Positions 1 to 64,000 are shown, counted from the stretch's first letter. The stretch: 64,000 nucleotides of DNA from Halobacteriovorax sp. HLS (GCF_004006665.1 NZ_QOCL01000003.1:248001-312000); one strand, 5' to 3'. Notes: generated from the sequence alone by a model not told the origin. Numbers and translations: made by a program.

Positions 1-2
1 TA

Positions 3-1022
3 GATGTGAATGTTCTATTTGAAACAGCTGAAGTTAGAAGAAAGAGAGAAGAGTTAGAGAAAACTGCTGTTGAAGAAGCTTTACGTGGAGATGACGATGA
101 TGGTCGTTCAACTGCTCTTAAGTCATTTATGCGTTCAAAGAAAAGAAATGAGTTTTCAGATGATCTAACGGGTGACGAAGTTGTTGGAGATTTTGATTAT
201 AAAGCGATTGATGAAAATGTAGATGGAACTCGTGACATTATGAAGTTCCTTATGCAGAACGCACCACTAGAAGATTGGCAGGCGGATATTATTGGTTGCC
301 TAAGAGAAGAAGCTTATTATTTTCTACCACAACGTATGACTAAGATAATGAATGAAGGGTGGGCAAGCTATTGGCACTCTAAAATCATGACTGAAAAGGC
401 CTTGAAGTCTAGTGAGATTATTGACTTTGCAGATGTTCACTCTGGGGTGATGGCCATGAGTCCAAAGAATATCAATCCTTATAAAATTGGTATTGAGCTC
501 TTTAGAGATATTGAACATCGTTGGGATACGGGAAAGTTTGGGAAAGAATACCAAGACTGTACTGACATGAATAAGAAGCACAATTGGGATAAGAAACTTG
601 GTCTTGGAAGAGAGAAAATTTTTGAAGTAAGAAAATCTCATAATGATATTACATTTCTAGATGAGTACTTTACAGAGGAGTTTTGCGATAGACAGCAAAT
701 ATTCACTTACAAGTTTAACCCAAGAACTGGTCGTAATGAAATTGACTCTAGAGAGTTTAAAGAAATTAAAGAAAAGCTATTAAATCAACTTTCTAATTTT
801 GGTCAACCATTGATAGAGATTGAATCTAGTAATCATAATAATAGAAGTGAACTCTTGTTGCGCCACGTTCATAGAGGAGTTGATCTTGATATGAACTTTG
901 CAACGGCAACGATGAGAAATATCTATCTTATATGGAAAAGACCTGTAAACATCAAGACTATCGTTGAAGAAAAAGAAGTATTTTACTCATACGATGGTAA
1001 TGAATTAAAAGAAGTTAAATAG
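3..1022 (+). CDS. SpoVR family protein, 5'-truncated by the window edge
   Basis: C-terminal ~340 residues of a SpoVR/YcgB-type protein. The frame is open to the left edge, so the true start lies outside; full-length members are about 500 residues. The family hallmark NEGWASYWHSKIM is present near residue 115, followed by the conserved block around MSPKNINPYKIG and the DIEHRWD motif. SpoVR proteins are cytoplasmic and poorly understood; in many bacteria they sit with yeaH and prkA in a stress or stationary-phase operon (family knowledge, not visible here). It is followed after 69 bp by a same-strand FecR-domain gene, but a strong hairpin lies between them. Confidence 0.9.
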   Translation, partial: DVNVLFETAEVRRKREELEKTAVEEALRGDDDDGRSTALKSFMRSKKRNEFSDDLTGDEVVGDFDYKAIDENVDGTRDIMKFLMQNAPLEDWQADIIGCLREEAYYFLPQRMTKIMNEGWASYWHSKIMTEKALKSSEIIDFADVHSGVMAMSPKNINPYKIGIELFRDIEHRWDTGKFGKEYQDCTDMNKKHNWDKKLGLGREKIFEVRKSHNDITFLDEYFTEEFCDRQQIFTYKFNPRTGRNEIDSREFKEIKEKLLNQLSNFGQPLIEIESSNHNNRSELLLRHVHRGVDLDMNFATATMRNIYLIWKRPVNIKTIVEEKEVFYSYDGNELKEVK

Positions 1023-1051
1023 AATCTATTATTGACGAGAATAAGTCTTTG

Positions 1052-1082
1052 AAGGAAAATATTAGTAATTAATATTTTCCTT
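1052..1082 (+). promoter_or_regulatory. 13-bp inverted repeat between spoVR and the FecR-domain gene
   Basis: Perfect 13-bp arms (1052-1064 and 1070-1082) with a 5-base loop. No T-tract follows, so it is not a standard intrinsic terminator. The right arm ends 9 bases before the ATG at 1092, and the only SD-like string (AAGGA) is buried in the left arm. It may stabilise the spoVR 3' end or control translation of the next gene. Confidence 0.45.
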
Positions 1083-1091
1083 GGATTCTTA

Positions 1092-2966
1092 ATGAAATTT
1101 TTATTTCAGCTTATTCTCTTTATCTCAACATTTTCATTATCACAAAACTGTTTCGCTAAAACATATATTGCAAAAATTGTTAAATTAAGAGGCGAGGCCA
1201 CTCAGCTTGTTCCGGGAAAAGTCAGCGCTGTTAAGTTGAAGTTTGGAGACCAGCTTGTCGAAGACACTTCTATTGTTACTAGAGATAAGAGTTTTGTTCG
1301 AATAGAATTCTTTGATGGATCAAATATCTCCCTTGGCCCTAATGGTAAAGTTGTCGTTTCTAAAATGAATCAAGCAGGTAGTGGTATTTTAACTCTTTTA
1401 AAAGGGCAAATGAGATCTAAGATTAATGGGGCCTCAGCAGAAAAAACGAAGAATCATAAGTTCTTAGTAAAAACAAAGTCTGCTGCACTAGGAGTTCGTG
1501 GAACTGAGTTTCAAACAATTTATAATCCAGAAAATAATATAACGAATTTACTTACGTATAATGGTGAGGTGGCCATTGCTAAAATCGACTCTGTAGGGAG
1601 TAAGGATTTAAACTATGAAGAAGTCGTTGATAATATTTCTTCAAATAAACTTAGTAAGTCTTCATCTATTAGAATAAAGAATAATCTACATATTGCTATG
1701 GAAGATGCTTTGGCAGACAAAAATGCAGTTGTTGTTAAAACAGGGCAATTCTCTGGAGCACTTGATAGTGTTGACAAGGCAACCTTGCCAGTAAATATCT
1801 CTCCTTCACAGTTAAATGCACTTTATTCTAATGTAGATTTACAAGATGTTGATAGAAAGACATTAAGGCCAAGTAAGTTAAATGCACTGGAAACTAAGAA
1901 AAACTTTTTGGAGCCAATTGTCTCAGATACACCTTCAGAAGGTGTCTATAACTCTGATACGGGAGCATATGCTCAAAAGTCAGGTGGTTTCATTGATGTA
2001 AAGACTGGTCTGTATATACCACCTGAAAAAACATCTCAGTTTTCAAATACTAAAAAAGTTTATATTGCTCAAAAAGTTGGAAATTTCGATCTAGCGACAG
2101 GGCAGTACATCGCGCCACAAGGTCTTGTCTTAGATTCTCAAAAAGGTTTCGTAGCACAAAGAACTAAGAATCAATCACCTCAAGAGCTTAAGAGCAAAAA
2201 GACTCAGGCCCTCATTCTAAACAATATTATTGATAAGAAAGTAGTTTTGAAAAAAATGGATAGGAAGAAGATTGAAAAATACTATAATCAATTGGAACTT
2301 TTTTCTAAAAATAGTATTGCTCTAAAAGTTGATGGAATTGGCTCAACATTAAAACTTTATGATAGTCCTCAAGTGAACTCTCGTGATTTAAAAACTGATG
2401 GGAAGGGGATTGTATTGCGTTGGGATCACTCTTCTGGTGGGAAATGGCAACCTATCACAAATATCAGCTATCGCCGTATCCGTTTTAATGGTGCGGAGCT
2501 CGGAGAGTTTAATCAAGCAACTTCTTCTTTGTATGGGATGGAATTAGGTGTACGACGATATATTAACCATCGTTTTAATCTTAGCTCAAGTATAGGACTG
2601 AATCAGAATTTTATAACAGCTTCCTCAACGTCGGGCAGTATAACGAGTTATGATTTAAGAAAAGTGACAGTTCCTGTAATTGATTTTACTGGTCAGTGGT
2701 TCTTTGTTAAGTCTAGAAGATATGATCTAGATTTGAGATTAGGTTTAACATATAGCTTAAAGAAAACTGCTAGGGATGTTGACTTTGAAAGCGGCCTAGG
2801 TGCATCAGCTGGCCTTGGTGCTAGGTATTGGGTAAAGAGAAATTGGTGGACGAAGCTTGATTTCAGTGCGAAATCTTCAAAGCATGATATTTCAGGAACT
2901 AACTTTAGTGCAACCAATGAGATAATTAATTCGGCCCTTGGACTTGAGATTGGATACGTACTCTAG
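1092..2966 (+). CDS. Exported FecR-domain protein with repeats and C-terminal beta-barrel-like region
   Basis: 624 residues with a signal peptide (about 1-22, ending NCFA). Residues ~30-160 form a FecR-like domain: the signature KSAALGVRGTEFQ is followed by a strand-rich NGEVAI segment. In stand-alone form such domains are thought to bind surface polymers or peptidoglycan, not to act as iron regulators. Residues ~285-360 hold three to four copies of a short motif resembling G-x-Y/F-x3-TG-x-Y-x-x-P. The last ~190 residues (from RWDHSSGG) alternate hydrophobic and polar residues and end GLEIGYVL, as in a small outer-membrane barrel. No convincing SD sequence precedes the ATG. Predicted location is the outer membrane facing the periplasm; substrate unknown. 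Confidence 0.7.
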   Translation: MKFLFQLILFISTFSLSQNCFAKTYIAKIVKLRGEATQLVPGKVSAVKLKFGDQLVEDTSIVTRDKSFVRIEFFDGSNISLGPNGKVVVSKMNQAGSGILTLLKGQMRSKINGASAEKTKNHKFLVKTKSAALGVRGTEFQTIYNPENNITNLLTYNGEVAIAKIDSVGSKDLNYEEVVDNISSNKLSKSSSIRIKNNLHIAMEDALADKNAVVVKTGQFSGALDSVDKATLPVNISPSQLNALYSNVDLQDVDRKTLRPSKLNALETKKNFLEPIVSDTPSEGVYNSDTGAYAQKSGGFIDVKTGLYIPPEKTSQFSNTKKVYIAQKVGNFDLATGQYIAPQGLVLDSQKGFVAQRTKNQSPQELKSKKTQALILNNIIDKKVVLKKMDRKKIEKYYNQLELFSKNSIALKVDGIGSTLKLYDSPQVNSRDLKTDGKGIVLRWDHSSGGKWQPITNISYRRIRFNGAELGEFNQATSSLYGMELGVRRYINHRFNLSSSIGLNQNFITASSTSGSITSYDLRKVTVPVIDFTGQWFFVKSRRYDLDLRLGLTYSLKKTARDVDFESGLGASAGLGARYWVKRNWWTKLDFSAKSSKHDISGTNFSATNEIINSALGLEIGYVL

Positions 2967-2969
2967 TTG

Positions 2970-4379
2970 TTAATCAACACCTGGAGTAATTCTAACGAGC
3001 TGGCTGTCTAACTCTTCTATATCATCTTGATCGACGCTAGGGATTTCTTCAATTTTAGAAATTCTAACTTTATTTTTTAATGTATCAATAGATTCTTTTT
3101 CACTCTGAATTGTGTCATCTCTATCAATTGTTTTTCCAATATTTTCCCAAGAAAGTGACTGCATTAGAACCCAACAACCCACACCATCCATTGCCTTGCA
3201 AGAATCGGCAGAGTATCTTTCATATTGATCGACATTATGTAATCTAAGACCTACGTAAGTCATCATTTGCTCTAGCTCTAATGGAATTTGCTCTTTAAAT
3301 AATATATTCAGAATATCCAATTCTTTTTGTGATTCTTTATATCTTTCTTGTTTTAACTTAAAGACAGAGCTAAGAGTGATCTTCTTTCTCTCCTGTAGAT
3401 CAGGCTTTATTAGTCGATCAAGTAGGTCATATCCTTTATCCCATTGAGATAACTTCCAAACAAGAGGAAGAGATCTCTCGAGTGCATTTAGTGAGTTCTT
3501 CTTTTTCATAAGGGCCAGCTGATAGTGACCAAAGGCAAGTTCATATTTCTTTTGTCTTAGATTATAATTACCTTTCATATTTTCTGAATTGGCACTCTCT
3601 ATATCCTCAATGAATGAAATCGCTTTCTCTTGATCTCCAGTTCTAAAGTACAGTAGGCCTATCAGCTCTCGTATTCGCTTTGATCGATAATAACTCTCAG
3701 GAAGTGATTTGATCAGATTTAGTAGAAGTCCTTCTTTATTTACATAGAGACCACTCTTTAGCCATATTCTTGTAAATTCTTGGTTTTGTAATACGTAGAG
3801 ACTATCTGAAAGGGTAGAACCTTTGAATGTCTCTTTTCTGTTAAATTCTAAGTTGTATAAATTGTTGAGCCAGAAGTGATCGTTATTGGTGTAGTTTAAA
3901 GTTATCTTGGTGCAATTATCTAAGTCATAGTATAGCTGTCTTTTATCATTTAGAGAAAGAGAATTGATAATTTTCATTACACAGATATTTTTATAATACT
4001 TATTCTCATTATACTTACTAGGACTAAGTAAAGATTGAGATCTTTTATAGTCCTCACTTATAAAGGCGATAAGAGCAAGATATCTTGTTTTAATAAACTC
4101 TATACCTTTGTTTGTTTCTTGCACGCGATTTAAGTAAAACTCCGCTGCCTCAATATCTCCAACTATAATGAACTGCTTCGCTTTGATAAGTAGTTCAATA
4201 TTTTTTAATCTCTTGTCTTTGTCATTTTCTTGATTAAGTTCTTTGATCTCTAATTCACTAAGCAGTTCCCAGTCAACGTCCAATTCCTTTAGTTTACTAA
4301 CATCAATAATAGGAGGAGCTGACCAAGAGCTAGGCAAAAATAGGCAGGTGAGAATGAATGCAATCATTAATACTTTCAT
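2970..4379 (-). CDS. Exported TPR-like protein of unknown function
   Basis: 469 residues with a signal peptide (1-20, ending SSWSA). The rest is alpha-helical with spaced repeats that look like degenerate tetratricopeptide repeats, for example TGDQEKAISFIEDIE and QKKYELAFGHYQLALM in the middle third. TPR-like solenoids in the periplasm usually mediate protein contacts; nothing in the sequence names a partner. The acidic C-terminus (VDQDDIEELDSQL) is distinctive. The gene runs convergent to the FecR-domain gene with only 3 bases between stop codons, and divergent from the next gene across 61 bp, which must hold both promoters. Confidence 0.6.
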   Translation of the reverse strand: MKVLMIAFILTCLFLPSSWSAPPIIDVSKLKELDVDWELLSELEIKELNQENDKDKRLKNIELLIKAKQFIIVGDIEAAEFYLNRVQETNKGIEFIKTRYLALIAFISEDYKRSQSLLSPSKYNENKYYKNICVMKIINSLSLNDKRQLYYDLDNCTKITLNYTNNDHFWLNNLYNLEFNRKETFKGSTLSDSLYVLQNQEFTRIWLKSGLYVNKEGLLLNLIKSLPESYYRSKRIRELIGLLYFRTGDQEKAISFIEDIESANSENMKGNYNLRQKKYELAFGHYQLALMKKKNSLNALERSLPLVWKLSQWDKGYDLLDRLIKPDLQERKKITLSSVFKLKQERYKESQKELDILNILFKEQIPLELEQMMTYVGLRLHNVDQYERYSADSCKAMDGVGCWVLMQSLSWENIGKTIDRDDTIQSEKESIDTLKNKVRISKIEEIPSVDQDDIEELDSQLVRITPGVD

Positions 4380-4440
4380 GTACTTAACTTTTCGACATTT
4401 GCATCCGATATCTTAAGTAGAAACAAACTAGAGGCCCAAT

Positions 4441-6138
4441 ATGTTCAAAATGTGGACAATTTTTCTCATTCTCTTATGCGCTAGCAATGTGATGGCATTG
4501 GTTCCTCTTGAGAGTATTCTCTTAGGTGATTTTACGCAGAAATATTCCCAAGAAGATAAGGATCCTTTTGATTATTTATTTTTAAAGAAAACGGAACTGG
4601 AAGGAAATTTGGCTTTTAAGAGGCAGTTGTCGATCTATCGTGGATACTACGAAGAGGGGAAGAATTTAAAGAATTCGTGTAAAGAAAGACAGAAAATTTC
4701 ATATGCAACCCTATGGCAAAGAGATCAAGTTAAGAGAAGTATTTACGCAACACTTCAGTATATCGGACTAGATATATCAATTAGAGCAATTCCTCAGTAT
4801 GCAAAGTACTTTGAGTTTACAAATGAAGAGTATAATAACCTTGTAGATGGATTGGTCGGAAATTACTGTTCACGTAATTTAAGTATTATCTCTGTTAAAC
4901 AATTGAAAAAGAATCTACTATCAAAATTTAACTCAGAAACTAGCTTTCCGCTGCCAAGCGTGAGTGATAATCCACTATTTCCTAAGAAAATGTCGACGAT
5001 GGTTAGTCAAGATGATGCAAAAGAAAGAGAATTTTTGAAGACCATAAAAATGTTCAAGAGCTTTTGCAGCTGGGGCGGAGATATTGAAAACCTCAGACTA
5101 ATGGTTCCATTTTTAAAACACCCTGTTATATTCGCAATGCTTTCTAGACAATTGAGTGCACAGCTACTTGATTGGGAGCCTTCTAGTCGAAAAATCTTAA
5201 AAAAGAAGCAGCAGCAAACAGTTAATGTTCTTTGTGAAGGACTTATATGTCGAAAGGTTGATAGAGAAAAATTTCAAAAGAAATTTCCTATATCTATTGG
5301 TCATAAGACTCTTGAAAATGATCTTTCGAGACTTTATTGTAACGAGATAAGAGATATTGATTACACCATAAAGAATCAAGCTAAGAAGATTGAAAAAGAT
5401 ATTAAATCTATGACTTTTGATGAAGAGAACTTTCTGATCTCTCAGTTCATTGCTCTTCAAACAGGTATTCCTGCCTTCTTTGTTAGGGCAAATAATTTTA
5501 AAACAGCACAGGATTTCTTACGATTTAATGTTGATGAAACATGGGATAATTGGGCCCAAAATCAAATAGATCAATTTAAAGGTGAAGTATTCTACGAAGA
5601 ACCACTTACGATGGAGCTGGTTGATAGAAGTCTTTATTACAAGAATTACCATGATGATTTTAAAGTCGTGTTTGATGTCAACTTAGGTGAAATAGATAGA
5701 GCAAATCAAATGCTTGGAAAAATTTCGACTAAGTTTGACATTCCTATCTCTAATAAATTTCTTAATTGGGCCAGAAGAGAGTGGATCAAACTAGACCCTA
5801 GAGATACTAAAAGACGAGATGACCTCTTTTATAAATTGCAGGTTCGAATTAAGCCAATTGTTGATGAAGTTAAAAAGAAATTTCCTGTAAGTCCGTGGGA
5901 AGGAGATTTAGATGTTATTATTCGTAATGAGATTTTGGAGCAAATTTCAAATTACCAAGGGCGATACTTTTTAGATAATGATAAAGGAATTAAGAATATA
6001 CCAGTAATTATCAATTTTGCTCCCTATGCACTCAAGTACTTACGCTATGAGTATAGAGTTAAAGAAAATCAGGAAAAAACCGCTCGAGAGAATAAATTGT
6101 TCAAGCTTAAAGAGGTAGATGATCAAGGTAATATGTGA
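4441..6138 (+). CDS. Exported protein of unknown function (565 aa)
   Basis: A signal peptide (MFKMWTIFLILLCASNVMA) is followed by about 545 mostly charged, helix-prone residues with no family signature I recognise. Cysteines are scattered through the mature part (around NSCKERQ, NYCSRN, SFCSWGG, VLCEGLICRK, LYCNE), compatible with disulfides outside the cytoplasm. Weak SD (AGAGG) six bases before the ATG. The next gene, rpoH, follows after 36 bp on the same strand and could be co-transcribed. Confidence 0.6.
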   Translation: MFKMWTIFLILLCASNVMALVPLESILLGDFTQKYSQEDKDPFDYLFLKKTELEGNLAFKRQLSIYRGYYEEGKNLKNSCKERQKISYATLWQRDQVKRSIYATLQYIGLDISIRAIPQYAKYFEFTNEEYNNLVDGLVGNYCSRNLSIISVKQLKKNLLSKFNSETSFPLPSVSDNPLFPKKMSTMVSQDDAKEREFLKTIKMFKSFCSWGGDIENLRLMVPFLKHPVIFAMLSRQLSAQLLDWEPSSRKILKKKQQQTVNVLCEGLICRKVDREKFQKKFPISIGHKTLENDLSRLYCNEIRDIDYTIKNQAKKIEKDIKSMTFDEENFLISQFIALQTGIPAFFVRANNFKTAQDFLRFNVDETWDNWAQNQIDQFKGEVFYEEPLTMELVDRSLYYKNYHDDFKVVFDVNLGEIDRANQMLGKISTKFDIPISNKFLNWARREWIKLDPRDTKRRDDLFYKLQVRIKPIVDEVKKKFPVSPWEGDLDVIIRNEILEQISNYQGRYFLDNDKGIKNIPVIINFAPYALKYLRYEYRVKENQEKTARENKLFKLKEVDDQGNM

Positions 6139-6174
6139 TAATTTAGCTTGATCTGAAACTTATGAGCAATTGAA

Positions 6175-7209
6175 ATGAATGATTCTAAGAAAAATTCTAC
6201 AGGTGATAAGAAGGTGCTCTCTCCCGAGATCTTAGATCGGGAGTTAGAGCAGGCACAGCAAAAGGCCTTGGACGATATTGAAATCGTTGTAGACCATTCT
6301 GATCAAGAAAATTTAGACGATATTCTACTACCAATTCTAGCGCCATCAAGAGAGCTAGATACCTATAAATCTGGTCCTAATGACCCTTTATCCCTCTATT
6401 TAAAAGAAATTGCACAGTATGACTTATTGACTATTGAAGAGGAAAAAGAACTTACACAAAAACTTGTTGAAACTGGTGATATTGAAATCGCTAAGAAGCT
6501 TGTAACTGCAAACTTAAGACTTGTCGTTAAAATTGCGATGGAATACAAGAGTGCTTTTCAGAATGTTATGGATCTTATTCAAGAGGGGAATGTTGGCTTG
6601 ATGAAGGCCGTATCTAAATATGATCCTGATAAAGGGGCCAAGCTTTCTTACTACTCAAGTTGGTGGATTCGCTCTTATATTCTTAAATATATTTTAGACA
6701 ACTTCAGATTGGTAAAAATAGGAACAACCAACGAACAGAAGAAGCTATTTTATAATCTTCTAAAAGAGAAAGACAGACTGGCCAAGCTTGGAATTGAACC
6801 AGATGCCAAGAGAATTTCTGAAAACCTTGGAGTTTCTCAAAAGGCCGTAACCTTAATGGATAAGAGACTAAGCTCTAGCGGTGGTGAGGTTAGTTTAGAC
6901 ACACCTCTAAGTGATGATTCTGGAGCTTCAAGACTTTCGGATATTCTAGAGGATGACTCTGCGCAAGATATCTCTGAACAAATTTCAGACGCTCAAAGTC
7001 TGGAGATCTTACAAAATAACCTTAAAGACTTCGTCTCTGGCCTTAAGCAGCGAGACCAAGAAATCTTTAAAAATCGGCTACTTAGTGAGGTTCCACTCTC
7101 TTTGCAAGCCATTGCGGATCAGTACGGCGTGTCAAGAGAGAGAATTCGCCAGATCGAAGAGCGTCTTTTAAAGAATTTAAAGGTTTACATGTCTGAGTTT
7201 ATTAGATAA
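6175..7209 (+). CDS. rpoH: RNA polymerase sigma-32 type heat-shock sigma factor
   Basis: 344 residues. An acidic N-terminal extension of about 65 residues precedes region 1.2 (LSLYLKEIAQYDLLT). Regions 2.1-2.4 follow (DLIQEGNVGLMKAV, LSYYSSWWIRSYI). The RpoH box NEQKKLFYNL at ~187 matches the Q(R/K)KLF(F/Y)NL signature that separates RpoH from RpoD. Region 4 carries the helix-turn-helix QAIADQYGVSRERIRQIEER near the C-terminus. It directs RNA polymerase to heat-shock promoters. The protein is longer than the usual 285-300 residues because of its N-terminus, which might affect stability control. No strong SD is seen. A ClpB-like chaperone gene in this window has an upstream sequence resembling a sigma-32 promoter. 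Confidence 0.93.
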   Translation: MNDSKKNSTGDKKVLSPEILDRELEQAQQKALDDIEIVVDHSDQENLDDILLPILAPSRELDTYKSGPNDPLSLYLKEIAQYDLLTIEEEKELTQKLVETGDIEIAKKLVTANLRLVVKIAMEYKSAFQNVMDLIQEGNVGLMKAVSKYDPDKGAKLSYYSSWWIRSYILKYILDNFRLVKIGTTNEQKKLFYNLLKEKDRLAKLGIEPDAKRISENLGVSQKAVTLMDKRLSSSGGEVSLDTPLSDDSGASRLSDILEDDSAQDISEQISDAQSLEILQNNLKDFVSGLKQRDQEIFKNRLLSEVPLSLQAIADQYGVSRERIRQIEERLLKNLKVYMSEFIR

Positions 7210-7288
7210 ATTGCGCCCATAAGAATATTACCTCTTTCTCGGTCTTAATAATAAGATTATCACTGGGATTTTGGAACAGGAGAATAAA

Positions 7289-7567
7289 ATGTTAACTACT
7301 GAACAAAAGAAGTCTATCGTATCTGAATACGGTACAGAATTTGGAAAAGGTGCTAATGACTCAGGAAATGCTTTCGTACAAGTAGCACTTCTTACTCACA
7401 ACATTAATGCACTTAAGACTCACTTTGCAACTCACATCCATGATTACCACTCAAACCGTGGTCTTCTAAAGATGATTGGTTCTAGAAAGGCGCTATTAAG
7501 ATATGCGCTTAAGCAAGACCAAGATAAGTACAAGACTCTTATTAAGAAGCTTGGACTAAGAAAGTAA
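7289..7567 (+). CDS. rpsO: 30S ribosomal protein S15
   Basis: 92 residues when begun at the ATG at 7289, which has AGGAG six bases upstream; the longer frame from a TTG at 7271 would place the SD inside the gene. Recognised by the S15 core: GSGNAFVQ-type region (SGNAFVQVALLTHNI), the HxxDYHSNRGLL motif and C-terminal KYKTLIKKLGLRK. It binds 16S rRNA in the platform of the small subunit. Followed by an intrinsic terminator and then pnp, the classic rpsO-pnp order. Confidence 0.97.
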   Translation: MLTTEQKKSIVSEYGTEFGKGANDSGNAFVQVALLTHNINALKTHFATHIHDYHSNRGLLKMIGSRKALLRYALKQDQDKYKTLIKKLGLRK

Positions 7568-7579
7568 AAAAAAAGTTAA

Positions 7580-7615
7580 AAAAGGGGAGCCAAAGTGTTC
7601 CCCTTTTATTTTTTT
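7580..7615 (+). terminator. Intrinsic terminator after rpsO
   Basis: Nine-bp perfect stem AAAAGGGGA / TCCCCTTTT (7580-7588 with 7599-7607), loop of 10 bases, then a run of T broken by one A. Confidence 0.9.
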
Positions 7616-7649
7616 ACCCTTAAAATATTAATAATCCCTGGAAGGATTT

Positions 7650-7770
7650 TTGGCGCAAGGAAATTAGAGGATATTTGAAATATTGGCGCACATAACTCTA
7701 CTATTTGAAATATCTTTTAAATTTCCACCTCAAAAAACTTCCTATAATTTTTTCGCCTCTAATTTCTATT
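7650..7770 (+). promoter_or_regulatory. Structured rpsO-pnp intergenic region (putative pnp leader control)
   Basis: An 11-bp perfect inverted repeat (GAAATTAGAGG at 7660-7670, complement at 7756-7766) encloses about 85 bases. Inside are two copies of the self-palindromic TATTTGAAATAT (7672-7683 and 7702-7713), and TTGGCGCA occurs at 7650-7657 and 7683-7690. In Escherichia coli the pnp leader folds into a stem cut by RNase III, through which PNPase represses itself. The element here could be an analogue, or tandem operators. Confidence 0.4.
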
Positions 7771-7784
7771 AGAAGGTATGGAGT

Positions 7785-9914
7785 ATGTTTATGTTAAACA
7801 ATAAAAAAGTTTACTCGTTAAACTATGGTGGTAAGGAAGTTACCGTTGAAACTGGACGATTTGCTAAACAAGCAGATGGTTCTGTTCTAGTATCATGTAA
7901 TGGTACACAAGTTCTTGTAACAGTTTGTTCTGCTACGGAAGTAAAAGATGGTCAGGATTTCTTTCCTCTTCTAGTAGAGTATACAGAGAAGTTCTATGCA
8001 GCTGGAAAGTTTGTTGGTGGATTCTTAAAAAGAGAAGGTAGACCAGCTACATCTGAAACTTTAAATGCACGTCTAATTGATAGACCTTTAAGACCTCTTT
8101 TTCCAAATGGATATATGTTCGACACTGTTGTGTCTTGTACTGTTCTTTCATACGGTGAAGAAGGTGATGCTGAAGTTCTAGCTGGACTTGGAGCTTCTGC
8201 TGCACTAACAATTTCTGATATTCCTTTCAATGGACCAATTGGTACTTGTAAGGTTGGTAGAATTGCTGGGGAATTCGTTCTTAACCCAACTCATTCACAA
8301 TGGGCAGAATCAGATCTAGAAATTGCAGTTGCTGCTTCTTCTGATGCTATCTTAATGGTTGAAGGTGAAGCTAATATTGTTCCAGAAAAAGATGTTCTAG
8401 AAGCAATCTACTTTGGACACGATCACATTAAAGAATACGTAAAATTATTAAATACTATGAGAGAAGAAATTGGTAAGCCAAAGAGAGAATTCATCTCTTC
8501 TGCTGCTAATGAAACTATGATGGCAAAAATGAGAAGTGACTTCGCTTCTCATGCAAGAAAGTCTATCTCTACTATTGATAAAATGGAGAGACAGAAAGTT
8601 ACAAAATCAATTGAAGCTGAAGTTAAAGCTGCAATGGCCGCTTCTCCAGAGTCTTTTGGATTAACTGAAAATGATAGCTTTGGAAAAGAAGCATATAAAG
8701 CAGTTGATGAACTACTTTATGAAATGATGAGAGCCGATATTCTTGATGAAGAAAAACGTATTGCAGGAAGAGGAATGGCCGAAGTTCGTGAAATCGAAAC
8801 TGAAGCAAATATTCTAGCTAATGTTCACGGGTCTTCACTATTTACTAGAGGTGAAACTCAGGTAATGGCCGCTGTTACTATTGGTGGTAAAGTTGGTGAG
8901 AAGATGGAAGATTCTATCAGAGGAACGACTTTTGAAAAATTCTACCTTCACTACAACTTCCCTCCTTATTCAGTAGGTGAGGCAAGAGGTGTTAGAGGTG
9001 TTGGACGTCGTGAACTTGGTCACGGTAACCTAGCTGAAAGAGCTGTTAAAGCAGTTATGCCATCTCAAGAAGACTTCGCTTATACTACAAGAGTAGTTTG
9101 TGAAGTTATGGAATCTAATGGTTCAAGTTCAATGGGATCAGTTTGTTCTGCTTCTATGGCACTTATGGATGCTGGTGTTCCTGTTAAGGCCCCAGTTGCT
9201 GGTATTGCAATGGGCTTAATTACTGATGGTGATAGATTTAAGGTACTAACAGATATTCTTGGTGACGAAGATCACTTAGGTGATATGGACTTTAAAGTTG
9301 CTGGTACTGCTGAAGGTATTACTGCAATTCAAATGGATATCAAGATCACTGGTCTTACTCGTGAAATCGTTGAAAAATCAATTGAACAAGCTAAAGAAGG
9401 TAGACTTCATATTCTTGGAGAGATGGCAAAAACAATCTCTTCTAAAAGAGCTGAGTTTAAAGATGGTGTACCAAGAATTGTAACAACTAATATTGCTGTT
9501 GATAAGATTGGAGCTCTAATTGGTCCAGGTGGTAAGAATATTAAAAAGCTTCAAGAAGATTTCGACGTAATGGTTGAGATTACTGAAGAAGGTTTAGTAA
9601 AAGTTCTTGGATCTGATACAGAAGTTCTTAATAACTGTGTTGCTTCAATTGATTTACAAATCAATGGTCCAGAAGTTGGATCTGTTTACCAAGCAAAAGT
9701 TGTAACAATAAAAGAATACGGTGCATTTGTTGATATTATTCCAGGTGTATCTGGTCTTGTTCATATTTCAGAACTTGCTGATGATAGAGTTAAAGATGTT
9801 AACGAATATCTAAGCGAAGGTGACACTGTTGCTGTTAAAGTTATTGAAGTTGATAGAATGGGTAGACTTAAACTTTCTGCAAAAGCTGTTAAGCCAGTTG
9901 AAAAGAAAGCTTAA
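7785..9914 (+). CDS. pnp: Polyribonucleotide nucleotidyltransferase (PNPase)
   Basis: 709 residues (707 if the in-frame ATG at 7791 is used; SD AGAAGG fits the first ATG, GGAG the second). It degrades RNA 3' to 5' by phosphorolysis, as a trimer and often in the degradosome. Two RNase PH domains are visible: the first with FFPLLVEYTEKFYAAGKFVGG and DRPLRPLFP, the second with RGETQVMA and SNGSSSMGSVC. The KH domain follows with the GPGGKNIK loop (~585), then a C-terminal S1 domain beginning GSVYQAKVVTIKEYGAFV. Length and domain order are typical. Preceded by a structured leader and followed by a strong terminator. Confidence 0.98.
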   Translation: MFMLNNKKVYSLNYGGKEVTVETGRFAKQADGSVLVSCNGTQVLVTVCSATEVKDGQDFFPLLVEYTEKFYAAGKFVGGFLKREGRPATSETLNARLIDRPLRPLFPNGYMFDTVVSCTVLSYGEEGDAEVLAGLGASAALTISDIPFNGPIGTCKVGRIAGEFVLNPTHSQWAESDLEIAVAASSDAILMVEGEANIVPEKDVLEAIYFGHDHIKEYVKLLNTMREEIGKPKREFISSAANETMMAKMRSDFASHARKSISTIDKMERQKVTKSIEAEVKAAMAASPESFGLTENDSFGKEAYKAVDELLYEMMRADILDEEKRIAGRGMAEVREIETEANILANVHGSSLFTRGETQVMAAVTIGGKVGEKMEDSIRGTTFEKFYLHYNFPPYSVGEARGVRGVGRRELGHGNLAERAVKAVMPSQEDFAYTTRVVCEVMESNGSSSMGSVCSASMALMDAGVPVKAPVAGIAMGLITDGDRFKVLTDILGDEDHLGDMDFKVAGTAEGITAIQMDIKITGLTREIVEKSIEQAKEGRLHILGEMAKTISSKRAEFKDGVPRIVTTNIAVDKIGALIGPGGKNIKKLQEDFDVMVEITEEGLVKVLGSDTEVLNNCVASIDLQINGPEVGSVYQAKVVTIKEYGAFVDIIPGVSGLVHISELADDRVKDVNEYLSEGDTVAVKVIEVDRMGRLKLSAKAVKPVEKKA

Positions 9915-9942
9915 TTAAATAAAGTAAATTTCAATTTAGATG

Positions 9943-9973
9943 GAGGGAATACTTATGTATTCCCTCTTTTTTT
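9943..9973 (+). terminator. Intrinsic terminator after pnp
   Basis: Ten-bp perfect stem GAGGGAATAC / GTATTCCCTC with loop TTAT, followed by seven T. The dut start lies 14 bases beyond, so dut needs its own promoter or readthrough. Confidence 0.95.
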
Positions 9974-9986
9974 GTTCGGAGTGAAA

Positions 9987-10451
9987 ATGGTAAACAAAGT
10001 TGGTGTAAAAATTCTTAAATTAGATAACTTTGACGACTCGCTAGCACTGCCTAGCTACGAGACAGAAGGGGCCGCTGGAGCCGATTTGAGAGCATGTCTA
10101 GGTAAAGGTGAGTCTTTGGAGATCGCTGCAGGAGCGAGGGTTTTAGTACCAACTGGCCTCTCTTACGAGATTCCAGTGGGTTATGAAATTCAAGTGCGCC
10201 CAAGGTCTGGATTGAGTCTTAAAACAAATTTATTGATTGTAAACAGTCCAGGGACGATTGACTCAGACTATAGAGGAGAGTTAAAAGTAATAATTGGAAA
10301 TTTTGGAAATGAAGATGCTGTGATAAACCATGGTGACCGTATTGCCCAGATGGTTTTGGCCCCAGTGACTCAAGCAAGTTTTGAACTTAGTGATAAATTA
10401 AGTGAAACACAAAGAGGCGCAGGCGGATTTGGCTCAACTGGTGTAAACTAG
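9987..10451 (+). CDS. dut: Deoxyuridine 5'-triphosphate nucleotidohydrolase (dUTPase)
   Basis: Hydrolyses dUTP to dUMP and pyrophosphate, keeping uracil out of DNA. All five motifs of trimeric dUTPases are present in order: AGADLRA, RPRSGLS, GTIDSDYRGE, GDRIAQMV and the C-terminal RGAGGFGSTG that closes over the active site. 154 residues from the ATG at 9987, which has GGAG five bases before it; the upstream TTG at 9972 lies in the terminator T-tract and is not a credible start. The next small gene follows after 30 bp. Confidence 0.96.
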   Translation: MVNKVGVKILKLDNFDDSLALPSYETEGAAGADLRACLGKGESLEIAAGARVLVPTGLSYEIPVGYEIQVRPRSGLSLKTNLLIVNSPGTIDSDYRGELKVIIGNFGNEDAVINHGDRIAQMVLAPVTQASFELSDKLSETQRGAGGFGSTGVN

Positions 10452-10481
10452 TTTAATAAGTTTTCGTATAAGGAGAGAAAA

Positions 10482-10766
10482 ATGGATTTATCTGTATCTT
10501 ATAAAATTGCAAGTACTCAGCAAGACGCTTTTGCCTTAGCAAAGGCCCAGATTACTCCTGAGTATGTTGATAAGTTTAATGTAAAGGCCGAGATTAATTA
10601 TGATGAGGCCAGCGGTATTATGGAAGCAACTGGCAAGGGATTTACTCTAACTTTAGAGTTTGATGATAGTAAATGTGATGTGAATTTAAAGTTATCTATG
10701 CTACTTCGTCCCTTGAAAAAGAAAATTCTTGAAAAAATCGAGAAGAAGCTAAGTAAACACGTCTAG
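10482..10766 (+). CDS. Small protein resembling the polyhydroxyalkanoic-acid system family
   Basis: 94 residues, no signal peptide, good SD (AGGAGAG). The pattern of an N-terminal strand, a helix, two strands ending GKGFTLTLEFDDSKCDVNLKL and a basic C-terminal helix (PLKKKILEKIEKKLSK) resembles the small PHA granule-region family (PHA_gran_rgn). That assignment is by resemblance only. It sits 8 bp before the ferredoxin gene, so the two are probably co-transcribed. A phasin-like gene lies elsewhere in the window (43087), but no PHA synthase is visible. Confidence 0.45.
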   Translation: MDLSVSYKIASTQQDAFALAKAQITPEYVDKFNVKAEINYDEASGIMEATGKGFTLTLEFDDSKCDVNLKLSMLLRPLKKKILEKIEKKLSKHV

Positions 10767-10774
10767 AGGAAGTT

Positions 10775-11485
10775 ATGTATAAAGTTACGCTTGAGCCTAC
10801 GGGAAAAGTAATAGAAGTTAATAAAGAAGAATCTCTTCTCACTGCACTTAGAGAAGCTGGTGTTTATGTAAAGTCTTCTTGCGGCGGACATGCTACCTGT
10901 AGTGATTGTATTGTTAAGGTTTTGGTCGGAGTTGATGAGGTGACTCCTCCTGAGTTTGATGAGTTACAACTTATTGGAAATGTATTTCACATTACTAAAG
11001 AGAGACTTGCTTGTCAGACTAAATTAACTGGTGACATTACAATTGATCTCTCAGCTCATGACAAGTCTAGTGATGAACAAAAACTCAAGGCAAAAACTTC
11101 AGCTTTCTCCGCTTCAAAGTCAAAGCCAAAGGCAGTTCGTGTAAGAAGCAAGGAACAAGTCGAAGAAATCAAAAATGAAAGGCAGGAAAAATACCTTGCT
11201 AAACAAACTACAGATGATGGTTGGCACAAGCACTGGGAAAAAGACTCTGAAGGGAACCCTAAGAAGAAGCTTGGTGGTGGAAAAAGACCTCGTGAGTTTA
11301 GAACTGACCATATCGATCATGAAAGAGACGCTAAGCTTAGAGAAGAGGCCAGAGTAAGACGTGAAGCTAGAGAAAAGTCCCCAGAGGCGATAGCTAAACG
11401 TGAGCCGAAGACTTTCAATGAGTCCTATGCTGATAAAAACTCTGCACCTAAAGAGGTGAAAGATCGCAAGAAGTTTAGAAAATAG
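10775..11485 (+). CDS. [2Fe-2S] ferredoxin domain protein with long charged C-terminal tail
   Basis: Residues 1-~95 form a plant/adrenodoxin-type [2Fe-2S] ferredoxin: the cluster motif CGGHATCSDC (~36-45) supplies three cysteines and ACQTKL (~80) the fourth. Stand-alone ferredoxins of this kind end near residue 100, but this one continues for about 140 residues of Lys/Arg/Glu/Asp-rich, probably disordered sequence (HKHWEKDSEGNPKKK, REEARVRREAREKS). There is no signal peptide, so it is a cytoplasmic electron carrier. The basic tail may bind nucleic acid, ribosomes or a partner reductase; that is inference. Starts ATG with AGAGGAAG upstream. Confidence 0.8.
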   Translation: MYKVTLEPTGKVIEVNKEESLLTALREAGVYVKSSCGGHATCSDCIVKVLVGVDEVTPPEFDELQLIGNVFHITKERLACQTKLTGDITIDLSAHDKSSDEQKLKAKTSAFSASKSKPKAVRVRSKEQVEEIKNERQEKYLAKQTTDDGWHKHWEKDSEGNPKKKLGGGKRPREFRTDHIDHERDAKLREEARVRREAREKSPEAIAKREPKTFNESYADKNSAPKEVKDRKKFRK

Positions 11486-11569
11486 CCTATCTTTTTTACA
11501 TGATGCGTTATTTTTGCGTAGATACTTTGATATAAACTCTTTTTTATAATTTAATGAAAGAGAGTTGTT

Positions 11570-12493
11570 GTGAGAAAGGTCATTGTTCTATTGTTTTGTG
11601 TTATCTCAAGTGTCTATGCAAGTGAAGTTGATAGTTTTCTAAAAAGAGAAAATAAGCTTAAGGACTCAAGAGATGCCATCAACGAAAAAACTCATTTCTT
11701 TTTAAAAGACTCTCTAAATAGAGCAAATAGTAAAGGCAAGGGTTGTAACGAAAAAGTTCTTTATAAGTCACTTAGGAAGAATTTTAGAAACCATGTCTTT
11801 GGTCAACTTACTCCTTGGATCATTGCAACAGACGAAATTGAAAAGAATGTAGGGCTAGTTCGAGAAACTATCTATGCAGACTTTAGATGGTTTGAGGCCC
11901 CTATCGTAGGTCTACTTTCAAAGTTTATTTCAGACTCAACAGGACATAATATTAGATTTGGTCAGTATTACGTCGGAACAGATAAATTCGAACATTTTCT
12001 TGGAACAGGTTTTAAATACTTTACTAAGAAGTATAAGAAAGGCTGGTCAACTGAGAAAGTTTTAAATATTGGAGTAAAGGCAGAATTTGGCTTTATGGGA
12101 GCGACCACGACAGGTGTTATTTCATATGCTGATATGGTCGCAAATTTTAATGGTATGAGATTTTGGAATCATATCCTCTCAGAAAATGAAGATATCCTAG
12201 GTGAGGAGTTTGGTCCTTATGTTCAATGTGTAGATAATAAATGGGTTGAAGCAAAACCAATCGATTGGTTAAATTATATGGATCATGCTTGGGATGAAGG
12301 TATTAATTGCTCAAAATTTAGAACAAAGAGATTATTAAAAAGTGTTAAGAAGAACTTAGAGAAGTATTCTCAAGAAACTGGAATTGAATTAACTTGCCCT
12401 CTCAGTGTAGAGAAATTAGATATAGCAAAACTAAAGTATAACGAGCTTAGTGAGACTCTTATCAACAGCGAAGGTCACCAAAGTATAAAGTAA
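11570..12493 (+). CDS. Exported protein of unknown function (307 aa)
   Basis: GTG start with AGAGAG upstream, then a short signal peptide (MRKVIVLLFCVISSVYA). The central part holds a Gly/aromatic segment with GTDKFEHFLGTGFKYF and a hydrophobic AEFGFMGATTTGVISYADM, reminiscent of small membrane-associated DUF2279/YfiM-like proteins with a DKxxHF motif; I do not consider that established. Four cysteines in the mature protein (KGCNEK, VQCVDN, INCSKF, LTCPLS) could form disulfides. Stop lies 7 bases from the convergent kinase gene. Confidence 0.55.
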   Translation: MRKVIVLLFCVISSVYASEVDSFLKRENKLKDSRDAINEKTHFFLKDSLNRANSKGKGCNEKVLYKSLRKNFRNHVFGQLTPWIIATDEIEKNVGLVRETIYADFRWFEAPIVGLLSKFISDSTGHNIRFGQYYVGTDKFEHFLGTGFKYFTKKYKKGWSTEKVLNIGVKAEFGFMGATTTGVISYADMVANFNGMRFWNHILSENEDILGEEFGPYVQCVDNKWVEAKPIDWLNYMDHAWDEGINCSKFRTKRLLKSVKKNLEKYSQETGIELTCPLSVEKLDIAKLKYNELSETLINSEGHQSIK

Positions 12494-12500
12494 GCTCGCC

Positions 12501-14840
12501 TTACTTAAAGAATTTATTGATTGATTTAATTAGACTCTCTTTGAGTATGGGTTTTGAGATAAAGTCATCCATACCACTAGCAAAGCATTTATCGATATCA
12601 CTTTGCATAGCACTTGCCGTGACTGCAATAATAATAGGTCTTTTCTTGCCTTCATATCTGAGGTGAATTTTCTTCGTTGACTCAAAGCCGTCAAGTACCG
12701 GCATATGACAATCCATTAGAATAAGATCATAACTAGATTGCTCTAATCGTTCTAAGGCCTCTTGGCCATTGACTGCCAGATCAGTAGTAAGTCCAATCTT
12801 CTTCAAAATTGAGCTAGCGACCTTTCTATTTATATTATTATCATCAACCGTTAGAACTTTGAGATCTGTTCTATTAAGAGACAGAGCTTGTTCTTTATCT
12901 TGTTCCTTTACCGTATTTTTATAAGCTAATTCTAGTTCAAAAGAGAAAGTCGTCCCAACGTTATATTTACTATCTACCTCAATATTTCCTCCGAGTAGCT
13001 CTACAAGATTCTTTGTTATTGAAAGACCAAGGCCAGTTCCTCCAAACTTTCTCGTCGTTGAAGCATCTGCCTGAGAGAAGTTTTGAAATAGCTTTTTGAG
13101 ATCACTCTTTTTTATACCTATACCGGTGTCTTTGATTTTGAAGCAAATTTTACATTTGGTCTCTTCCTTAGAAATTAATTCAATCTCTAAATTTATTTCT
13201 CCTGATTTTGTGAATTTTGTTGAGTTACTAATTAGGTTATTTAGAACTTGTTTTATTCTTAGTTCATCACTAATAATATACTTTGGTATATTTTTATCAT
13301 AGTTTAGTTTTAAGGAATTATTATTTTCCAAGTTTGCTGTTGCATGAATAGCTCTCAAATCTTGAATCATTTTTTTTAGATTAAATGGTTTTAATTCTAG
13401 GTTAACTTTTCCTGCCTCAATTTTTGAAATATCAAGAATATCATTAACGATTTCAAGTAAGGAGTTCGTACTTTGTTGAAGAGTTTCGATATCTTCAAGA
13501 TTCTTATTGTCTATAATTGAATCCTTTAGCAAATTTGTCATACCAATTATGCCATTAAGTGGCGTTCGTATCTCGTGAGACATATTTGCTAGAAATTGGG
13601 TTTTAGCTATTACGGCCCTTTCTGCTTGTTCCTTTGCAAGACGTAATTCCTTTTCTCTTTGTTTTTGTTCTGAAATATCATAAGCAATTCCAAGATAGCC
13701 GGTAACTTTTCCAGTTTTGTCCTTAAGTGAAGTTATATTAAGCTGAACGGGAACACGAGTCCCATCCTTTCGAATGTAAGTCCACTCATAAGAGTTTGGC
13801 AGACCTCGATCACTTAGGATTGTAAGGGTTCTAAATCCAGGTTCAAATTCTTCTCCAACTAATTTAGAAAACTCTTTCGTTTTTTCTACGATCTCGTCCA
13901 TATCATGAAACTTAGCAGGAGTCTCTTTCATTAGCATCTCTTCTGCACTATAACCTAGAAGCTCTTGTGCCATTTTATTAAAGTTAGTAATGAGACCTTT
14001 AGTTGTCGTCGCGATGATAGAATAGGCAGCATTATCTTGTATGACCGTTTGAAAAGTATAGGCCCTATCAAGTTCTTTAATAATTTTCTCTTCAATTGAT
14101 TTCATCTTGATCTTTTCTGTAATATCAATAATGAATGCAATGAAGACATCTTTAGCGGAGTAGGTACCTCTTTGAACTCTAACTTCTACATTGTACTTAG
14201 TTCCGTCCTTTCTTTGATGAATTGTATCAAAGCTAATGCTCTCGGAACTTTCATTACGAAGTGAAATTAGGGCCTCGTTGAAACTTTCAAGGTTATACTG
14301 AGGTTTAATATCTAGAGGGGTCATTTTAAGAAGTTCTTTTGTTGAGTAGCCGATATTTCTCTTAGCTGTTTCATTTACATATACAAATTTTAAGCTGTGG
14401 GCATCAAAGACAAAAATCTCGTTTAAGGCATGTTCTATTAAATGGCCCTTTGATTGAAGCTCAACAAGGACTTCTTTGGACTTAGAAAAGGTCACATCTT
14501 CTACCGAGGACCAAATATAGTCTACCTCATCAATTTGTATAATCTTTCCATTGAGTCTTACTGGGATTAACTTCCCACTGGCATGAATATATTCCTTATC
14601 ATAGGGACCATATTCTCCAGTTTCTTCTAATTTCTTTAATTGTTCTTGCTCTTGTTGTTCATACTTTTTTGGAGTTATTTCCCAATAAGTAAGTTTGAGT
14701 ACTTCTTCTTTGCTCTTTCCAAGTAAGTTTGCGTATGCACTATTGATGAAAACTAAGTTCCCTTCCATGTCACAGATGGCGAGACCCATTTTTAGTGTTT
14801 CAAAAAGTTGTGTATGGAGAGAGTCAAAAATATTTTTCAT
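12501..14840 (-). CDS. Cytoplasmic hybrid sensor histidine kinase with three PAS domains and a receiver
   Basis: 779 residues, no membrane segment. Three PAS domains occupy ~5-120, ~130-250 and ~265-395, each with a PAC-like end (for example YLGIAYDISEQKQ). A HisKA domain follows with the phospho-acceptor in MSHEIRTPLNGIIGM (H ~421). The HATPase has N-box SNSTKF, GIGIKKSDL and the GGTGLGLSI lid. The C-terminal receiver has acceptor Asp ~709 in LILMDCHMP and a conserved Lys in DDFISKPI. It should sense an intracellular cue and phosphorylate through its own receiver to an unlinked phosphotransfer protein; no cognate regulator is adjacent. The N-terminal PAS closely resembles PAS_9/PAS_4 types (NSAYANLLGKS). 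Confidence 0.93.
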   Translation of the reverse strand: MKNIFDSLHTQLFETLKMGLAICDMEGNLVFINSAYANLLGKSKEEVLKLTYWEITPKKYEQQEQEQLKKLEETGEYGPYDKEYIHASGKLIPVRLNGKIIQIDEVDYIWSSVEDVTFSKSKEVLVELQSKGHLIEHALNEIFVFDAHSLKFVYVNETAKRNIGYSTKELLKMTPLDIKPQYNLESFNEALISLRNESSESISFDTIHQRKDGTKYNVEVRVQRGTYSAKDVFIAFIIDITEKIKMKSIEEKIIKELDRAYTFQTVIQDNAAYSIIATTTKGLITNFNKMAQELLGYSAEEMLMKETPAKFHDMDEIVEKTKEFSKLVGEEFEPGFRTLTILSDRGLPNSYEWTYIRKDGTRVPVQLNITSLKDKTGKVTGYLGIAYDISEQKQREKELRLAKEQAERAVIAKTQFLANMSHEIRTPLNGIIGMTNLLKDSIIDNKNLEDIETLQQSTNSLLEIVNDILDISKIEAGKVNLELKPFNLKKMIQDLRAIHATANLENNNSLKLNYDKNIPKYIISDELRIKQVLNNLISNSTKFTKSGEINLEIELISKEETKCKICFKIKDTGIGIKKSDLKKLFQNFSQADASTTRKFGGTGLGLSITKNLVELLGGNIEVDSKYNVGTTFSFELELAYKNTVKEQDKEQALSLNRTDLKVLTVDDNNINRKVASSILKKIGLTTDLAVNGQEALERLEQSSYDLILMDCHMPVLDGFESTKKIHLRYEGKKRPIIIAVTASAMQSDIDKCFASGMDDFISKPILKESLIKSINKFFK

Positions 14841-15082
14841 ATATAATATTTTCGGTTTTTTGATCCAATTTATATAGTTTTCATTTCAAGCTTATGTTTT
14901 TCTTAAAGGGAATATAGTAGAGGTTGGCGCTCGGGTATTGTTGGCAGTAAATTATTTATTTTTGGATAATCTATTAAGACTTAAGTGATTGATCTTGCTA
15001 ATAATAGGTGATCAAAATTATCCTATGTTACATAATTATATATATTGCTGATATAATATTGGCAGTGTTTATAAGGACGAGA

Positions 15083-15904
15083 ATGTTTCGTAATTCAATG
15101 ATTATATACTTACTACTATCTAGCTTTAGCGCTTATTCTATTGATGCGTCTAAAAGCAATGACCTTTTTGGTTTTAAATATGAAAAAAAGATAAAATCGA
15201 TTGATGGTAGATCTATTAGATGGAATGTCAGTCTTTTTCCAAATGGAAGATTCACCTGGTATGCAAATACTACTGATCAAAATAAGTTGGCCTGCTCTAA
15301 GTCGGCAGGATATTTCTCTTCAAAACTAAGCGACGATAAGATTAAGAGTATTGTTAAACTTGCCTATGAAAGTGCACGCCGGCAAAAATCTAACGATACC
15401 AAACCTACACGAAGTGCATATGGCTCTTCTTTAAACGTCGAGTATGGAAGTCATTTTATAAACACAAGAATATCTAATGGCCATATTGATGAACATAGAA
15501 CTTTCTTAAAACAAATGAATGAGAATCTTAAAAGCTCGTTTTTGACGGATAAAAATAGAGTAAATGTTCTTGAGATTTCGGCTGTACGACTTTCAAAAAA
15601 TAGCTTGGCAGTTGAATTATCTAATATTGGAAAACTAGACATGCTTATAACACTTGATAAGAATGCAAATTATTCCTTTAAAGTGATAGGTCATAGTGAC
15701 TCCAGTATAAAGTTAAAGTATCCAAAAAAATTCAAGAAGTATGAGCATTTAATAAGACCTAATCAAAAGTTTAGTCTTAATCTCATTGCTGATAAGGATA
15801 TCCTTTTAGATAAACAGAGAGTCATCTTCGTTAACAAAGAAATAAATGGACCTAAGAAGTCTATGGACTTGCGTTTATGTTCACAGATTGAAGGGGATAT
15901 TTAA
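15083..15904 (+). CDS. Exported protein of unknown function upstream of a metalloprotease
   Basis: 273 residues from the ATG at 15083, chosen because AAGGA lies just upstream and because it gives a clean signal peptide (MFRNSMIIYLLLSSFSAYS). The longer GTG start at 15008 would add a second hydrophobic stretch. The mature part is basic and strand-rich, with one Cys in LACSKS and one near the end. No family recognised. The stop codon directly abuts the ATG of the protease gene, so the two are translated as a pair; it could be a chaperone, inhibitor or cofactor of that protease (inference from context only). Confidence 0.6.
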   Translation: MFRNSMIIYLLLSSFSAYSIDASKSNDLFGFKYEKKIKSIDGRSIRWNVSLFPNGRFTWYANTTDQNKLACSKSAGYFSSKLSDDKIKSIVKLAYESARRQKSNDTKPTRSAYGSSLNVEYGSHFINTRISNGHIDEHRTFLKQMNENLKSSFLTDKNRVNVLEISAVRLSKNSLAVELSNIGKLDMLITLDKNANYSFKVIGHSDSSIKLKYPKKFKKYEHLIRPNQKFSLNLIADKDILLDKQRVIFVNKEINGPKKSMDLRLCSQIEGDI

Positions 15905-17782
15905 ATGTTTAGATTAATACTTATTCTTCTTCTAGCAAATCTCCAAACGTTAGCTCATAATGTTAAACATACGCCAGTTGATCCAATTAGTGGCTCAGGA
16001 GATAATAGACCTGCTAATCATGCAGGGTATGGATATCTATCAACTTCCTCGGAAGCACAAGCACATGAACAGCTAAATTTTATTTGCCCAAAGGGGAGTG
16101 AAGATATTATCAATGCTCAGAAATGTCATCCTGAACTTTATTCGAGTTTTTTTCAAGATATAAGTAAGCTATCATCTGACATGAATGAATCAGTTTTTGA
16201 TCAATCCCTTAGAAATAAGGTCTTCGAATATCTAACGATGCAACGTGCGGCCAACTCTTCAATAAGGCCTCTACAAATAAAGAAACCTAGCTGTATTAGT
16301 GAGCAAAGAGAGCTTAGTAATATGCCCACACTTAATAATTCTCGATCTGAAAGACTAGAAGAAATTAAAAAACTTGAAAGAAGAGTTAAGTTAAATAGAC
16401 GTCACGATGTAAGACGAAAGTCCAGAGCTAAGCTTTCTGAATTGGTAAAGCTTGATGCTATTAAAGATAATCAATCTGAAAAAAAACTTGTTCAAGCAAT
16501 TTTCTTATATGATCAGTACGAGGCAATGCTTGCGAAGTATGGATGCCCAAGTGAAGAACATACTACAAAAATGACTTGCTTGGAAGTTGCTGATCTCAAG
16601 CAAAAAGTTAAGAACTCTTTTCCCGTTATTTTTTCGAACTCGCCAGAGAGTCAGTCCCAAATTGAAAAGTTAAAAACGGCCAGCTTTTTTCTTATTGGTT
16701 CTCATAATGCTCCACAAGAGATGAGTGATAAAGATAAAATCAAAAGAGGTGAGAGCTTCTATATTAGTTCTATCACTGATGACTTTGGCATTGGTTGGTC
16801 TGACCAGAGTGTTGATACACTCTTTAATCAGGCCTTTGAAGCAGCAAAGTATGGAGAGTATGACTCTGAAGCAGGTAAGATCGTACCACCTCAAGGCGAT
16901 TTAAAAGAAGCGTTAAGTTCTATTAAGAGTTCGGCATCATCTATTATTGATGAGTATAATAAGCATACAGAAGTTGAAGCTGAGTTGCTATGTTCAAATG
17001 GAAAAAAGGCTGCATTAACAACTACAGAGCTTTCTAGTCGCTATCCGCAAGTGTTGCGACAACTACTTCTAGATCTTAGCCCTGTTGAGTTTTCTCAGGC
17101 GAAGAAACTCATGTGTAAGAAATCACTAAATGAATTAGTCCAAGATACTCAAATGAACTCTTGTGAAGGTGTATCAGGCAGTTTTAGTTCAAAAGATGGT
17201 GTACGTATAAATAGATTTCAATCTAGCTTTCCCTTTGGTGGGAATAAGAATTATTCTGTGAGAAAAGATGGAGCAGGTGTCGTTGTTAGCTCTACAATTA
17301 ATTTCAACTTTATCTATGACCCTTCAGCACAAGAAACAAAAGAAGAACAGCAGGCCCTGTTTAATAAGAAGATTATTGAATGGCAAGAGCAGACAAATAA
17401 ATACTTTAATAATCTCTCCTCTAATATGAAGCCGAATGTTAAGTTTGAATATATTGCTGGAACTGGATCAGAGCAACCTATAGTTAATGTTTCTAAATGC
17501 TATAATAGAGAATTACCAGATGAGCTGAAGTATCGCTGTGATACGGTTAATCAGTCGGGGATCGGGAACTGGCAGGATGCAGGTAATTTTACTTTTGATT
17601 TAGATAATCGAACATTGGCACATGAGATGGGTCATCAGCTTGGACTATCAGATGAATACACTGCAGACTTCTATCCAATTAACTCTCTAGGTGAAGATGA
17701 CTCTATAATGAATACAGGAACTAAGATTTATCCAAGACATATACGTTCGATTATTCAGCCGGCATTTAATTGTAGCGAATAA
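15905..17782 (+). CDS. Exported metzincin-like zinc metalloprotease
   Basis: 625 residues with a signal peptide (MFRLILILLLANLQTLA). The catalytic site is at the far C-terminus (~573): HEMGHQLGLSDEY gives HExxHxxGxxD, so the third zinc ligand appears to be Asp, as in snapalysin-type enzymes, rather than the usual His. It is followed by a Met-turn candidate SIMNTG about 25 residues later. The ~450 residues before it are helical and charged, probably a pro-region or substrate-binding part, with paired cysteines. Translationally coupled to the preceding secreted gene. In a predatory bacterium a secreted protease could attack prey proteins, but no target can be read from the sequence. Confidence 0.75.
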   Translation: MFRLILILLLANLQTLAHNVKHTPVDPISGSGDNRPANHAGYGYLSTSSEAQAHEQLNFICPKGSEDIINAQKCHPELYSSFFQDISKLSSDMNESVFDQSLRNKVFEYLTMQRAANSSIRPLQIKKPSCISEQRELSNMPTLNNSRSERLEEIKKLERRVKLNRRHDVRRKSRAKLSELVKLDAIKDNQSEKKLVQAIFLYDQYEAMLAKYGCPSEEHTTKMTCLEVADLKQKVKNSFPVIFSNSPESQSQIEKLKTASFFLIGSHNAPQEMSDKDKIKRGESFYISSITDDFGIGWSDQSVDTLFNQAFEAAKYGEYDSEAGKIVPPQGDLKEALSSIKSSASSIIDEYNKHTEVEAELLCSNGKKAALTTTELSSRYPQVLRQLLLDLSPVEFSQAKKLMCKKSLNELVQDTQMNSCEGVSGSFSSKDGVRINRFQSSFPFGGNKNYSVRKDGAGVVVSSTINFNFIYDPSAQETKEEQQALFNKKIIEWQEQTNKYFNNLSSNMKPNVKFEYIAGTGSEQPIVNVSKCYNRELPDELKYRCDTVNQSGIGNWQDAGNFTFDLDNRTLAHEMGHQLGLSDEYTADFYPINSLGEDDSIMNTGTKIYPRHIRSIIQPAFNCSE

Positions 17783-17819
17783 GACTTTCATTTTTAATCA
17801 TCAAGTAAAAAAACTAGAA

Positions 17820-18575
17820 TTAATCCAAGCTTTCTAACTCAGTCGAAGGCAGCTTTCTTTTTGGGAAGTATTTACGAAAGATCTTCTCATAGGTTCCATC
17901 ATTTCTCATAGATTCAAATGTCTCTTTCCATTTCTTTATTACTGAAGGGTCCGTTTTCTTAGAGATTACAATGAAAACCTGAACGGTTTTAAGGGTTAGT
18001 AGTGTCTTTAGCTCATCTGTCTTATATCCAATCTCTGATAGAGATTTATCCAGTGTAATGTCCACGGCCGCGTAGGCATCAATTCTATCAGCAAATAACA
18101 TTCTAAAACCATTTTCATTAAGATTTGTTCTTGAGAGGTTTTTAAATCCATGTTGGGTTAGGTAGTGATCACGACTATCGTCTCTGTAAACCCCAATAGT
18201 AGGAATGAGTTTTGCTTGTTCGAGGTTATCAATTTTTAGGCTTGAGTTTTTCTTCGTTACTAAGATCCAAGAATTGTCTACAAAGGGACCAATCCACTTA
18301 AAAAGGTTTTGCCTTTTCTTAGTTCTTGCCATGGAAAACAATACTACATTCGGTGTCGTTTCCGCTGTTCGATATGCTCTTGCCCATGGGTAAAATTGAA
18401 TAGGGTCATTATTTTTAACTCTTCTTTGTATCTCTTGAACAATTTCAACAGCGAGGCCTACAGGTTTTCCATTTTTATCTTTATAATTATAAGGCGGGTC
18501 AATTTCAGAAATAATCTTCAATGCATGAATATTGAAAGAAAAAGAAATGAATAGAATTGTAAAAAGAAATTTCAT
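17820..18575 (-). CDS. Periplasmic solute-binding protein, family 3 (amino-acid type)
   Basis: 251 residues with a signal peptide (MKFLFTILFISFSFNIHA). The order is typical of the SBP_bac_3 fold: an opening strand with EIDPPYNYKDKNGKPVGLAV, the PFVDNSWILVTKK segment, VGVYRDD-like hinge region and a C-terminal KKWKETFESMRNDGTYEKI helix. No ABC permease or ATPase is adjacent, so it may be an orphan receptor or partner an unlinked transporter. The family-defining ligand residues cannot be assigned reliably by eye. Confidence 0.85.
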   Translation of the reverse strand: MKFLFTILFISFSFNIHALKIISEIDPPYNYKDKNGKPVGLAVEIVQEIQRRVKNNDPIQFYPWARAYRTAETTPNVVLFSMARTKKRQNLFKWIGPFVDNSWILVTKKNSSLKIDNLEQAKLIPTIGVYRDDSRDHYLTQHGFKNLSRTNLNENGFRMLFADRIDAYAAVDITLDKSLSEIGYKTDELKTLLTLKTVQVFIVISKKTDPSVIKKWKETFESMRNDGTYEKIFRKYFPKRKLPSTELESLD

Positions 18576-18691
18576 ATACCCTCAAGAAATTAATCTTTAT
18601 TATGAGCTTTTAGAGAAATTTCGTAAAGAATTTTTCAAAAGAATTAATAATCTCTTATATCCAATAGTGTGAGCTTAGCTAAAGGTATATT

Positions 18692-18880
18692 TTAGAAGGT
18701 ATTAAGCCTCTTAATTGCTGAAGCAAATTTCTGCATATAGCGCGAAGGCTTGGCCAGAAGGTCATTAGACTCTTTTGCAATCTTCTCGTCTGCTTTGACA
18801 GCTATTTGAGTTTTGGTCGCTAGTGAACCTGCTTTTGTAATTTGTTTAAGTTTGTTTTGTGTGTCGTTAGAAATTTTCAT
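18692..18880 (-). CDS. Small hypothetical protein (62 aa)
   Basis: Basic, helix-prone and without signal peptide; starts ATG with GAAGAG about 6 bases upstream, which supports translation. Sequence such as ATKTQIAVKADEKIAKES suggests a single long helix. No family recognised. Flanked by AT-rich intergenic DNA on both sides. Confidence 0.45.
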   Translation of the reverse strand: MKISNDTQNKLKQITKAGSLATKTQIAVKADEKIAKESNDLLAKPSRYMQKFASAIKRLNTF

Positions 18881-19031
18881 ATAAATCTCTTCGGCCTGAA
18901 TATATATTAACTTTAGCTAAATAGTCGGGTATCTGGGTATGAAAATGAGGGATTAGAGTATTTATAGTAATTTATGTTTAATTTATTTATCTTGGATATT
19001 GAAATTGGTCTTGGGGATCACTGAAAATTAA

Positions 19032-19115
19032 TGGTGCCCGGGACTGGACTTGAACCAGCACGTCTCGCGACACACGCCCCTCAAGCGTGCGTGTCTACCA
19101 TTTCACCACCCGGGC
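19032..19115 (-). tRNA. tRNA-Leu (anticodon GAG)
   Basis: On the minus strand the acceptor 5' arm GCCCGGG pairs fully with CCCGGGC. The D-arm region carries GGTGAAATGGTAGACAC as in class II tRNA-Leu. The anticodon stem CACGC/GCGTG encloses loop TTGAGGG (anticodon GAG). A long variable arm and the T-arm GGTTCAAGTCC follow. The 3' CCA is encoded. Confidence 0.97.
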
Positions 19116-19175
19116 ATAAAATTGGATGATGATTAAAGTAGTGGAATTTACTTGGATTGGCAATAGAAAATTGGT

Positions 19176-19565
19176 TTATCGCCTCTTTCTTTTTGGAAGA
19201 AAGTTTTCGATTTCATCCATTAAGTAGCTCATTCTATTGGTCGTATCTTGCAGCTTTTTTAGCTGTTCTGTCATTCTTACCATTCTATCTAATTGGCCTA
19301 GTCTTGGTTGTTCTAGCTCTTTTTGCTCACTTTCAAGGGCCTTCATTTCAAGTTCAATTTCAGACTCATCACAACAGTCGTGGGCGTCGTTGAATTCATT
19401 TAATAGATCTTCTAGCGGATCTGCATGATCAAAAGCCCCAGACGATTCTAAGGGATAATTCTTAGAAGCTGGAAATAGTACTAAGTTGTTGCTCTTTTCT
19501 TGGATGCTTTCTTTCATGGTTTTGCCGTTCTCCTCACAAAAATTATATAGCGAAATCTGTGCCAT
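19176..19565 (-). CDS. Small acidic coiled-coil protein of unknown function (129 aa)
   Basis: No signal peptide. N-terminal half acidic with a CC pair (AHDCCDES), followed by a Glu/Leu-rich heptad segment (IELEMKALESEQKELEQ to EQLKKLQDTTNRM) predicting a coiled coil, and a basic C-terminus KRKRR. A GAGA-type SD precedes the ATG; an internal Met at residue 17 is an alternative start. It lies just beyond the tRNA-Leu on the same strand. Confidence 0.55.
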   Translation of the reverse strand: MAQISLYNFCEENGKTMKESIQEKSNNLVLFPASKNYPLESSGAFDHADPLEDLLNEFNDAHDCCDESEIELEMKALESEQKELEQPRLGQLDRMVRMTEQLKKLQDTTNRMSYLMDEIENFLPKRKRR

Positions 19566-19771
19566 TAATTTTCTCTGTGATCGTCCTTTTATTAGTTAGT
19601 TATATATTGTTAAAGTGTTAATTATAAAAAAAGTGTAATAAATTTAAACATTTAGCACATATTTATTTAGGCTTATGTTTAACTTCTGAACTTATTCTAT
19701 TTCTTTTTTTTATTTGAGTGTATTCATTTGAACTATTTACAAAAGCTAGTGAATAAAAAATAGACAAAAAT

Positions 19772-19797
19772 TAGGAATGAAATTCCTACGCTAGAAT
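19772..19797 (+). promoter_or_regulatory. Inverted repeat next to a -10-like box upstream of the small Cys protein gene
   Basis: TAGGAAT-gaa-ATTCCTA (19772-19788) is a perfect 7-bp inverted repeat ending four bases before TAGAAT (19792-19797), a good -10 element. No good -35 is seen 17 bases upstream, which would fit an activator-dependent promoter. The region 19566-19837 holds no gene I can support. Confidence 0.3.
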
Positions 19798-19837
19798 TAT
19801 GAACTCGAATAGTTGAAAATATATTTAGGAGTAGTCT

Positions 19838-20053
19838 ATGTCAGAAAAACCAAAGTGCCTTCAATGTGTTCATTATCAAGCTTCTTGGGACCCTAGAAAC
19901 CCTCGTAGCTGCAAGCTCTATGGCTTTACTACTAAATCTATCCCATCAAGCGTAGTCAAGAGAGAGACTGGTATTGAGTGCCAGGGCTATAAAAAGAAGG
20001 CCCATTTCAATAAAGAGAAGGGACTAGACTTAAATGATGAATCTCTTTGGTAA
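19838..20053 (+). CDS. Small conserved four-cysteine protein (71 aa)
   Basis: Strong SD (AGGAG) upstream of the ATG. Cysteines in CLQCVHY, RSCKLYGF and ECQGY give a CxxC plus two single Cys, and Pro/Tyr/Phe positions match a widespread small bacterial family of unknown function whose members read roughly CxxC-x-Y..WD...P..C..(F/Y)GF...P...V....G.xCxxF/Y. Probably a metal-binding (zinc-ribbon-like) cytoplasmic protein. Isolated gene. Confidence 0.7.
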   Translation: MSEKPKCLQCVHYQASWDPRNPRSCKLYGFTTKSIPSSVVKRETGIECQGYKKKAHFNKEKGLDLNDESLW

Positions 20054-20192
20054 TATTTCTAAATCATAGTGGGCTAAGTCCCAAATATCTGGTGATGCGC
20101 AATGCGTTGTACTTTTTTACTACCTATTTATCAGTTGAAATTTTTTATAGAATATTCCTAAGAGTTGATGAAACTTGACCCTGGAGTTCTAA

Positions 20193-21437
20193 ATGAGTCT
20201 TTTAAATTCAATAAATATCTCAAGCAACACATCTAATAGCCTTTCTAAGAAAATGGAAATTGTCGGTGACAATATTAATAATGCTGGAACAGCGGGCTTT
20301 AAAGGTTCTCGAGCAGAGTTCTCAGAAGTGCTCTCTAGCCAAGCCATGGGCGTAGATGGAGGCCAGCAGCAGGGAATGGGTGCTGTTATTGATGATTCTA
20401 CTCGAGATATTTCTCAGGGGACCCTTAAAAGTACTAGTTCAATGACTGATTTAGCTATTGATGGAAAAGGCTTCTTTGTTGTTGAAACAAAGTTTGGTAA
20501 GGCCTATTCAAGAGATGGATCTTTTCATTTTGATAGAGAAGGTCACTTGGTAAATAGTGACGGTCACAAGGTATTGGGCTTTGCTGGCAAAGAGGGACAA
20601 GAATCAGCAGCTGTAGCTCCACTTAAAATTTCAAGAAAAGAACTTCCGGCAAAAGCAACGACAAATGTAAGTATGCATATGAACCTAGACGCTAGAGAAA
20701 ATAATAAGGTTTTTGATCCTCTAGATCCAAATGAAACAAGCAGCTATCAACGCTCAATGACTGTTTTAGATAGTAAAGGTGAGCAAAGAAATATTGATGT
20801 CTACTTTACAAAAACGGCCGACAATACTTGGACATATAATGCAATGGTGGATGGTGCAGATCTAGACCCTGCTGTTGATGGAAAACAAATTGTTGGGACA
20901 GGAGCAGTAAATTTTGATGCTCAAGGAAATATGATTGGTGACTCTTCAATGGATATTTCTGCTAATTTTAAAGATACTGGAAATCAAGAAATTAATATTT
21001 CTCTAACTAATAATGGAAATAAAACAACACAATTAGGAACGACTTCAAATGTTCACTCAAATAAGAGAGACGGTAGCGAAGCCGCAGGTGTTGTTGGCCT
21101 TGGTTTCGATCAGGGTGGAGCAATGACTCTTAGATTTTCAAATGGAGAAAGTGAACAAATTGGTAAGATCGCTGTGGCCAGCTTCACTAGTGAGCAAGGC
21201 CTTAGACGAGTAGGCCAAAACCTTTACACCGAAAATGCATCTAGTGGACAAGCAAGTCTTGGTAAAAGTGGTGAAGATGGCAGAGGTGATGTACTTACAA
21301 GCGTGATTGAGCAATCAAATGTAGACTTAACTAATAACTTTATAGACCTAATGACTACTCAGAAGAGCTTTTCAGCAAATGCTCAAGCTCTAAGTGCAGC
21401 TGATGGACTATTACAGAAAGTTATTGCTCTACGATAG
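20193..21437 (+). CDS. flgE: Flagellar hook protein
   Basis: 414 residues. The N-terminus has the rod/hook family signature (NNINNAGTAGFKGSRAEF and the MEIVGDNINN start helix). The centre includes the DLAIDGKGFFVV block of FlgE/FlgF/FlgG, and the C-terminus the SNVDLTNNFIDLMTTQKSFSANAQ helix that packs in the D0 domain. It polymerises into the flexible hook joining filament and basal body. SD GGAG precedes the ATG. No other flagellar gene is nearby, so it may be an additional or relocated hook gene; the size fits FlgE rather than FlgF or FlgG (about 250-260 residues). Confidence 0.9.
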   Translation: MSLLNSINISSNTSNSLSKKMEIVGDNINNAGTAGFKGSRAEFSEVLSSQAMGVDGGQQQGMGAVIDDSTRDISQGTLKSTSSMTDLAIDGKGFFVVETKFGKAYSRDGSFHFDREGHLVNSDGHKVLGFAGKEGQESAAVAPLKISRKELPAKATTNVSMHMNLDARENNKVFDPLDPNETSSYQRSMTVLDSKGEQRNIDVYFTKTADNTWTYNAMVDGADLDPAVDGKQIVGTGAVNFDAQGNMIGDSSMDISANFKDTGNQEINISLTNNGNKTTQLGTTSNVHSNKRDGSEAAGVVGLGFDQGGAMTLRFSNGESEQIGKIAVASFTSEQGLRRVGQNLYTENASSGQASLGKSGEDGRGDVLTSVIEQSNVDLTNNFIDLMTTQKSFSANAQALSAADGLLQKVIALR

Positions 21438-22259
21438 AACAGTGGTTGCTTTAAAAGTATAAGTACTATCTTGCTTAGAAACTGTGAAATTTAATGAAGA
21501 GTTATCATCCATCTTGGTTAAGCTCTTTAAATAAGCTTTCTTAAACGGAATAAGAATATCTTCAAATTGATCATTTTCAGCAGAAGTAGACTCTAAGACA
21601 AACTCAATAGACTCATTATTTCTTTTTACTATTTTATACTTGTAGCCGTCTTGATAGTAAGAAGCATTATCTATATAGGCCTTCAGTAGATTTAGAGCAG
21701 TATTCTTTTTCTTGTACTCGATACTGTGAACTCCATGAAATACTTCTTCTTTTGAAAGTTCAGCAATTTCTTCATATAACTTTTCATCAACTTTTCCAGG
21801 ATAGAAGTGATTTAATAAATCTACTGCAAAGAGAAAGTTAATTTTATTATTTAGATCGTAAAAGAAATATTCAGGTATACCAAGGCCTGCTAAATAGGCT
21901 TCAAACTTAAGAACACCTTCTTTTCGTTGAACATATTCCAATATGGATATTATTTCCTTAACACTTGAGTGCGCATTCTGGTAATATTTCTTAGGAAGCT
22001 TATAAGTATTCTTTTCTGTCTCTCTGGCCGGCTTTATTCCTCTATCGATTAAGCCGCTCCAAACTGACTCTGAAGGTATATCTAGAAGCTTGCTGAGAAG
22101 AAACCAATGCTTAGCAGAGACGGAACATACTCCTGACTCTATCTTTGAGAGTGTTCCTTGAGTTATTCCAGTTTCTTTGGAGATATAGGCCTGAGTGAAG
22201 CCCTTTCGCTTTCTGGCGGTAAAAATAAGTTTTGAGAGTCGTATTTCGTCGATTTTCAT
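21429..22259 (-). CDS. XRE-type helix-turn-helix transcriptional regulator
   Basis: 276 residues from the ATG at 22259, which has GGAAAG upstream; the longer frame has no SD and reads through the palindrome. Residues ~5-60 are a Cro/CI-type HTH (FTQAYISKETGITQGTLSKIESG). The ~200-residue C-terminal part is unrecognised and helical, followed by a strand-rich end, perhaps a ligand or dimerisation domain. It is divergent from the sufE-like/hemB genes, with a near-perfect palindrome in its own promoter region, suggesting autoregulation. Its 3' end overlaps flgE convergently by 9 bp. Confidence 0.8.
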   Translation of the reverse strand: MKIDEIRLSKLIFTARKRKGFTQAYISKETGITQGTLSKIESGVCSVSAKHWFLLSKLLDIPSESVWSGLIDRGIKPARETEKNTYKLPKKYYQNAHSSVKEIISILEYVQRKEGVLKFEAYLAGLGIPEYFFYDLNNKINFLFAVDLLNHFYPGKVDEKLYEEIAELSKEEVFHGVHSIEYKKKNTALNLLKAYIDNASYYQDGYKYKIVKRNNESIEFVLESTSAENDQFEDILIPFKKAYLKSLTKMDDNSSLNFTVSKQDSTYTFKATTVLS

Positions 22260-22275
22260 AATGCTTTCCGATTTA

Positions 22276-22295
22276 TATAGTACAAATGTACTATA
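22276..22295. promoter_or_regulatory. Perfect palindromic operator candidate between the XRE regulator and sufE-like gene
   Basis: TATAGTACA-aa-TGTACTATA: two perfect 9-bp arms separated by 2 bases, 17 bp upstream of the regulator's start on one side and ~100 bp upstream of the sufE-like start on the other. Size and symmetry suit a dimeric HTH repressor. Confidence 0.6.
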
Positions 22296-22396
22296 CATAT
22301 AATATATAGTATTTCTAAGTAAAATCAATGGTATTTAGACAAAATATGAGAAATTTGATAAAAATTTGGCTCATTTTACATAATAAAAGGAATAAT

Positions 22397-22834
22397 ATGA
22401 GTTCTATTGAGCAGCGAATAAGTGATATTAAGGCCAAGTTCTCCTCTCATGCAAATTGGGAAGATAAGTACAAGTCAGTTATTGCAATGGGTAAAGATCT
22501 TGGAGATTTTCCTGAAGAGCATAGAACTGAAGAGAATAAGGTAAAGGGCTGTCAGAGTCAGGTATGGATTCACTCTGATTTTAGCGATGGAAGAGTTATT
22601 TTCTATGCAGATAGTGATGCATCTATCGTGAAGGGGATTATTGCCCTTCTTCTAAATGTTTACTCAGACTCAACACCTGATGAAATTCTGGCAACTAAGC
22701 CTGAGTTTTTAGAAGAGATTGGCCTAAGGCAACACTTATCAATGAGTCGTGCAAATGGACTAAGCTCTATGTTGAAACAGATTTCAATGTACGCGCTTGC
22801 TTATAAAACTAAAATGCAAATGGGGCTAATATAA
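22397..22834 (+). CDS. SufE-family cysteine desulfurase sulfur acceptor
   Basis: 145 residues from the ATG at 22397 (AAAGGA upstream; the earlier frame start at 22328 has none). SufE proteins accept persulfide sulfur from a cysteine desulfurase and pass it to Fe-S cluster assembly. The conserved catalytic-loop cysteine is present in VKGCQSQVW, preceded by the typical W...Y..vI.mGK.l helix (ANWEDKYKSVIAMGKDL), and the C-terminal LxxxRxxGLxxM pattern appears as LSMSRANGLSSML. No SufS, SufB or SufC is adjacent. Its stop overlaps the hemB start. Confidence 0.9.
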   Translation: MSSIEQRISDIKAKFSSHANWEDKYKSVIAMGKDLGDFPEEHRTEENKVKGCQSQVWIHSDFSDGRVIFYADSDASIVKGIIALLLNVYSDSTPDEILATKPEFLEEIGLRQHLSMSRANGLSSMLKQISMYALAYKTKMQMGLI

Positions 22835-23814
22835 TGATGATCTCGAGACCACGAAGAAATAGATATAGAGAAGGTATTAGAAAACTAGTTAGAGAAAATT
22901 CTCTCACTGTTAATGATCTTATTGCACCTCTATTTGTAATTGAAGGAAGTAATACGGAAATTCCTGTTGCATCAATGCCAGGCCAATCTCGATTTTCTAT
23001 CGATTTATTAGTTAAAGAAGTTAAAGAGCTTCAGTCTCTTGGTATTCCATGTGTATCTCTATTTCCTGCACTAGATGACACTTTAAAGAACTCTATGGCA
23101 ACTGAGTCATATAATGACGACGGACTCTTTCAAAGGGCCATTAAAGAAGTTAAAAACGCTTGTCCTGACATGATCATCATGAGTGATGTTGCCATGGACC
23201 CATACTCTAGTGATGGACATGATGGAATCGTGGACCCAAAAACTGGAGAGATAGTAAACGATGAAACACTAGATATTCTCGCCAAAATGTCTATTTCTCA
23301 GGCCAAGGCAGGAAGTGATATCATCGGTCCTTCAGACATGATGGATGGGAGAGTGGGCTATATTCGAGATGCTCTAGACGAAGAGGGTTTCAGTAAAACT
23401 TCAATTATGTCCTACACCGCAAAGTATGCATCTGCATTCTATGGACCTTTTAGAGACGCTCTTGATTCTGCTCCAAAAAGTGGAGATAAACTTTCTTACC
23501 AAATGGATTTTGCTAATAAGCGTGAAGCATTAAGAGAAACCTATCTTGATGAATATGAAGGTGCTGATATTCTTATGGTCAAGCCAGGGCTTAGTTACTT
23601 GGATATAATTTCTAAAATGAGAGAAAATACAATGCTTCCGATTGCTGCTTATAATGTTAGTGGGGAGTATGCCATGGTTAAAGCTGCTGCTGAAAAGGGC
23701 TGGATCGATGGAGAAAAAGTAATGATGGAAATGCTTATGTCTTTTAAAAGGGCAGGAAGCGATATGATTCTTACTTACTTTGCTAAAGAAGCCGCTAAGA
23801 TTTTAAATCACTAA
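22834..23814 (+). CDS. hemB: Delta-aminolevulinic acid dehydratase (porphobilinogen synthase)
   Basis: Condenses two 5-aminolevulinate molecules to porphobilinogen in heme synthesis. 326 residues, full family length. The start RPRRNRYREGIRKLVREN, the LFPALDD segment and the Schiff-base lysine in LMVKPGLSYLDI are present. The metal-site region reads SDVAMDPYSSDGHDG, where zinc enzymes have three cysteines (CDxCxCEYTxHGHCG), so this is the cysteine-free, Asp-type version known from magnesium-dependent or metal-independent HemB. Overlaps the upstream sufE-like gene by one base, so the two are co-translated. Confidence 0.97.
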   Translation: MMISRPRRNRYREGIRKLVRENSLTVNDLIAPLFVIEGSNTEIPVASMPGQSRFSIDLLVKEVKELQSLGIPCVSLFPALDDTLKNSMATESYNDDGLFQRAIKEVKNACPDMIIMSDVAMDPYSSDGHDGIVDPKTGEIVNDETLDILAKMSISQAKAGSDIIGPSDMMDGRVGYIRDALDEEGFSKTSIMSYTAKYASAFYGPFRDALDSAPKSGDKLSYQMDFANKREALRETYLDEYEGADILMVKPGLSYLDIISKMRENTMLPIAAYNVSGEYAMVKAAAEKGWIDGEKVMMEMLMSFKRAGSDMILTYFAKEAAKILNH

Positions 23815-23823
23815 TGCAATCTA

Positions 23824-24756
23824 CTACTCACTAAGGGCCCTGTGATAGGAGTCCCTTATGTGATTAGATAAATTATCTACACTTAGAATTCTTAAAACTT
23901 TTTCGTCTCTATTTTTTCTACTATCTTTGATTATATTTGATCGCATACAACCATCTTTAGTTTCATAGAAATCATTTGCTCCTTGAATAAGCATTCCTTC
24001 TACTAGGCCGGTCTGTTCATTAAATACCGGGGAACCACTATTGCCTCCATAGGTATCAGTGTTTGTGATAAAGTAGTTTTTAAATTTAAATATACCTGTA
24101 AGAGAAGTAAACATAGTTCTAGCACTTAATTTGCTAACTATAGCATCATCAGTTGTTTTCATTGGCAGACCTAGTGGATGTCCTATAACGACAAGAGGAG
24201 TATTCTTTTCAACTTTTCCTGTTGGCCTTAGAGATAGAGGTGAGCGATTTGAAACGGTTCTATCTAATTGAATGAGAGCAAAATCTTTAACTTTAAATGG
24301 ATCATTAATTAACTTTCTTTCGATGATTTTCTTGCACGAATAGACCTGGGATTGATCTAGTTCAATAGTATCTTCTTTATGATCAAATACGAATTTGCTT
24401 TGCTCACACTGAGATTGATCAGAAATGCAATGGCCTGCTGTAAGCACTAAGTCTGGAGCAACCAAAAAAGCAGTACAATTTCCTAGAGGCACTTGTTGGC
24501 TGAATTTTTCTTCCCTACAAATATTGTAAGTGAACTGAAGTGAAACTTTCTTGAAATTATAAATTTGTGGCATCAAAGGATCTTGGATTAACTTATTTGA
24601 CCAGACGACACTTGCAACTGACTCAGAGGCCTCAACGAATCTATGATCCGGAAACTGCTCTGCTTCAACACGATTATCTACTCCATAGATAACCTTTCTA
24701 TGGGCCATCGATTGTGTAGTTAAAAGTAGCAGTAGTAGGACTAGTTTTCTATGCAT
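23824..24756 (-). CDS. Exported trypsin-like serine protease (S1 family)
   Basis: About 310 residues from the ATG at 24756, favoured by GGGAG five bases upstream. A signal peptide (MHRKLVLLLLLLTTQSMA) is followed by a chymotrypsin fold with a complete triad: His in VLTAGHCIS, Asp in DFALIQLDR and Ser in GGNSGSPVF. Cysteines occur in pairs (NICREE/GNCTAF, SQCEQS/VYSCKK), as expected for disulfides outside the cytoplasm. The GHPLGLPMK segment resembles the S1B/V8-like subgroup. Likely periplasmic or secreted; substrate unknown. Convergent with hemB, nine bases between stops. Confidence 0.9.
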   Translation of the reverse strand: MHRKLVLLLLLLTTQSMAHRKVIYGVDNRVEAEQFPDHRFVEASESVASVVWSNKLIQDPLMPQIYNFKKVSLQFTYNICREEKFSQQVPLGNCTAFLVAPDLVLTAGHCISDQSQCEQSKFVFDHKEDTIELDQSQVYSCKKIIERKLINDPFKVKDFALIQLDRTVSNRSPLSLRPTGKVEKNTPLVVIGHPLGLPMKTTDDAIVSKLSARTMFTSLTGIFKFKNYFITNTDTYGGNSGSPVFNEQTGLVEGMLIQGANDFYETKDGCMRSNIIKDSRKNRDEKVLRILSVDNLSNHIRDSYHRALSE

Positions 24757-24890
24757 CATATCTCCCGTAAGGGGCATATAATAAGGCCAAATTCCACTTT
24801 ATCCACGCATTGTGTAAGATTTTCTTCGATGGCTTTTGTTGACGAACTAGTAAGTTATGGTTTTTACTTAATGCTTCACGGAGTTTGCAA

Positions 24891-25604
24891 ATGATTTTTT
24901 CAAAAGAGCTAATTTTACGACAACTATTTGAAAGAGAAACGAGTACTTATACATATATTATTTATGATAAGAACTCTCTTGAAGCCGTGATAATTGATCC
25001 TGTTCGAGAAACCATTGAGCGAGATTGTAAACTAATTGATGATTTAGAACTTAAGTTGCGTTGGAGTCTTGAAACTCACTTACATGCAGATCACATAACT
25101 AGCGCCTCTCAACTTTCAGACAAGTATAACTGCAAGATTGCAATTAGCTCATTTGCAGAAGTTTCAAAAGAAGGTGTTACTCTATTACAAGATAGACAAA
25201 TAGTAGAAATAAACCCTTCGTTCAAAATTGAAGTTATCGCAACTCCGGGGCACACTAATTGCTCTATTTCCTTTTTAATCAACGATATGCTCTTTAGTGG
25301 AGATACTTTGTTGATTCGTGGTTGTGGTAGAACAGACTTCCAGCAAGGATCTAATGAGCAGCTCTTTGAAAGTGTTCGTACTAAACTTTTTAGCTTACCT
25401 GATATGACTCGTGTATTTCCAGGTCACAATTATAAGGGCGAACTCTCATCATCGATTTTAGAAGAGAAGAAATATAACCCAAGACTTAAAGAAGATAATT
25501 CCTTTGATCAATTTTGTTCTATTATGAATAACCTAAACCTGTCTCATCCAAAACAAATTGAGATTGCTCTTCCTGCCAATAAGGTTTGTGGGGCCCAATT
25601 ATGA
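24891..25604 (+). CDS. ETHE1-like metallo-beta-lactamase-fold hydrolase (putative persulfide dioxygenase)
   Basis: 237 residues from the ATG at 24891 (GGAG seven bases upstream). The metal site reads THLHADH, then ATPGHT, then SGDTLLIRGCGRTDFQ and FPGHNYKG, the ETHE1 subgroup pattern within the MBL superfamily, not the glyoxalase II one. ETHE1 enzymes use one iron to oxidise glutathione persulfide to sulfite. No rhodanese domain is fused. The following secreted gene overlaps its stop by four bases. Confidence 0.88.
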   Translation: MIFSKELILRQLFERETSTYTYIIYDKNSLEAVIIDPVRETIERDCKLIDDLELKLRWSLETHLHADHITSASQLSDKYNCKIAISSFAEVSKEGVTLLQDRQIVEINPSFKIEVIATPGHTNCSISFLINDMLFSGDTLLIRGCGRTDFQQGSNEQLFESVRTKLFSLPDMTRVFPGHNYKGELSSSILEEKKYNPRLKEDNSFDQFCSIMNNLNLSHPKQIEIALPANKVCGAQL

Positions 25605-26128
25605 GCAAACTATTTATTATCTTTGTTTCACTTATTAGTTTAAATACTTTTTCGGCCACAGTTGTAGCAAAAAGAGGGAAGGCCAAAGTAAATATAGATT
25701 TTAATCTATATAAGGATTTTGAAATAAAGAAGAATTTTATGAATACGCCAGTGCTTGTGTGGCACAAGAAGCTAAAGCATCAAGGACCAACTATTGCTTT
25801 CTTTCCTTACGCTAAAGCACCACGAGGTTTTGCTTCTAGTAAGGCCATTCAAACTAATTTTAAAAAGTATAAAAAAGAAGAGTCTACTAACCTTAAAACT
25901 CTTAAAGCAACGAATTTAAAATTTGATGAACCTCAATCAATCGGGAATACTCTTCGATTTAAAATGGGTTACTCATTAGGAACAATGAAGTTTTTAAGGG
26001 CCAGTGAAACTCAGAAATTATGTGGAAAGAAAAAGGCACTGAAAATTAAGACACTAATAAAAGGCGAGTTTTTAAAAGAGTTTGAACCAATACTCTTGAA
26101 AATGATAGACGAACTAAAGTGTAACTAG
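25601..26128 (+). CDS. Exported protein of unknown function (175 aa)
   Basis: Starts at an ATG overlapping the ETHE1-like stop (ATGA), so it is translationally coupled. Signal peptide MSKLFIIFVSLISLNTFSA, then a basic, Lys-rich mature protein with two cysteines (KLCGKK and the last residues KCN). No domain recognised. The pairing with a sulfur-metabolism enzyme is noted, but a periplasmic partner for a cytoplasmic dioxygenase is not obvious. Confidence 0.6.
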   Translation: MSKLFIIFVSLISLNTFSATVVAKRGKAKVNIDFNLYKDFEIKKNFMNTPVLVWHKKLKHQGPTIAFFPYAKAPRGFASSKAIQTNFKKYKKEESTNLKTLKATNLKFDEPQSIGNTLRFKMGYSLGTMKFLRASETQKLCGKKKALKIKTLIKGEFLKEFEPILLKMIDELKCN

Positions 26129-26247
26129 TCTTTACTCTTTGTTCTTACTTTTACTGGAACTAGATTCTTTTCTTGGTCTTGTCTTCTTTTTACTTCAATA
26201 GCAATCATTGAACCAAGTAGAACTCCAGCGATAATAACGATTTCCAT
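26125..26247 (-). CDS. Small single-pass membrane protein (40 aa)
   Basis: Too short for ordinary gene calling, but well supported. AGGAG lies five bases before the ATG, a TATAAT box lies upstream on the same strand, and the product begins with a membrane segment (MEIVIIAGVLLGSMIAIEV) followed by a basic/polar tail (KRRQDQEKN). Hydrophobic first, Lys/Arg next: an N-out/C-in orientation is likely. Its stop overlaps the stop of the convergent gene (CTAG). Function unknown. Confidence 0.6.
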   Translation of the reverse strand: MEIVIIAGVLLGSMIAIEVKRRQDQEKNLVPVKVRTKSKD

Positions 26248-26259
26248 ATGAACTCCTCT

Positions 26260-26285
26260 TATACGCACCTTTATTATAGCGTATA
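26260..26285 (-). promoter_or_regulatory. Promoter with overlapping inverted repeat for the 40-residue membrane protein
   Basis: TATACGC (26260-26266) and GCGTATA (26279-26285) form a perfect 7-bp inverted repeat around a minus-strand TATAAT (26273-26278). A repressor bound there would cover the -10. No convincing -35 is seen. Confidence 0.4.
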
Positions 26286-26383
26286 TAGTGAATTATCGGT
26301 ATTTAACTTTAATAGCTGAAAATAAATCGGTGTTGTTTTCGTGATTACAGTGGTTTACTGGTGTCTATACCTACGAAAGTGGG

Positions 26384-26665
26384 CTATTTAATGAGTTTAT
26401 CAATGGCGTTGATTATTTTTTGCGAGTCTTCTTGCTTTAGCTTAGTCAGCCACTCTTGTTGAGGGTAGATAACACAGCTTATGCCTTCTGAGCATTTTCC
26501 AAGGCAACCACTCTTATTAATTCGCACTTGGCCCTTGTCCCATAGCTTGCTAGCTAGTTCTTTGGTTGTATCTCTAAGTTCATTACTTGGTTCAATCGTA
26601 ACATCGCCCTGATCATAAGAGCAGTTGGTACAAATAAAGACATGGCATTTTAGTTTGTTATTCAT
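26384..26665 (-). CDS. Thioredoxin-like [2Fe-2S] ferredoxin
   Basis: 93 residues. Cysteines in HVFICTNCSY, SGCLGKC and the following SCVIYP match the thioredoxin-fold ferredoxin family (Shethna II / NuoE-like), where four of them bind a [2Fe-2S] cluster. The C-terminal helix (DSQKIINAIDKLIK) completes the small fold. Stand-alone members act as electron carriers or in cobalt/sirohydrochlorin contexts; nothing nearby decides. Divergent from the next gene. Confidence 0.85.
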   Translation of the reverse strand: MNNKLKCHVFICTNCSYDQGDVTIEPSNELRDTTKELASKLWDKGQVRINKSGCLGKCSEGISCVIYPQQEWLTKLKQEDSQKIINAIDKLIK

Positions 26666-26708
26666 AGTGTATTTTAAGTGTAAATAACCTTTTAGAGTTT
26701 TATAAGTT

Positions 26709-26737
26709 TTGTTATCATTCTAGTCAATAAATAATTA
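26709..26737 (+). promoter_or_regulatory. Candidate vegetative promoter
   Basis: TTGTTA, 17-base spacer, TAATTA, 16 bases upstream of the ATG at 26754. Reasonable sigma-70 match by eye, in AT-rich DNA where chance matches are common. Confidence 0.35.
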
Positions 26738-26753
26738 AAATCAAAGGATATAC

Positions 26754-28178
26754 ATGAGTTTTAACTTATCGTTAAACCCTGAACAAAAAGCACTATCAAT
26801 TAACTTAGATAGTAAAATCTATGGAACATTTGCTGAAATTGGCGCTGGACAAGAAGTCGCAAGGTTCTTTTTTAGGGCCGGTGGTGCTGCTGGAACTATT
26901 GCTAAAACTATATCGGCCTATGATATGGTCGTGTCTGATACGATTTATGGAAAAGAGAAGAGTGGTCGCTATGTTTGTGAAGATCGACTAGCAAAAATGC
27001 TTAGACGTGAGTATGACCAGTTAGAAACTCGTCTAAGAGAGCAACGTGGAAAAGACACTCGCTTCTTTGTTTTCGCCGACACAGTAGCAGCTAAGAGTTA
27101 TAAGAGTAAAGGTGATGGCCACGGTTGGCTTGGTGTTAGATTTCAACATAAAGAAGGTGCAGAGCCTAGTGAGTGCGTAATTCATGTGCGCTTACTTGAT
27201 AAGGACAATTTGCAACAGCAAGAAGTTTTAGGTGTCGTTGGTGTAAATCTCATCTATTCTTGTTTTAATCATGCAGAGTCTTCTGATACTTTTATCTCAT
27301 CAATTGAAGAGCGACTTTCTACTGACAGAATAGAAATCGATATGGTTAGAACAAGCGGCCCTGCATTTAAAGGTGTCGATAATCGCGTACTTTCCTTAGA
27401 ATTAGTAAAGAGAAACTTTTGTAAGGCCATTATGTTTGACTCTGATGGCTCTGCTATGCAGGCAACAGATGAGCTCTATAAGAAAAATATAATGGTTTGT
27501 AGAGGAAGCTTTAGGCCTCCGACATTTGTTAATATGGATATGCTCGATACAGGTCTTACTATGTTTAAAAAAGACCTAGATAAAGAAGAGCATAAAAATA
27601 TTATTGTGTTGCCAGAAATAAGTATGAGTAAACTGAAAGATAGAGGAAATGTTGATACTACAGATTTTCTAGCAAGAGTAGATATCTTAGCAGCACTTGG
27701 ACACAAGGTTTTAATTACGAGCTTTGAGAACTTCTTTGAGCTTAATAACTACCTGGAGAAGTTTTCTCGTAAGAATGTTTCATTTATTCTTGGTGTTTAT
27801 AACCTTGAGGAGATCTTCAACTTTGAAAACTACAAGGACTGTGCTCTAGGTCCAATTGCTAGTATTGGTGCTCTCTTTGGTCAAAAAACAAGGTTGTACG
27901 TATATCCAGGTCACGATGAAAAGAATCCTGATGAGAAAATTACAATTTCAAAAATTAGAGTAGATCCTAAGCTGACTTTTTTAATAATGTACTTGATGGA
28001 AAATGGATATATGGTAGATGTTGAAAATTACAACGTTAGCTATAGCACCATATGGTCAAGAACAGTTCTAAAGATGATCCAAGATGGAACAGACGGATGG
28101 GAATCAATGGTTCCACCACTTGTGTCTAAGACAGTTAAGAAAAAGTGTTTATTTGGCGCAACTAAGTGTGATGTATAA
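26754..28178 (+). CDS. Conserved protein of unknown function (474 aa)
   Basis: Recognisable by the N-terminal block KIYGTFAEIGAGQEVARFFF followed by GGAAGTIAKTISAYDM; I recall this family as common in Bacteroidota, where it is sometimes mislabelled as a TonB-dependent receptor. There is no signal peptide, barrel or plug domain, so that label is wrong here. Alternating strand/helix segments (RFFVFADTVAAKSY, VLGVVGVNLIYSCF, KAIMFDSDGSAMQ, KVLITSFENFFELNNYL) suggest a cytoplasmic alpha/beta protein with two or three Rossmann-like parts. Good AAAGGA SD. A receiver-domain gene follows after 94 bp on the same strand. Confidence 0.75.
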   Translation: MSFNLSLNPEQKALSINLDSKIYGTFAEIGAGQEVARFFFRAGGAAGTIAKTISAYDMVVSDTIYGKEKSGRYVCEDRLAKMLRREYDQLETRLREQRGKDTRFFVFADTVAAKSYKSKGDGHGWLGVRFQHKEGAEPSECVIHVRLLDKDNLQQQEVLGVVGVNLIYSCFNHAESSDTFISSIEERLSTDRIEIDMVRTSGPAFKGVDNRVLSLELVKRNFCKAIMFDSDGSAMQATDELYKKNIMVCRGSFRPPTFVNMDMLDTGLTMFKKDLDKEEHKNIIVLPEISMSKLKDRGNVDTTDFLARVDILAALGHKVLITSFENFFELNNYLEKFSRKNVSFILGVYNLEEIFNFENYKDCALGPIASIGALFGQKTRLYVYPGHDEKNPDEKITISKIRVDPKLTFLIMYLMENGYMVDVENYNVSYSTIWSRTVLKMIQDGTDGWESMVPPLVSKTVKKKCLFGATKCDV

Positions 28179-28272
28179 GCTTAAGAGAAGATTAATATTT
28201 TCTTTTTTGGCCTTGCCTCGTTGCCCAAAAAATAAAGTGCTTTTATAATTAGTCATAATCAAAGGAACGAAA

Positions 28273-28677
28273 ATGGCAAATGCACAGTTAGATTGTTTAA
28301 TTATTGATGATGAAAAAGATATTTGTGAAGTCTTAAAGATATACTGTGAAAATCTAGGTGTATTTAGAAATATTATTGTCGCTAGAGATGGTATTGTCGG
28401 AACTAATAAATTACACAATCAAAAGTTTGGATTGATTCTTCTAGATATAAATATGCCAAAGAAGTCAGGTCTTGATGTTCTAAAAGAGTTCGAAGGTGAT
28501 CACAAGAATAGTTTTGATAGTGTCATCGTTGTTTCTGGTGAGCTTGATAAGACTAAGCTTAGCGCTATTCTAGGAAAAGGCGTTAAGAACTTTATAATTA
28601 AACCTTTTACTGAAGCTCAATTCCAAGAAAAAGTTATTCCTATTCTAAAAGCGAATCTCGCTAAAGCTAAAAAATAG
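28273..28677 (+). CDS. Single-domain response regulator (CheY-like)
   Basis: 134 residues comprising only a receiver: acidic pair in LIIDDEKD, phospho-acceptor Asp in LILLDINMP (~57), Ser/Thr switch in VIVVSGE and the invariant Lys in FIIKPFT. No output domain, so it acts by protein contact (motor switch, phosphorelay or enzyme). The hybrid kinase at 12501-14840 is a formal candidate partner, but nothing links them. AAAGGA lies upstream. Its stop is one base from the convergent MscS-type gene. Confidence 0.93.
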   Translation: MANAQLDCLIIDDEKDICEVLKIYCENLGVFRNIIVARDGIVGTNKLHNQKFGLILLDINMPKKSGLDVLKEFEGDHKNSFDSVIVVSGELDKTKLSAILGKGVKNFIIKPFTEAQFQEKVIPILKANLAKAKK

Positions 28678-28678
28678 C

Positions 28679-30403
28679 TTATAGCGAGATCTCATTTTCT
28701 TTAAAACTCTCAGCATCTGCACTACTTCTATGAGTCTTTGTACTTAATGGATGCGAAGTAATCTCATTGGCCGCGACTTTACCTTTTTCTAAGTATGGCA
28801 TATCTAGCGGCCCTTTTTGGGCGTGCTCTTCATTATAAATGTGCAGAGTTTGAGTAGGGAAAGCGAAGTCCACTTCTAATTCTTTGCCTAGGCGAAGAAT
28901 ATCAATTAGAAGTCTGTGTCTCTCTTGAAGCTCTGCAGACCTATCTGGAACTTGCCAAAATAAGTATAGCAGAATATCTAAACTAGAACCCCCCATATTA
29001 TTAAAGTACACGTGAAAAGAATCTTTTCGCGTCCATTTATGGGCAAGAATAATTTGACGAATACCTTCGCAGAAGGCCTCTATTTTCTCTGCTGGAGTAT
29101 CGTACTGTAGTCCAATAGATGTTGTGTATCTTCTATAATTTCTCTTACCGAGGTTATCGATGTGAACATTAATTAAGGCTCCATTTGGTACAGAGATAAT
29201 TGAATCATAGAAAGTTCTAATCTTTGTACTTCTAAGACCAACCTCTGTAACAATCCCTTCAATTTTACCATCAATAGTTACGCTATCTCCGATACTAAAA
29301 GGACGATCAATCAGAACTGTTAGTGAGCCAAATAGATTTGAGATTGTATCTTTAGCAGCAAGGGCAAAGGCTATACCACCAATACCAAGACCTGCGAGGA
29401 TATTTTTCATATCCAGAGTCAGACTATCTCCAATAAAGATAAGACCTATAGCAAAGACAAAGAACTTGGCCGTTTTTCTAATAAGGGGGACTAGAACATC
29501 GTCAAATTTATTTTCAGATATCTTAGCTTTACTTTCAAGAAATTGGCAGATTACATCTACTACCTGTGATGTTGTAAAAACGGAAGCGACAGTGAATGAA
29601 ACAATCCCTAGCCTCATTAATGTACTGAGGATAGTATCAGGAAGCTCTAAAAACTTAAGACCGAATAACCAAAAACCACTAAAGAAGAAAACTCCCTGAG
29701 CAGAGAGGAACTTAGACTTAATTTCTATAAATGGAATATTTCTCTTTGAAAAGAATTGCGTTATACGAATGAGAATGATTGAACGAACTATTTTTTCAAA
29801 TACTATTCCTAAGAACATTAGTGTAATGAGAGCAAACCATTGTCCATTTAGTAGAATGAAAGATCTCTCAGCAGTCCATGCAGGAAAGTAAGACTTTAAC
29901 CTAGACTTCCAGGATTTTAATTCAATGACACCTTTTGCCACCTCATTATTTGCCACAGTTTTCTCAAACTCATGAATGGTGTCTATAGTTATAGGAGTAA
30001 ACTTCCATTGTCCGTCTTTATTGGGAGCGATAGAAATCTCAAGAAGCTTTTCCCCAATAGCAGTAACTATTCTTTCTTGCTTGTAGATCCAAATTTTCAA
30101 ATCGTTGGTATTGTCAGGTATTTTAGAAATATCAATATACTCAATTCTATCAAGGGTATTGATTAATCTCTTAGCAGCAAGTTCTCCAGATATTACTCTA
30201 GATGCATTATCTAAGGACGAGAGGTTAAGGGCCTGTGTCGCAAGCCTAAGACCACTTTGATCTCCTTGCTTATAACCTTTCATTGTTTTTAGAAAGTAGA
30301 GCATGGTTTTTCGTGGAGAGCTAAAGTCCGCTTTTGGATAGACTCCGGCGACACTTGAAAAACTCAAAAATAATGCTAAAAGAATAATTGGTAAGCGTGT
30401 CAT
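28679..30403 (-). CDS. MscS-family mechanosensitive channel protein with exported N-terminal domain
   Basis: 574 residues from the ATG at 30403 (AAGGA seven bases upstream), beginning with a signal peptide (MTRLPIILLALFLSFSSVAG). Residues ~20-170 are a periplasmic helical domain, followed by about four hydrophobic segments. The pore region LAGLGIGGIAFALAAKDTISN (~325) leads into the beta domain with DRPFSIGDSVTIDGKIEGIV and VGLRSTKIRTFYDSIISVPN, the MscS signature. The channel releases solutes on osmotic downshock. It is larger than MscS (286 residues) and smaller than MscK. Cytoplasmic tail ends in a short polar extension. Confidence 0.93.
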   Translation of the reverse strand: MTRLPIILLALFLSFSSVAGVYPKADFSSPRKTMLYFLKTMKGYKQGDQSGLRLATQALNLSSLDNASRVISGELAAKRLINTLDRIEYIDISKIPDNTNDLKIWIYKQERIVTAIGEKLLEISIAPNKDGQWKFTPITIDTIHEFEKTVANNEVAKGVIELKSWKSRLKSYFPAWTAERSFILLNGQWFALITLMFLGIVFEKIVRSIILIRITQFFSKRNIPFIEIKSKFLSAQGVFFFSGFWLFGLKFLELPDTILSTLMRLGIVSFTVASVFTTSQVVDVICQFLESKAKISENKFDDVLVPLIRKTAKFFVFAIGLIFIGDSLTLDMKNILAGLGIGGIAFALAAKDTISNLFGSLTVLIDRPFSIGDSVTIDGKIEGIVTEVGLRSTKIRTFYDSIISVPNGALINVHIDNLGKRNYRRYTTSIGLQYDTPAEKIEAFCEGIRQIILAHKWTRKDSFHVYFNNMGGSSLDILLYLFWQVPDRSAELQERHRLLIDILRLGKELEVDFAFPTQTLHIYNEEHAQKGPLDMPYLEKGKVAANEITSHPLSTKTHRSSADAESFKENEISL

Positions 30404-30481
30404 ATAGATTTCCTTAATCAAACTTTTTTGCCTATTTTAGACGGCCTAGCTCTTATTGAAAACAAAAAAATGTCCTCATAC

Positions 30482-30510
30482 CTTGACTCTTTTGAAAATG
30501 AACACATCTT
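30482..30510 (+). promoter_or_regulatory. Candidate sigma-32 (heat-shock) promoter of the clpB-like gene
   Basis: CTTGAC (30482-30487), 15-base spacer, CACATCT (30503-30509), about 50 bp before the ATG. It resembles the enterobacterial sigma-32 consensus CTTGAA / CCCCATnT. The consensus in this lineage is not known to me. Confidence 0.35.
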
Positions 30511-30559
30511 GTTTGTAAGAAAGAATACTTATGTAAAGTATTGTATTTAAGGAGTTATT

Positions 30560-32935
30560 ATGAATAAGTTTGATTCCATTGTTACTGGATCTCTCGATAT
30601 CGCTCAAACACAAGCGCTAAAGAGAAAGAACACTCAATTACACGCCTTGCACCTTCTTTGGGGGCTTGTATCTAATCCGCAAACCTTTTTAAGTAGGGTT
30701 CTAAAAGATAAGTTGAAGGATATATCAGCTAAGTTAGATCTTTTACCGACTTCATCTACTGCTGTGTCTCTTGAAAATATGAGACCTGATTCTACTTTTA
30801 GTGAGTGGCTTACTTTTGCAAGTGGTGAGGCCGTACAAAATTCGAAAAGTGAAGTAAGCGAAAAAGAACTTCTAAAGTTTATGCCTCAGATATTTCCTGA
30901 TTTGGAAATCGATTACTCAAAGTTTGATATTAATAATGAAGAAAGTGAAGTTCCTAATTTTTTGATTAACCTTAATGAACTAGCTCAAAGCGCTAAATTG
31001 GACCCAGTTATCGGACGTACTAAAGAAATTAGAGCGGTAATGGAAATTCTTGGACGTAGAGCTAAGAATAACCCGGTTCTGGTAGGTCCTGCTGGTGTAG
31101 GTAAAACGGCCATTGTTGAAGGTCTAGCTGAGTTAATTGTTAAAGGAAAAGTTCCAGATGTTTTAGAAGGCAAGATCGTCTATTCTTTAGAAATGGGCGC
31201 TTTGATGGCCGGGACAAAGTTTCGAGGAGAGTTTGAAGAACGCCTCCAAGGTCTTATTGCATTTTTAAAGGAGCAGGCCGGCCAGTGTATTCTGTTTATT
31301 GATGAGATTCATCAATTAGTTGGAGCAGGTAAAACTGATGGTGCAATGGATGCTGCTAATCTTTTAAAACCTGCTCTTGCACGTGGGGAGCTTCACTGTA
31401 TTGGGGCCACTACGGATGAAGAATATCAAAAATATATTTTAGGAGATTCAGCTTTAGATAGACGTTTTAGACCTGTTCCAGTTAAGGAGCCTTCTAAAGA
31501 AGATGCTATTGAAATTCTGATGGGTGTTCGAGAAAAATTGGAAGCACATCATGGTATTAAAATATCTGATGAGGCCATCTTCAACTCTGTAGTACTATCT
31601 GATCAATACATCAAAGATAAAAATCTTCCTGATAAAGCAATTGATCTTATAGATGAGGCTGCCAGTGCTTTAAAGCTCTCGGCCGAAGCAATGCCTGCAA
31701 AGTTAGTGGAGCTAGAGTCAGACATTAGGTCTAAGAAAATATATTCACAAATTGAAAAAGATAAGAGTAAGGCCAAGAAATTAACTGAAGAAATTGCTAT
31801 TCTCGAAAAAGACTTTGAACAGCAAAAGAAGACTTGGGAAGAAGATGTACTCTCTATGAAGAAAGTATCTGAACTCAAAGGAAGGCTTGATCGTTATAAG
31901 TTTGATCTTGAGCAAGTAGAGAGAAATCAAGATTATGAAAAGGCCAGTGAGCTAAAGTATTCATTGATTCCTGAAGTTGAAGCTCAGTTAGAAAGTCTTA
32001 AGCATGAATGGGTTTTAAATGTTAAAAATATTGCTCAAGTCATTTCGAGACTTAAAGGTATTCCTTTAGAGAAAATTCTAAAGACTAAACAAGATAATAT
32101 TCTTAAGATAGAAGATTATTTAAACTCTAGGGTTTATGGACAACAGAAGGCCTTGCATGAAGTTAGTGAAACTCTTATTTCTTCACATGCTGGTCTTAGT
32201 GACCCGTCTAGACCTTTAGGTTCCTTCTTATTAGTAGGACCATCAGGTGTAGGGAAAACTGAAACTGCTAAATCTCTAAGTCAGTTTCTCTTTGATAATG
32301 AAGATCAGATGATTAGATTGGATATGTCCGAATACTCTGAGAAACATTCAGTGGCCAAACTCATAGGAGCACCTGCTGGTTATGTTGGATATGAAAATGG
32401 TGGAGTTCTTACTGAAGCAGTAAGAAAGATGCCTTATGCAATTCTTCTTTTTGATGAAATTGAAAAGGCCCACCATGACTTTTCAGATATTCTCTTACAA
32501 ATTCTTGATGATGGTCGCTTAACTGATAATAAAGGTAGAACTATTGATTTTAGAAATACTATCATTATGTTGACTACAAACTCGAAAAATCTTGAGCTAG
32601 AGTTTAAACCTGAAGTTCTTGGTCGTATCGATTCAATATTAGAATATGACGAGTTATCGAAAGATGTAATGGTAAGTCTTGTAAAAAAACAAGTAACTTT
32701 ACTTAATGATCGATTATCACCTAAAGGAATTTCTATAGAGTTAGATGATTTATGTTACACGGAGCTAGCTGCTAGAGGCTATGATCCAAGATATGGAGCA
32801 AGACCGCTTCAATCAGTATTTAATAGACTTGTTATCCGTCCTCTTTCTAAAGAGATTTTGAAAGGCGATAAGCTTTCGCAAAATATTAAAGCAAAATGGT
32901 CGGATGAAAGTTCTGCGCATATTATTTTTAACTAA
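30560..32935 (+). CDS. clpB: ClpB-like AAA+ chaperone/disaggregase
   Basis: 791 residues. A divergent N-domain (~1-140) is followed by AAA+ domain 1 with Walker A GPAGVGKT (~176) and Walker B ILFIDEI, a middle coiled-coil region (~400-500, [18 protein letters not shown]), and AAA+ domain 2 with GPSGVGKTE (~561), [13 protein letters not shown] and sensor GARPLQ. The stretch between TTNSKN and [10 protein letters not shown] is short and lacks the loop with the IG(L/F) tripeptide used by ClpA/ClpX to dock on ClpP, favouring a ClpP-independent role. The middle domain looks shorter than in typical ClpB, and the protein is about 60 residues shorter overall, so ClpB versus another Clp100 class is not certain. 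Strong SD AAGGAG. Confidence 0.85.
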
Positions 32936-32943
32936 TCTACTAT

Positions 32944-32969
32944 GGGCCTACAATTAGTGTAGGCCCTTT
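32944..32969 (+). terminator. Intrinsic terminator after the clpB-like gene
   Basis: Nine-bp perfect stem GGGCCTACA / TGTAGGCCC with loop ATTAG, followed by a short TTT. The short T-tract lowers confidence. Confidence 0.65.
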
Positions 32970-33023
32970 ACAAGAATTTGAGATTTGCTAGAATAAATCT
33001 ATAAATTTGTTTAGGAGAAAATT

Positions 33024-33374
33024 GTGTCTAATGAAGTTCTAGAGCTCAAGGCCGGTGAGTATGTAATGAGAGATGGAGAAGAAAGTACGCAGATGTATTA
33101 TCTTCAAAGTGGCTCACTTGCTGTCTATAAACTTAAAGGTGGAGCTGAACAGCAAATTGGTACAATCTATTCTGGAGAGTTAGTTGGAGAGATGTCTTTT
33201 CTCGATAAACAACCGCGTAGTGCTTCTGTTAAGGCCATCGGTGAATGTAAACTTCTGGTTATTCCTCACGACAAGTTTGAAAAGTATTTCCAAGACCAAC
33301 CAGCTTGGTATAAGGCCCTAATAAATACTCTTCTTGAAAGACTTCGTAAGGCGAATACACGAATACGTATTTAA
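33024..33374 (+). CDS. Stand-alone cyclic-nucleotide-binding domain protein
   Basis: 116 residues from a GTG with AGGAG upstream. The whole protein is one cNMP-binding fold: AGEYVMRDGEES, YYLQSGSLAVYK, the phosphate-binding cassette GELVGEMSFLDKQPRSASVKA (E, R and S aligned as in CAP/EPAC proteins) and a C-terminal LLERLRKAN helix. No DNA-binding HTH follows, so it is not a CRP-type regulator. It may be a signalling adaptor for cAMP or cGMP. Its stop overlaps the convergent LRR gene by four bases. Confidence 0.9.
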   Translation: MSNEVLELKAGEYVMRDGEESTQMYYLQSGSLAVYKLKGGAEQQIGTIYSGELVGEMSFLDKQPRSASVKAIGECKLLVIPHDKFEKYFQDQPAWYKALINTLLERLRKANTRIRI

Positions 33375-33943
33375 TTAATGATAATTTTAAATTCTTCAAA
33401 TATTCTTTGTTTTTCTTCTTCACTTAATTGATTACCATCAAGAGATAGATGGTTTAATTTCTTTAGTAGACTGATTGATTTTGGTAAATGAGTAATTTTA
33501 TTACTATCCAAATTGAGTCTTGTAAGTGATGTTAGATTAAATATTGATTCACTAATAGTTTCAAGTGAGTTATTCGAAAGATTTACTTCACTGAGTGAAT
33601 CTTGAATGAAGAACCAGTCTGGTAACTCAGTTATTTTATTTCCACTTAAGTCTAGAAAGCGAAGACTTTTAAAGACTGTCTTAGATTCTGGAATAGTTAT
33701 TATTTTTGTATTTTTAAGCTTTAACTGAACGAGGTTAGTTAGTTCAAAAATAAAACTTGGAAAGTCTCTTACCTCTGGACAAATGATGCTTAGTTTTTGA
33801 AGTTGCTTCAAGTGAGAAATTTCTTTAGGTAGCTCTTCAATTGTTGGAGAGTGTATTTCCAGATTTAAAATCCCGCTATCTTGAATATCATTTAAAGGAA
33901 AGCTTACTTGACCTTTTCTTAATTTAATAAGTTTAGAGACCAT
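33371..33943 (-). CDS. Leucine-rich-repeat protein
   Basis: About 190 residues from the ATG at 33943 (AAGGA eight bases upstream). Six or so LRR units with period ~23 are visible: KQLQKLSIICPEVRDFPSFI, LRFLDLSGNKITELPDWF, LSEVNLSNNSLETISESI, LTRLNLDSNKITHLPKSI, LNHLSLDGNQLSEEEK. The LxxLxLxxNxL pattern is of the bacterial/plant type. No signal peptide, so apparently cytoplasmic. The gene overlaps the end of the 1059-residue exported protein, implying coupled expression. Confidence 0.88.
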   Translation of the reverse strand: MVSKLIKLRKGQVSFPLNDIQDSGILNLEIHSPTIEELPKEISHLKQLQKLSIICPEVRDFPSFIFELTNLVQLKLKNTKIITIPESKTVFKSLRFLDLSGNKITELPDWFFIQDSLSEVNLSNNSLETISESIFNLTSLTRLNLDSNKITHLPKSISLLKKLNHLSLDGNQLSEEEKQRIFEEFKIIIN

Positions 33944-36900
33944 CAATACTTTCCTTCTTTTTCTTCTTTAAAAGAATAGGCATTGCCGAGTATCTGTAGC
34001 GTTTAGAAATTTGTTTAAAAATACCAATTTTTGAATCAAGCGATATTCCTTCTTCTTTAGTATATACTTGTCCGTCTTGTCCTGTATAACTCCCCCCGGA
34101 GTTGCTAGAAGAGTACTGATTTTGTGAAGAGCTATTATTAAGTTGCAACTGTCTTCGCTCTTTTTCTAAAAGATCTAAGTCTACATCTCCAGTGTCAGTT
34201 TCATCCATATTATCAAAATTCACTTTTCCAAGAGAAGAGGCTAGTGAGTTCTTGTTATTTAGGGCCGATTTTGAAGATTTCTTAGAAGATAGACCCACTA
34301 AATCTCCATTAGGATTCAATTTTTTTGAATTTTTTGAATTATCTGAGTTATTCTCTGCTGCATCTTTTTGATCTTCAATATTTGTCGATGAAGAGTTAGC
34401 TGCTAGTGAATTTAGATTTTTTACATTGGAGGAGTTTTTCGAGTTTGAACTTTCCTTAGTCTTATTAATTGAAGCTGACGTATTTTTAAAACTCTTATTT
34501 TGAAACTTCTCAATATCTTCATTTAAGTTACCTGCTAACTTAGTTTCGAGAACTCGTTTCTTTAACTCACCAATAGCACTAGATGACTCAGTTATTTTAT
34601 TAAAATTGGTTTCTCCTGAATTTAAATTCCCTTGTGAAAAATCATTAATACCGTCTATTATAAACTTCGAATTTGTAGCTAGATCTCCTGGAGCAAATGA
34701 CCCAAATGATGGCATTACAAAACGTGAACAAGAATTAGTATTCTTACATGCACAGCTTGAATCTACGGCTATGACTCCTGCACTATTTCCTGTTAGACAC
34801 ACTGGTTGTCTACCATCTTCAGTCACTGCGGCGTCAGTAACACCTTTGGAAATTCCAAAGTGATCTCTGGCCTTATTTAAAAGTTCAGCATAGATTTTAT
34901 TAATTCTTTGAACATTAGCTAAACTTGTAGCGCCATTGTCGATATTCTTTTCAAACATTTTAAGAACACTTGAGAGATATGCCAGCCTTGTTTCTGGAAG
35001 TGGAAATCCACTTTGTTCAATTAATTTACCATTTGAGCTTGGAGCATTCTTACTTATAAATGAATAAGTTCCATTCATCATTGATTGATTTGGGAATAGA
35101 TGATCAATAGTTACAGGATTCTTTCTAAGATCGACTTTTAATGAAGCATTGTGCGTTTGCAGACTCCATGCTCCGGCCTTCATTGTCAAATACTCTCTAA
35201 AAGATCCTGCTTGAGAGTGAAAACCAAGTCCTTTATTAATCTCTGCAGCGTGAGCGTTTGTAAAGAATAATTCAGCAAGATTTGGAAAGGAGAGTGCAAA
35301 TTTTAAGTTAATCCTATCACTTGGTTTATATAGCCCTGCGGTTACCCTTTGCATGATAACACTCTTTGGGTAGATAAGTGCTACAGAGTCAGGGTTATTT
35401 AATTGATCAATAGTGGGCGCCGAACCTGGATAATTACACATCATATGGGTGTGTATTCTTGTTTCTTGAAGTTCTTTTTTCCACTTGGCAATATCTTTAT
35501 TGGCCTTTTTTAGATCTTTTCGATACCCATTAAGTAGATAGATTGCTGCAACAATGGCCGCGGCTTGGCAGCCATAGCACGACGAGTTTATGGCATATAA
35601 GATTGCAATAATTGCTATGTAAATATTTATAGAACTTTGCGCTTTCTTTTTTTCTGCTTTGGCTTTATTTAATTGGGCCTCGGCTGCAGCTGTGAGAGAG
35701 TTTTTTGACGTTACTTCCATAAGGGCTGCTGCATGTGCAGCTTGAAATAACTTCAAGGCCTGTTGTTGTGAAGCAACCTTTCTTTGCGTAAACTCTTCTA
35801 ACTTGTTATAGAGATTGGCCATTCTTTCGATTGAGGCAAATTGTTCGTCTTCGTCATCAGCAGCAACATTGTCATTTTCAAAAAGACCTTTTCTGCCATC
35901 GTCTGTTATACAATTGGTAGTCGCATCTTCGGTTTTTAAATCTTGAAATTGTGGATACTGTCTCTCGTTTGCACTTCTTTTTTGATCTGCTGAGATTTCT
36001 TCTAAGGAAATACATTTAAGAATACACTCCTTAGCAAGCCGAGTGTATTCACTGGAATTATTTAGGTGGTTCGCTATATACGTGGCTGTAGCAGCTTTGA
36101 AAAGTACATAAGATCTTGACTTTACTCTTGAGAAGTCCACACACTTTAAATTACTCATTCCTGCAGAGGCCATTGAAAGAGTTTCGAGATTTGAAATAGT
36201 ACTTCTTCCTTGATCTGTAGATTCATCAGGGGCCATCATTGCCTTTTCAAAAATCATGAAATCTGCATTATTTGCTGACTCTAATTGAACATCTGCAATC
36301 CTTTGTTCGGCAAGTGCTAAACTTTCATTTGCTTTTTGCTCTTGTGACTTTATCGCAGCTATGAGCGCTCGATAAGCTGCTTCTTGTGGTGTTGCAGCTG
36401 CTCTAGCTCCTTGTACAGCTTTATCAGCATTTGCAACCGAGTTTCTTCCATCTACTAGAGCATTTCTTCTGATCTCAGCTCTGATACGAACCTTTCTAGT
36501 TAATAATTGCTGTAACTGTGAATCAACTTTGAATTCCTCTGCTCTTAGAAGACTGAGCTGGCTTCTCTCATTTGCGCTTAAATAGTGATCACGACTTGTA
36601 ATAGAATTAATTTTAGATTGAATTGATTGAAGCTCATTCTTTTTGGCCGAAATCTTTCCATCTAACTCGCTTTGTTCTTTTTCAAGGGCCTTTTGTTTTT
36701 CAATATTATTAGATTGTCCAGGCTCTTGCAGTCCTATACCACCCGTTGCCGAGTTGAGGCTTTCACTATTAGAGTCTAGTTGCGCTCGTTTTGTCTCAAC
36801 ATCAGTAAAAATATTATCAATTTGACTGAAACCTTGTTCCATTAGATTTTTTCTATATTCACTCTCAGCTTGACGATTATCTTCTAATCCAGATGTTGGA

Positions 36901-37112
36901 GTTTCACACTTTGATGTATTGGTGGTAAGACCATGTTTAGCATCATTTTCTTCATGGGACTGTTTAGTTTGTGACGCTTGATTTTCTTGAGTTGTATCTA
37001 CTGTAACATTCTTTGCTTGAGCGTAGATTGAGCTTATATCTACGAAGAATAAAGACCAACAAAGGGTCAAGTTTAAATAGGTAGTTAGTCGCTTTGAGAT
37101 GTTCTTCTTCAT
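33933..37112 (-). CDS. Very large exported protein of unknown function (1059 aa)
   Basis: Signal peptide (about 1-32, ending SIYAQA), then a Gln/Glu/Lys-rich segment with long predicted coiled coils (~80-280; EKEQSELDGKISAKKNELQ). A Cys-containing helical region follows (~330-400), then a strongly hydrophobic hairpin (~500-530; INIYIAIIAILYAIN then AAAIVAAIYLLNGY with SCYGC between) suggesting a two-pass membrane anchor. After a mid-region with cysteine-rich ACKNTNSCSRF, the C-terminal third turns Ser/Asn/Lys low-complexity (~870-1000). SD AGGA eight bases upstream. No family recognised; it could be an envelope-spanning or surface protein. Confidence 0.6.
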   Translation of the reverse strand: MKKNISKRLTTYLNLTLCWSLFFVDISSIYAQAKNVTVDTTQENQASQTKQSHEENDAKHGLTTNTSKCETPTSGLEDNRQAESEYRKNLMEQGFSQIDNIFTDVETKRAQLDSNSESLNSATGGIGLQEPGQSNNIEKQKALEKEQSELDGKISAKKNELQSIQSKINSITSRDHYLSANERSQLSLLRAEEFKVDSQLQQLLTRKVRIRAEIRRNALVDGRNSVANADKAVQGARAAATPQEAAYRALIAAIKSQEQKANESLALAEQRIADVQLESANNADFMIFEKAMMAPDESTDQGRSTISNLETLSMASAGMSNLKCVDFSRVKSRSYVLFKAATATYIANHLNNSSEYTRLAKECILKCISLEEISADQKRSANERQYPQFQDLKTEDATTNCITDDGRKGLFENDNVAADDEDEQFASIERMANLYNKLEEFTQRKVASQQQALKLFQAAHAAALMEVTSKNSLTAAAEAQLNKAKAEKKKAQSSINIYIAIIAILYAINSSCYGCQAAAIVAAIYLLNGYRKDLKKANKDIAKWKKELQETRIHTHMMCNYPGSAPTIDQLNNPDSVALIYPKSVIMQRVTAGLYKPSDRINLKFALSFPNLAELFFTNAHAAEINKGLGFHSQAGSFREYLTMKAGAWSLQTHNASLKVDLRKNPVTIDHLFPNQSMMNGTYSFISKNAPSSNGKLIEQSGFPLPETRLAYLSSVLKMFEKNIDNGATSLANVQRINKIYAELLNKARDHFGISKGVTDAAVTEDGRQPVCLTGNSAGVIAVDSSCACKNTNSCSRFVMPSFGSFAPGDLATNSKFIIDGINDFSQGNLNSGETNFNKITESSSAIGELKKRVLETKLAGNLNEDIEKFQNKSFKNTSASINKTKESSNSKNSSNVKNLNSLAANSSSTNIEDQKDAAENNSDNSKNSKKLNPNGDLVGLSSKKSSKSALNNKNSLASSLGKVNFDNMDETDTGDVDLDLLEKERRQLQLNNSSSQNQYSSSNSGGSYTGQDGQVYTKEEGISLDSKIGIFKQISKRYRYSAMPILLKKKKKESIDGL

Positions 37113-37362
37113 AACAGTTTCCTAGTTTTTAAACTATAGGTCTATTTTATTATTAAATACTTTTTATCCATACCAATTATACCGTTTTTCTAGCGACTTA
37201 GCTGTTTAGGCCAATAATTCCCAATATATAAGTATTGTATATTTAATTTAAAAACACTTTTTCTCAAAAATTAGGCGCCTCATTTATCGGGCTGTGTTGA
37301 AAATTAGAAAGATTTTGTGTTTCTTAGCTTTTAAGATAAGATATTCACAACTGGAGAATTAT

Positions 37363-37770
37363 ATGAAAGCTGTGTTAATGGTCTTTTTTTTAACGACAAA
37401 TATTTATGCTCTCGATTGTGCAAAGGAAATGGAAAAGTTGTGCTCTAGTGCAAAGGGCTCATTTGCCGAATGTATAAAAAATAGCACTTCTAAATTACCA
37501 GCTAAGTGTCGTAGTGATGTGCAAGGATTAGAAAATATGTCCAATGATCTGGGTGCACTTTGTATGAGTGACATCATGAAATACTGTCCTATCACTATGG
37601 AAGATATTGATAAAGACCCTAAGCTAGTTTCTGAAAATCAATCGAAATGCATGAAGGCCAATAAGAAGAACTTTTCTAAGAAGTGTTCTAAGTTAATCGA
37701 TGATATGGCCAAAGCATTTGGTGGGAACTTTGATAATGAGTCTGGTGTAGAAGTTAAGAAAATTGATTAG
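37363..37770 (+). CDS. Exported cysteine-rich repeat protein
   Basis: 135 residues from the ATG at 37363 (GGAG seven bases upstream), with a signal peptide (MKAVLMVFFLTTNIYA). The mature part has regularly spaced cysteines (LDCAKEMEKLC, AECIKN, AKCRSD, LCMSDIMKYC, SKCMKAN, KKCSKL) that resemble the GLG1/Cys-rich FGF-receptor repeat seen in many proteobacterial periplasmic proteins. Two repeat units of about 50 residues are discernible. Function unknown; disulfide-stabilised periplasmic protein likely. Convergent with panD. Confidence 0.7.
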   Translation: MKAVLMVFFLTTNIYALDCAKEMEKLCSSAKGSFAECIKNSTSKLPAKCRSDVQGLENMSNDLGALCMSDIMKYCPITMEDIDKDPKLVSENQSKCMKANKKNFSKKCSKLIDDMAKAFGGNFDNESGVEVKKID

Positions 37771-37772
37771 GA

Positions 37773-38114
37773 CTATAGATAACGAATGAATTTATTTTCT
37801 TTGTCTACTAAGATGCACTTTGGTTCAACTGGATTTTCACTAAACTGAAAACCAATTATAATAACTTCTTCACCTTTCTTTATAAGATGAGCGGCTGCAC
37901 CATTTATACAAATTTCGCCCGAACCTCGAACTCCTTTGATGACATAAGTTTCAAGTCTAGCACCACTAGTATTTGAGACGATCAAAACTTTTTGTCCTGG
38001 CCACAAGTCGATTTTTTCTAATAGTTCTTCGTCAATTGTTACAGAGCCGACATATGAAATATCTGCTTCAGTAATAATTGCTTTGTGAATTTTACTTTGT
38101 AAGAGCTCTCTCAT
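37773..38114 (-). CDS. panD: Aspartate 1-decarboxylase proenzyme
   Basis: 113 residues from the ATG at 38114 (GGAG six bases upstream). Makes beta-alanine from L-aspartate for pantothenate and CoA synthesis. The self-cleavage site is in ISYVGSVTID (cleavage Gly-Ser, the Ser becoming the pyruvoyl group), with the substrate-binding TYVIKG and GAAAHL segments following. Family members start MxRxMLxxKIHRAxVTxAxLxY; this protein begins MRELLQSKIHKAIITEADISY. No panB or panC is adjacent. Confidence 0.96.
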   Translation of the reverse strand: MRELLQSKIHKAIITEADISYVGSVTIDEELLEKIDLWPGQKVLIVSNTSGARLETYVIKGVRGSGEICINGAAAHLIKKGEEVIIIGFQFSENPVEPKCILVDKENKFIRYL

Positions 38115-38194
38115 TACATTCTCCAAAAAACTAAAGTAAGAGTTTTAATACTTTTGTGACAAACTTCCAAGATTAATTTTGAAATTTAGACATA

Positions 38195-38229
38195 TTTTCA
38201 AGGACTATTTATGTATAAGTCCTTGAAAA
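38195..38229. repeat. 12-bp inverted repeat upstream of panD / downstream of serB
   Basis: TTTTCAAGGACT and AGTCCTTGAAAA, perfect arms separated by 11 bases. No T-tract follows on either strand beyond the arms, so not a clear terminator. Confidence 0.5.
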
Positions 38230-38250
38230 CTTGATGTCTCTAGGAATTAT

Positions 38251-39453
38251 TTACAGTAGATTCTCATGACCAGGAATCCCTAAGAAGTAGAGAATACTAG
38301 TCATTGGTCCATGACTCATATGTTGTTGTGCTTTCTTTTTTACAATTTCCTTAGCATGAAAGGCGATCCCTAGGCCTGCTGTTGCCAGCATCGGTAGGTC
38401 GTTTGCACCGTCTCCAATTGCAACGACTTGCTCTAAAGAGATGCCTTCTTGTTGAGAAATAAGCTTAACTAGTAAGGCCTTTTGTTCTGCGTTTATGATA
38501 GTGCCAGTTACTTTACCAGTAAGTTTTCCATCTATGATTTCCAACTCATTAGCGAAGGCATAATCCAGACCTAGCTTCTCTTTTAAAGCATAGGCGAAGT
38601 AAGTAAAGCCGCCAGATATTACTGCAACTTTATAACCTAGTGACTTGATGGTTTTGACAAACTCTTCAACTCCAGGAGTCAGAGGAAGGTTCTTTAGGAT
38701 CTCATCCATTTTTGATGCTTCAAGACCTTCTAGTTTAGAAACTCTCTTTATTAAGCTTTCGTCGAAGTCCATATTTCCATTCATGGCCTCTTCGGTAATC
38801 GCTCGTATTTCTTCGCCAACACCATGTGCGTCAGCAAGTTCATCAATGACTTCTGTTTGAATTAGGGTAGAGTCCATATCGAAAACAATTAGTCTCTTAC
38901 TTCTTCTAAAAATATTATCCTTCAAAAACGCTACATCAACTTGGTGACCATTAGACGTCGATATGAGTTCTGATTTTACTTTTTGCCAGTCAAGTCCAAT
39001 TGGAACTTCAGTTGATATCTCAAGAGACCTAAATCCCTTTGGTGAGACTTTATCAATTCTCTTGATATTAATTCCGTGATTAGATAAGACTGTGGCAATG
39101 TCACAGACAAAGTTAGCTTCAATATCATCAACACTAACACAGTTGAGAATAAACTTTTCCATTTCTTCAACTTTCATTGAGTCCTGAGATTCAACAACTT
39201 TGTAATTAAGTTTAAGTCCTAGGTTATTCGCTGAGAAAAGTAGATCCTTTAGTACGTGATCATTTTCATCATTTCCTTCGTTTACTCTAATAACAAAACT
39301 TAGAGATAAGAGACCGTGGGTAACTGACTGTCCCATATCGAGTAAAGGGTTGTTCGTCTTTCTGATGATGTTCATTAATTCTGAGGTGATCCCAGGATGA
39401 TCTGGTCCGCTCACTTTTATTAAGACATCTTTACCATTTAGTTCTTTAGGCAT
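38251..39453 (-). CDS. serB: Phosphoserine phosphatase with N-terminal ACT domains
   Basis: 400 residues. Catalyses the last step of serine synthesis. The C-terminal HAD domain starts with FDMDSTLIQTEVIDELA (catalytic Asp ~191), continues with VISGGFTYFA and ends with IGDGANDLPML. The ~180 N-terminal residues hold two ACT-like modules (KVSGPDHPGITSELMNII; second at ~95), as in actinobacterial and some proteobacterial SerB, which feed back on serine. Overlaps the end of pgsA by eight bases, with its own SD (AAGGA) inside pgsA. Confidence 0.96.
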   Translation of the reverse strand: MPKELNGKDVLIKVSGPDHPGITSELMNIIRKTNNPLLDMGQSVTHGLLSLSFVIRVNEGNDENDHVLKDLLFSANNLGLKLNYKVVESQDSMKVEEMEKFILNCVSVDDIEANFVCDIATVLSNHGINIKRIDKVSPKGFRSLEISTEVPIGLDWQKVKSELISTSNGHQVDVAFLKDNIFRRSKRLIVFDMDSTLIQTEVIDELADAHGVGEEIRAITEEAMNGNMDFDESLIKRVSKLEGLEASKMDEILKNLPLTPGVEEFVKTIKSLGYKVAVISGGFTYFAYALKEKLGLDYAFANELEIIDGKLTGKVTGTIINAEQKALLVKLISQQEGISLEQVVAIGDGANDLPMLATAGLGIAFHAKEIVKKKAQQHMSHGPMTSILYFLGIPGHENLL

Positions 39454-40135
39454 TTGATTCCTTCTTTAGATTTTTCTTCTTAGCTAGTGCTGCAGCTCTG
39501 GCCTGCTTTAATTTCTTCATTGTTGAGAATGAGTAAAAGGCAGCAGAATATAGCGAGAGAATAGCAGCGATATATATAAAGGCCTTCCCCATCTCAGGAA
39601 AAGGTATTCCAAATGGTCTATCATTAGCAAGCAGCATAGGTATTGCAACCATTTGTAGAGCAGTCTTCCATTTTCCTGAACTATCAACTGGGACTGTAAA
39701 GCCTTTTTCCATAGCAAGGAGTCTGAGTGCGGTAATGTAGACCTCTCTTAAGACTAGAATAATAACGAGTAGAGGTGGAACTCTTCCAAGAGTTTGCAAT
39801 AAAATGAGTGAGGTGACGACAAGGAACTTATCTGCAATAGGGTCTAAAAATGAACCAAATACCGTAACAATTTTTCTCTTCCTAGCAATATAGCCATCAA
39901 AGAAGTCTGTAATGGAAGCCGCTACAAATGTCCAAGCCGCAATATAACCGAGATGAAAGTGATAAGGTCGAAACATTTCCCAGTCCTTACTCATAAGAAG
40001 TACCGCAGTTATAATAACGGGAATTAATAGGACACGGAAAATAGTTAACCGATTCGGAAGGTTATCAATTTCCCATTCCTGCGCTTTCGCATTTGATAAT
40101 TCTTCAGGGTTGTGGTCAATATTTTCGTTACTCAT
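39446..40135 (-). CDS. pgsA: CDP-diacylglycerol--glycerol-3-phosphate 3-phosphatidyltransferase
   Basis: 229 residues, integral membrane. The CDP-alcohol phosphotransferase motif D-x2-DG-x2-AR-x8-G-x3-D-x3-D is complete in DFFDGYIARK followed by GSFLDPIADKFLV. The N-terminal LPNRLTIFRVLLIPVII is characteristic of PgsA. It makes phosphatidylglycerol phosphate, the committed step to PG and cardiolipin. The ~40-residue hydrophilic N-terminus is longer than usual, and the C-terminus is Lys/Ala-rich. SD AGGA. Forms an overlapping pair with serB. Confidence 0.95.
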   Translation of the reverse strand: MSNENIDHNPEELSNAKAQEWEIDNLPNRLTIFRVLLIPVIITAVLLMSKDWEMFRPYHFHLGYIAAWTFVAASITDFFDGYIARKRKIVTVFGSFLDPIADKFLVVTSLILLQTLGRVPPLLVIILVLREVYITALRLLAMEKGFTVPVDSSGKWKTALQMVAIPMLLANDRPFGIPFPEMGKAFIYIAAILSLYSAAFYSFSTMKKLKQARAAALAKKKNLKKESNA

Positions 40136-40301
40136 AAGAGTTCCTAAGCTGAATTTAATAGTATCTTAGCTTTTTATACCAGAATTTTGAGGATAATTAA
40201 AAGAAATCATTACATTTTTGTCTCATATGGTGATGTTTTCCACCTAATAATTATTTTTGAATCGAGCTAGAATTATCTGTGTATTAATAATAGGAGATTA
40301 C

Positions 40302-41030
40302 ATGGAGCGCCATTTAAATTTGATAAAGACTGACTTTGAACAAACTGAAAAGAGGATATTTCCTCGTTTTCCTTTTAGCTATCTAACATTTAAGGCAGAT
40401 AGTACAAGTTCAGAGAGAAATGTCTTCGAAATAAAGGATATTTCATATACTGGGATGCAACTTTGTTTAAAAGATGGTGGACATGATTTCACTCCTGGGA
40501 GACAGATCAATGGAACGGTTCATTGGCAAAAAGCTTCTCTTGATACTATTGGCACAGTTAAATGGGTTAGTGGTAGTAGAATTGGAGTTGAGTTCTCCAG
40601 TGAAAATGACTTTGATAAAAGTGTAAAAAACTTCCTTTCAATAGAGAATATGGTTGATAGTTTAAGACCAATTCATAACTTCTCCCTTGAGTTGGAAATG
40701 CCGGCCAATTTAAAATACTGGTTGCGCGCAGACGGTCCTTTTGAAGTCTTCGTTTGGCGTCACAATGACGGTGAGCTTTCTCGCTTTCAAGTTCTTATGA
40801 TGGAAAATTTCGTAGAATGGGAAGATGGCGTTGGAGTTAAAACCGGAAGAATAATTAGTAAAAGAGATCTAGACACACCTCTGATAACCGAAGATGAACT
40901 GGTTTTTAGCGTTGATGAAGGTGTTAATGGTGAAATGATTAGTATGTCTTTGGAGATACTAAAGAATATTGGTCCTGAGTTTCTGCCAACTGAGGCCAAT
41001 GAATTTTTAAGAATGAAACTTCATTCTTAA
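40302..41030 (+). CDS. PilZ-domain protein (putative c-di-GMP receptor)
   Basis: 242 residues from the ATG at 40302 (AGGAG six bases upstream). The N-terminal PilZ domain shows ERRIFPRFPF-like residues (EKRIFPRFPF) and DISYTGMQL, matching the (R/K)xxxR and (D/N)xSxxG motifs for c-di-GMP, though the first motif is atypical. The C-terminal ~120 residues (from FSLELEMP) are unrecognised and strand-rich; they could be an effector domain. Followed by a strong terminator. Confidence 0.8.
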   Translation: MERHLNLIKTDFEQTEKRIFPRFPFSYLTFKADSTSSERNVFEIKDISYTGMQLCLKDGGHDFTPGRQINGTVHWQKASLDTIGTVKWVSGSRIGVEFSSENDFDKSVKNFLSIENMVDSLRPIHNFSLELEMPANLKYWLRADGPFEVFVWRHNDGELSRFQVLMMENFVEWEDGVGVKTGRIISKRDLDTPLITEDELVFSVDEGVNGEMISMSLEILKNIGPEFLPTEANEFLRMKLHS

Positions 41031-41038
41031 GAGTTAAG

Positions 41039-41064
41039 AGCACTCGAAAGAGTGCTTTTTTTTT
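41039..41064 (+). terminator. Intrinsic terminator after the PilZ gene
   Basis: Seven-bp stem AGCACTC / GAGTGCT with a GAAA tetraloop and eight or more T. Confidence 0.92.
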
Positions 41065-41228
41065 GTCATTTTAAATTTCGTCATGCCTCATATTATTCTC
41101 ATAATATGGATAAACCCCTTAAACTTTTATGGCCAATCTTAAGTCTCTATTACATTTGACTCCGTTCAAGAATTGGCAAAGAATGAGTCTGTATCAACAT
41201 GATGTTTGAATACTGCTGAGGAGATTTC

Positions 41229-41570
41229 ATGAAGAAAGTATTTTTCCAAATCTTATACTATTTCTTCTTAACGAGTTCATGTGCTAATGGCATGGAATGT
41301 CATGAAAAATTACTTTCTAAAATATTAGCTCAAAATTCAGCCACGCAATCATTAATGAGGTTAGACTTTATTAAAATAATGGCCCCAAAAGAGCGATTCT
41401 TTGAGAGAAGAAAAATTCAGAAATTCATTATCAATCGTTACCATTTCCCAGTTTACTACTTTGAATCCTATGTCGAAGATGATATCTCGGCCAGCGTAAA
41501 CCACTTCGTCTACTTATTATCCCCTAATGACTGCTCGATTCTAAAAAAGGCCACATTCAGTCATAGATAG
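41229..41570 (+). CDS. Small exported protein of unknown function (113 aa)
   Basis: Signal-peptide-like N-terminus (MKKVFFQILYYFFLTSSCANG) containing a Cys at residue 18; SSCA could be a lipobox variant but lacks the usual Leu at -3. The mature part is basic and aromatic (RYHFPVYYFESYVEDD) with two more cysteines. GAGGAG SD. No family recognised. Monocistronic by position. Confidence 0.5.
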   Translation: MKKVFFQILYYFFLTSSCANGMECHEKLLSKILAQNSATQSLMRLDFIKIMAPKERFFERRKIQKFIINRYHFPVYYFESYVEDDISASVNHFVYLLSPNDCSILKKATFSHR

Positions 41571-41691
41571 TTGTGCAATGCCTCTAAAGAAGTCTAACAA
41601 CGTGCCTTTTCAGATAATATATTTGGCCCTATACTTACTAATAATTACTATAATTTAAGCTAATATCTAAATATTAGAGGAGAAAATAGGC

Positions 41692-42645
41692 ATGAACAGA
41701 AATTTGGCCTTAGAGTTTGTTAGAGTTACTGAAATGGCAGCTATCGCATCTGCAAGATGGATGGGAAGAGGAAATGAGAAAGCTGCTGATCAGGCCGCTG
41801 TTGATGCTATGAGAACTATGCTCGACTCAGTTGATTGTCGTGCGACTGTTGTTATTGGAGAAGGTGAAAGAGATGAAGCACCAATGCTCTATATCGGTGA
41901 AGAAGTAGGTTCTGGTAATGGTCCAGAACTTGAAATCGCACTTGATCCACTAGAGGGAACTACAGTTTGTGCATATGGTGGTTATAACTCAATTTCTGTT
42001 ATGGCCATTGCCGAAAAAGGAAATCTTTTAAATGCTCCTGATACTTATATGAAAAAAATAGCAGTAGGTAGAGTTGGAAAAGGTGTAGTTGATATCAATG
42101 AAAGTGCAACAGAAAACCTTAAAAGATTAGCTGCTGCTAAGAAGTGTCGTTTACAAGACCTAACTGCAGTTGTACTTGATAGACCAAGACATCATGATCT
42201 TATTGAAGAGATAAGAACAACTGGAGCTCGTATTCAACTTATTGGTGATGGTGATGTTTCTGCTGGTATCGCTTGTTGTGAGCCGGACTCAGGGATTGAT
42301 ATCCTATTTGGAACAGGTGGCGCTCCTGAAGGTGTTATAACTGCTGCTGCTCTTAGATGTATGGGTGGAGACTTTCAAGGTAAACTTGAATTTAGAAATG
42401 ACGAAGAGATTGAAAGAGCAAAGAAAATGGGTATTAGTGATATCAATAAAGTTTTCAGTATTGAAGAACTTGCTAGTGGGCACGTTATGTTCGTTGCAAC
42501 TGGTGTTACTTCTGGAAACTTCTTAGATGGTGTACAATTTACTCCATGGGGTGCGAAGACTCATAGTATTGTTATGAGAAGTAAATCTGGAACAGTTAGA
42601 AAGATTACGGCCGAGCATCACTTTGATACTAAACCACGCTATTAA
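41692..42645 (+). CDS. glpX: Fructose-1,6-bisphosphatase class II
   Basis: 317 residues. Hydrolyses fructose-1,6-bisphosphate in gluconeogenesis. The GlpX signature segments are all present: ARWMGRGNEKAADQAAVDAM, VIGEGERDEAPMLYIGE (metal-binding Glu/Asp), ALDPLEGTT and GTGGAPEGVI. SD GAGGAG. Followed closely by the RatA-like, phasin-like and yggS genes with gaps of 13, 2 and -8 bp, so a four-gene operon. Confidence 0.97.
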   Translation: MNRNLALEFVRVTEMAAIASARWMGRGNEKAADQAAVDAMRTMLDSVDCRATVVIGEGERDEAPMLYIGEEVGSGNGPELEIALDPLEGTTVCAYGGYNSISVMAIAEKGNLLNAPDTYMKKIAVGRVGKGVVDINESATENLKRLAAAKKCRLQDLTAVVLDRPRHHDLIEEIRTTGARIQLIGDGDVSAGIACCEPDSGIDILFGTGGAPEGVITAAALRCMGGDFQGKLEFRNDEEIERAKKMGISDINKVFSIEELASGHVMFVATGVTSGNFLDGVQFTPWGAKTHSIVMRSKSGTVRKITAEHHFDTKPRY

Positions 42646-42658
42646 TAAAGGATGATAA

Positions 42659-43084
42659 ATGGCAAGTGTAAGTAGAACTGAAACTTTTGATGTAGAAATT
42701 GAAAAGCTTTACAATGTAATTCTAGATTATGGGTCATACCCTGACTTTGTTGATGGTGTTAGTACTATCAATATTCTTGAATTTAGTGAAGAAGGTGCAA
42801 GGGTTGAGTATGGACTCAATTTAATAAAGAAGTTTAAATATACTTTAAAACTTACTCATACAAGGCCTAATAAAGTTAGTTGGGAGTTTGAAAGTGGTGA
42901 TCTTTTCAAGAGAAATAATGGTTCTTGGGAATTAACTGATTTAGGTAACGGAAAGACTGAAGTGGTCTATTCTCTTGATCTTGACGTTAAAGGCTTTGTA
43001 CCTAAGTCAATCATAAGTAAACTAACTGATAGTTCACTTCCAGCAATGATGAAGGCCTATCAAGATAGAGCAAGAGGTCATTAG
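42659..43084 (+). CDS. START/SRPBCC-fold protein of the RatA/Coq10 type
   Basis: 141 residues. The pattern VSRTETFDVEIEKLYNVILDYGSYPDFVDGV at the N-terminus, a central antiparallel sheet (SWEFESGDLFKRNNGSWEL) and a C-terminal amphipathic helix match the polyketide-cyclase/Coq10-like family (RatA). Members bind hydrophobic ligands such as quinones or associate with ribosomes. Ligand not identifiable. Second gene of the glpX operon. The assignment to RatA rather than another SRPBCC is uncertain. Confidence 0.82.
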   Translation: MASVSRTETFDVEIEKLYNVILDYGSYPDFVDGVSTINILEFSEEGARVEYGLNLIKKFKYTLKLTHTRPNKVSWEFESGDLFKRNNGSWELTDLGNGKTEVVYSLDLDVKGFVPKSIISKLTDSSLPAMMKAYQDRARGH

Positions 43085-43086
43085 AA

Positions 43087-43407
43087 ATGAACTCTAAAAA
43101 AGAAAAAGAACTTGGTATTGGAGATGTTATTAAGAAAGTTGTTTCAATTGGTGTTGGAGCAGCTTTTATGACTGAAGATACAGTTAAGAACTTATTGGGA
43201 GATCTTCCTCTACCAAAAGATATAGTTAATGGACTCGTTCAAAATGCAAAGAATGCTAAAGAGGACTTTTCGAACTCTGTAAGAGAAGAAATTAGTCAGC
43301 ACCTAAGCAAAGTTGATCCAAAGAAAGTTATTGAAGAAGTTCTTGAAGACTATGATATTGAAGTAAGCGCAAAATTTTCTTTTAAGAAGAAAAAAGTTCA
43401 TGAATAG
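43087..43407 (+). CDS. Small helical phasin-like protein
   Basis: 106 residues: an N-terminal segment with GIGDVIKKVVSIGVGAAFM, a PLPKDIVNGLVQNAKNAKEDF amphipathic helix, and a basic C-terminus EVSAKFSFKKKK. The layout resembles small deltaproteobacterial phasin-like proteins associated with PHA-granule regulation, but no synthase is nearby. Starts two bases after the RatA-like stop and overlaps yggS by eight bases. Confidence 0.55.
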   Translation: MNSKKEKELGIGDVIKKVVSIGVGAAFMTEDTVKNLLGDLPLPKDIVNGLVQNAKNAKEDFSNSVREEISQHLSKVDPKKVIEEVLEDYDIEVSAKFSFKKKKVHE

Positions 43408-44116
43408 AAAAGACCTACTAACAGCTCGCTTTAATGAGCTACGTAAAAATATTGTCGGAGTAAATTCCGAGCAAAAAAAAGCACAGATTACTTTAGTCGC
43501 AGTGACAAAGTACAGTCCTATTGAAGATATTCAATATTCATACGAAATTGGTCATAGGGCCTTTGGTGAAAACCGAGTCCTAGACTTACAAGAAAAGGCC
43601 GATAGCTTTGCAGCTGAAGGCATAACAGATATTGAATGGCACTTTATTGGTCACTTACAGTCTAATAAAGTTATTCGGCTGCTTAAAACTCCAGGCCTCA
43701 AATATATTCACTCTGTTGATTCATTATCACTACTACAAAATATTCTAACTAAAGAAGATCAACTACGATCTGATCGAGTAGGTTTATTCTTACAAGTTAA
43801 TACAAGTGATGAAGATGAGAAATATGGCTTTCCCACTTATGACTCACTAGCTGGGGCGCTAAATTTATTTCTTGAGGCCACTGACTCAAAGTTCTTTCTC
43901 GCTGGTCTGATGACAATGGGAAAAATTAGAACTGATAATCAAATTGATGATGCTAGAAAATGCTTTATCAAATTAAAAGAATATAGGCATAGACTATTTG
44001 AAGACTTTGGCGTTGAAGGGCTGAAACTCTCTATGGGGATGAGTGCTGACTATATTGTTGCCATTGAAGAAGGGGCCGATTTCATACGTGTTGGTTCTAC
44101 TATTTTCTCAGAATAA
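43400..44116 (+). CDS. yggS: YggS/PLPBP family pyridoxal-phosphate homeostasis protein
   Basis: 238 residues forming a single PLP-binding TIM barrel. The PLP lysine is in LVAVTKYS (~37), followed by FGENRVLDL, HFIGHLQSNKV (the family signature), the HSVDS segment and C-terminal LSMGMSADYIVAIEEGADFIRVGSTIF. YggS controls the free PLP pool and amino-acid balance; it has no known catalytic activity. Last gene of the glpX row. Confidence 0.96.
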   Translation: MNRKDLLTARFNELRKNIVGVNSEQKKAQITLVAVTKYSPIEDIQYSYEIGHRAFGENRVLDLQEKADSFAAEGITDIEWHFIGHLQSNKVIRLLKTPGLKYIHSVDSLSLLQNILTKEDQLRSDRVGLFLQVNTSDEDEKYGFPTYDSLAGALNLFLEATDSKFFLAGLMTMGKIRTDNQIDDARKCFIKLKEYRHRLFEDFGVEGLKLSMGMSADYIVAIEEGADFIRVGSTIFSE

Positions 44117-44235
44117 GCATCTAATCCATCTAATAATACCATCAAATGTATCTATTTATCATATATAGCAATCATAAGTATTTGATATTACTTGGATACT
44201 CTTCTTGGAAGTTCATTCTTATGCCTTTTATAAGT

Positions 44236-44264
44236 TTGACATTAATGAAGCATGGGGTTAAAAA
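44236..44264 (+). promoter_or_regulatory. Candidate vegetative promoter of the 2OG oxygenase gene
   Basis: Perfect -35 TTGACA (44236-44241), 17-base spacer, TAAAAA (44259-44264), 42 bp upstream of the ATG at 44307. Confidence 0.45.
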
Positions 44265-44306
44265 ACTTCAATATTATTTATGTTATTAGTATTTAACGGA
44301 GCAGTT

Positions 44307-45254
44307 ATGACAAACGAAACAGTAAGAAAGGTACCTGAATTAAGTCTATTAAATTATATAAATGGATCAAGTTCTGACCAGATTAGTTTTGTAGATAACC
44401 TCATGTATGGACTTAAAGAGTATGGTTTTATTGTTTTAAAAGATCATACTGTCGATCAGCATAAAGTTGATAAGGCCTATGAATATTTAAGTGAATTCTA
44501 CGCTCTACCAGTAAGTGTAAAAGAAAAGTACTGTGCTAATAACGGCGGTCAACGTGGTTATACGCCTTTTAAAGTAGAGCATGCAAAGGATAATGATAAC
44601 CCTGATCTTAAAGAGTTTTGGCACGTAGGAAGAGAGCTTGCTGCAACTTCACCATATAAAGGTATCTACCCTGAAAATATTTGGCCTACTGAAGTTCCAG
44701 AGTTTAAAAATACATTTAATGAACTTTATAACTCTATGGATGCAACATCAGTTGTACTGTTAGAAGCGATTGGAAAAGGCCTAGACCTTCCTGAAAATTA
44801 CTTTAGATCAATGGTAAATGATGGTAACTCAATCCTTAGAGCAATTCATTATCCTCCTACTAAAGGCGAAGATACGAAGAATTCTATCCGAGCAGCTGCC
44901 CATGAAGATATTAATCTAATTACAATGTTAGTTGGTGCGACTGAATCTGGCCTAGAATTACTAGATAAAGACGGAACTTGGCTTGCTGTTCAATCATCTC
45001 CAGGTGAGATCGTTGTAGATACTGGTGACATGATGAGTAGACTTACAAATAATGTTCTCCCTGCAACTACTCATAGGGTTGTTAATCCTACCAATGATGG
45101 CTCAAGAAGGTTCTCTATGCCTTTCTTTGTTCACCCTCATTCAAATGCAAACCTTAGCTGCGTTCCTAGTTGTATAGGGGATGGTGCTAAGTTTGAAGAT
45201 ATCACTGCAGGTGACTTTCTTATCCAAAGACTAAAAGAAATTGGTCTATATTAA
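44307..45254 (+). CDS. Isopenicillin-N-synthase-like 2-oxoglutarate/Fe(II) dioxygenase
   Basis: 315 residues from the ATG at 44307 (GGAG five bases upstream). The N-terminal non-haem dioxygenase domain has EYGFIVLKDH and FYALPVSVKEKY. The C-terminal jelly roll binds iron through H199-x-D201 (AAAHEDINLITML) and H256 (ATTHRVVN), and the 2OG carboxylate via R268-x-S270 (RRFSMPFF). The HEDINLITML form is seen in bacterial IPNS-like oxygenases of unknown substrate. It hydroxylates, desaturates or cyclises a small molecule. A hairpin separates it from the diiron-oxygenase operon. Confidence 0.92.
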   Translation: MTNETVRKVPELSLLNYINGSSSDQISFVDNLMYGLKEYGFIVLKDHTVDQHKVDKAYEYLSEFYALPVSVKEKYCANNGGQRGYTPFKVEHAKDNDNPDLKEFWHVGRELAATSPYKGIYPENIWPTEVPEFKNTFNELYNSMDATSVVLLEAIGKGLDLPENYFRSMVNDGNSILRAIHYPPTKGEDTKNSIRAAAHEDINLITMLVGATESGLELLDKDGTWLAVQSSPGEIVVDTGDMMSRLTNNVLPATTHRVVNPTNDGSRRFSMPFFVHPHSNANLSCVPSCIGDGAKFEDITAGDFLIQRLKEIGLY

Positions 45255-45268
45255 TTAAAAAATTCCTA

Positions 45269-45294
45269 CCAGAGGTGTGTCCGCCTCTGGTTCT
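45269..45294 (+). terminator. Probable terminator after the 2OG oxygenase
   Basis: Seven-bp stem CCAGAGG / CCTCTGG, loop of 8 bases, followed by TTCT and a weak T-rich stretch. Imperfect T-tract, so partial readthrough is possible. Confidence 0.55.
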
Positions 45295-45412
45295 ATAATT
45301 GTCTTTTCAGTAACTTATCTAGTGTTTAATCTCCTGACACCCCTGTAAACAATACTCAACTAAGTCAATAAAAATAACTTTCTTGCTAAAGTGATTATAA
45401 CTAAAGGAAGTT

Positions 45413-46417
45413 ATGAAATTTGATATCTATGACGAGCGTAAATTAGCTCGTCAATTGCAAATTCAAAAAAAGAAATCATGGGACTTTGATAAAGATATTC
45501 ATTGGGAAATGGGTATTGACCTAAACAAGTCTCTATTGCCTCTAGATAATAATAGAGCGCTATTTCCAAATGCCTCACAAGAGGAGCTTAAAGTTATTTC
45601 TCAGCTGATGGGTCTAATTGTAGCTTCTACGATCTCTCAACTTGAGGAAGTTGCCTGCAAGTTGAAAGTACCCGTATGGGAGAAGTTTCTAAACAAACAT
45701 CCAGTGAATCCAGAACTATTTGCATTAGGTGAACAATTCTTTGAAGAAGAGAAGAAGCACGCAAGAACTTTTAAAAGATATATCAATATGTTTGCAAGTG
45801 AAGTAAATATTGATCCTGACGATTTAAGTTCTATTTTACCAAGCTCAGAAAATTCAAGCATCGAAAAAATATATACTCTCAATTCTAATATGGGTGGCAT
45901 GGCCATGTGGTGGCTAATAAGTGCTGTAGAAGAAGAGGCGATTCTTTTTTATCACTTCCTACATGAAGTAAAAGATTCAGTTGATCCGCTTTATTATCAA
46001 ATTCATAGATGTCACTTTGAAGAAGAAGTTCGTCATAAGAGTTATGCTCAGATGATGCTTGAAGTTCATAAAGAATTTGAATCTGGACCAGTTTCACAAA
46101 TGTTCAAGAAGGTTGATTTTATTACGGCCGAAGTTCTAAATATGACATGGACATTCAAACAACTATTGAAAGTTAAGAAATTAAAGAAGTATAAGAATCA
46201 TCATCAGTTCTTTGCTACATTATCTAAAAGTATAGATCATATTTCTAATATGTCGTACTACCAGTTAATGCATACTTTATTTAACTCGACACCATATATT
46301 TCTCATACTCTACATCTATCGGAACATAAGCATGTAAAAGAGATGTTAAGTCGATATAAAGGCCTAAAGCTACCAATACCAAGTTCATCTCTAGGAGATA
46401 TTAAGTGTATTGTATAG
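45413..46417 (+). CDS. AurF-like non-haem diiron oxygenase
   Basis: 334 residues, no signal peptide. Metal ligands expected for the AurF/CmlI N-oxygenase family can be laid out in order: Glu at ~78/79 (SQLEEVACK), E113-xx-H116 (EEEKKHART), Glu at ~173-175 (AVEEEAILFYHF), then H201-xxx-E205-xx-H208 (HFEEEVRHKSY). AurF family enzymes oxidise aryl amines to nitro compounds; other members oxidise C-H bonds, so substrate cannot be stated. SD AAAGGAAG. First gene of a four-gene row; the next gene overlaps by 13 bases. Confidence 0.8.
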   Translation: MKFDIYDERKLARQLQIQKKKSWDFDKDIHWEMGIDLNKSLLPLDNNRALFPNASQEELKVISQLMGLIVASTISQLEEVACKLKVPVWEKFLNKHPVNPELFALGEQFFEEEKKHARTFKRYINMFASEVNIDPDDLSSILPSSENSSIEKIYTLNSNMGGMAMWWLISAVEEEAILFYHFLHEVKDSVDPLYYQIHRCHFEEEVRHKSYAQMMLEVHKEFESGPVSQMFKKVDFITAEVLNMTWTFKQLLKVKKLKKYKNHHQFFATLSKSIDHISNMSYYQLMHTLFNSTPYISHTLHLSEHKHVKEMLSRYKGLKLPIPSSSLGDIKCIV

Positions 46418-47247
46418 ATACGATCATTCGAGGTGGTCAGAAAATTTACTTTATTAATGAAAATCATGACGAACAAAGAGATCTTGTTATTATGTTTCAT
46501 GGTTTTCCTGATACTGCATATGGCTTTGATAAACAAATCACTCAGCTTAAAAAGAAGTATAATGTTATTGTTCCTTTTATGCATGGGACTCTAAATAATA
46601 CTGATATCAGCTTTAAGAGAATCCACCCTAGAGAAATTATACTCGATGTTCAGGCCTTACTAAAAAAGTTTAACCCTTCAGAGAAGAGACGGGTTTTCTT
46701 AGTAGGTCACGATCTAGGATGTTTTACAGCGGTTGGAACCTATGAGGCATTTCCATATCATATTAAAGGTCTAGTCCATATTAATGGTCTTGGATTACAA
46801 CAGTTTTATTCTAGAAGATTTAACCTCTCTCAAATATTAAAGTCATACTATGTATTTCTTGTGCAATTGAGTCTTGTTCGCTTCATAGTAACAAAGTTAT
46901 TTCCTCAGTTCTTTTTGAATCTTATATATAGAATGTCATTGATTGATAAAAATAATAAAATCTATCAAAATGATAATTCCGTCTTTAAGGGAATTGAGAT
47001 TTATAAACACCTATTTAGAAAGGTCTTTACCTACATTGGAGCACCAAGACAGAAGGTGCGGGTTCCAGCTCTATTTGTTTGGGGAAACAAAGATAAGTTT
47101 TTAGATATTCCTAGTACTGATGAAATAAATCAATTCTATGATAACGCTCAGATAAGAATTTTACGAGGTGGCCATTGGGCACATCATAGCAGTGGGGATC
47201 AATTTAATAGAATTCTCGATAACTGGTTAGGTTTAGCGAATGAATAA
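46405..47247 (+). CDS. Alpha/beta hydrolase of epoxide-hydrolase type
   Basis: 280 residues from a GTG at 46405 with AGGAG seven bases upstream, inside the diiron gene. The oxyanion region HGFPD (~32) and nucleophile elbow GHDLGC (Asp103) are those of epoxide hydrolases and haloalkane dehalogenases, not Ser esterases. Acid D230 (VWGNKDKFL) and base H257 (RGGHWAHH) complete the triad. The cap region is hydrophobic (YYVFLVQLSLVRFIV), suggesting a lipophilic substrate or membrane contact. Its stop overlaps the first desaturase start by eight bases. Confidence 0.85.
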   Translation: MYCIDTIIRGGQKIYFINENHDEQRDLVIMFHGFPDTAYGFDKQITQLKKKYNVIVPFMHGTLNNTDISFKRIHPREIILDVQALLKKFNPSEKRRVFLVGHDLGCFTAVGTYEAFPYHIKGLVHINGLGLQQFYSRRFNLSQILKSYYVFLVQLSLVRFIVTKLFPQFFLNLIYRMSLIDKNNKIYQNDNSVFKGIEIYKHLFRKVFTYIGAPRQKVRVPALFVWGNKDKFLDIPSTDEINQFYDNAQIRILRGGHWAHHSSGDQFNRILDNWLGLANE

Positions 47248-48124
47248 ATTCAAAAAAAATCCAAATTATCTACTAAGTTATAGTATAGCTCATTGCATAT
47301 TCTTCGCAGTGATTTGTTTATTACTAGCAGCTTTTAAGGGATTTTCTTATGAAGTTAACTTCAAGTCATATGATTCTCTTGTTGTCTTGTTGGCCATTAT
47401 TCTATGTGGTCTTCCTTCTAGTGTGTTACATAACTGTGCTCATCGTAATGTTGGCCCAAGATTTACTAACGACTTAATAGGAGAGTTCTTAGGAACTCTC
47501 ATGCTCTATGGCTATAGGGGCTTTACTCTTGGTCATATGTTTCACCATAAATATCCTGATAATCCTGAGTTTGATCCACATCCTCCTAGGGGCTATTCGT
47601 TTCTAAGATTTGTGATCTCTCCTGTAAAGGCAACATTAATCATTATAGAAAGAGCATACTTTAAATTCTTTGGAAATAACTCTAAAACTAGGGCCAATAT
47701 TTCTATGCAAAAAACATTCTTCAACGTTTCGATTGCTTTAAAGGTTTTGTTTTGGTTTTTAGTCTTTGGGCTGAAGTACTTTCTAATTTTCTATTTACCG
47801 CTTTATGTATTAAATATATTTGTTTTTGCACATATTAACTACGCAACTCATATTGAAAATAGTGAAGGTAACTCTGAGATCATCAATCTTAAAGACGGCC
47901 TATATTATAAGTTTGTAAACTTGGTGTCTTTCGGTGGTTATTATCATAAGAATCACCATTTAAGACCACAGGTTTTTAATCCTTCAAAGATAATTGAAAG
48001 TGATGAAAATTATATTAGTTATGTTCCAGAGATTGATCTTAAGACTCCTAAAAGAAGCAAGATTTTTGAATTAAAATTAGTTAATGGTCTTGAGCAACTC
48101 TCTAAAAAGTTAAATTTAGAATAG
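47240..48124 (+). CDS. Membrane fatty-acid-desaturase-like diiron enzyme (copy 1)
   Basis: 294 residues with four or more membrane segments. Three histidine boxes of the membrane desaturase/hydroxylase superfamily: H64-x3-H68 (HNCAH), H99-xx-HH (HMFHH) and H236-xx-HH (HKNHH), plus accessory His in FAHINYATH. These bind two irons for O2-dependent desaturation or hydroxylation of a lipid or alkyl chain. The conserved FDPHPPRG after box 2 is shared with the next gene. Overlaps the upstream hydrolase by eight bases. Confidence 0.88.
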   Translation: MNKFKKNPNYLLSYSIAHCIFFAVICLLLAAFKGFSYEVNFKSYDSLVVLLAIILCGLPSSVLHNCAHRNVGPRFTNDLIGEFLGTLMLYGYRGFTLGHMFHHKYPDNPEFDPHPPRGYSFLRFVISPVKATLIIIERAYFKFFGNNSKTRANISMQKTFFNVSIALKVLFWFLVFGLKYFLIFYLPLYVLNIFVFAHINYATHIENSEGNSEIINLKDGLYYKFVNLVSFGGYYHKNHHLRPQVFNPSKIIESDENYISYVPEIDLKTPKRSKIFELKLVNGLEQLSKKLNLE

Positions 48125-48131
48125 GTTAATT

Positions 48132-48944
48132 ATGAATAAGTACAAGAAAGATCCAAATTACTTTTTAGACTACTTTATAAATAATATATTTATTTTCTCT
48201 ATACTTATAGTAGCTTTGATTCTTATTAAAAATGATTACTTCTCTTTTAATATAACTGGACTTAGTTTTCTCCTTATTCCCGTAGGTTTACTCTTAGGTC
48301 TTGTTGTCGCAACTGCTTTTCATAATGCAAGTCATGGCAATATTAGGCCCAGAATATTAAATACCGTCGTAGGAGAGCTCTGTGGAGCAATTGCCCTTGA
48401 TGGTATGAGAAATTTTCGTGTTGGTCACATGTTACATCATATACATTCAGATGACCCTATTCTTGATCCTCATCCTCCGCATGGACTAACATTTATTGAA
48501 TTCATTAAGACATCCAAGAATAAAACAATCAGTGTTCTTATTTCTAAGTATTATGAATATCATGGTGATACTTCGAGTAGTAGATCTAATATTGAAAAAC
48601 AGCTTATCTGTTATAAATTCTCAGTTGTACTTAAACTTGTATTTTGGTTTTTATTGCTTGGGCCTATTGGTTTTTTCTTTTTCTATGGTCCTACTTTTTT
48701 AACATACTTTCTGGGTTTTGCTCACCTTAATTATATCTCACATGGCCTTGATGATAAGGGAGACGAGGTGATGTTTAATCATGACGGAGGAGTTTTCTAT
48801 ACTTTTATGAACTTCATGACGGCAGGTGGCTACTATCATAAGAATCATCACAAGTATCCAGGACTTTATAATCCTAAAAGAATAGACTTATTAGTATCAA
48901 ATAAAAGTGAAAAATTTAAAATCTCAGACCAACAGACAACTTAG
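48132..48944 (+). CDS. Membrane fatty-acid-desaturase-like diiron enzyme (copy 2)
   Basis: 270 residues. Clearly a tandem paralogue of the preceding gene: the same opening (MNKYKKDPNY), the same box positions H64/H68 (HNASH), H99/H102/H103 (HMLHH) and H236/H239/H240 (HKNHH), and LDPHPPHG after box 2. The copy is well diverged between boxes and 24 residues shorter at the C-terminus, so the two probably act on different positions or substrates. Seven bases separate the genes. Its 3' end overlaps a convergent gene by 29 bp. Confidence 0.88.
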   Translation: MNKYKKDPNYFLDYFINNIFIFSILIVALILIKNDYFSFNITGLSFLLIPVGLLLGLVVATAFHNASHGNIRPRILNTVVGELCGAIALDGMRNFRVGHMLHHIHSDDPILDPHPPHGLTFIEFIKTSKNKTISVLISKYYEYHGDTSSSRSNIEKQLICYKFSVVLKLVFWFLLLGPIGFFFFYGPTFLTYFLGFAHLNYISHGLDDKGDEVMFNHDGGVFYTFMNFMTAGGYYHKNHHKYPGLYNPKRIDLLVSNKSEKFKISDQQTT

Positions 48945-49821
48945 AATTTACCATTCCTGTTTCCTGTTCTTCACCTTCGGTGAAGATTTCACTTGCTACG
49001 ATACTTTCAATCTGTAGTTCGATAAGTAGGGAGAAGAAAGACTCTTTTGGAACGGTTTCATAACCAAATCTGAAGTAGGGAAGAAGAGTTGCACTACCTG
49101 TTTTAACATTATCTCCAACCTCTGTAGATGATCTTCCAATACCACCTCCAAGACCAGCATATAGGTGAGATCTTGAATTTCTAAAATCATTGAAGTGATA
49201 GGTCACATCGCCAATTAGGAAGTAGCGTGTAGAGGGAATAATTCTCTCTGGATTTGTTCCTTCGTAAGAATCTGTGTCATATCTTAGACCTGCACCAAAC
49301 TCTAAGTTTCTATTTAATCTATTCGAGTATAGTGCCTCTAAGTGTACTCCTGATCTTGGTCCTAGTGTTTCTGCTTGAACTTCAGATGTAGACTGGCTAA
49401 GAGATCGTGAGTAAGACGTTCTAAATGAGAGGTATGATCTTGTTACTGATCTAAGAAAATTCTCTTCTTTTTGAGCTTCAACCTCTTTAAGTTTTGTAAT
49501 GATCACTTCATTCCAAACTCTCTCAAGTGAAGAGGTGAAAGTTACGATTTCATCCCTTTTAAATGGGACGGTTGCTTCTTTATCAAGCATCGTCCAAAGA
49601 GAGTAGTGTCTCGTAACTTCCTTGGCCCTAGCAGTGAAAGAAATATCTGAAGTTGAAAAAAGTGATACTTGTCCTTGGGAGACACCAGCATCTCTTCCTT
49701 TTCTGATAACAAAAGTCTTTGCTTGCTTTGAAACAGATTGCACGATCACAAGATTTTCATTGGCGAAAACTGGAGTGGACAATGCCAAGCATAGAATAAA
49801 AAGAAGAAAAGATTTTCTCAT
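48916..49821 (-). CDS. Exported outer-membrane-beta-barrel-like protein
   Basis: 301 residues from the ATG at 49821; an upstream TTG (49839) is also possible, and neither has a clear SD. Signal peptide MRKSFLLFILCLALSTPVFA. An N-terminal globular part (~25-120) is followed by a Gly/aromatic, strand-rich region (~130-301): GVHLEALYSN, LEFGAGLRYDTD, SHLYAGLGGGIG, ending in LSVGLRF with the C-terminal Phe typical of barrels recognised by BamA. Probably an 8-strand barrel. It may be unrelated to the desaturase operon that runs into it from the other strand. Confidence 0.65.
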   Translation of the reverse strand: MRKSFLLFILCLALSTPVFANENLVIVQSVSKQAKTFVIRKGRDAGVSQGQVSLFSTSDISFTARAKEVTRHYSLWTMLDKEATVPFKRDEIVTFTSSLERVWNEVIITKLKEVEAQKEENFLRSVTRSYLSFRTSYSRSLSQSTSEVQAETLGPRSGVHLEALYSNRLNRNLEFGAGLRYDTDSYEGTNPERIIPSTRYFLIGDVTYHFNDFRNSRSHLYAGLGGGIGRSSTEVGDNVKTGSATLLPYFRFGYETVPKESFFSLLIELQIESIVASEIFTEGEEQETGMVNSKLSVGLRF

Positions 49822-49986
49822 TAATACTATTTTAGTCAAAAAAACAAAATTTGAAAGGGGTAAGGGGTTCCTGATACCTGAGTGTTACAGTTGTATTTTT
49901 TTGTTAAATGACAATTTTATATGGCAATAATCTCGCAATATAGTTGATGAAATTTGTCTTAAAAATGCCTTAAGTGATCGAGTTTA

Positions 49987-50017
49987 TTGAAGTTATATAA
50001 CAAGTTTTCCCTATAAT
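49987..50017 (+). promoter_or_regulatory. Weak promoter candidate upstream of the large lipoprotein
   Basis: TATAAT at 50012-50017 with TTGAAG 19 bases before it, about 92 bp upstream of the ATG. The 288-bp interval 49822-50109 holds no gene I can support, only AT-rich DNA and this candidate. Confidence 0.25.
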
Positions 50018-50109
50018 TTTTAATTCTTTCAAAATATAAGAAAGCTTACGATTTTCTTAAAGGTTGTGTCCTAAGTTTTCGATAAGTTAGCTAGAGTATT
50101 GGGTAATTT

Positions 50110-53100
50110 ATGACTAAACGTTTGACAAATTTTTTAACTTTCGCATTTGCAATTTGTATTTTTGCATCTTGTGTTGCGGAAAAAAAATCTAAGTCTCCAA
50201 AGTGTGGAGTCGGCGAAGAGTTTAATAAAGTTTCTCAAAAATGTATCAACGTAAGACAGGCCCCGACTTCAACTCTTAATACGCTAGAAGTCTATGAAGA
50301 CTCTGGTTCTACACTTTTTACTCTTAACTACACTGATGTAAACAATGATCAAGCAATTGATTGTCAGGTCTTTGATACAGAGACAAATATTGAAATAAGA
50401 ACACCAATCCTTTCTAGTACAAAGGCCGATGCTCTAGCAATTCTTAATGAAATTAACTCATGCGCTGTTGGAGTAAATCCAATCACTCATCCAGTTGAGA
50501 GTGCGAGTGCAATTTCACAAATGAGCTTTGTTCAAATGGCCTATGATGCAATCCTTTCGACAGAAGATACAGTAGGACTTTATTCTGCATATAACCTTTT
50601 TTCCTCAAGAGTTGATAGCCTTGGTACATATTGCGAGTCAATTAGTGGCCAACCAATTCTTCAGTACTATGGAACTCTATCGAAGAATCTAAATACTGAG
50701 CTTAAGACTAAGGCCGAATGGATAAATAAGAGATGCTACTGTAGTGCCGGTCAATGTAGTGCTGAGCTGATTCCTGGCGAAAATATAAGTGGTGAATTTG
50801 GAATTTCTTATAATGTTACTGAAGGTGTAGATGGAACATCTGTAACTCGTCAAGTTCAGGTTTCTGTTATTCCTGTGAATGACCTACCTTACGCTGTTGA
50901 TTTTCATGTTACAGGACTTGAAAGTACAACAACGAGCTCACTACCAATTAATTTTACAATCCCTTTAGGACGTGATGTTGAAAGTGATCAATCATTTTCT
51001 TTAACATATGAAATCGTGACTCCTCCTGTGAATGGAACACTCACAAGCTGCTCTATTGCTAATGATGGCTCTCTGGCTAACGATAGAAATTGTTACTATA
51101 TCCCAACAGATAGTAACGCTGGTGTGACTCCGGCCGTAAATAAGATTGCTTCGTTAACTACACTTGGTGATAATGCAACTGACGGGATTCTGTATCAGGC
51201 AAAGACTGGTGGAGCAATGGGTGAGGCCATTTCTATCTTTTATAAGCAACATCCTTTATTAAATAGTGGCAATAATGTTCTTTTAGAGAAAACGGGACGT
51301 GAAATTACTATTTATATTGAAAATGAAAATACTTCAATTAAAGCAATTGTTGATGCAATTAATAATGATAAAGATATTTCTTCTTTTTTAACTGCGACCT
51401 CAACAAATACGGCAACAGAAAATACTAATATGCAAGAGGTCTCAGTGACTAAGGCATACCTTTCGGCCAGCAATACTCCTTTTGATACTTTTACTTATAG
51501 AGTAAGAGACGAGTCAGGTGTAAGTTTAGGGCTTGGTTATGGAAGTATTGATGTAGAGCTACAAGATGATCTTCCTGTTGCGGTACCGATTTCAAGTTTA
51601 GATCTAATTTTTACTGAAGATACTGAAAAGACACTTACTCTTTCGATTACAGATGCAGAAAATGACAACGCGGCACTTTGTTCAGTAAACCCAACTGATG
51701 CTACTTTTGTGGGTGCTCCTTCTACATCAAATCTTATTGAAAAAGGTACTTGTACTTGTTCTGGAACAGATCAGACTTGTACAGTGACATTAAAGCCTAA
51801 GCCTAATGTTACTGGTAATGCTTATTTTACTTGGAATATTACAGATGCAAACTCACAGGTAACAAGTACGCAATATGCTGTAGTGACAATAAATCCAGTT
51901 AATGATGTTCCTTTTGCAAGATATCTTTCAACTACTCATAATGAATCTGCGACAGCAACTGTTGATACAACACCTTATAGTTTTAGTTTTGCAAGTGGCC
52001 TCGATTTAGATGGAGACACCCTTACTTATACTTATCTAAATGATGGTGATATTGATGGAGGGACTTTAGGTGGATGTGTTGATGGTGCAAATAATATTAA
52101 TATTGCAACAACTTGTACTTTCTATCCTAAAGATGGAAATATTAATGGGGTCTCTACTACTCTTGCTAATGGAACGCTTGCTCATAATGGTGGAAGCATT
52201 ACATTTACTGCCAAGGCCTATGGCGAATCAGGAAACGATATAACTGTAAATTTAATTGGTGATGCGGGAGCTGCTAATTTTACTGAATATATAACGATAA
52301 CTTCTAATAGTATTATTAATGTCTACTTAGAGTTAGGTGTTAGTGATTTAAATGCAGTGAAAACTGCAATCGATTCACATCCATATGCTTCTGAACTTGT
52401 TTCTGTTGCGGTTGGTACAAATCAGCTTGTTATTGCAAATACTACGACAAACTTAAGTGGGGCCGAAATAAGTGCACATAAGTTTAACTATCAAGTCACT
52501 GACTCTTCTGGCCTAACAGCAAGAGGAACTTATCATATTAATATTACTCCTGTTGATGATACTCCAGTAATATGCCCGTATTCAACTTATCCTACAGTGA
52601 AAGATTGTGGACTAAGTGGGTGTGTGAACACTGGATCGCCAACAGTGAAAGGTTTTGTTCCAACAGCAGCTGACCTTTATTATTATGATTCACAGTCTGC
52701 AGTTTGTTATAAGAGTAGTGGAACAACTGGAGCATACACTTGGAGTATTTTTACTGATTATTCTTCAGTTATTCCAAATCAAATTGTTCACCAAAATGGT
52801 TCCATTAAAATTAATAATATTAAAATTGATGAAGGTGGTGCAGATACAACTGAAGACGCGAATACTATTCGTATCACAAATGTGGAAGTATTAGATTCAG
52901 GGCAAAATCTTGTTCCAATCAAAACTGAAAATATTAAATTCTACTATGGTGATGTTGCCGTACCTATGTGTCTTAATACAGGAACAACTCCGACAACAAT
53001 TTATAGCTGTGGTGGAAATCCAAATATTGGTGGAGCGGCCGGTGCTTCTTCACTCGATCTTGAAGACTTATCTATTGAGATTATTCCAACATCTTCAAAA

Positions 53101-55557
53101 GTAGGTGTTACTGATATTAGAATTAACTTCTCAGAGTATAGTGGTGCTACGGCCATTAACTCATTTACTTCTACGTTTAATTTAAAAATAGCTGATGTGG
53201 CCATTCAACATAATGGTTGGAGCTCAATTGTTGCTTCTGGACCAAAAGTTGATCATTTTGGCGATGTTAAAGATGAGAATCTTGTTTGTAATTATAGCGA
53301 AACCAAATGTAGTGGTGGAAAAGAATGTTCTGGGACATCAGCTGAGTTCGGCACAAGTTATGCTGATGAAGTTCATAGTGTTTACTACGAAACAACAAAT
53401 AATAAGTGCTACTATGCAAGTACAGCAGGGCTTGGTACGACGACTTGGATAGAATTTAATACTTACTGTGGAGTAACTCCAAGTTACTTTGATAGTGGTT
53501 GTAATTCTGCTGAAGCTAGTTGTATTGGAACTTCAACACCTGCGACTGCACAAAAATTAAATTCTCTCTTTACGAAGATTCTCTATGTAGCTCCTACAGC
53601 TCCAAGTGTAACAGGAAGCTTAACCACAACTTGTTATAGATCTACTGGTCCTAATACATGGGAAGAATATAATGCTTTTGGCTCTGTTAGCTTGAAGTGG
53701 AACCCAATGGTACTAACTGGAAGCGGCTCTATTGCCGGTTACAATATTTTTAGAAGACTCTCAAATGAAGAATTTGACTATAAGTCACCAATCAATAAGA
53801 GTCTTGTTTCTGCAATAACGGTTCAGTATATTGATAATTCAACAAACTCTAAATTTGGGCCTATCCCAAATACAGTTTATTTCTATGAAGTGGTTCCTGT
53901 CGTTGTTGCGAGTGGTTCATCTGATCAATTCCAGATTAGAACAAGTGACTTTAATTCACAGGCGGTTATTAGAGTTCTTGTTCCTGGCGAAAATAAAAGT
54001 TTAGTACCAAGAGATATTGTCAATATCACGATGTGTAAGAAGTTAAATGATTCAAGTTCAACAGGTGAGATCTATTCTTATGATAGTACTTTAAAAACTT
54101 ATACTTGTGCCTATGCAGGCCCTGGTGATAATGGAGCAGGAAAGTATGACTTAGGTCAAGACCTGATCGTTGATAGATTTGAAGCTGGTTGTCCTTATAC
54201 AAAGTCGACTGATGTCATATCCTCTTGTTCTAGTGCAGCTGGAAATATTTCAAACGACGGGAGTTGTATTGGAGTGGTTGATCCTACAGTGGATACCGTA
54301 TCAGTTTCAACTTCAGGACAAGGACAAGTTTACTATAATAGAAGTACAGGAAAATGTTATGAATTAACAGCAGGAACGAGTACTTGGACTGAGCTAGATA
54401 GTTTAGTAAGTTTCACAAATCTGGTTGCTAAATATTCTACAACTCAACTACCTCCACTTGTTCATATGTCACAGGCCAAGGCCAATACTTTTTGTAGTGA
54501 AGTTTCTACAAGTCCAATTCTAGGTCTATGTAGATTTTCGACTTCTGGAACAGGAGCTCCAGCTGGTGCAGTTTCTACTTACTATTTAAATACGGATACA
54601 AATGTTTGTTACTATAATAATGGTGGAACATGGGAAGAAAGAGGAACAAGTTTATCTTCTGAGCTTCCATCAAGAAAGTTTCAGGTGGCCTATTCTGACT
54701 GGGATTATGATTTAGTTTCTGATTCAACTGTTAATACTAGAGAAGGTGGTCTATCACTTAATTCGAACTCAAAGTGTAATACTTCTTCAGCAAATGGCCT
54801 TACGACATTCTATTCAGATGATTCATCACCTGTTGCGAATTCAATCTTTACAATTCCTGGTACGGCCTCTAGCGGAATCCGCTCCTTAATGACAGGGTCT
54901 TCAAAGACTGCTCTTTGTATTTCAAAGTACGGACTACAAGATACGGTTGGAAATGTTACAGAGTGGAGTAATGATAGAATGGATTGTACTGGATTTACTT
55001 GCCAGGGTCTAACTACTGTTAATGGAGCTTATATTGGTAATGCAAGTGATGATTTTGTGGCCACAGGAGCACCATTAATAGGAAATACTTTTGGAACCTA
55101 TGCACTTGATGGTATTTCAGGACCATGTATAGATGTAGACTCAAATGGTGTTTGTGATGGATATTTGACTAGTTGGATCTATGATCAAAAAAGTAATGGA
55201 GCGAGTAGATTCTTTATTCCTATGGGTCTACCTGCTGTGACTACTTATGCTTCAGCTAATCCAACTCACTTAGTAAGTATGTTCTTTGAGCAAATAGGTA
55301 TCTCAAGTGGTATAACTTCAACACAGATGCATGATGATACTATCGTAGTGAATCAGAACTTGCTTGACGATGGTAATAATGCTGCCAATACAGGTGGTTA
55401 TGCTTCATTGGCAACTGGTGGAAGCTTTTTGAAAGGAAATGGCTCGGGTACTTATCATCTAGAGTTGATCCCAACTGTTGATCCTGTAAGAAATAAGGCC
55501 GTAGATATTGGTTTTAGATGTGTTGCGCCAGTCCCTGTTGCAGACTATATCGAATAG
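50110..55557 (+). CDS. Giant multidomain lipoprotein with cadherin-like repeats and C-terminal FGE-like domain
   Basis: 1815 residues. The signal peptide ends in a lipobox (IFASC, Cys21). Residues ~50-840 contain several tandem-95/VCBS-type domains marked by VIPVNDLPYA, INPVNDVPFA and ITPVDDTPVI. Residues ~1190-1300 look like fibronectin type III (VSLKWNPM to YFYEVVPVV). The last ~450 carry a formylglycine-generating-enzyme-like fold, with GLQDTVGNVTEWSND and the end motif VDIGFRCVAP. Short modules with a (V/A)CYY...TW(x)E pattern recur from ~855 to ~1510. Likely a surface-attached adhesin or fibre. The FGE-like part may be a sugar- or ligand-binding fold, not an enzyme; the catalytic Cys pair was not confirmed. 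Only a weak SD (GGG). Confidence 0.8.
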   Translation: MTKRLTNFLTFAFAICIFASCVAEKKSKSPKCGVGEEFNKVSQKCINVRQAPTSTLNTLEVYEDSGSTLFTLNYTDVNNDQAIDCQVFDTETNIEIRTPILSSTKADALAILNEINSCAVGVNPITHPVESASAISQMSFVQMAYDAILSTEDTVGLYSAYNLFSSRVDSLGTYCESISGQPILQYYGTLSKNLNTELKTKAEWINKRCYCSAGQCSAELIPGENISGEFGISYNVTEGVDGTSVTRQVQVSVIPVNDLPYAVDFHVTGLESTTTSSLPINFTIPLGRDVESDQSFSLTYEIVTPPVNGTLTSCSIANDGSLANDRNCYYIPTDSNAGVTPAVNKIASLTTLGDNATDGILYQAKTGGAMGEAISIFYKQHPLLNSGNNVLLEKTGREITIYIENENTSIKAIVDAINNDKDISSFLTATSTNTATENTNMQEVSVTKAYLSASNTPFDTFTYRVRDESGVSLGLGYGSIDVELQDDLPVAVPISSLDLIFTEDTEKTLTLSITDAENDNAALCSVNPTDATFVGAPSTSNLIEKGTCTCSGTDQTCTVTLKPKPNVTGNAYFTWNITDANSQVTSTQYAVVTINPVNDVPFARYLSTTHNESATATVDTTPYSFSFASGLDLDGDTLTYTYLNDGDIDGGTLGGCVDGANNINIATTCTFYPKDGNINGVSTTLANGTLAHNGGSITFTAKAYGESGNDITVNLIGDAGAANFTEYITITSNSIINVYLELGVSDLNAVKTAIDSHPYASELVSVAVGTNQLVIANTTTNLSGAEISAHKFNYQVTDSSGLTARGTYHINITPVDDTPVICPYSTYPTVKDCGLSGCVNTGSPTVKGFVPTAADLYYYDSQSAVCYKSSGTTGAYTWSIFTDYSSVIPNQIVHQNGSIKINNIKIDEGGADTTEDANTIRITNVEVLDSGQNLVPIKTENIKFYYGDVAVPMCLNTGTTPTTIYSCGGNPNIGGAAGASSLDLEDLSIEIIPTSSKVGVTDIRINFSEYSGATAINSFTSTFNLKIADVAIQHNGWSSIVASGPKVDHFGDVKDENLVCNYSETKCSGGKECSGTSAEFGTSYADEVHSVYYETTNNKCYYASTAGLGTTTWIEFNTYCGVTPSYFDSGCNSAEASCIGTSTPATAQKLNSLFTKILYVAPTAPSVTGSLTTTCYRSTGPNTWEEYNAFGSVSLKWNPMVLTGSGSIAGYNIFRRLSNEEFDYKSPINKSLVSAITVQYIDNSTNSKFGPIPNTVYFYEVVPVVVASGSSDQFQIRTSDFNSQAVIRVLVPGENKSLVPRDIVNITMCKKLNDSSSTGEIYSYDSTLKTYTCAYAGPGDNGAGKYDLGQDLIVDRFEAGCPYTKSTDVISSCSSAAGNISNDGSCIGVVDPTVDTVSVSTSGQGQVYYNRSTGKCYELTAGTSTWTELDSLVSFTNLVAKYSTTQLPPLVHMSQAKANTFCSEVSTSPILGLCRFSTSGTGAPAGAVSTYYLNTDTNVCYYNNGGTWEERGTSLSSELPSRKFQVAYSDWDYDLVSDSTVNTREGGLSLNSNSKCNTSSANGLTTFYSDDSSPVANSIFTIPGTASSGIRSLMTGSSKTALCISKYGLQDTVGNVTEWSNDRMDCTGFTCQGLTTVNGAYIGNASDDFVATGAPLIGNTFGTYALDGISGPCIDVDSNGVCDGYLTSWIYDQKSNGASRFFIPMGLPAVTTYASANPTHLVSMFFEQIGISSGITSTQMHDDTIVVNQNLLDDGNNAANTGGYASLATGGSFLKGNGSGTYHLELIPTVDPVRNKAVDIGFRCVAPVPVADYIE

Positions 55558-55598
55558 TAAAAACTCAAATTCTCTACTTTTAATTACTACTCCCATGC

Positions 55599-55632
55599 GG
55601 TAGAATTTTTGTAAAGTTCTACCTATGGAGGG
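55599..55632 (+). promoter_or_regulatory. Leader hairpin and SD of the parA-like gene
   Basis: GGTAGAA (55599-55605) and TTCTACC (55617-55623) form a perfect 7-bp inverted repeat ending four bases before the strong SD GGAGGG (55627-55632). It decides the ATG at 55637 over the earlier ATG at 55625. Confidence 0.5.
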
Positions 55633-55636
55633 TGAG

Positions 55637-56524
55637 ATGGGAATCTTTTTTAATAAACAAAGAGAAAAAAGTCCTGTTGGTAAAGGCAAAGTCATTAGTT
55701 TTCTTAACCAAAAAGGTGGTGTAGGAAAAACGACAATGGCCTTCAATACTGCACATGCTTTGGCCCAAGGTGGCGCTAAAGTACTTTGCATAGATATGGA
55801 CCCACAATCAAACTTAAGTTATCTCTTCAATATTGATGTTAATGAAACAGGTGCAACAAGCATTTTTCAACTCTTAATAAACTCAGTAAGAGAGTTAAAA
55901 CCTCTACATAGGGCCGCCATCTGGACTGATGTACTCTGTAGAGAAGGTGATATTGATATATTACCCGCCGGTCAGGAGCTTTCAGGGCTAGAGTTAACGG
56001 TTGCTGGAATAAATGGAGCAAGACAGCTTATTCTAAAAAAGTTTATTGAACTAAATTCTTTAAAAACGGTCTACGACTACATAATTATAGATGGTCCACC
56101 AACTCTTGGGCTCATTGTTGTTAATATTCTCTGTGCAAGTGATGGGGCGATAGTTCCATTTAGGCCTGATGACTTTTCTAGAAAAGGACTCAATCACTTT
56201 TATGAAGTTTTAGAGGATATTTCAGATATGGGCGTTTCGCAGATTCCTGAGGTTCTTGCTCATATTCCAAACTTAGTTGATAGTAGACGTAAACAAGAAA
56301 GCGATGATCTTTTAAAGATCAAGAACTCTCTTGACGAACACTTTGGTGGACAAGCAGTTGTCACGGCACCTTTTCTAAATAAAGCACAATTGGTTAAGAG
56401 TCAGTCTCAAAAGAAGTCTGTTTATGACTATGCTTCAAAAGAGTTTTTACCATTGCAAGGTCAGTTTAATGATATGGCCCAAATAATAAAAGATTGGTCT
56501 AAGGAGAGTCATAGTGAGCACTAA
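55637..56524 (+). CDS. ParA-family ATPase (orphan)
   Basis: 295 residues from the ATG at 55637. Deviant Walker A KGGVGKTTMAFN (~23), switch I/Walker A' MDPQSN and Walker B YDYIIIDGPPT are complete, as in ParA/Soj partition and positioning ATPases. ParA dimers bind DNA nonspecifically and move cargo. No ParB gene or parS-like repeat is visible nearby, so this is not the chromosomal parAB pair; it may position a protein cargo. The next small gene overlaps by 11 bases and is the obvious partner candidate. Confidence 0.93.
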   Translation: MGIFFNKQREKSPVGKGKVISFLNQKGGVGKTTMAFNTAHALAQGGAKVLCIDMDPQSNLSYLFNIDVNETGATSIFQLLINSVRELKPLHRAAIWTDVLCREGDIDILPAGQELSGLELTVAGINGARQLILKKFIELNSLKTVYDYIIIDGPPTLGLIVVNILCASDGAIVPFRPDDFSRKGLNHFYEVLEDISDMGVSQIPEVLAHIPNLVDSRRKQESDDLLKIKNSLDEHFGGQAVVTAPFLNKAQLVKSQSQKKSVYDYASKEFLPLQGQFNDMAQIIKDWSKESHSEH

Positions 56525-56774
56525 AAAATCAAACCCTCTTTATCATGTCTCTAACGATGGTAAGGATGTAGAGTCAGTTGATGGAGTCTTAGAGCTAATT
56601 ATTAAGAAACTTGGACTTACGCCGGCCTTATCTGTACTAGAAGATATTTTTAGCTTCCTTTTAGAACAAGTTTCAAGTTATGCAATGTTTAGTGTAGTAA
56701 AAGAAATTATTGACGAGTTGGTTGAGAAGCTTCTAGCAGTTTATTCAAAAATTAGGCCTCTTCTAAGTATTTAG
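56514..56774 (+). CDS. Small ParA-linked protein of unknown function (86 aa)
   Basis: GTG start inside the parA-like gene with AAGGAGAG upstream, so translationally coupled. A polar N-terminus (STKKSNPLYHVSNDG) precedes two or three amphipathic helices (GVLELIIKKLGLTPAL, VVKEIIDELVEKLLAVY). No ParB motif. It may be the cargo adaptor or ATPase stimulator for the ParA protein, given that N-terminal basic peptides of ParB-type partners stimulate ParA (inference). Its stop overlaps the convergent gene by three bases. Confidence 0.65.
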   Translation: MSTKKSNPLYHVSNDGKDVESVDGVLELIIKKLGLTPALSVLEDIFSFLLEQVSSYAMFSVVKEIIDELVEKLLAVYSKIRPLLSI

Positions 56775-58459
56775 AGGCCAAAATCTTTGTCTATGTATTT
56801 AATGAGTTTAAGGTGATTTAGAACAGACTCACGTTTTAGCAATCCTTCATATATAAATGTATTATTGCCAGTTCTATTTATTTGCTTCTTTGCTTTCTTT
56901 ATTTCTTTTGATGTCCAGTTGCTCTTTAATAAATTCGTAATGCTCTTTGCACATTGTTTTGTTGTACATAATTCATAAATGACAGACTTTGCTGTCTCTA
57001 GTCCATGAATAATATTGTAGTTTGGTGCGCTTCTTCCTAAAAGAGATTGCCTGACCACACTTAAGTACTCTTGTTCTAGAGTTGAGTCGTAGATATTATA
57101 AAATAAAAATGTTTCTTCTTTGGTTAAGTTCCTTTCTAATGAAGGCCACTGGTAAATTGGAAAACTATAGTTTTCAAACTCTTTTCTATTAAGACCTAAG
57201 AGCTTAGAGAGTTTGACCTTTAACTTCTCGGCCTTATCAATTCTGAAAGCTGGATAAGGATTGAGTAATGACCTGGCCATCCATTTGTCTAGCTTGACAG
57301 GGACTCTACCTTGGATTCCAACTCTTTTCTTGTGAGGAAAGTTTGCATCTTTTAAAAGTTTAATAACTGCTCCAGCACAATTATTTGAAAAGAATGTGTA
57401 CTTGCCCATGTTTTCACTTAGAATTCCCTTTACTTCAAGGTTTTTTATTACCAACTCAACTTTCTCTTTATTTTTCACGGAAAGATTCTCATAAGGTGAT
57501 AATTCATCTTCCATTTTTAGGGCGTAGTAACCATTGGGCTCCATATAAGCATTGAATCTAGTGAAGAGTTTAAATTTTTGATCTTTAAAAAATGCTTGGG
57601 CCAGCTCTTGTGCATATTCAAAGTCATTAGAGGTCATATAGTAAATATTTTCACCATTTTCTACACTCCACAGCTCCTGACCTAGATTAAGAATTATTTC
57701 ATTCTCAGCTAGATTTTTAGATAACTTCTTATAGGCAATTTTATAGGCTTGTCTGTAGAGGGCCTCATTTCTTTGGGTATCATTTTGAAATGGGTTACTT
57801 TCTTTTTCGACAATACCAAATGAATACACTCTCTCTTGAAGATCATCTTTAAATTTCATTTCAAAAATTTCGAATCCATTTTCCTTGTAGAGTTCTTGAC
57901 CTTTTTTTATGGCCTCTTCTTTTGCTACTTTTAAGGCCTCTTCATAAACTCTTTGTTCACCATCTACTATATCTTTCCACCAATTTTGCAGGGTCGCTAA
58001 TAGGTCTTCTCGCATTGAATTATCAGACGGAATAATATGTCTCTCTAGCGGTCTACCATCGTCTTTAATATATTGTTTGATATATAAGCGCATAGACTTA
58101 AAAACAGGAAAGATCGTATACTTTCCTGTAATTCCGCCTACCGTACTCATGTCAGGTCCATCTACATCAGCTACAAAGCTTACAGTGATATCATTACCAG
58201 GATCAGAATCACTATCAACGAATCTAAACATTGCATGACCAAATCGGCTTTCGACTCGAATATCTGACTTCTCAGCGATGATTAGTTCGAGTCCTATGAT
58301 CTGCTTTGCTTCAATTTTCTTTTCTAGTCGCTTAACAAACTTCTTATTTAGCTGGTACATCTCACGGTGAGATTGTGACCATTGTAAGAATGCAATATTG
58401 TCATTATCAGATGCCTGAGCAGCTATTACGAATAAAAATAGAAGTGTAATTACTTTCAT
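56771..58459 (-). CDS. Exported DUF4105-like protein
   Basis: 562 residues with a signal peptide (MKVITLLFLFVIAAQA). The pair of motifs typical of DUF4105 is present: SRFGHAMFRFVD (~75; conserved GH) and YTFFSNNCAGAV (~370; conserved NC), which in this cysteine/histidine family lie in a papain-like (NlpC/P60-related) fold. I recall that a Bacteroides DUF4105 protein (Lnb) N-acylates lipoproteins; whether this divergent protein does so is unknown. Long insertions between the motifs are helical and Lys/Glu-rich. Monocistronic. Confidence 0.6.
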   Translation of the reverse strand: MKVITLLFLFVIAAQASDNDNIAFLQWSQSHREMYQLNKKFVKRLEKKIEAKQIIGLELIIAEKSDIRVESRFGHAMFRFVDSDSDPGNDITVSFVADVDGPDMSTVGGITGKYTIFPVFKSMRLYIKQYIKDDGRPLERHIIPSDNSMREDLLATLQNWWKDIVDGEQRVYEEALKVAKEEAIKKGQELYKENGFEIFEMKFKDDLQERVYSFGIVEKESNPFQNDTQRNEALYRQAYKIAYKKLSKNLAENEIILNLGQELWSVENGENIYYMTSNDFEYAQELAQAFFKDQKFKLFTRFNAYMEPNGYYALKMEDELSPYENLSVKNKEKVELVIKNLEVKGILSENMGKYTFFSNNCAGAVIKLLKDANFPHKKRVGIQGRVPVKLDKWMARSLLNPYPAFRIDKAEKLKVKLSKLLGLNRKEFENYSFPIYQWPSLERNLTKEETFLFYNIYDSTLEQEYLSVVRQSLLGRSAPNYNIIHGLETAKSVIYELCTTKQCAKSITNLLKSNWTSKEIKKAKKQINRTGNNTFIYEGLLKRESVLNHLKLIKYIDKDFGL

Positions 58460-58524
58460 TGCTCTTTATTATTATAGGCCCCTAGCTTTGACTAGTGAAA
58501 TGCGAATATAAGTAATAATTTTAG

Positions 58525-59091
58525 TTAGATAACTTGCCACTTATTAGAAATACAAAGAGCGTAGGTCACATAATTCCAAGCAATTGATCTTGATGAAGAG
58601 TTGTGAATCTTTTTAAAACTCTCGATTACTTGCTCTGTTGGGGGCGAATAGGGATAGAAGTCGTTGTAAATACTAAGAAAGTACGAAGTATTAAAAGCAT
58701 CTGTGCTCACGAGTCCTTTTTTCATGAAGTATTCATTCATTAAAAGCTCATCTGCAGTCATCAGTTTACAAACTTTAATCATATATCCACTTCGAAGAAT
58801 ACTTGAATTTGGCGATATTGGGGCCTTGTGATTTCCCTTTCTATCAAAGCACGAGCTTTTGATTTCTTTTACAGTGTCTGGAGCTATTCTTACTTGATCA
58901 TAAATATTGCAAGGAGCTCCAAATATTTCGATATTTGAAGTTATAAACTGATCAGTGTACTTAACGCTTTTTTTTCCAAAGATTTCATTCAATGTATTTG
59001 CAATATAGTGACGATTACCAATGACTTCTTTAGCAAAGCTAGCCCTAGAGTAGGATAGTAAAGTGAGACTAAGAATTAATAAAATCTTCAT
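58525..59091 (-). CDS. Exported protein of unknown function in the DUF1552/DUF1588-like operon
   Basis: 188 residues from the ATG at 59091, chosen for the GAGGGGG just upstream; the longer frame (from 59142) lies inside the preceding gene. Signal peptide MKILLILSLTLLSYSRASFA. Mature protein has five cysteines (APCNIY, SSCFDR, KVCKLM, ALCISN) and no recognised domain. DELLMNEYFMKKGLVS and SRSIAWNYVTYALCIS resemble the C-terminal helical repeats of DUF1585-like segments, but this is weak. Last gene of a four-gene operon, overlapping the previous one by 23 bases. Confidence 0.55.
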   Translation of the reverse strand: MKILLILSLTLLSYSRASFAKEVIGNRHYIANTLNEIFGKKSVKYTDQFITSNIEIFGAPCNIYDQVRIAPDTVKEIKSSCFDRKGNHKAPISPNSSILRSGYMIKVCKLMTADELLMNEYFMKKGLVSTDAFNTSYFLSIYNDFYPYSPPTEQVIESFKKIHNSSSRSIAWNYVTYALCISNKWQVI

Positions 59092-60775
59092 AGGCCCCCT
59101 CAATATTTTGAGCTTTGTCGACAGTAAGGTGGACTTGCTCATTTTTCAATTCTAGAAATGGATTTGCTCTTTTTATCAGAGGATTAATTCTTAAAACTGC
59201 AGCTATGGACGATGATAGATGTCCAATATTTAGTCTTTGATTATTGAAGCTTTTTATTGGAGCACTATTTCCAATTGTTCCCCATTTTTTATTGGAACTA
59301 TTGAGTGAAGTGAATATATTACCAACCACTTGAGGGCCCTTAATAGCACCGCTATAGAATGTCGAACTATGGGCCTGTTCATTGTGAGCACTTCCACACA
59401 GTAGGTCATCTGGTATTCTATCAAACTCCGAACTTATATGAATGAGTGTTTCATCGAACAGACTAATATTGCCAATTTTAGTTTCTTTTAGGCGTGAGAT
59501 TAATTCATTTAAACAACTCGCTAAGGATAAGTAGTATTGAGAAGTTGTCAAAAGATTTATATAGGAACCAGTTGCATGAGAATCAAATGAGGCGGCAACA
59601 ATATTAGTGCGAAACTTTCCATCCGCGCTTTTTAAGCTCTCTTCGCTATAGGCCCTCTTTGAGATAATATTTTTTAGAATATTTCCAATCTCATTTTTAC
59701 AGGAGACAACTATCGATGAACTCAGACCGTTAATGAGAACGTATTCAGTGAGTGCAAATTCTTGTGCCATGGTTTCAATTTCTACGTCATCTAAAATTGT
59801 TCGCAAGTCATCATCTAATAAGTACTTATCTATAAGCTTATAGGCCCCATAAACTTGATCTACATTTTCAATCTTTCCAGCATGAAGTTTAGGAACTAAC
59901 TTGTTAGATGTAACCCCCTCTATTCTCGTCTTTAAAGCTCTAGAGATGAGGTCTTTATATTTTTTTAAAAGTAAATCATAGTCTGCTAGAAGACCATCTA
60001 TACTCTGTCTGAAAAACCTTCTAGCACTATGAAGATCGTTACTAAGAGAGTTGTTACTCGTTTTTAGATTATCTAGTGCTTCATCTATGGCGGATTCAAT
60101 TTCCTTTGTAGAAGGTAGGCCCTTTTTACCATCGCCGGATAATGGATCTAATAGGTAGTGAAGATAGTTGACATGGTCTGAGTTAATATTAGTTGCACTT
60201 GAGTGATGAGATTTATAGGCACGATTAAGTGGAGTATTTCCAATTGAGATTGATTTGAATGGTTTTTGACTTCGATCCGCAAGTACTCCGTTGATGCTCA
60301 TTCCTCCAAGAGATGGGGCTATTAGCTTTGAGCATACCATTGGGTGACCAGTCAGTCCCCCGTGGTGAATTCCTCTGACCATCAGACAATTATCTAAAAG
60401 GTTTGTCATTTTTACTTGGTCGTTACTCGTTGTTGGGATGTGATTGTGCCAAAGTGTTGGAACATTTACTTGTTTATATTTTCTAATATTATAGGCAAGT
60501 GATTGAATCTCTCCAGATGAAGAAGTTACAAACTCATTTCCCACCATAGGGTGTTGATAAAATATATCCTCATCAAAAGGTTTTAGTAGGTGATCATAGT
60601 TCCATCTAGTTGGACCACCGTACATGTTAAATTGAAAATAGTTGCGTGTTTCAGACCTTTCTAACCTTGAAAATGAGCTTGAGTTTGGTGCATGAGTTAT
60701 AAGCTTTAATAACTCTTTAATAGGGTAGATAGATCCAATCGCACCTATGGTATAGAGAAAACTCCTTCTTTTCAT
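59069..60775 (-). CDS. Tat-exported DUF1552/DUF1501-like protein
   Basis: 568 residues. The N-terminus KRRSFLYTIGAIGSIYP is a Tat-type leader (RRxFL). The middle and C-terminal parts fit the DUF1552/DUF1501 group: MVRGIHHGGLTGHP, ALTEYVLINGLSSSIVV and TLIHISSEFDRIP followed by GSAHNEQAHSSTFYSG, with His and Asp positions reminiscent of the alkaline-phosphatase-like DUF1501 fold. Catalysis is not established for the family. It overlaps the upstream cytochrome-like gene by four bases; the two families are paired in Planctomycetes and myxobacteria. Confidence 0.72.
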   Translation of the reverse strand: MKRRSFLYTIGAIGSIYPIKELLKLITHAPNSSSFSRLERSETRNYFQFNMYGGPTRWNYDHLLKPFDEDIFYQHPMVGNEFVTSSSGEIQSLAYNIRKYKQVNVPTLWHNHIPTTSNDQVKMTNLLDNCLMVRGIHHGGLTGHPMVCSKLIAPSLGGMSINGVLADRSQKPFKSISIGNTPLNRAYKSHHSSATNINSDHVNYLHYLLDPLSGDGKKGLPSTKEIESAIDEALDNLKTSNNSLSNDLHSARRFFRQSIDGLLADYDLLLKKYKDLISRALKTRIEGVTSNKLVPKLHAGKIENVDQVYGAYKLIDKYLLDDDLRTILDDVEIETMAQEFALTEYVLINGLSSSIVVSCKNEIGNILKNIISKRAYSEESLKSADGKFRTNIVAASFDSHATGSYINLLTTSQYYLSLASCLNELISRLKETKIGNISLFDETLIHISSEFDRIPDDLLCGSAHNEQAHSSTFYSGAIKGPQVVGNIFTSLNSSNKKWGTIGNSAPIKSFNNQRLNIGHLSSSIAAVLRINPLIKRANPFLELKNEQVHLTVDKAQNIEGAYEDFINS

Positions 60776-62184
60776 GGGGACACTCCAACATAGAATTTTG
60801 AGCTGATGAGCTCTCCTATGACTTTGGAAAGGTCTCCACTTTCTTTCAATTCTTTTGCAAGTTCGAGAATGAATTCTTTTTTCTGTGTTAAGTTTTCTAT
60901 AGAAAAAGAGTTCTCCGTTATGAGATTTTTTTCGCCAGTTAGAAATTCAAAGTATCTAGAAGCTGTACAAATATATGGATCATCGAGCTTTGCTAGTTCT
61001 TTTCCAATTTGGGCAGGAGAGCTTAGTTTCTTTGAAATAAGCTTTCCATAGATATCTCTAAATATTAACTTTCCAGTTGGTGGTCTTTGAAAAAAATACT
61101 TATCTCTTTTATCAAGATTATCTGAAAAATCATGAATGGCGGGATGTTCCTGAATGGCCCTAAATGTAAAAGAGCCAGTGAATACTTCGCCTGCGTTAAA
61201 GATTTCGAGATTTCTAATTGTGCTAGCGAGTGGGTCGATACTTAAATGACAGTGCATACAGGAGCTTTTTTTCCTAAATGATATTTTTGAATTCTTCGAA
61301 TAAGTAGCGTCTTCTGTTTTTATTAAGGGCAAGTCTCTACAAAGAAAATCTGAAAAGAGATTTTGGGCCCAACGGCGATGAAGTTTTTCAGCTCCATCCG
61401 TTGTACGATTATTGTGACCTGCATTTAGCATTAAATAGGAAATACTACCAAAAGCTCCGGGGAATCGTGATTTTTTTAAGTTTATTCCCTCAATTCTTTT
61501 GGACTCCTTTAACCTTGTGAAATATTGAGTACTACTGTCGAGCTCGGTGATAGCATATAGTTGCCCAAATTCAATAAGTTCTGGTTTCCATAGGTAAGTT
61601 TCGCCAAAATCGGTTGGATTATCTTGTACGCCTCCAACTGACCATTTTCTCTTATGCATACCATCTAAGTGAGACCTTATCGCACTTATATCTCTATCAT
61701 TTTGAAAAATATTTTCATCATTTCCAACTCTCTTTGCCTTAAGTGTTTTTGAAGAGAGAAAGATATTATTTAGTGGATATGACTGGCCAAAGAGTGAGAG
61801 CGTAAAATGATAAGCGGCCTGATTTGAGTCAAATACATTTGTATTAGAGTGATCTTGTGTATCTGAGTTAAAGTTATAAAGCTTAAACCAAGAGGAATGG
61901 AGATTTTGAAAAGTATTAAGAACTGTAAATGACTTTGAGTCAAGATTTTCTAGTTGCCCACTTTTACTAAATTTTGCATGAGAAATAATTTGTAGGCAGG
62001 CCTTTTTAGCATCAGTCTTGCCTGAGTTAAGATCTATTAAGATTGGGTCATTGAGATCAACACGCTTGTTTAAAAATTGAGAATGGCACTTTATATATTT
62101 TCTAGCTTGTTCTGTAAGATCAATTGCGTTAGCGCAAAAAATTGTGATTGAGAAAATGATGATACTTTTTGCAAGTTGAATCAA
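60772..62184 (-). CDS. Exported haem-binding DUF1592/DUF1588-like protein
   Basis: 470 residues with a signal peptide (MIQLAKSIIIFSITIFCANA). The segment RRWAQNLFSDFLCRDLP followed by CMHCHLSIDPLAS (CxxCH, one c-type haem site, ~310) matches the DUF1588 region of cytochrome-like proteins, and the C-terminus with ASRYFEFLTGEKNL is DUF1585-like. Part of the N-terminal half may be a reduced DUF1592. Stand-alone haem c would suggest periplasmic electron transfer. Abuts the 92-residue gene upstream and overlaps the DUF1552-like gene. Confidence 0.75.
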   Translation of the reverse strand: MIQLAKSIIIFSITIFCANAIDLTEQARKYIKCHSQFLNKRVDLNDPILIDLNSGKTDAKKACLQIISHAKFSKSGQLENLDSKSFTVLNTFQNLHSSWFKLYNFNSDTQDHSNTNVFDSNQAAYHFTLSLFGQSYPLNNIFLSSKTLKAKRVGNDENIFQNDRDISAIRSHLDGMHKRKWSVGGVQDNPTDFGETYLWKPELIEFGQLYAITELDSSTQYFTRLKESKRIEGINLKKSRFPGAFGSISYLMLNAGHNNRTTDGAEKLHRRWAQNLFSDFLCRDLPLIKTEDATYSKNSKISFRKKSSCMHCHLSIDPLASTIRNLEIFNAGEVFTGSFTFRAIQEHPAIHDFSDNLDKRDKYFFQRPPTGKLIFRDIYGKLISKKLSSPAQIGKELAKLDDPYICTASRYFEFLTGEKNLITENSFSIENLTQKKEFILELAKELKESGDLSKVIGELISSKFYVGVSP

Positions 62185-62463
62185 TTATCTAGACCTTTTG
62201 CGAATCCTTTTGATTTCACTTTGTTTGGTTTGCTCTTTTAGAACTTTGTTTTGAGTTGGTGGCAGCTCTTCTTTTTGTAGAGCGCTTGAGGATAAGGAGA
62301 TACTATCTTGGGAGGAATTATCTCCCTGTTGTGCGATGTCCCAATTCGAGATATCAATATCTTTTGATGACTTCTCCAGCATTTCAAGTTCGCTTTGGAA
62401 CGAATTTTGCGCAAAAGAGCTAGCTTGAAGTAAGAAAAATAGTATGGACGCCTTTACTAGCAT
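62185..62463 (-). CDS. Small exported Ser/Gln-rich protein (92 aa)
   Basis: Signal peptide MLVKASILFFLLQASSFA, then a low-complexity Ser/Glu/Gln stretch (SSQDSISLSSSALQKEELPP) ending in a basic KRIRKRSR tail. No cysteines, so not a lipoprotein. First gene of the operon; its stop abuts the ATG of the cytochrome-like gene. The basic tail could bind the cell wall or lipopolysaccharide (inference). Divergent from queA across 54 bp. Confidence 0.55.
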   Translation of the reverse strand: MLVKASILFFLLQASSFAQNSFQSELEMLEKSSKDIDISNWDIAQQGDNSSQDSISLSSSALQKEELPPTQNKVLKEQTKQSEIKRIRKRSR

Positions 62464-62517
62464 TGATTCCTCATATACAAATCATATTCTTATAAATACA
62501 TATATTTATTATGCCTA

Positions 62518-64000
<1,483 letters not shown>

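Follow-up and report, generated by a model that had tools for sequence, protein, structure and literature searches.

A conserved operon of Bdellovibrionota encoding an AurF-type diiron oxygenase, an epoxide hydrolase and two membrane desaturases: a possible module for lipid oxidation

In the marine predatory bacterium Halobacteriovorax sp. HLS, a soluble diiron oxygenase, an alpha/beta-hydrolase and two membrane desaturases are encoded next to each other, which raises the question of what chemistry this set of enzymes could carry out together, and on which substrate. The window analysed here (the whole stretch of 64,000 nucleotides, NZ_QOCL01000003.1:248001-312000) holds the four genes on one strand (Table 1), with intergenic gaps of -13, -8 and +7 bp, and every ORF has either a Shine-Dalgarno-like stretch or coupling to the gene before it. 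The original prediction, made from the sequence of this window, had given exactly these ORFs and gaps and had described one translational unit with the catalytic or metal residues of all four proteins in place; the unit is supported by both the sequence and the conservation of the gene order, and the residues proved invariant, or nearly so, across the families. The operon combines known enzyme families and, as had been anticipated, no described pathway with this four-family set was found in the open-access (that is, non-subscription) literature searched.

Table 1. Coding regions and hairpins of the operon, in window coordinates
Feature	Position	Strand	Basis
AurF/CmlI-type non-haem diiron oxygenase, 334 aa	45413..46417	+	Pfam AurF, ligand set, predicted fold
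alpha/beta-hydrolase, epoxide-hydrolase type, 280 aa	46405..47247	+	GTG start behind AGGAG
Des1 membrane desaturase/hydroxylase, 294 aa	47240..48124	+	Pfam FA_desaturase, His boxes, fold
Des2 membrane desaturase/hydroxylase, 270 aa	48132..48944	+	Pfam FA_desaturase, BLASTP to Des1, separate clade
terminator-like hairpin 5' of operon	45268..45291	.	scan match on - strand with T tail, palindromic; consensus match only
weak terminator-like hairpin 3' of Des2	48968..48986	+	scan; consensus match only

Of the 10 four-gene loci measured, 7 keep the overlap between genes 1 and 2, and 5 keep that between genes 2 and 3 (start codons being approximate for a few loci), despite protein identities of 45-70%; the loci keeping the first overlap include L030, L031, L032 and L043, in which the first protein shares only ~46-57% identity with that of the window. 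The terminator scan returned 4 matches against 2.3 expected, and for this reason the downstream hairpin is regarded as a consensus match only. The upstream hairpin lies between the operon and a gene for an isopenicillin-N-synthase-type 2OG-Fe(II) oxygenase (44280-45254), which is directly 5' of the operon and 83-85% identical in two close relatives (L028 and L029). This gene was considered as a fifth member and rejected, since it adjoins the operon in those two loci only and the terminator-like hairpin stands between. On the other side, the window encodes (50110-55557) a lipoprotein-like secreted protein of 1815 aa, which has cadherin-like repeats and whose C-terminal part resembles a sulfatase-modifying factor (assigned by eye); orthologues of this protein adjoin the operon in L028 and L029.

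The first protein matches the Pfam model AurF (PF11583; E 1.1e-7, 31.7 bits, above the cut-off of 29.6), one of its relatives falling just under that cut-off at 27.1 bits. Its predicted ligands (E78, E113, H116, E173, H201, E205 and H208) are invariant in 30 homologues, satisfy the pattern E-x34-E-x2-H ... E ... H-x3-E-x2-H and are spaced by 35, 3, 57, 28, 4 and 3 residues, against 35, 3, 57, 27, 4 and 3 in AurF, whose ligands are E101, E136, H139, E196, H223, E227 and H230. Carboxylates, mostly Glu, occupy both AurF second-sphere Asp positions (motif, second-sphere residues and ligand roles are from PMC12101540). Sequence-level PDB searches with the family gave no useful match. The AlphaFold2 model (pLDDT 88.8) aligned best in VIA-align with CmlI (5hyg, Z 17.8), with AurF (2jcd) at Z 17.1; the top six rows are all CmlI or AurF (Z 17.8-16.4 over 273-285 residues) and R2lox comes next at 15.8, a modest margin. 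By Foldseek alone, the top-ranked matches were R2-like ligand-binding oxidases, at a weak score (E 4e-3). Taken together, fold and ligand pattern make the predicted placement in the AurF clade a sound one. The protein had been proposed to be AurF-like, an ordinary ferritin or desaturase being the outcome that would speak against this; the predicted structure is nearest to CmlI and AurF, and points to neither a ferritin nor an acyl-ACP-desaturase.

For the second protein (Pfam Abhydrolase_1, E 2e-14) the residues support the prediction of a true epoxide-hydrolase active site, formed by H32-G-x-P35, the nucleophile D103, the lid residues Y149 and Y200, D230 and H257 (in sequence, the motifs HGFP and GHDLG, a lid Tyr in KSYY, a second lid Tyr, an Asp, and the His in GGHW). 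H32, G33, P35, D103, Y149, Y200 and H257 are present in 29/29 homologues, at identities down to 23%, and the charge-relay D230 in 28/29, so that the original assignment to the epoxide-hydrolase type stands with its full signature. The family profile matches mainly epoxide hydrolases, among them the solved enzyme 5ng7 (E 1.2e-39), with whose tyrosines Y149 and Y200 align; two lid tyrosines are the usual feature of epoxide hydrolases (PMC8244358). The nearest NCBIfam model is PRK05855, an epoxide hydrolase-SDR fusion, at 60.3 bits, below its cut-off of 455; the operon hydrolase has no SDR domain and by this model is not an equivalog of EphD, a PRK05855-type protein.

The two remaining proteins both match FA_desaturase (PF00487, cut-off 29.7 bits), Des1 with E 6e-23 (82 bits) and Des2 with E 3e-18 (67 bits). 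The boxes of Des1 are H64xxxH68, H99xxHH103 and H236xxHH240, and the three histidine boxes of the family are invariant in 24 relatives, which agrees with the two membrane desaturases originally described. Des1 and Des2 are paralogues (36% identity) and each forms its own orthologous clade in the tree of the four-gene loci; therefore, their duplication predates these genera. They are also distant from three other desaturases of their own genome placed in the tree (the genome has ten FA_desaturase matches in all). A PDB search with the desaturase profile gave no useful match. The fold search with Des1 returned AlkB (Z 10.2) and SCD1 (Z 8.8) among few strong matches and, since AlkB scores at least as high as SCD1, the modelled folds may stand for either desaturation or hydroxylation. 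A carotenoid substrate, prompted by a weak CrtR-like score of Des1, was discarded, the genome having no phytoene-synthase-family gene. Elsewhere in the same genome (L045, on contig C16, outside the window), desaturase-like proteins form a dense cluster with Rieske-type oxygenases, two B12-binding radical-SAM-like proteins and a GH3-like protein (by eye, except for the desaturase matches), in what looks like an unusual biosynthetic cluster.

How constant this gene set is can be judged from 36 Bdellovibrionota loci, in all of which the hydrolase gene is immediately behind the AurF-type gene (a count made by hand, with tblastn where a spurious opposite-strand ORF masked the hydrolase gene). Left out of this count was an AurF-domain protein of much greater divergence (G015 L044; 27% identical over part of its length), which has no epoxide-hydrolase neighbour. 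Ten loci in 10 genomes have the desaturase pair (type A), 2 have a single desaturase (type C), and 24 have the order oxygenase - hydrolase - M24-peptidase-like - SDR (type B; 19 complete in order, 3 ended by the contig and 2 rearranged); on the AurF tree, one change each suffices for the three types. The stable core is the oxygenase with the hydrolase, the desaturases being the accessory half of this variant: the four-gene unit of the original prediction is confirmed, and it is its scope that had to be corrected. The suggested check, co-occurrence in other Bacteriovoracia, found the unit conserved, and the constant oxygenase-hydrolase adjacency argues against scattered, unlinked homologues.

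Flanking genes differ among most type A genera, and distances are correlated between the four genes (r 0.76-0.90). Where computable, dN/dS is 0.05-0.19, indicating purifying selection (synonymous sites are saturated for L028/L029, L051/L052 being the better pair), and these ratios, together with a gene order recurring in 10 genomes, argue that the operon is not a chance arrangement. The AurF-type family occurs in 30/369 genomes of the phylum, the unit being absent from the other 339, and in a scan of 84,980 genomes with two short peptide patterns, all matches were relatives that carry the label of Bdellovibrionota or group with that phylum, except for one doubtful weak match; no homologue was found in the plasmid collection searched. 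The genus-mate G004 has no such operon, which therefore is not essential to the genus. Within type B, the catalytic YxxxK residues of the SDR are conserved, as are the putative metal residues of the M24-like protein (L033:6788-7657, L036:14783-15688 and ~20 further loci). In G048 (L043:8800-9776, the same as L071), a frame disruption splits the AurF-type gene into two ORFs, the other three being intact, which reflects either decay or an assembly error.

The desaturase homologues also occur in two further contexts, as stand-alone pairs and as single genes of the same subfamily beside a cytochrome P450. The latter adjoins the desaturase in 8/10 single-gene loci read (L103-L107, L109, L110 and L113; assigned by Pfam on three loci and by BLAST for the rest) and, on the far side of the P450, L104 and L105, only 2 of the 8, have a gene of the epoxide-hydrolase type whose product shares the catalytic residues of the operon hydrolase. 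In L032, the type A operon has a second desaturase pair flanking its start and a P450 gene overlapping its end; in the window's own genome no P450 was found. From these gene contexts we infer a common logic of desaturase, oxygenase and epoxide hydrolase, in which the P450 could stand in for the diiron oxygenase, to which it is unrelated, and it is mainly this logic that suggests the AurF-type enzyme as the epoxide maker. A membrane acyltransferase (Acyl_transf_3) is found near the P450 and desaturase in L106, L107 and L113 and next to the paired desaturases of L100; in L031, the type A operon overlaps at its end with a gene for a distant relative of this acyltransferase.

Based on these results, we give about an even chance to the operon being a desaturation, epoxidation and ring-opening module acting on a hydrophobic chain, probably that of an acyl lipid. 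The two desaturases would put double bonds into a membrane-held chain, the AurF-type oxygenase would add oxygen to one of them, yielding an epoxide, and the epoxide hydrolase, translationally coupled to the oxygenase, would open this epoxide to a vicinal diol, the putative end product; both the order of the steps and the lipid nature of the substrate are presumed. The original prediction had the diiron enzyme oxidising another position; the constant pairing of oxygenase and hydrolase fits an epoxide-making oxygenase better. In type B, the same core would pass its product to the SDR, which could oxidise the diol, and to the M24-fold metalloenzyme; as this architecture has no desaturase, the alkene would there come from elsewhere. 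In favour of the module count the adjacency in 36/36 loci, the complete epoxide-hydrolase residue set, the P450-desaturase loci, the correlated distances, the nearest NCBIfam model with its EphD architecture, and the ability of the AurF relatives CylC and NocO to act on fatty acyl chains (PMC12101540). Against it count the 3-His/4-carboxylate set, described as largely unique to N-oxygenases (PMC12101540), the AlkB-like hydroxylase possibility, the hydrolase in only two of the P450 loci and the finding of no ACP, CoA ligase or redox partner in the operon. The lack of a desaturase in type B also speaks against it, as does the fact that no enzyme of the AurF clade is known to epoxidise.

The main rival, which we consider unlikely, is an N-oxygenase of the AurF/CmlI chemistry acting on the amine of a lipid or small metabolite, with the hydrolase and the desaturases tailoring the same amphiphile elsewhere. 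The nearest folds, the AurF-like spacing of the seven ligands and the second-sphere carboxylates all agree with it, but N-oxygenation has no need of the epoxide hydrolase that invariably follows the oxygenase, and the neighbourhoods, where most flanking genes are unannotated, showed no recurring gene recognisable as one for amine formation or aromatic amines. Less probable still would be the handling of lipid epoxides without their synthesis, in which the desaturases and the diiron enzyme would introduce double bonds or hydroxyl groups into chains and the hydrolase would render harmless those epoxides that arise by chance or come from prey lipids. Such detoxification has been proposed for bacterial epoxide hydrolases (PMC7998700), and this group of organisms preys on Gram-negative bacteria; however, the constant adjacency, the kept overlaps and the congruent divergence of oxygenase and hydrolase suggest a shared substrate, and the unit is missing from most relatives.

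Two other readings concern the oxygenase itself. The Foldseek ranking would suit an R2lox-like diiron oxidase, binding a fatty acid and performing a two-electron C-H oxidation, yet the full alignment prefers CmlI and AurF, the score with the NCBIfam R2lox model is 13.8, far below its cut-off of 274, and the ligand pattern has three His residues, all of which makes this very improbable. We give the least credence, next to none, to a radical halogenase of the CylC type with an Asp-nucleophile dehalogenase behind it: although such halogenases resemble AurF and use acyl chains as substrates (PMC12101540), and haloalkane dehalogenases belong to the superfamily of the hydrolase, the halogenase motifs QExxH and HxxDExxH have no match in the oxygenase, where (E/D)ExxH (EExKH or DExKH) and HxxEExxH (HxxEExRH) stand in their place, and the hydrolase keeps both epoxide-opening tyrosines.

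If the module reading is true, the chemistry of the AurF clade would comprise alkene epoxidation in addition to nitrogen oxidation and halogenation. In its most specific form, which we put forward tentatively and as rather doubtful, an AurF-type 3-His/4-carboxylate enzyme would epoxidise alkenes and always be teamed with an epoxide hydrolase. The resulting lipid-diol pathway would be specific to this phylum of predatory bacteria and their relatives; its further modules (the desaturase pair, or the M24-like protein and the dehydrogenase) would be interchangeable, and in relatives a P450 would replace the oxygenase. The operon would be a compact unit for such an oxidised-lipid pathway in Bdellovibrionota, a phylum with poorly mapped lipid chemistry, and a fixed pair with exchangeable partners makes its chemistry amenable to direct in vitro test.

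Compared with known systems, the oxygenase shares with the arylamine N-oxygenases AurF and CmlI the ferritin-like diiron fold (Z 16-18), the seven ligands with matching spacing and a similar length, but only ~10% sequence identity over the structural alignment, and its neighbours are an epoxide hydrolase and desaturases instead of polyketide or chloramphenicol genes. The radical halogenases CylC and NocO are likewise AurF-like diiron enzymes, functionalising fatty acyl chains, but have the QExxH motif and a six-ligand site in place of the AurF-like one, and the operon has no ACP. Des1 and Des2 have the histidine boxes and fold of the membrane desaturase/AlkB/SCD superfamily (PF00487), within which these short (~250-300 aa) tandem paralogues form their own subfamily. 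EphD of mycobacteria, active on epoxymycolates and on 9,10-epoxystearate (PMC7998700), resembles the operon in its hydrolase class, in the lipid epoxide metabolism proposed for the module and in an oxidoreductase partner, encoded by a separate gene in the sister M24/SDR architecture; whereas EphD is one fused protein, the hydrolase of the operon is a separate protein encoded behind a diiron oxygenase and, in the four-gene variant, ahead of the desaturases.
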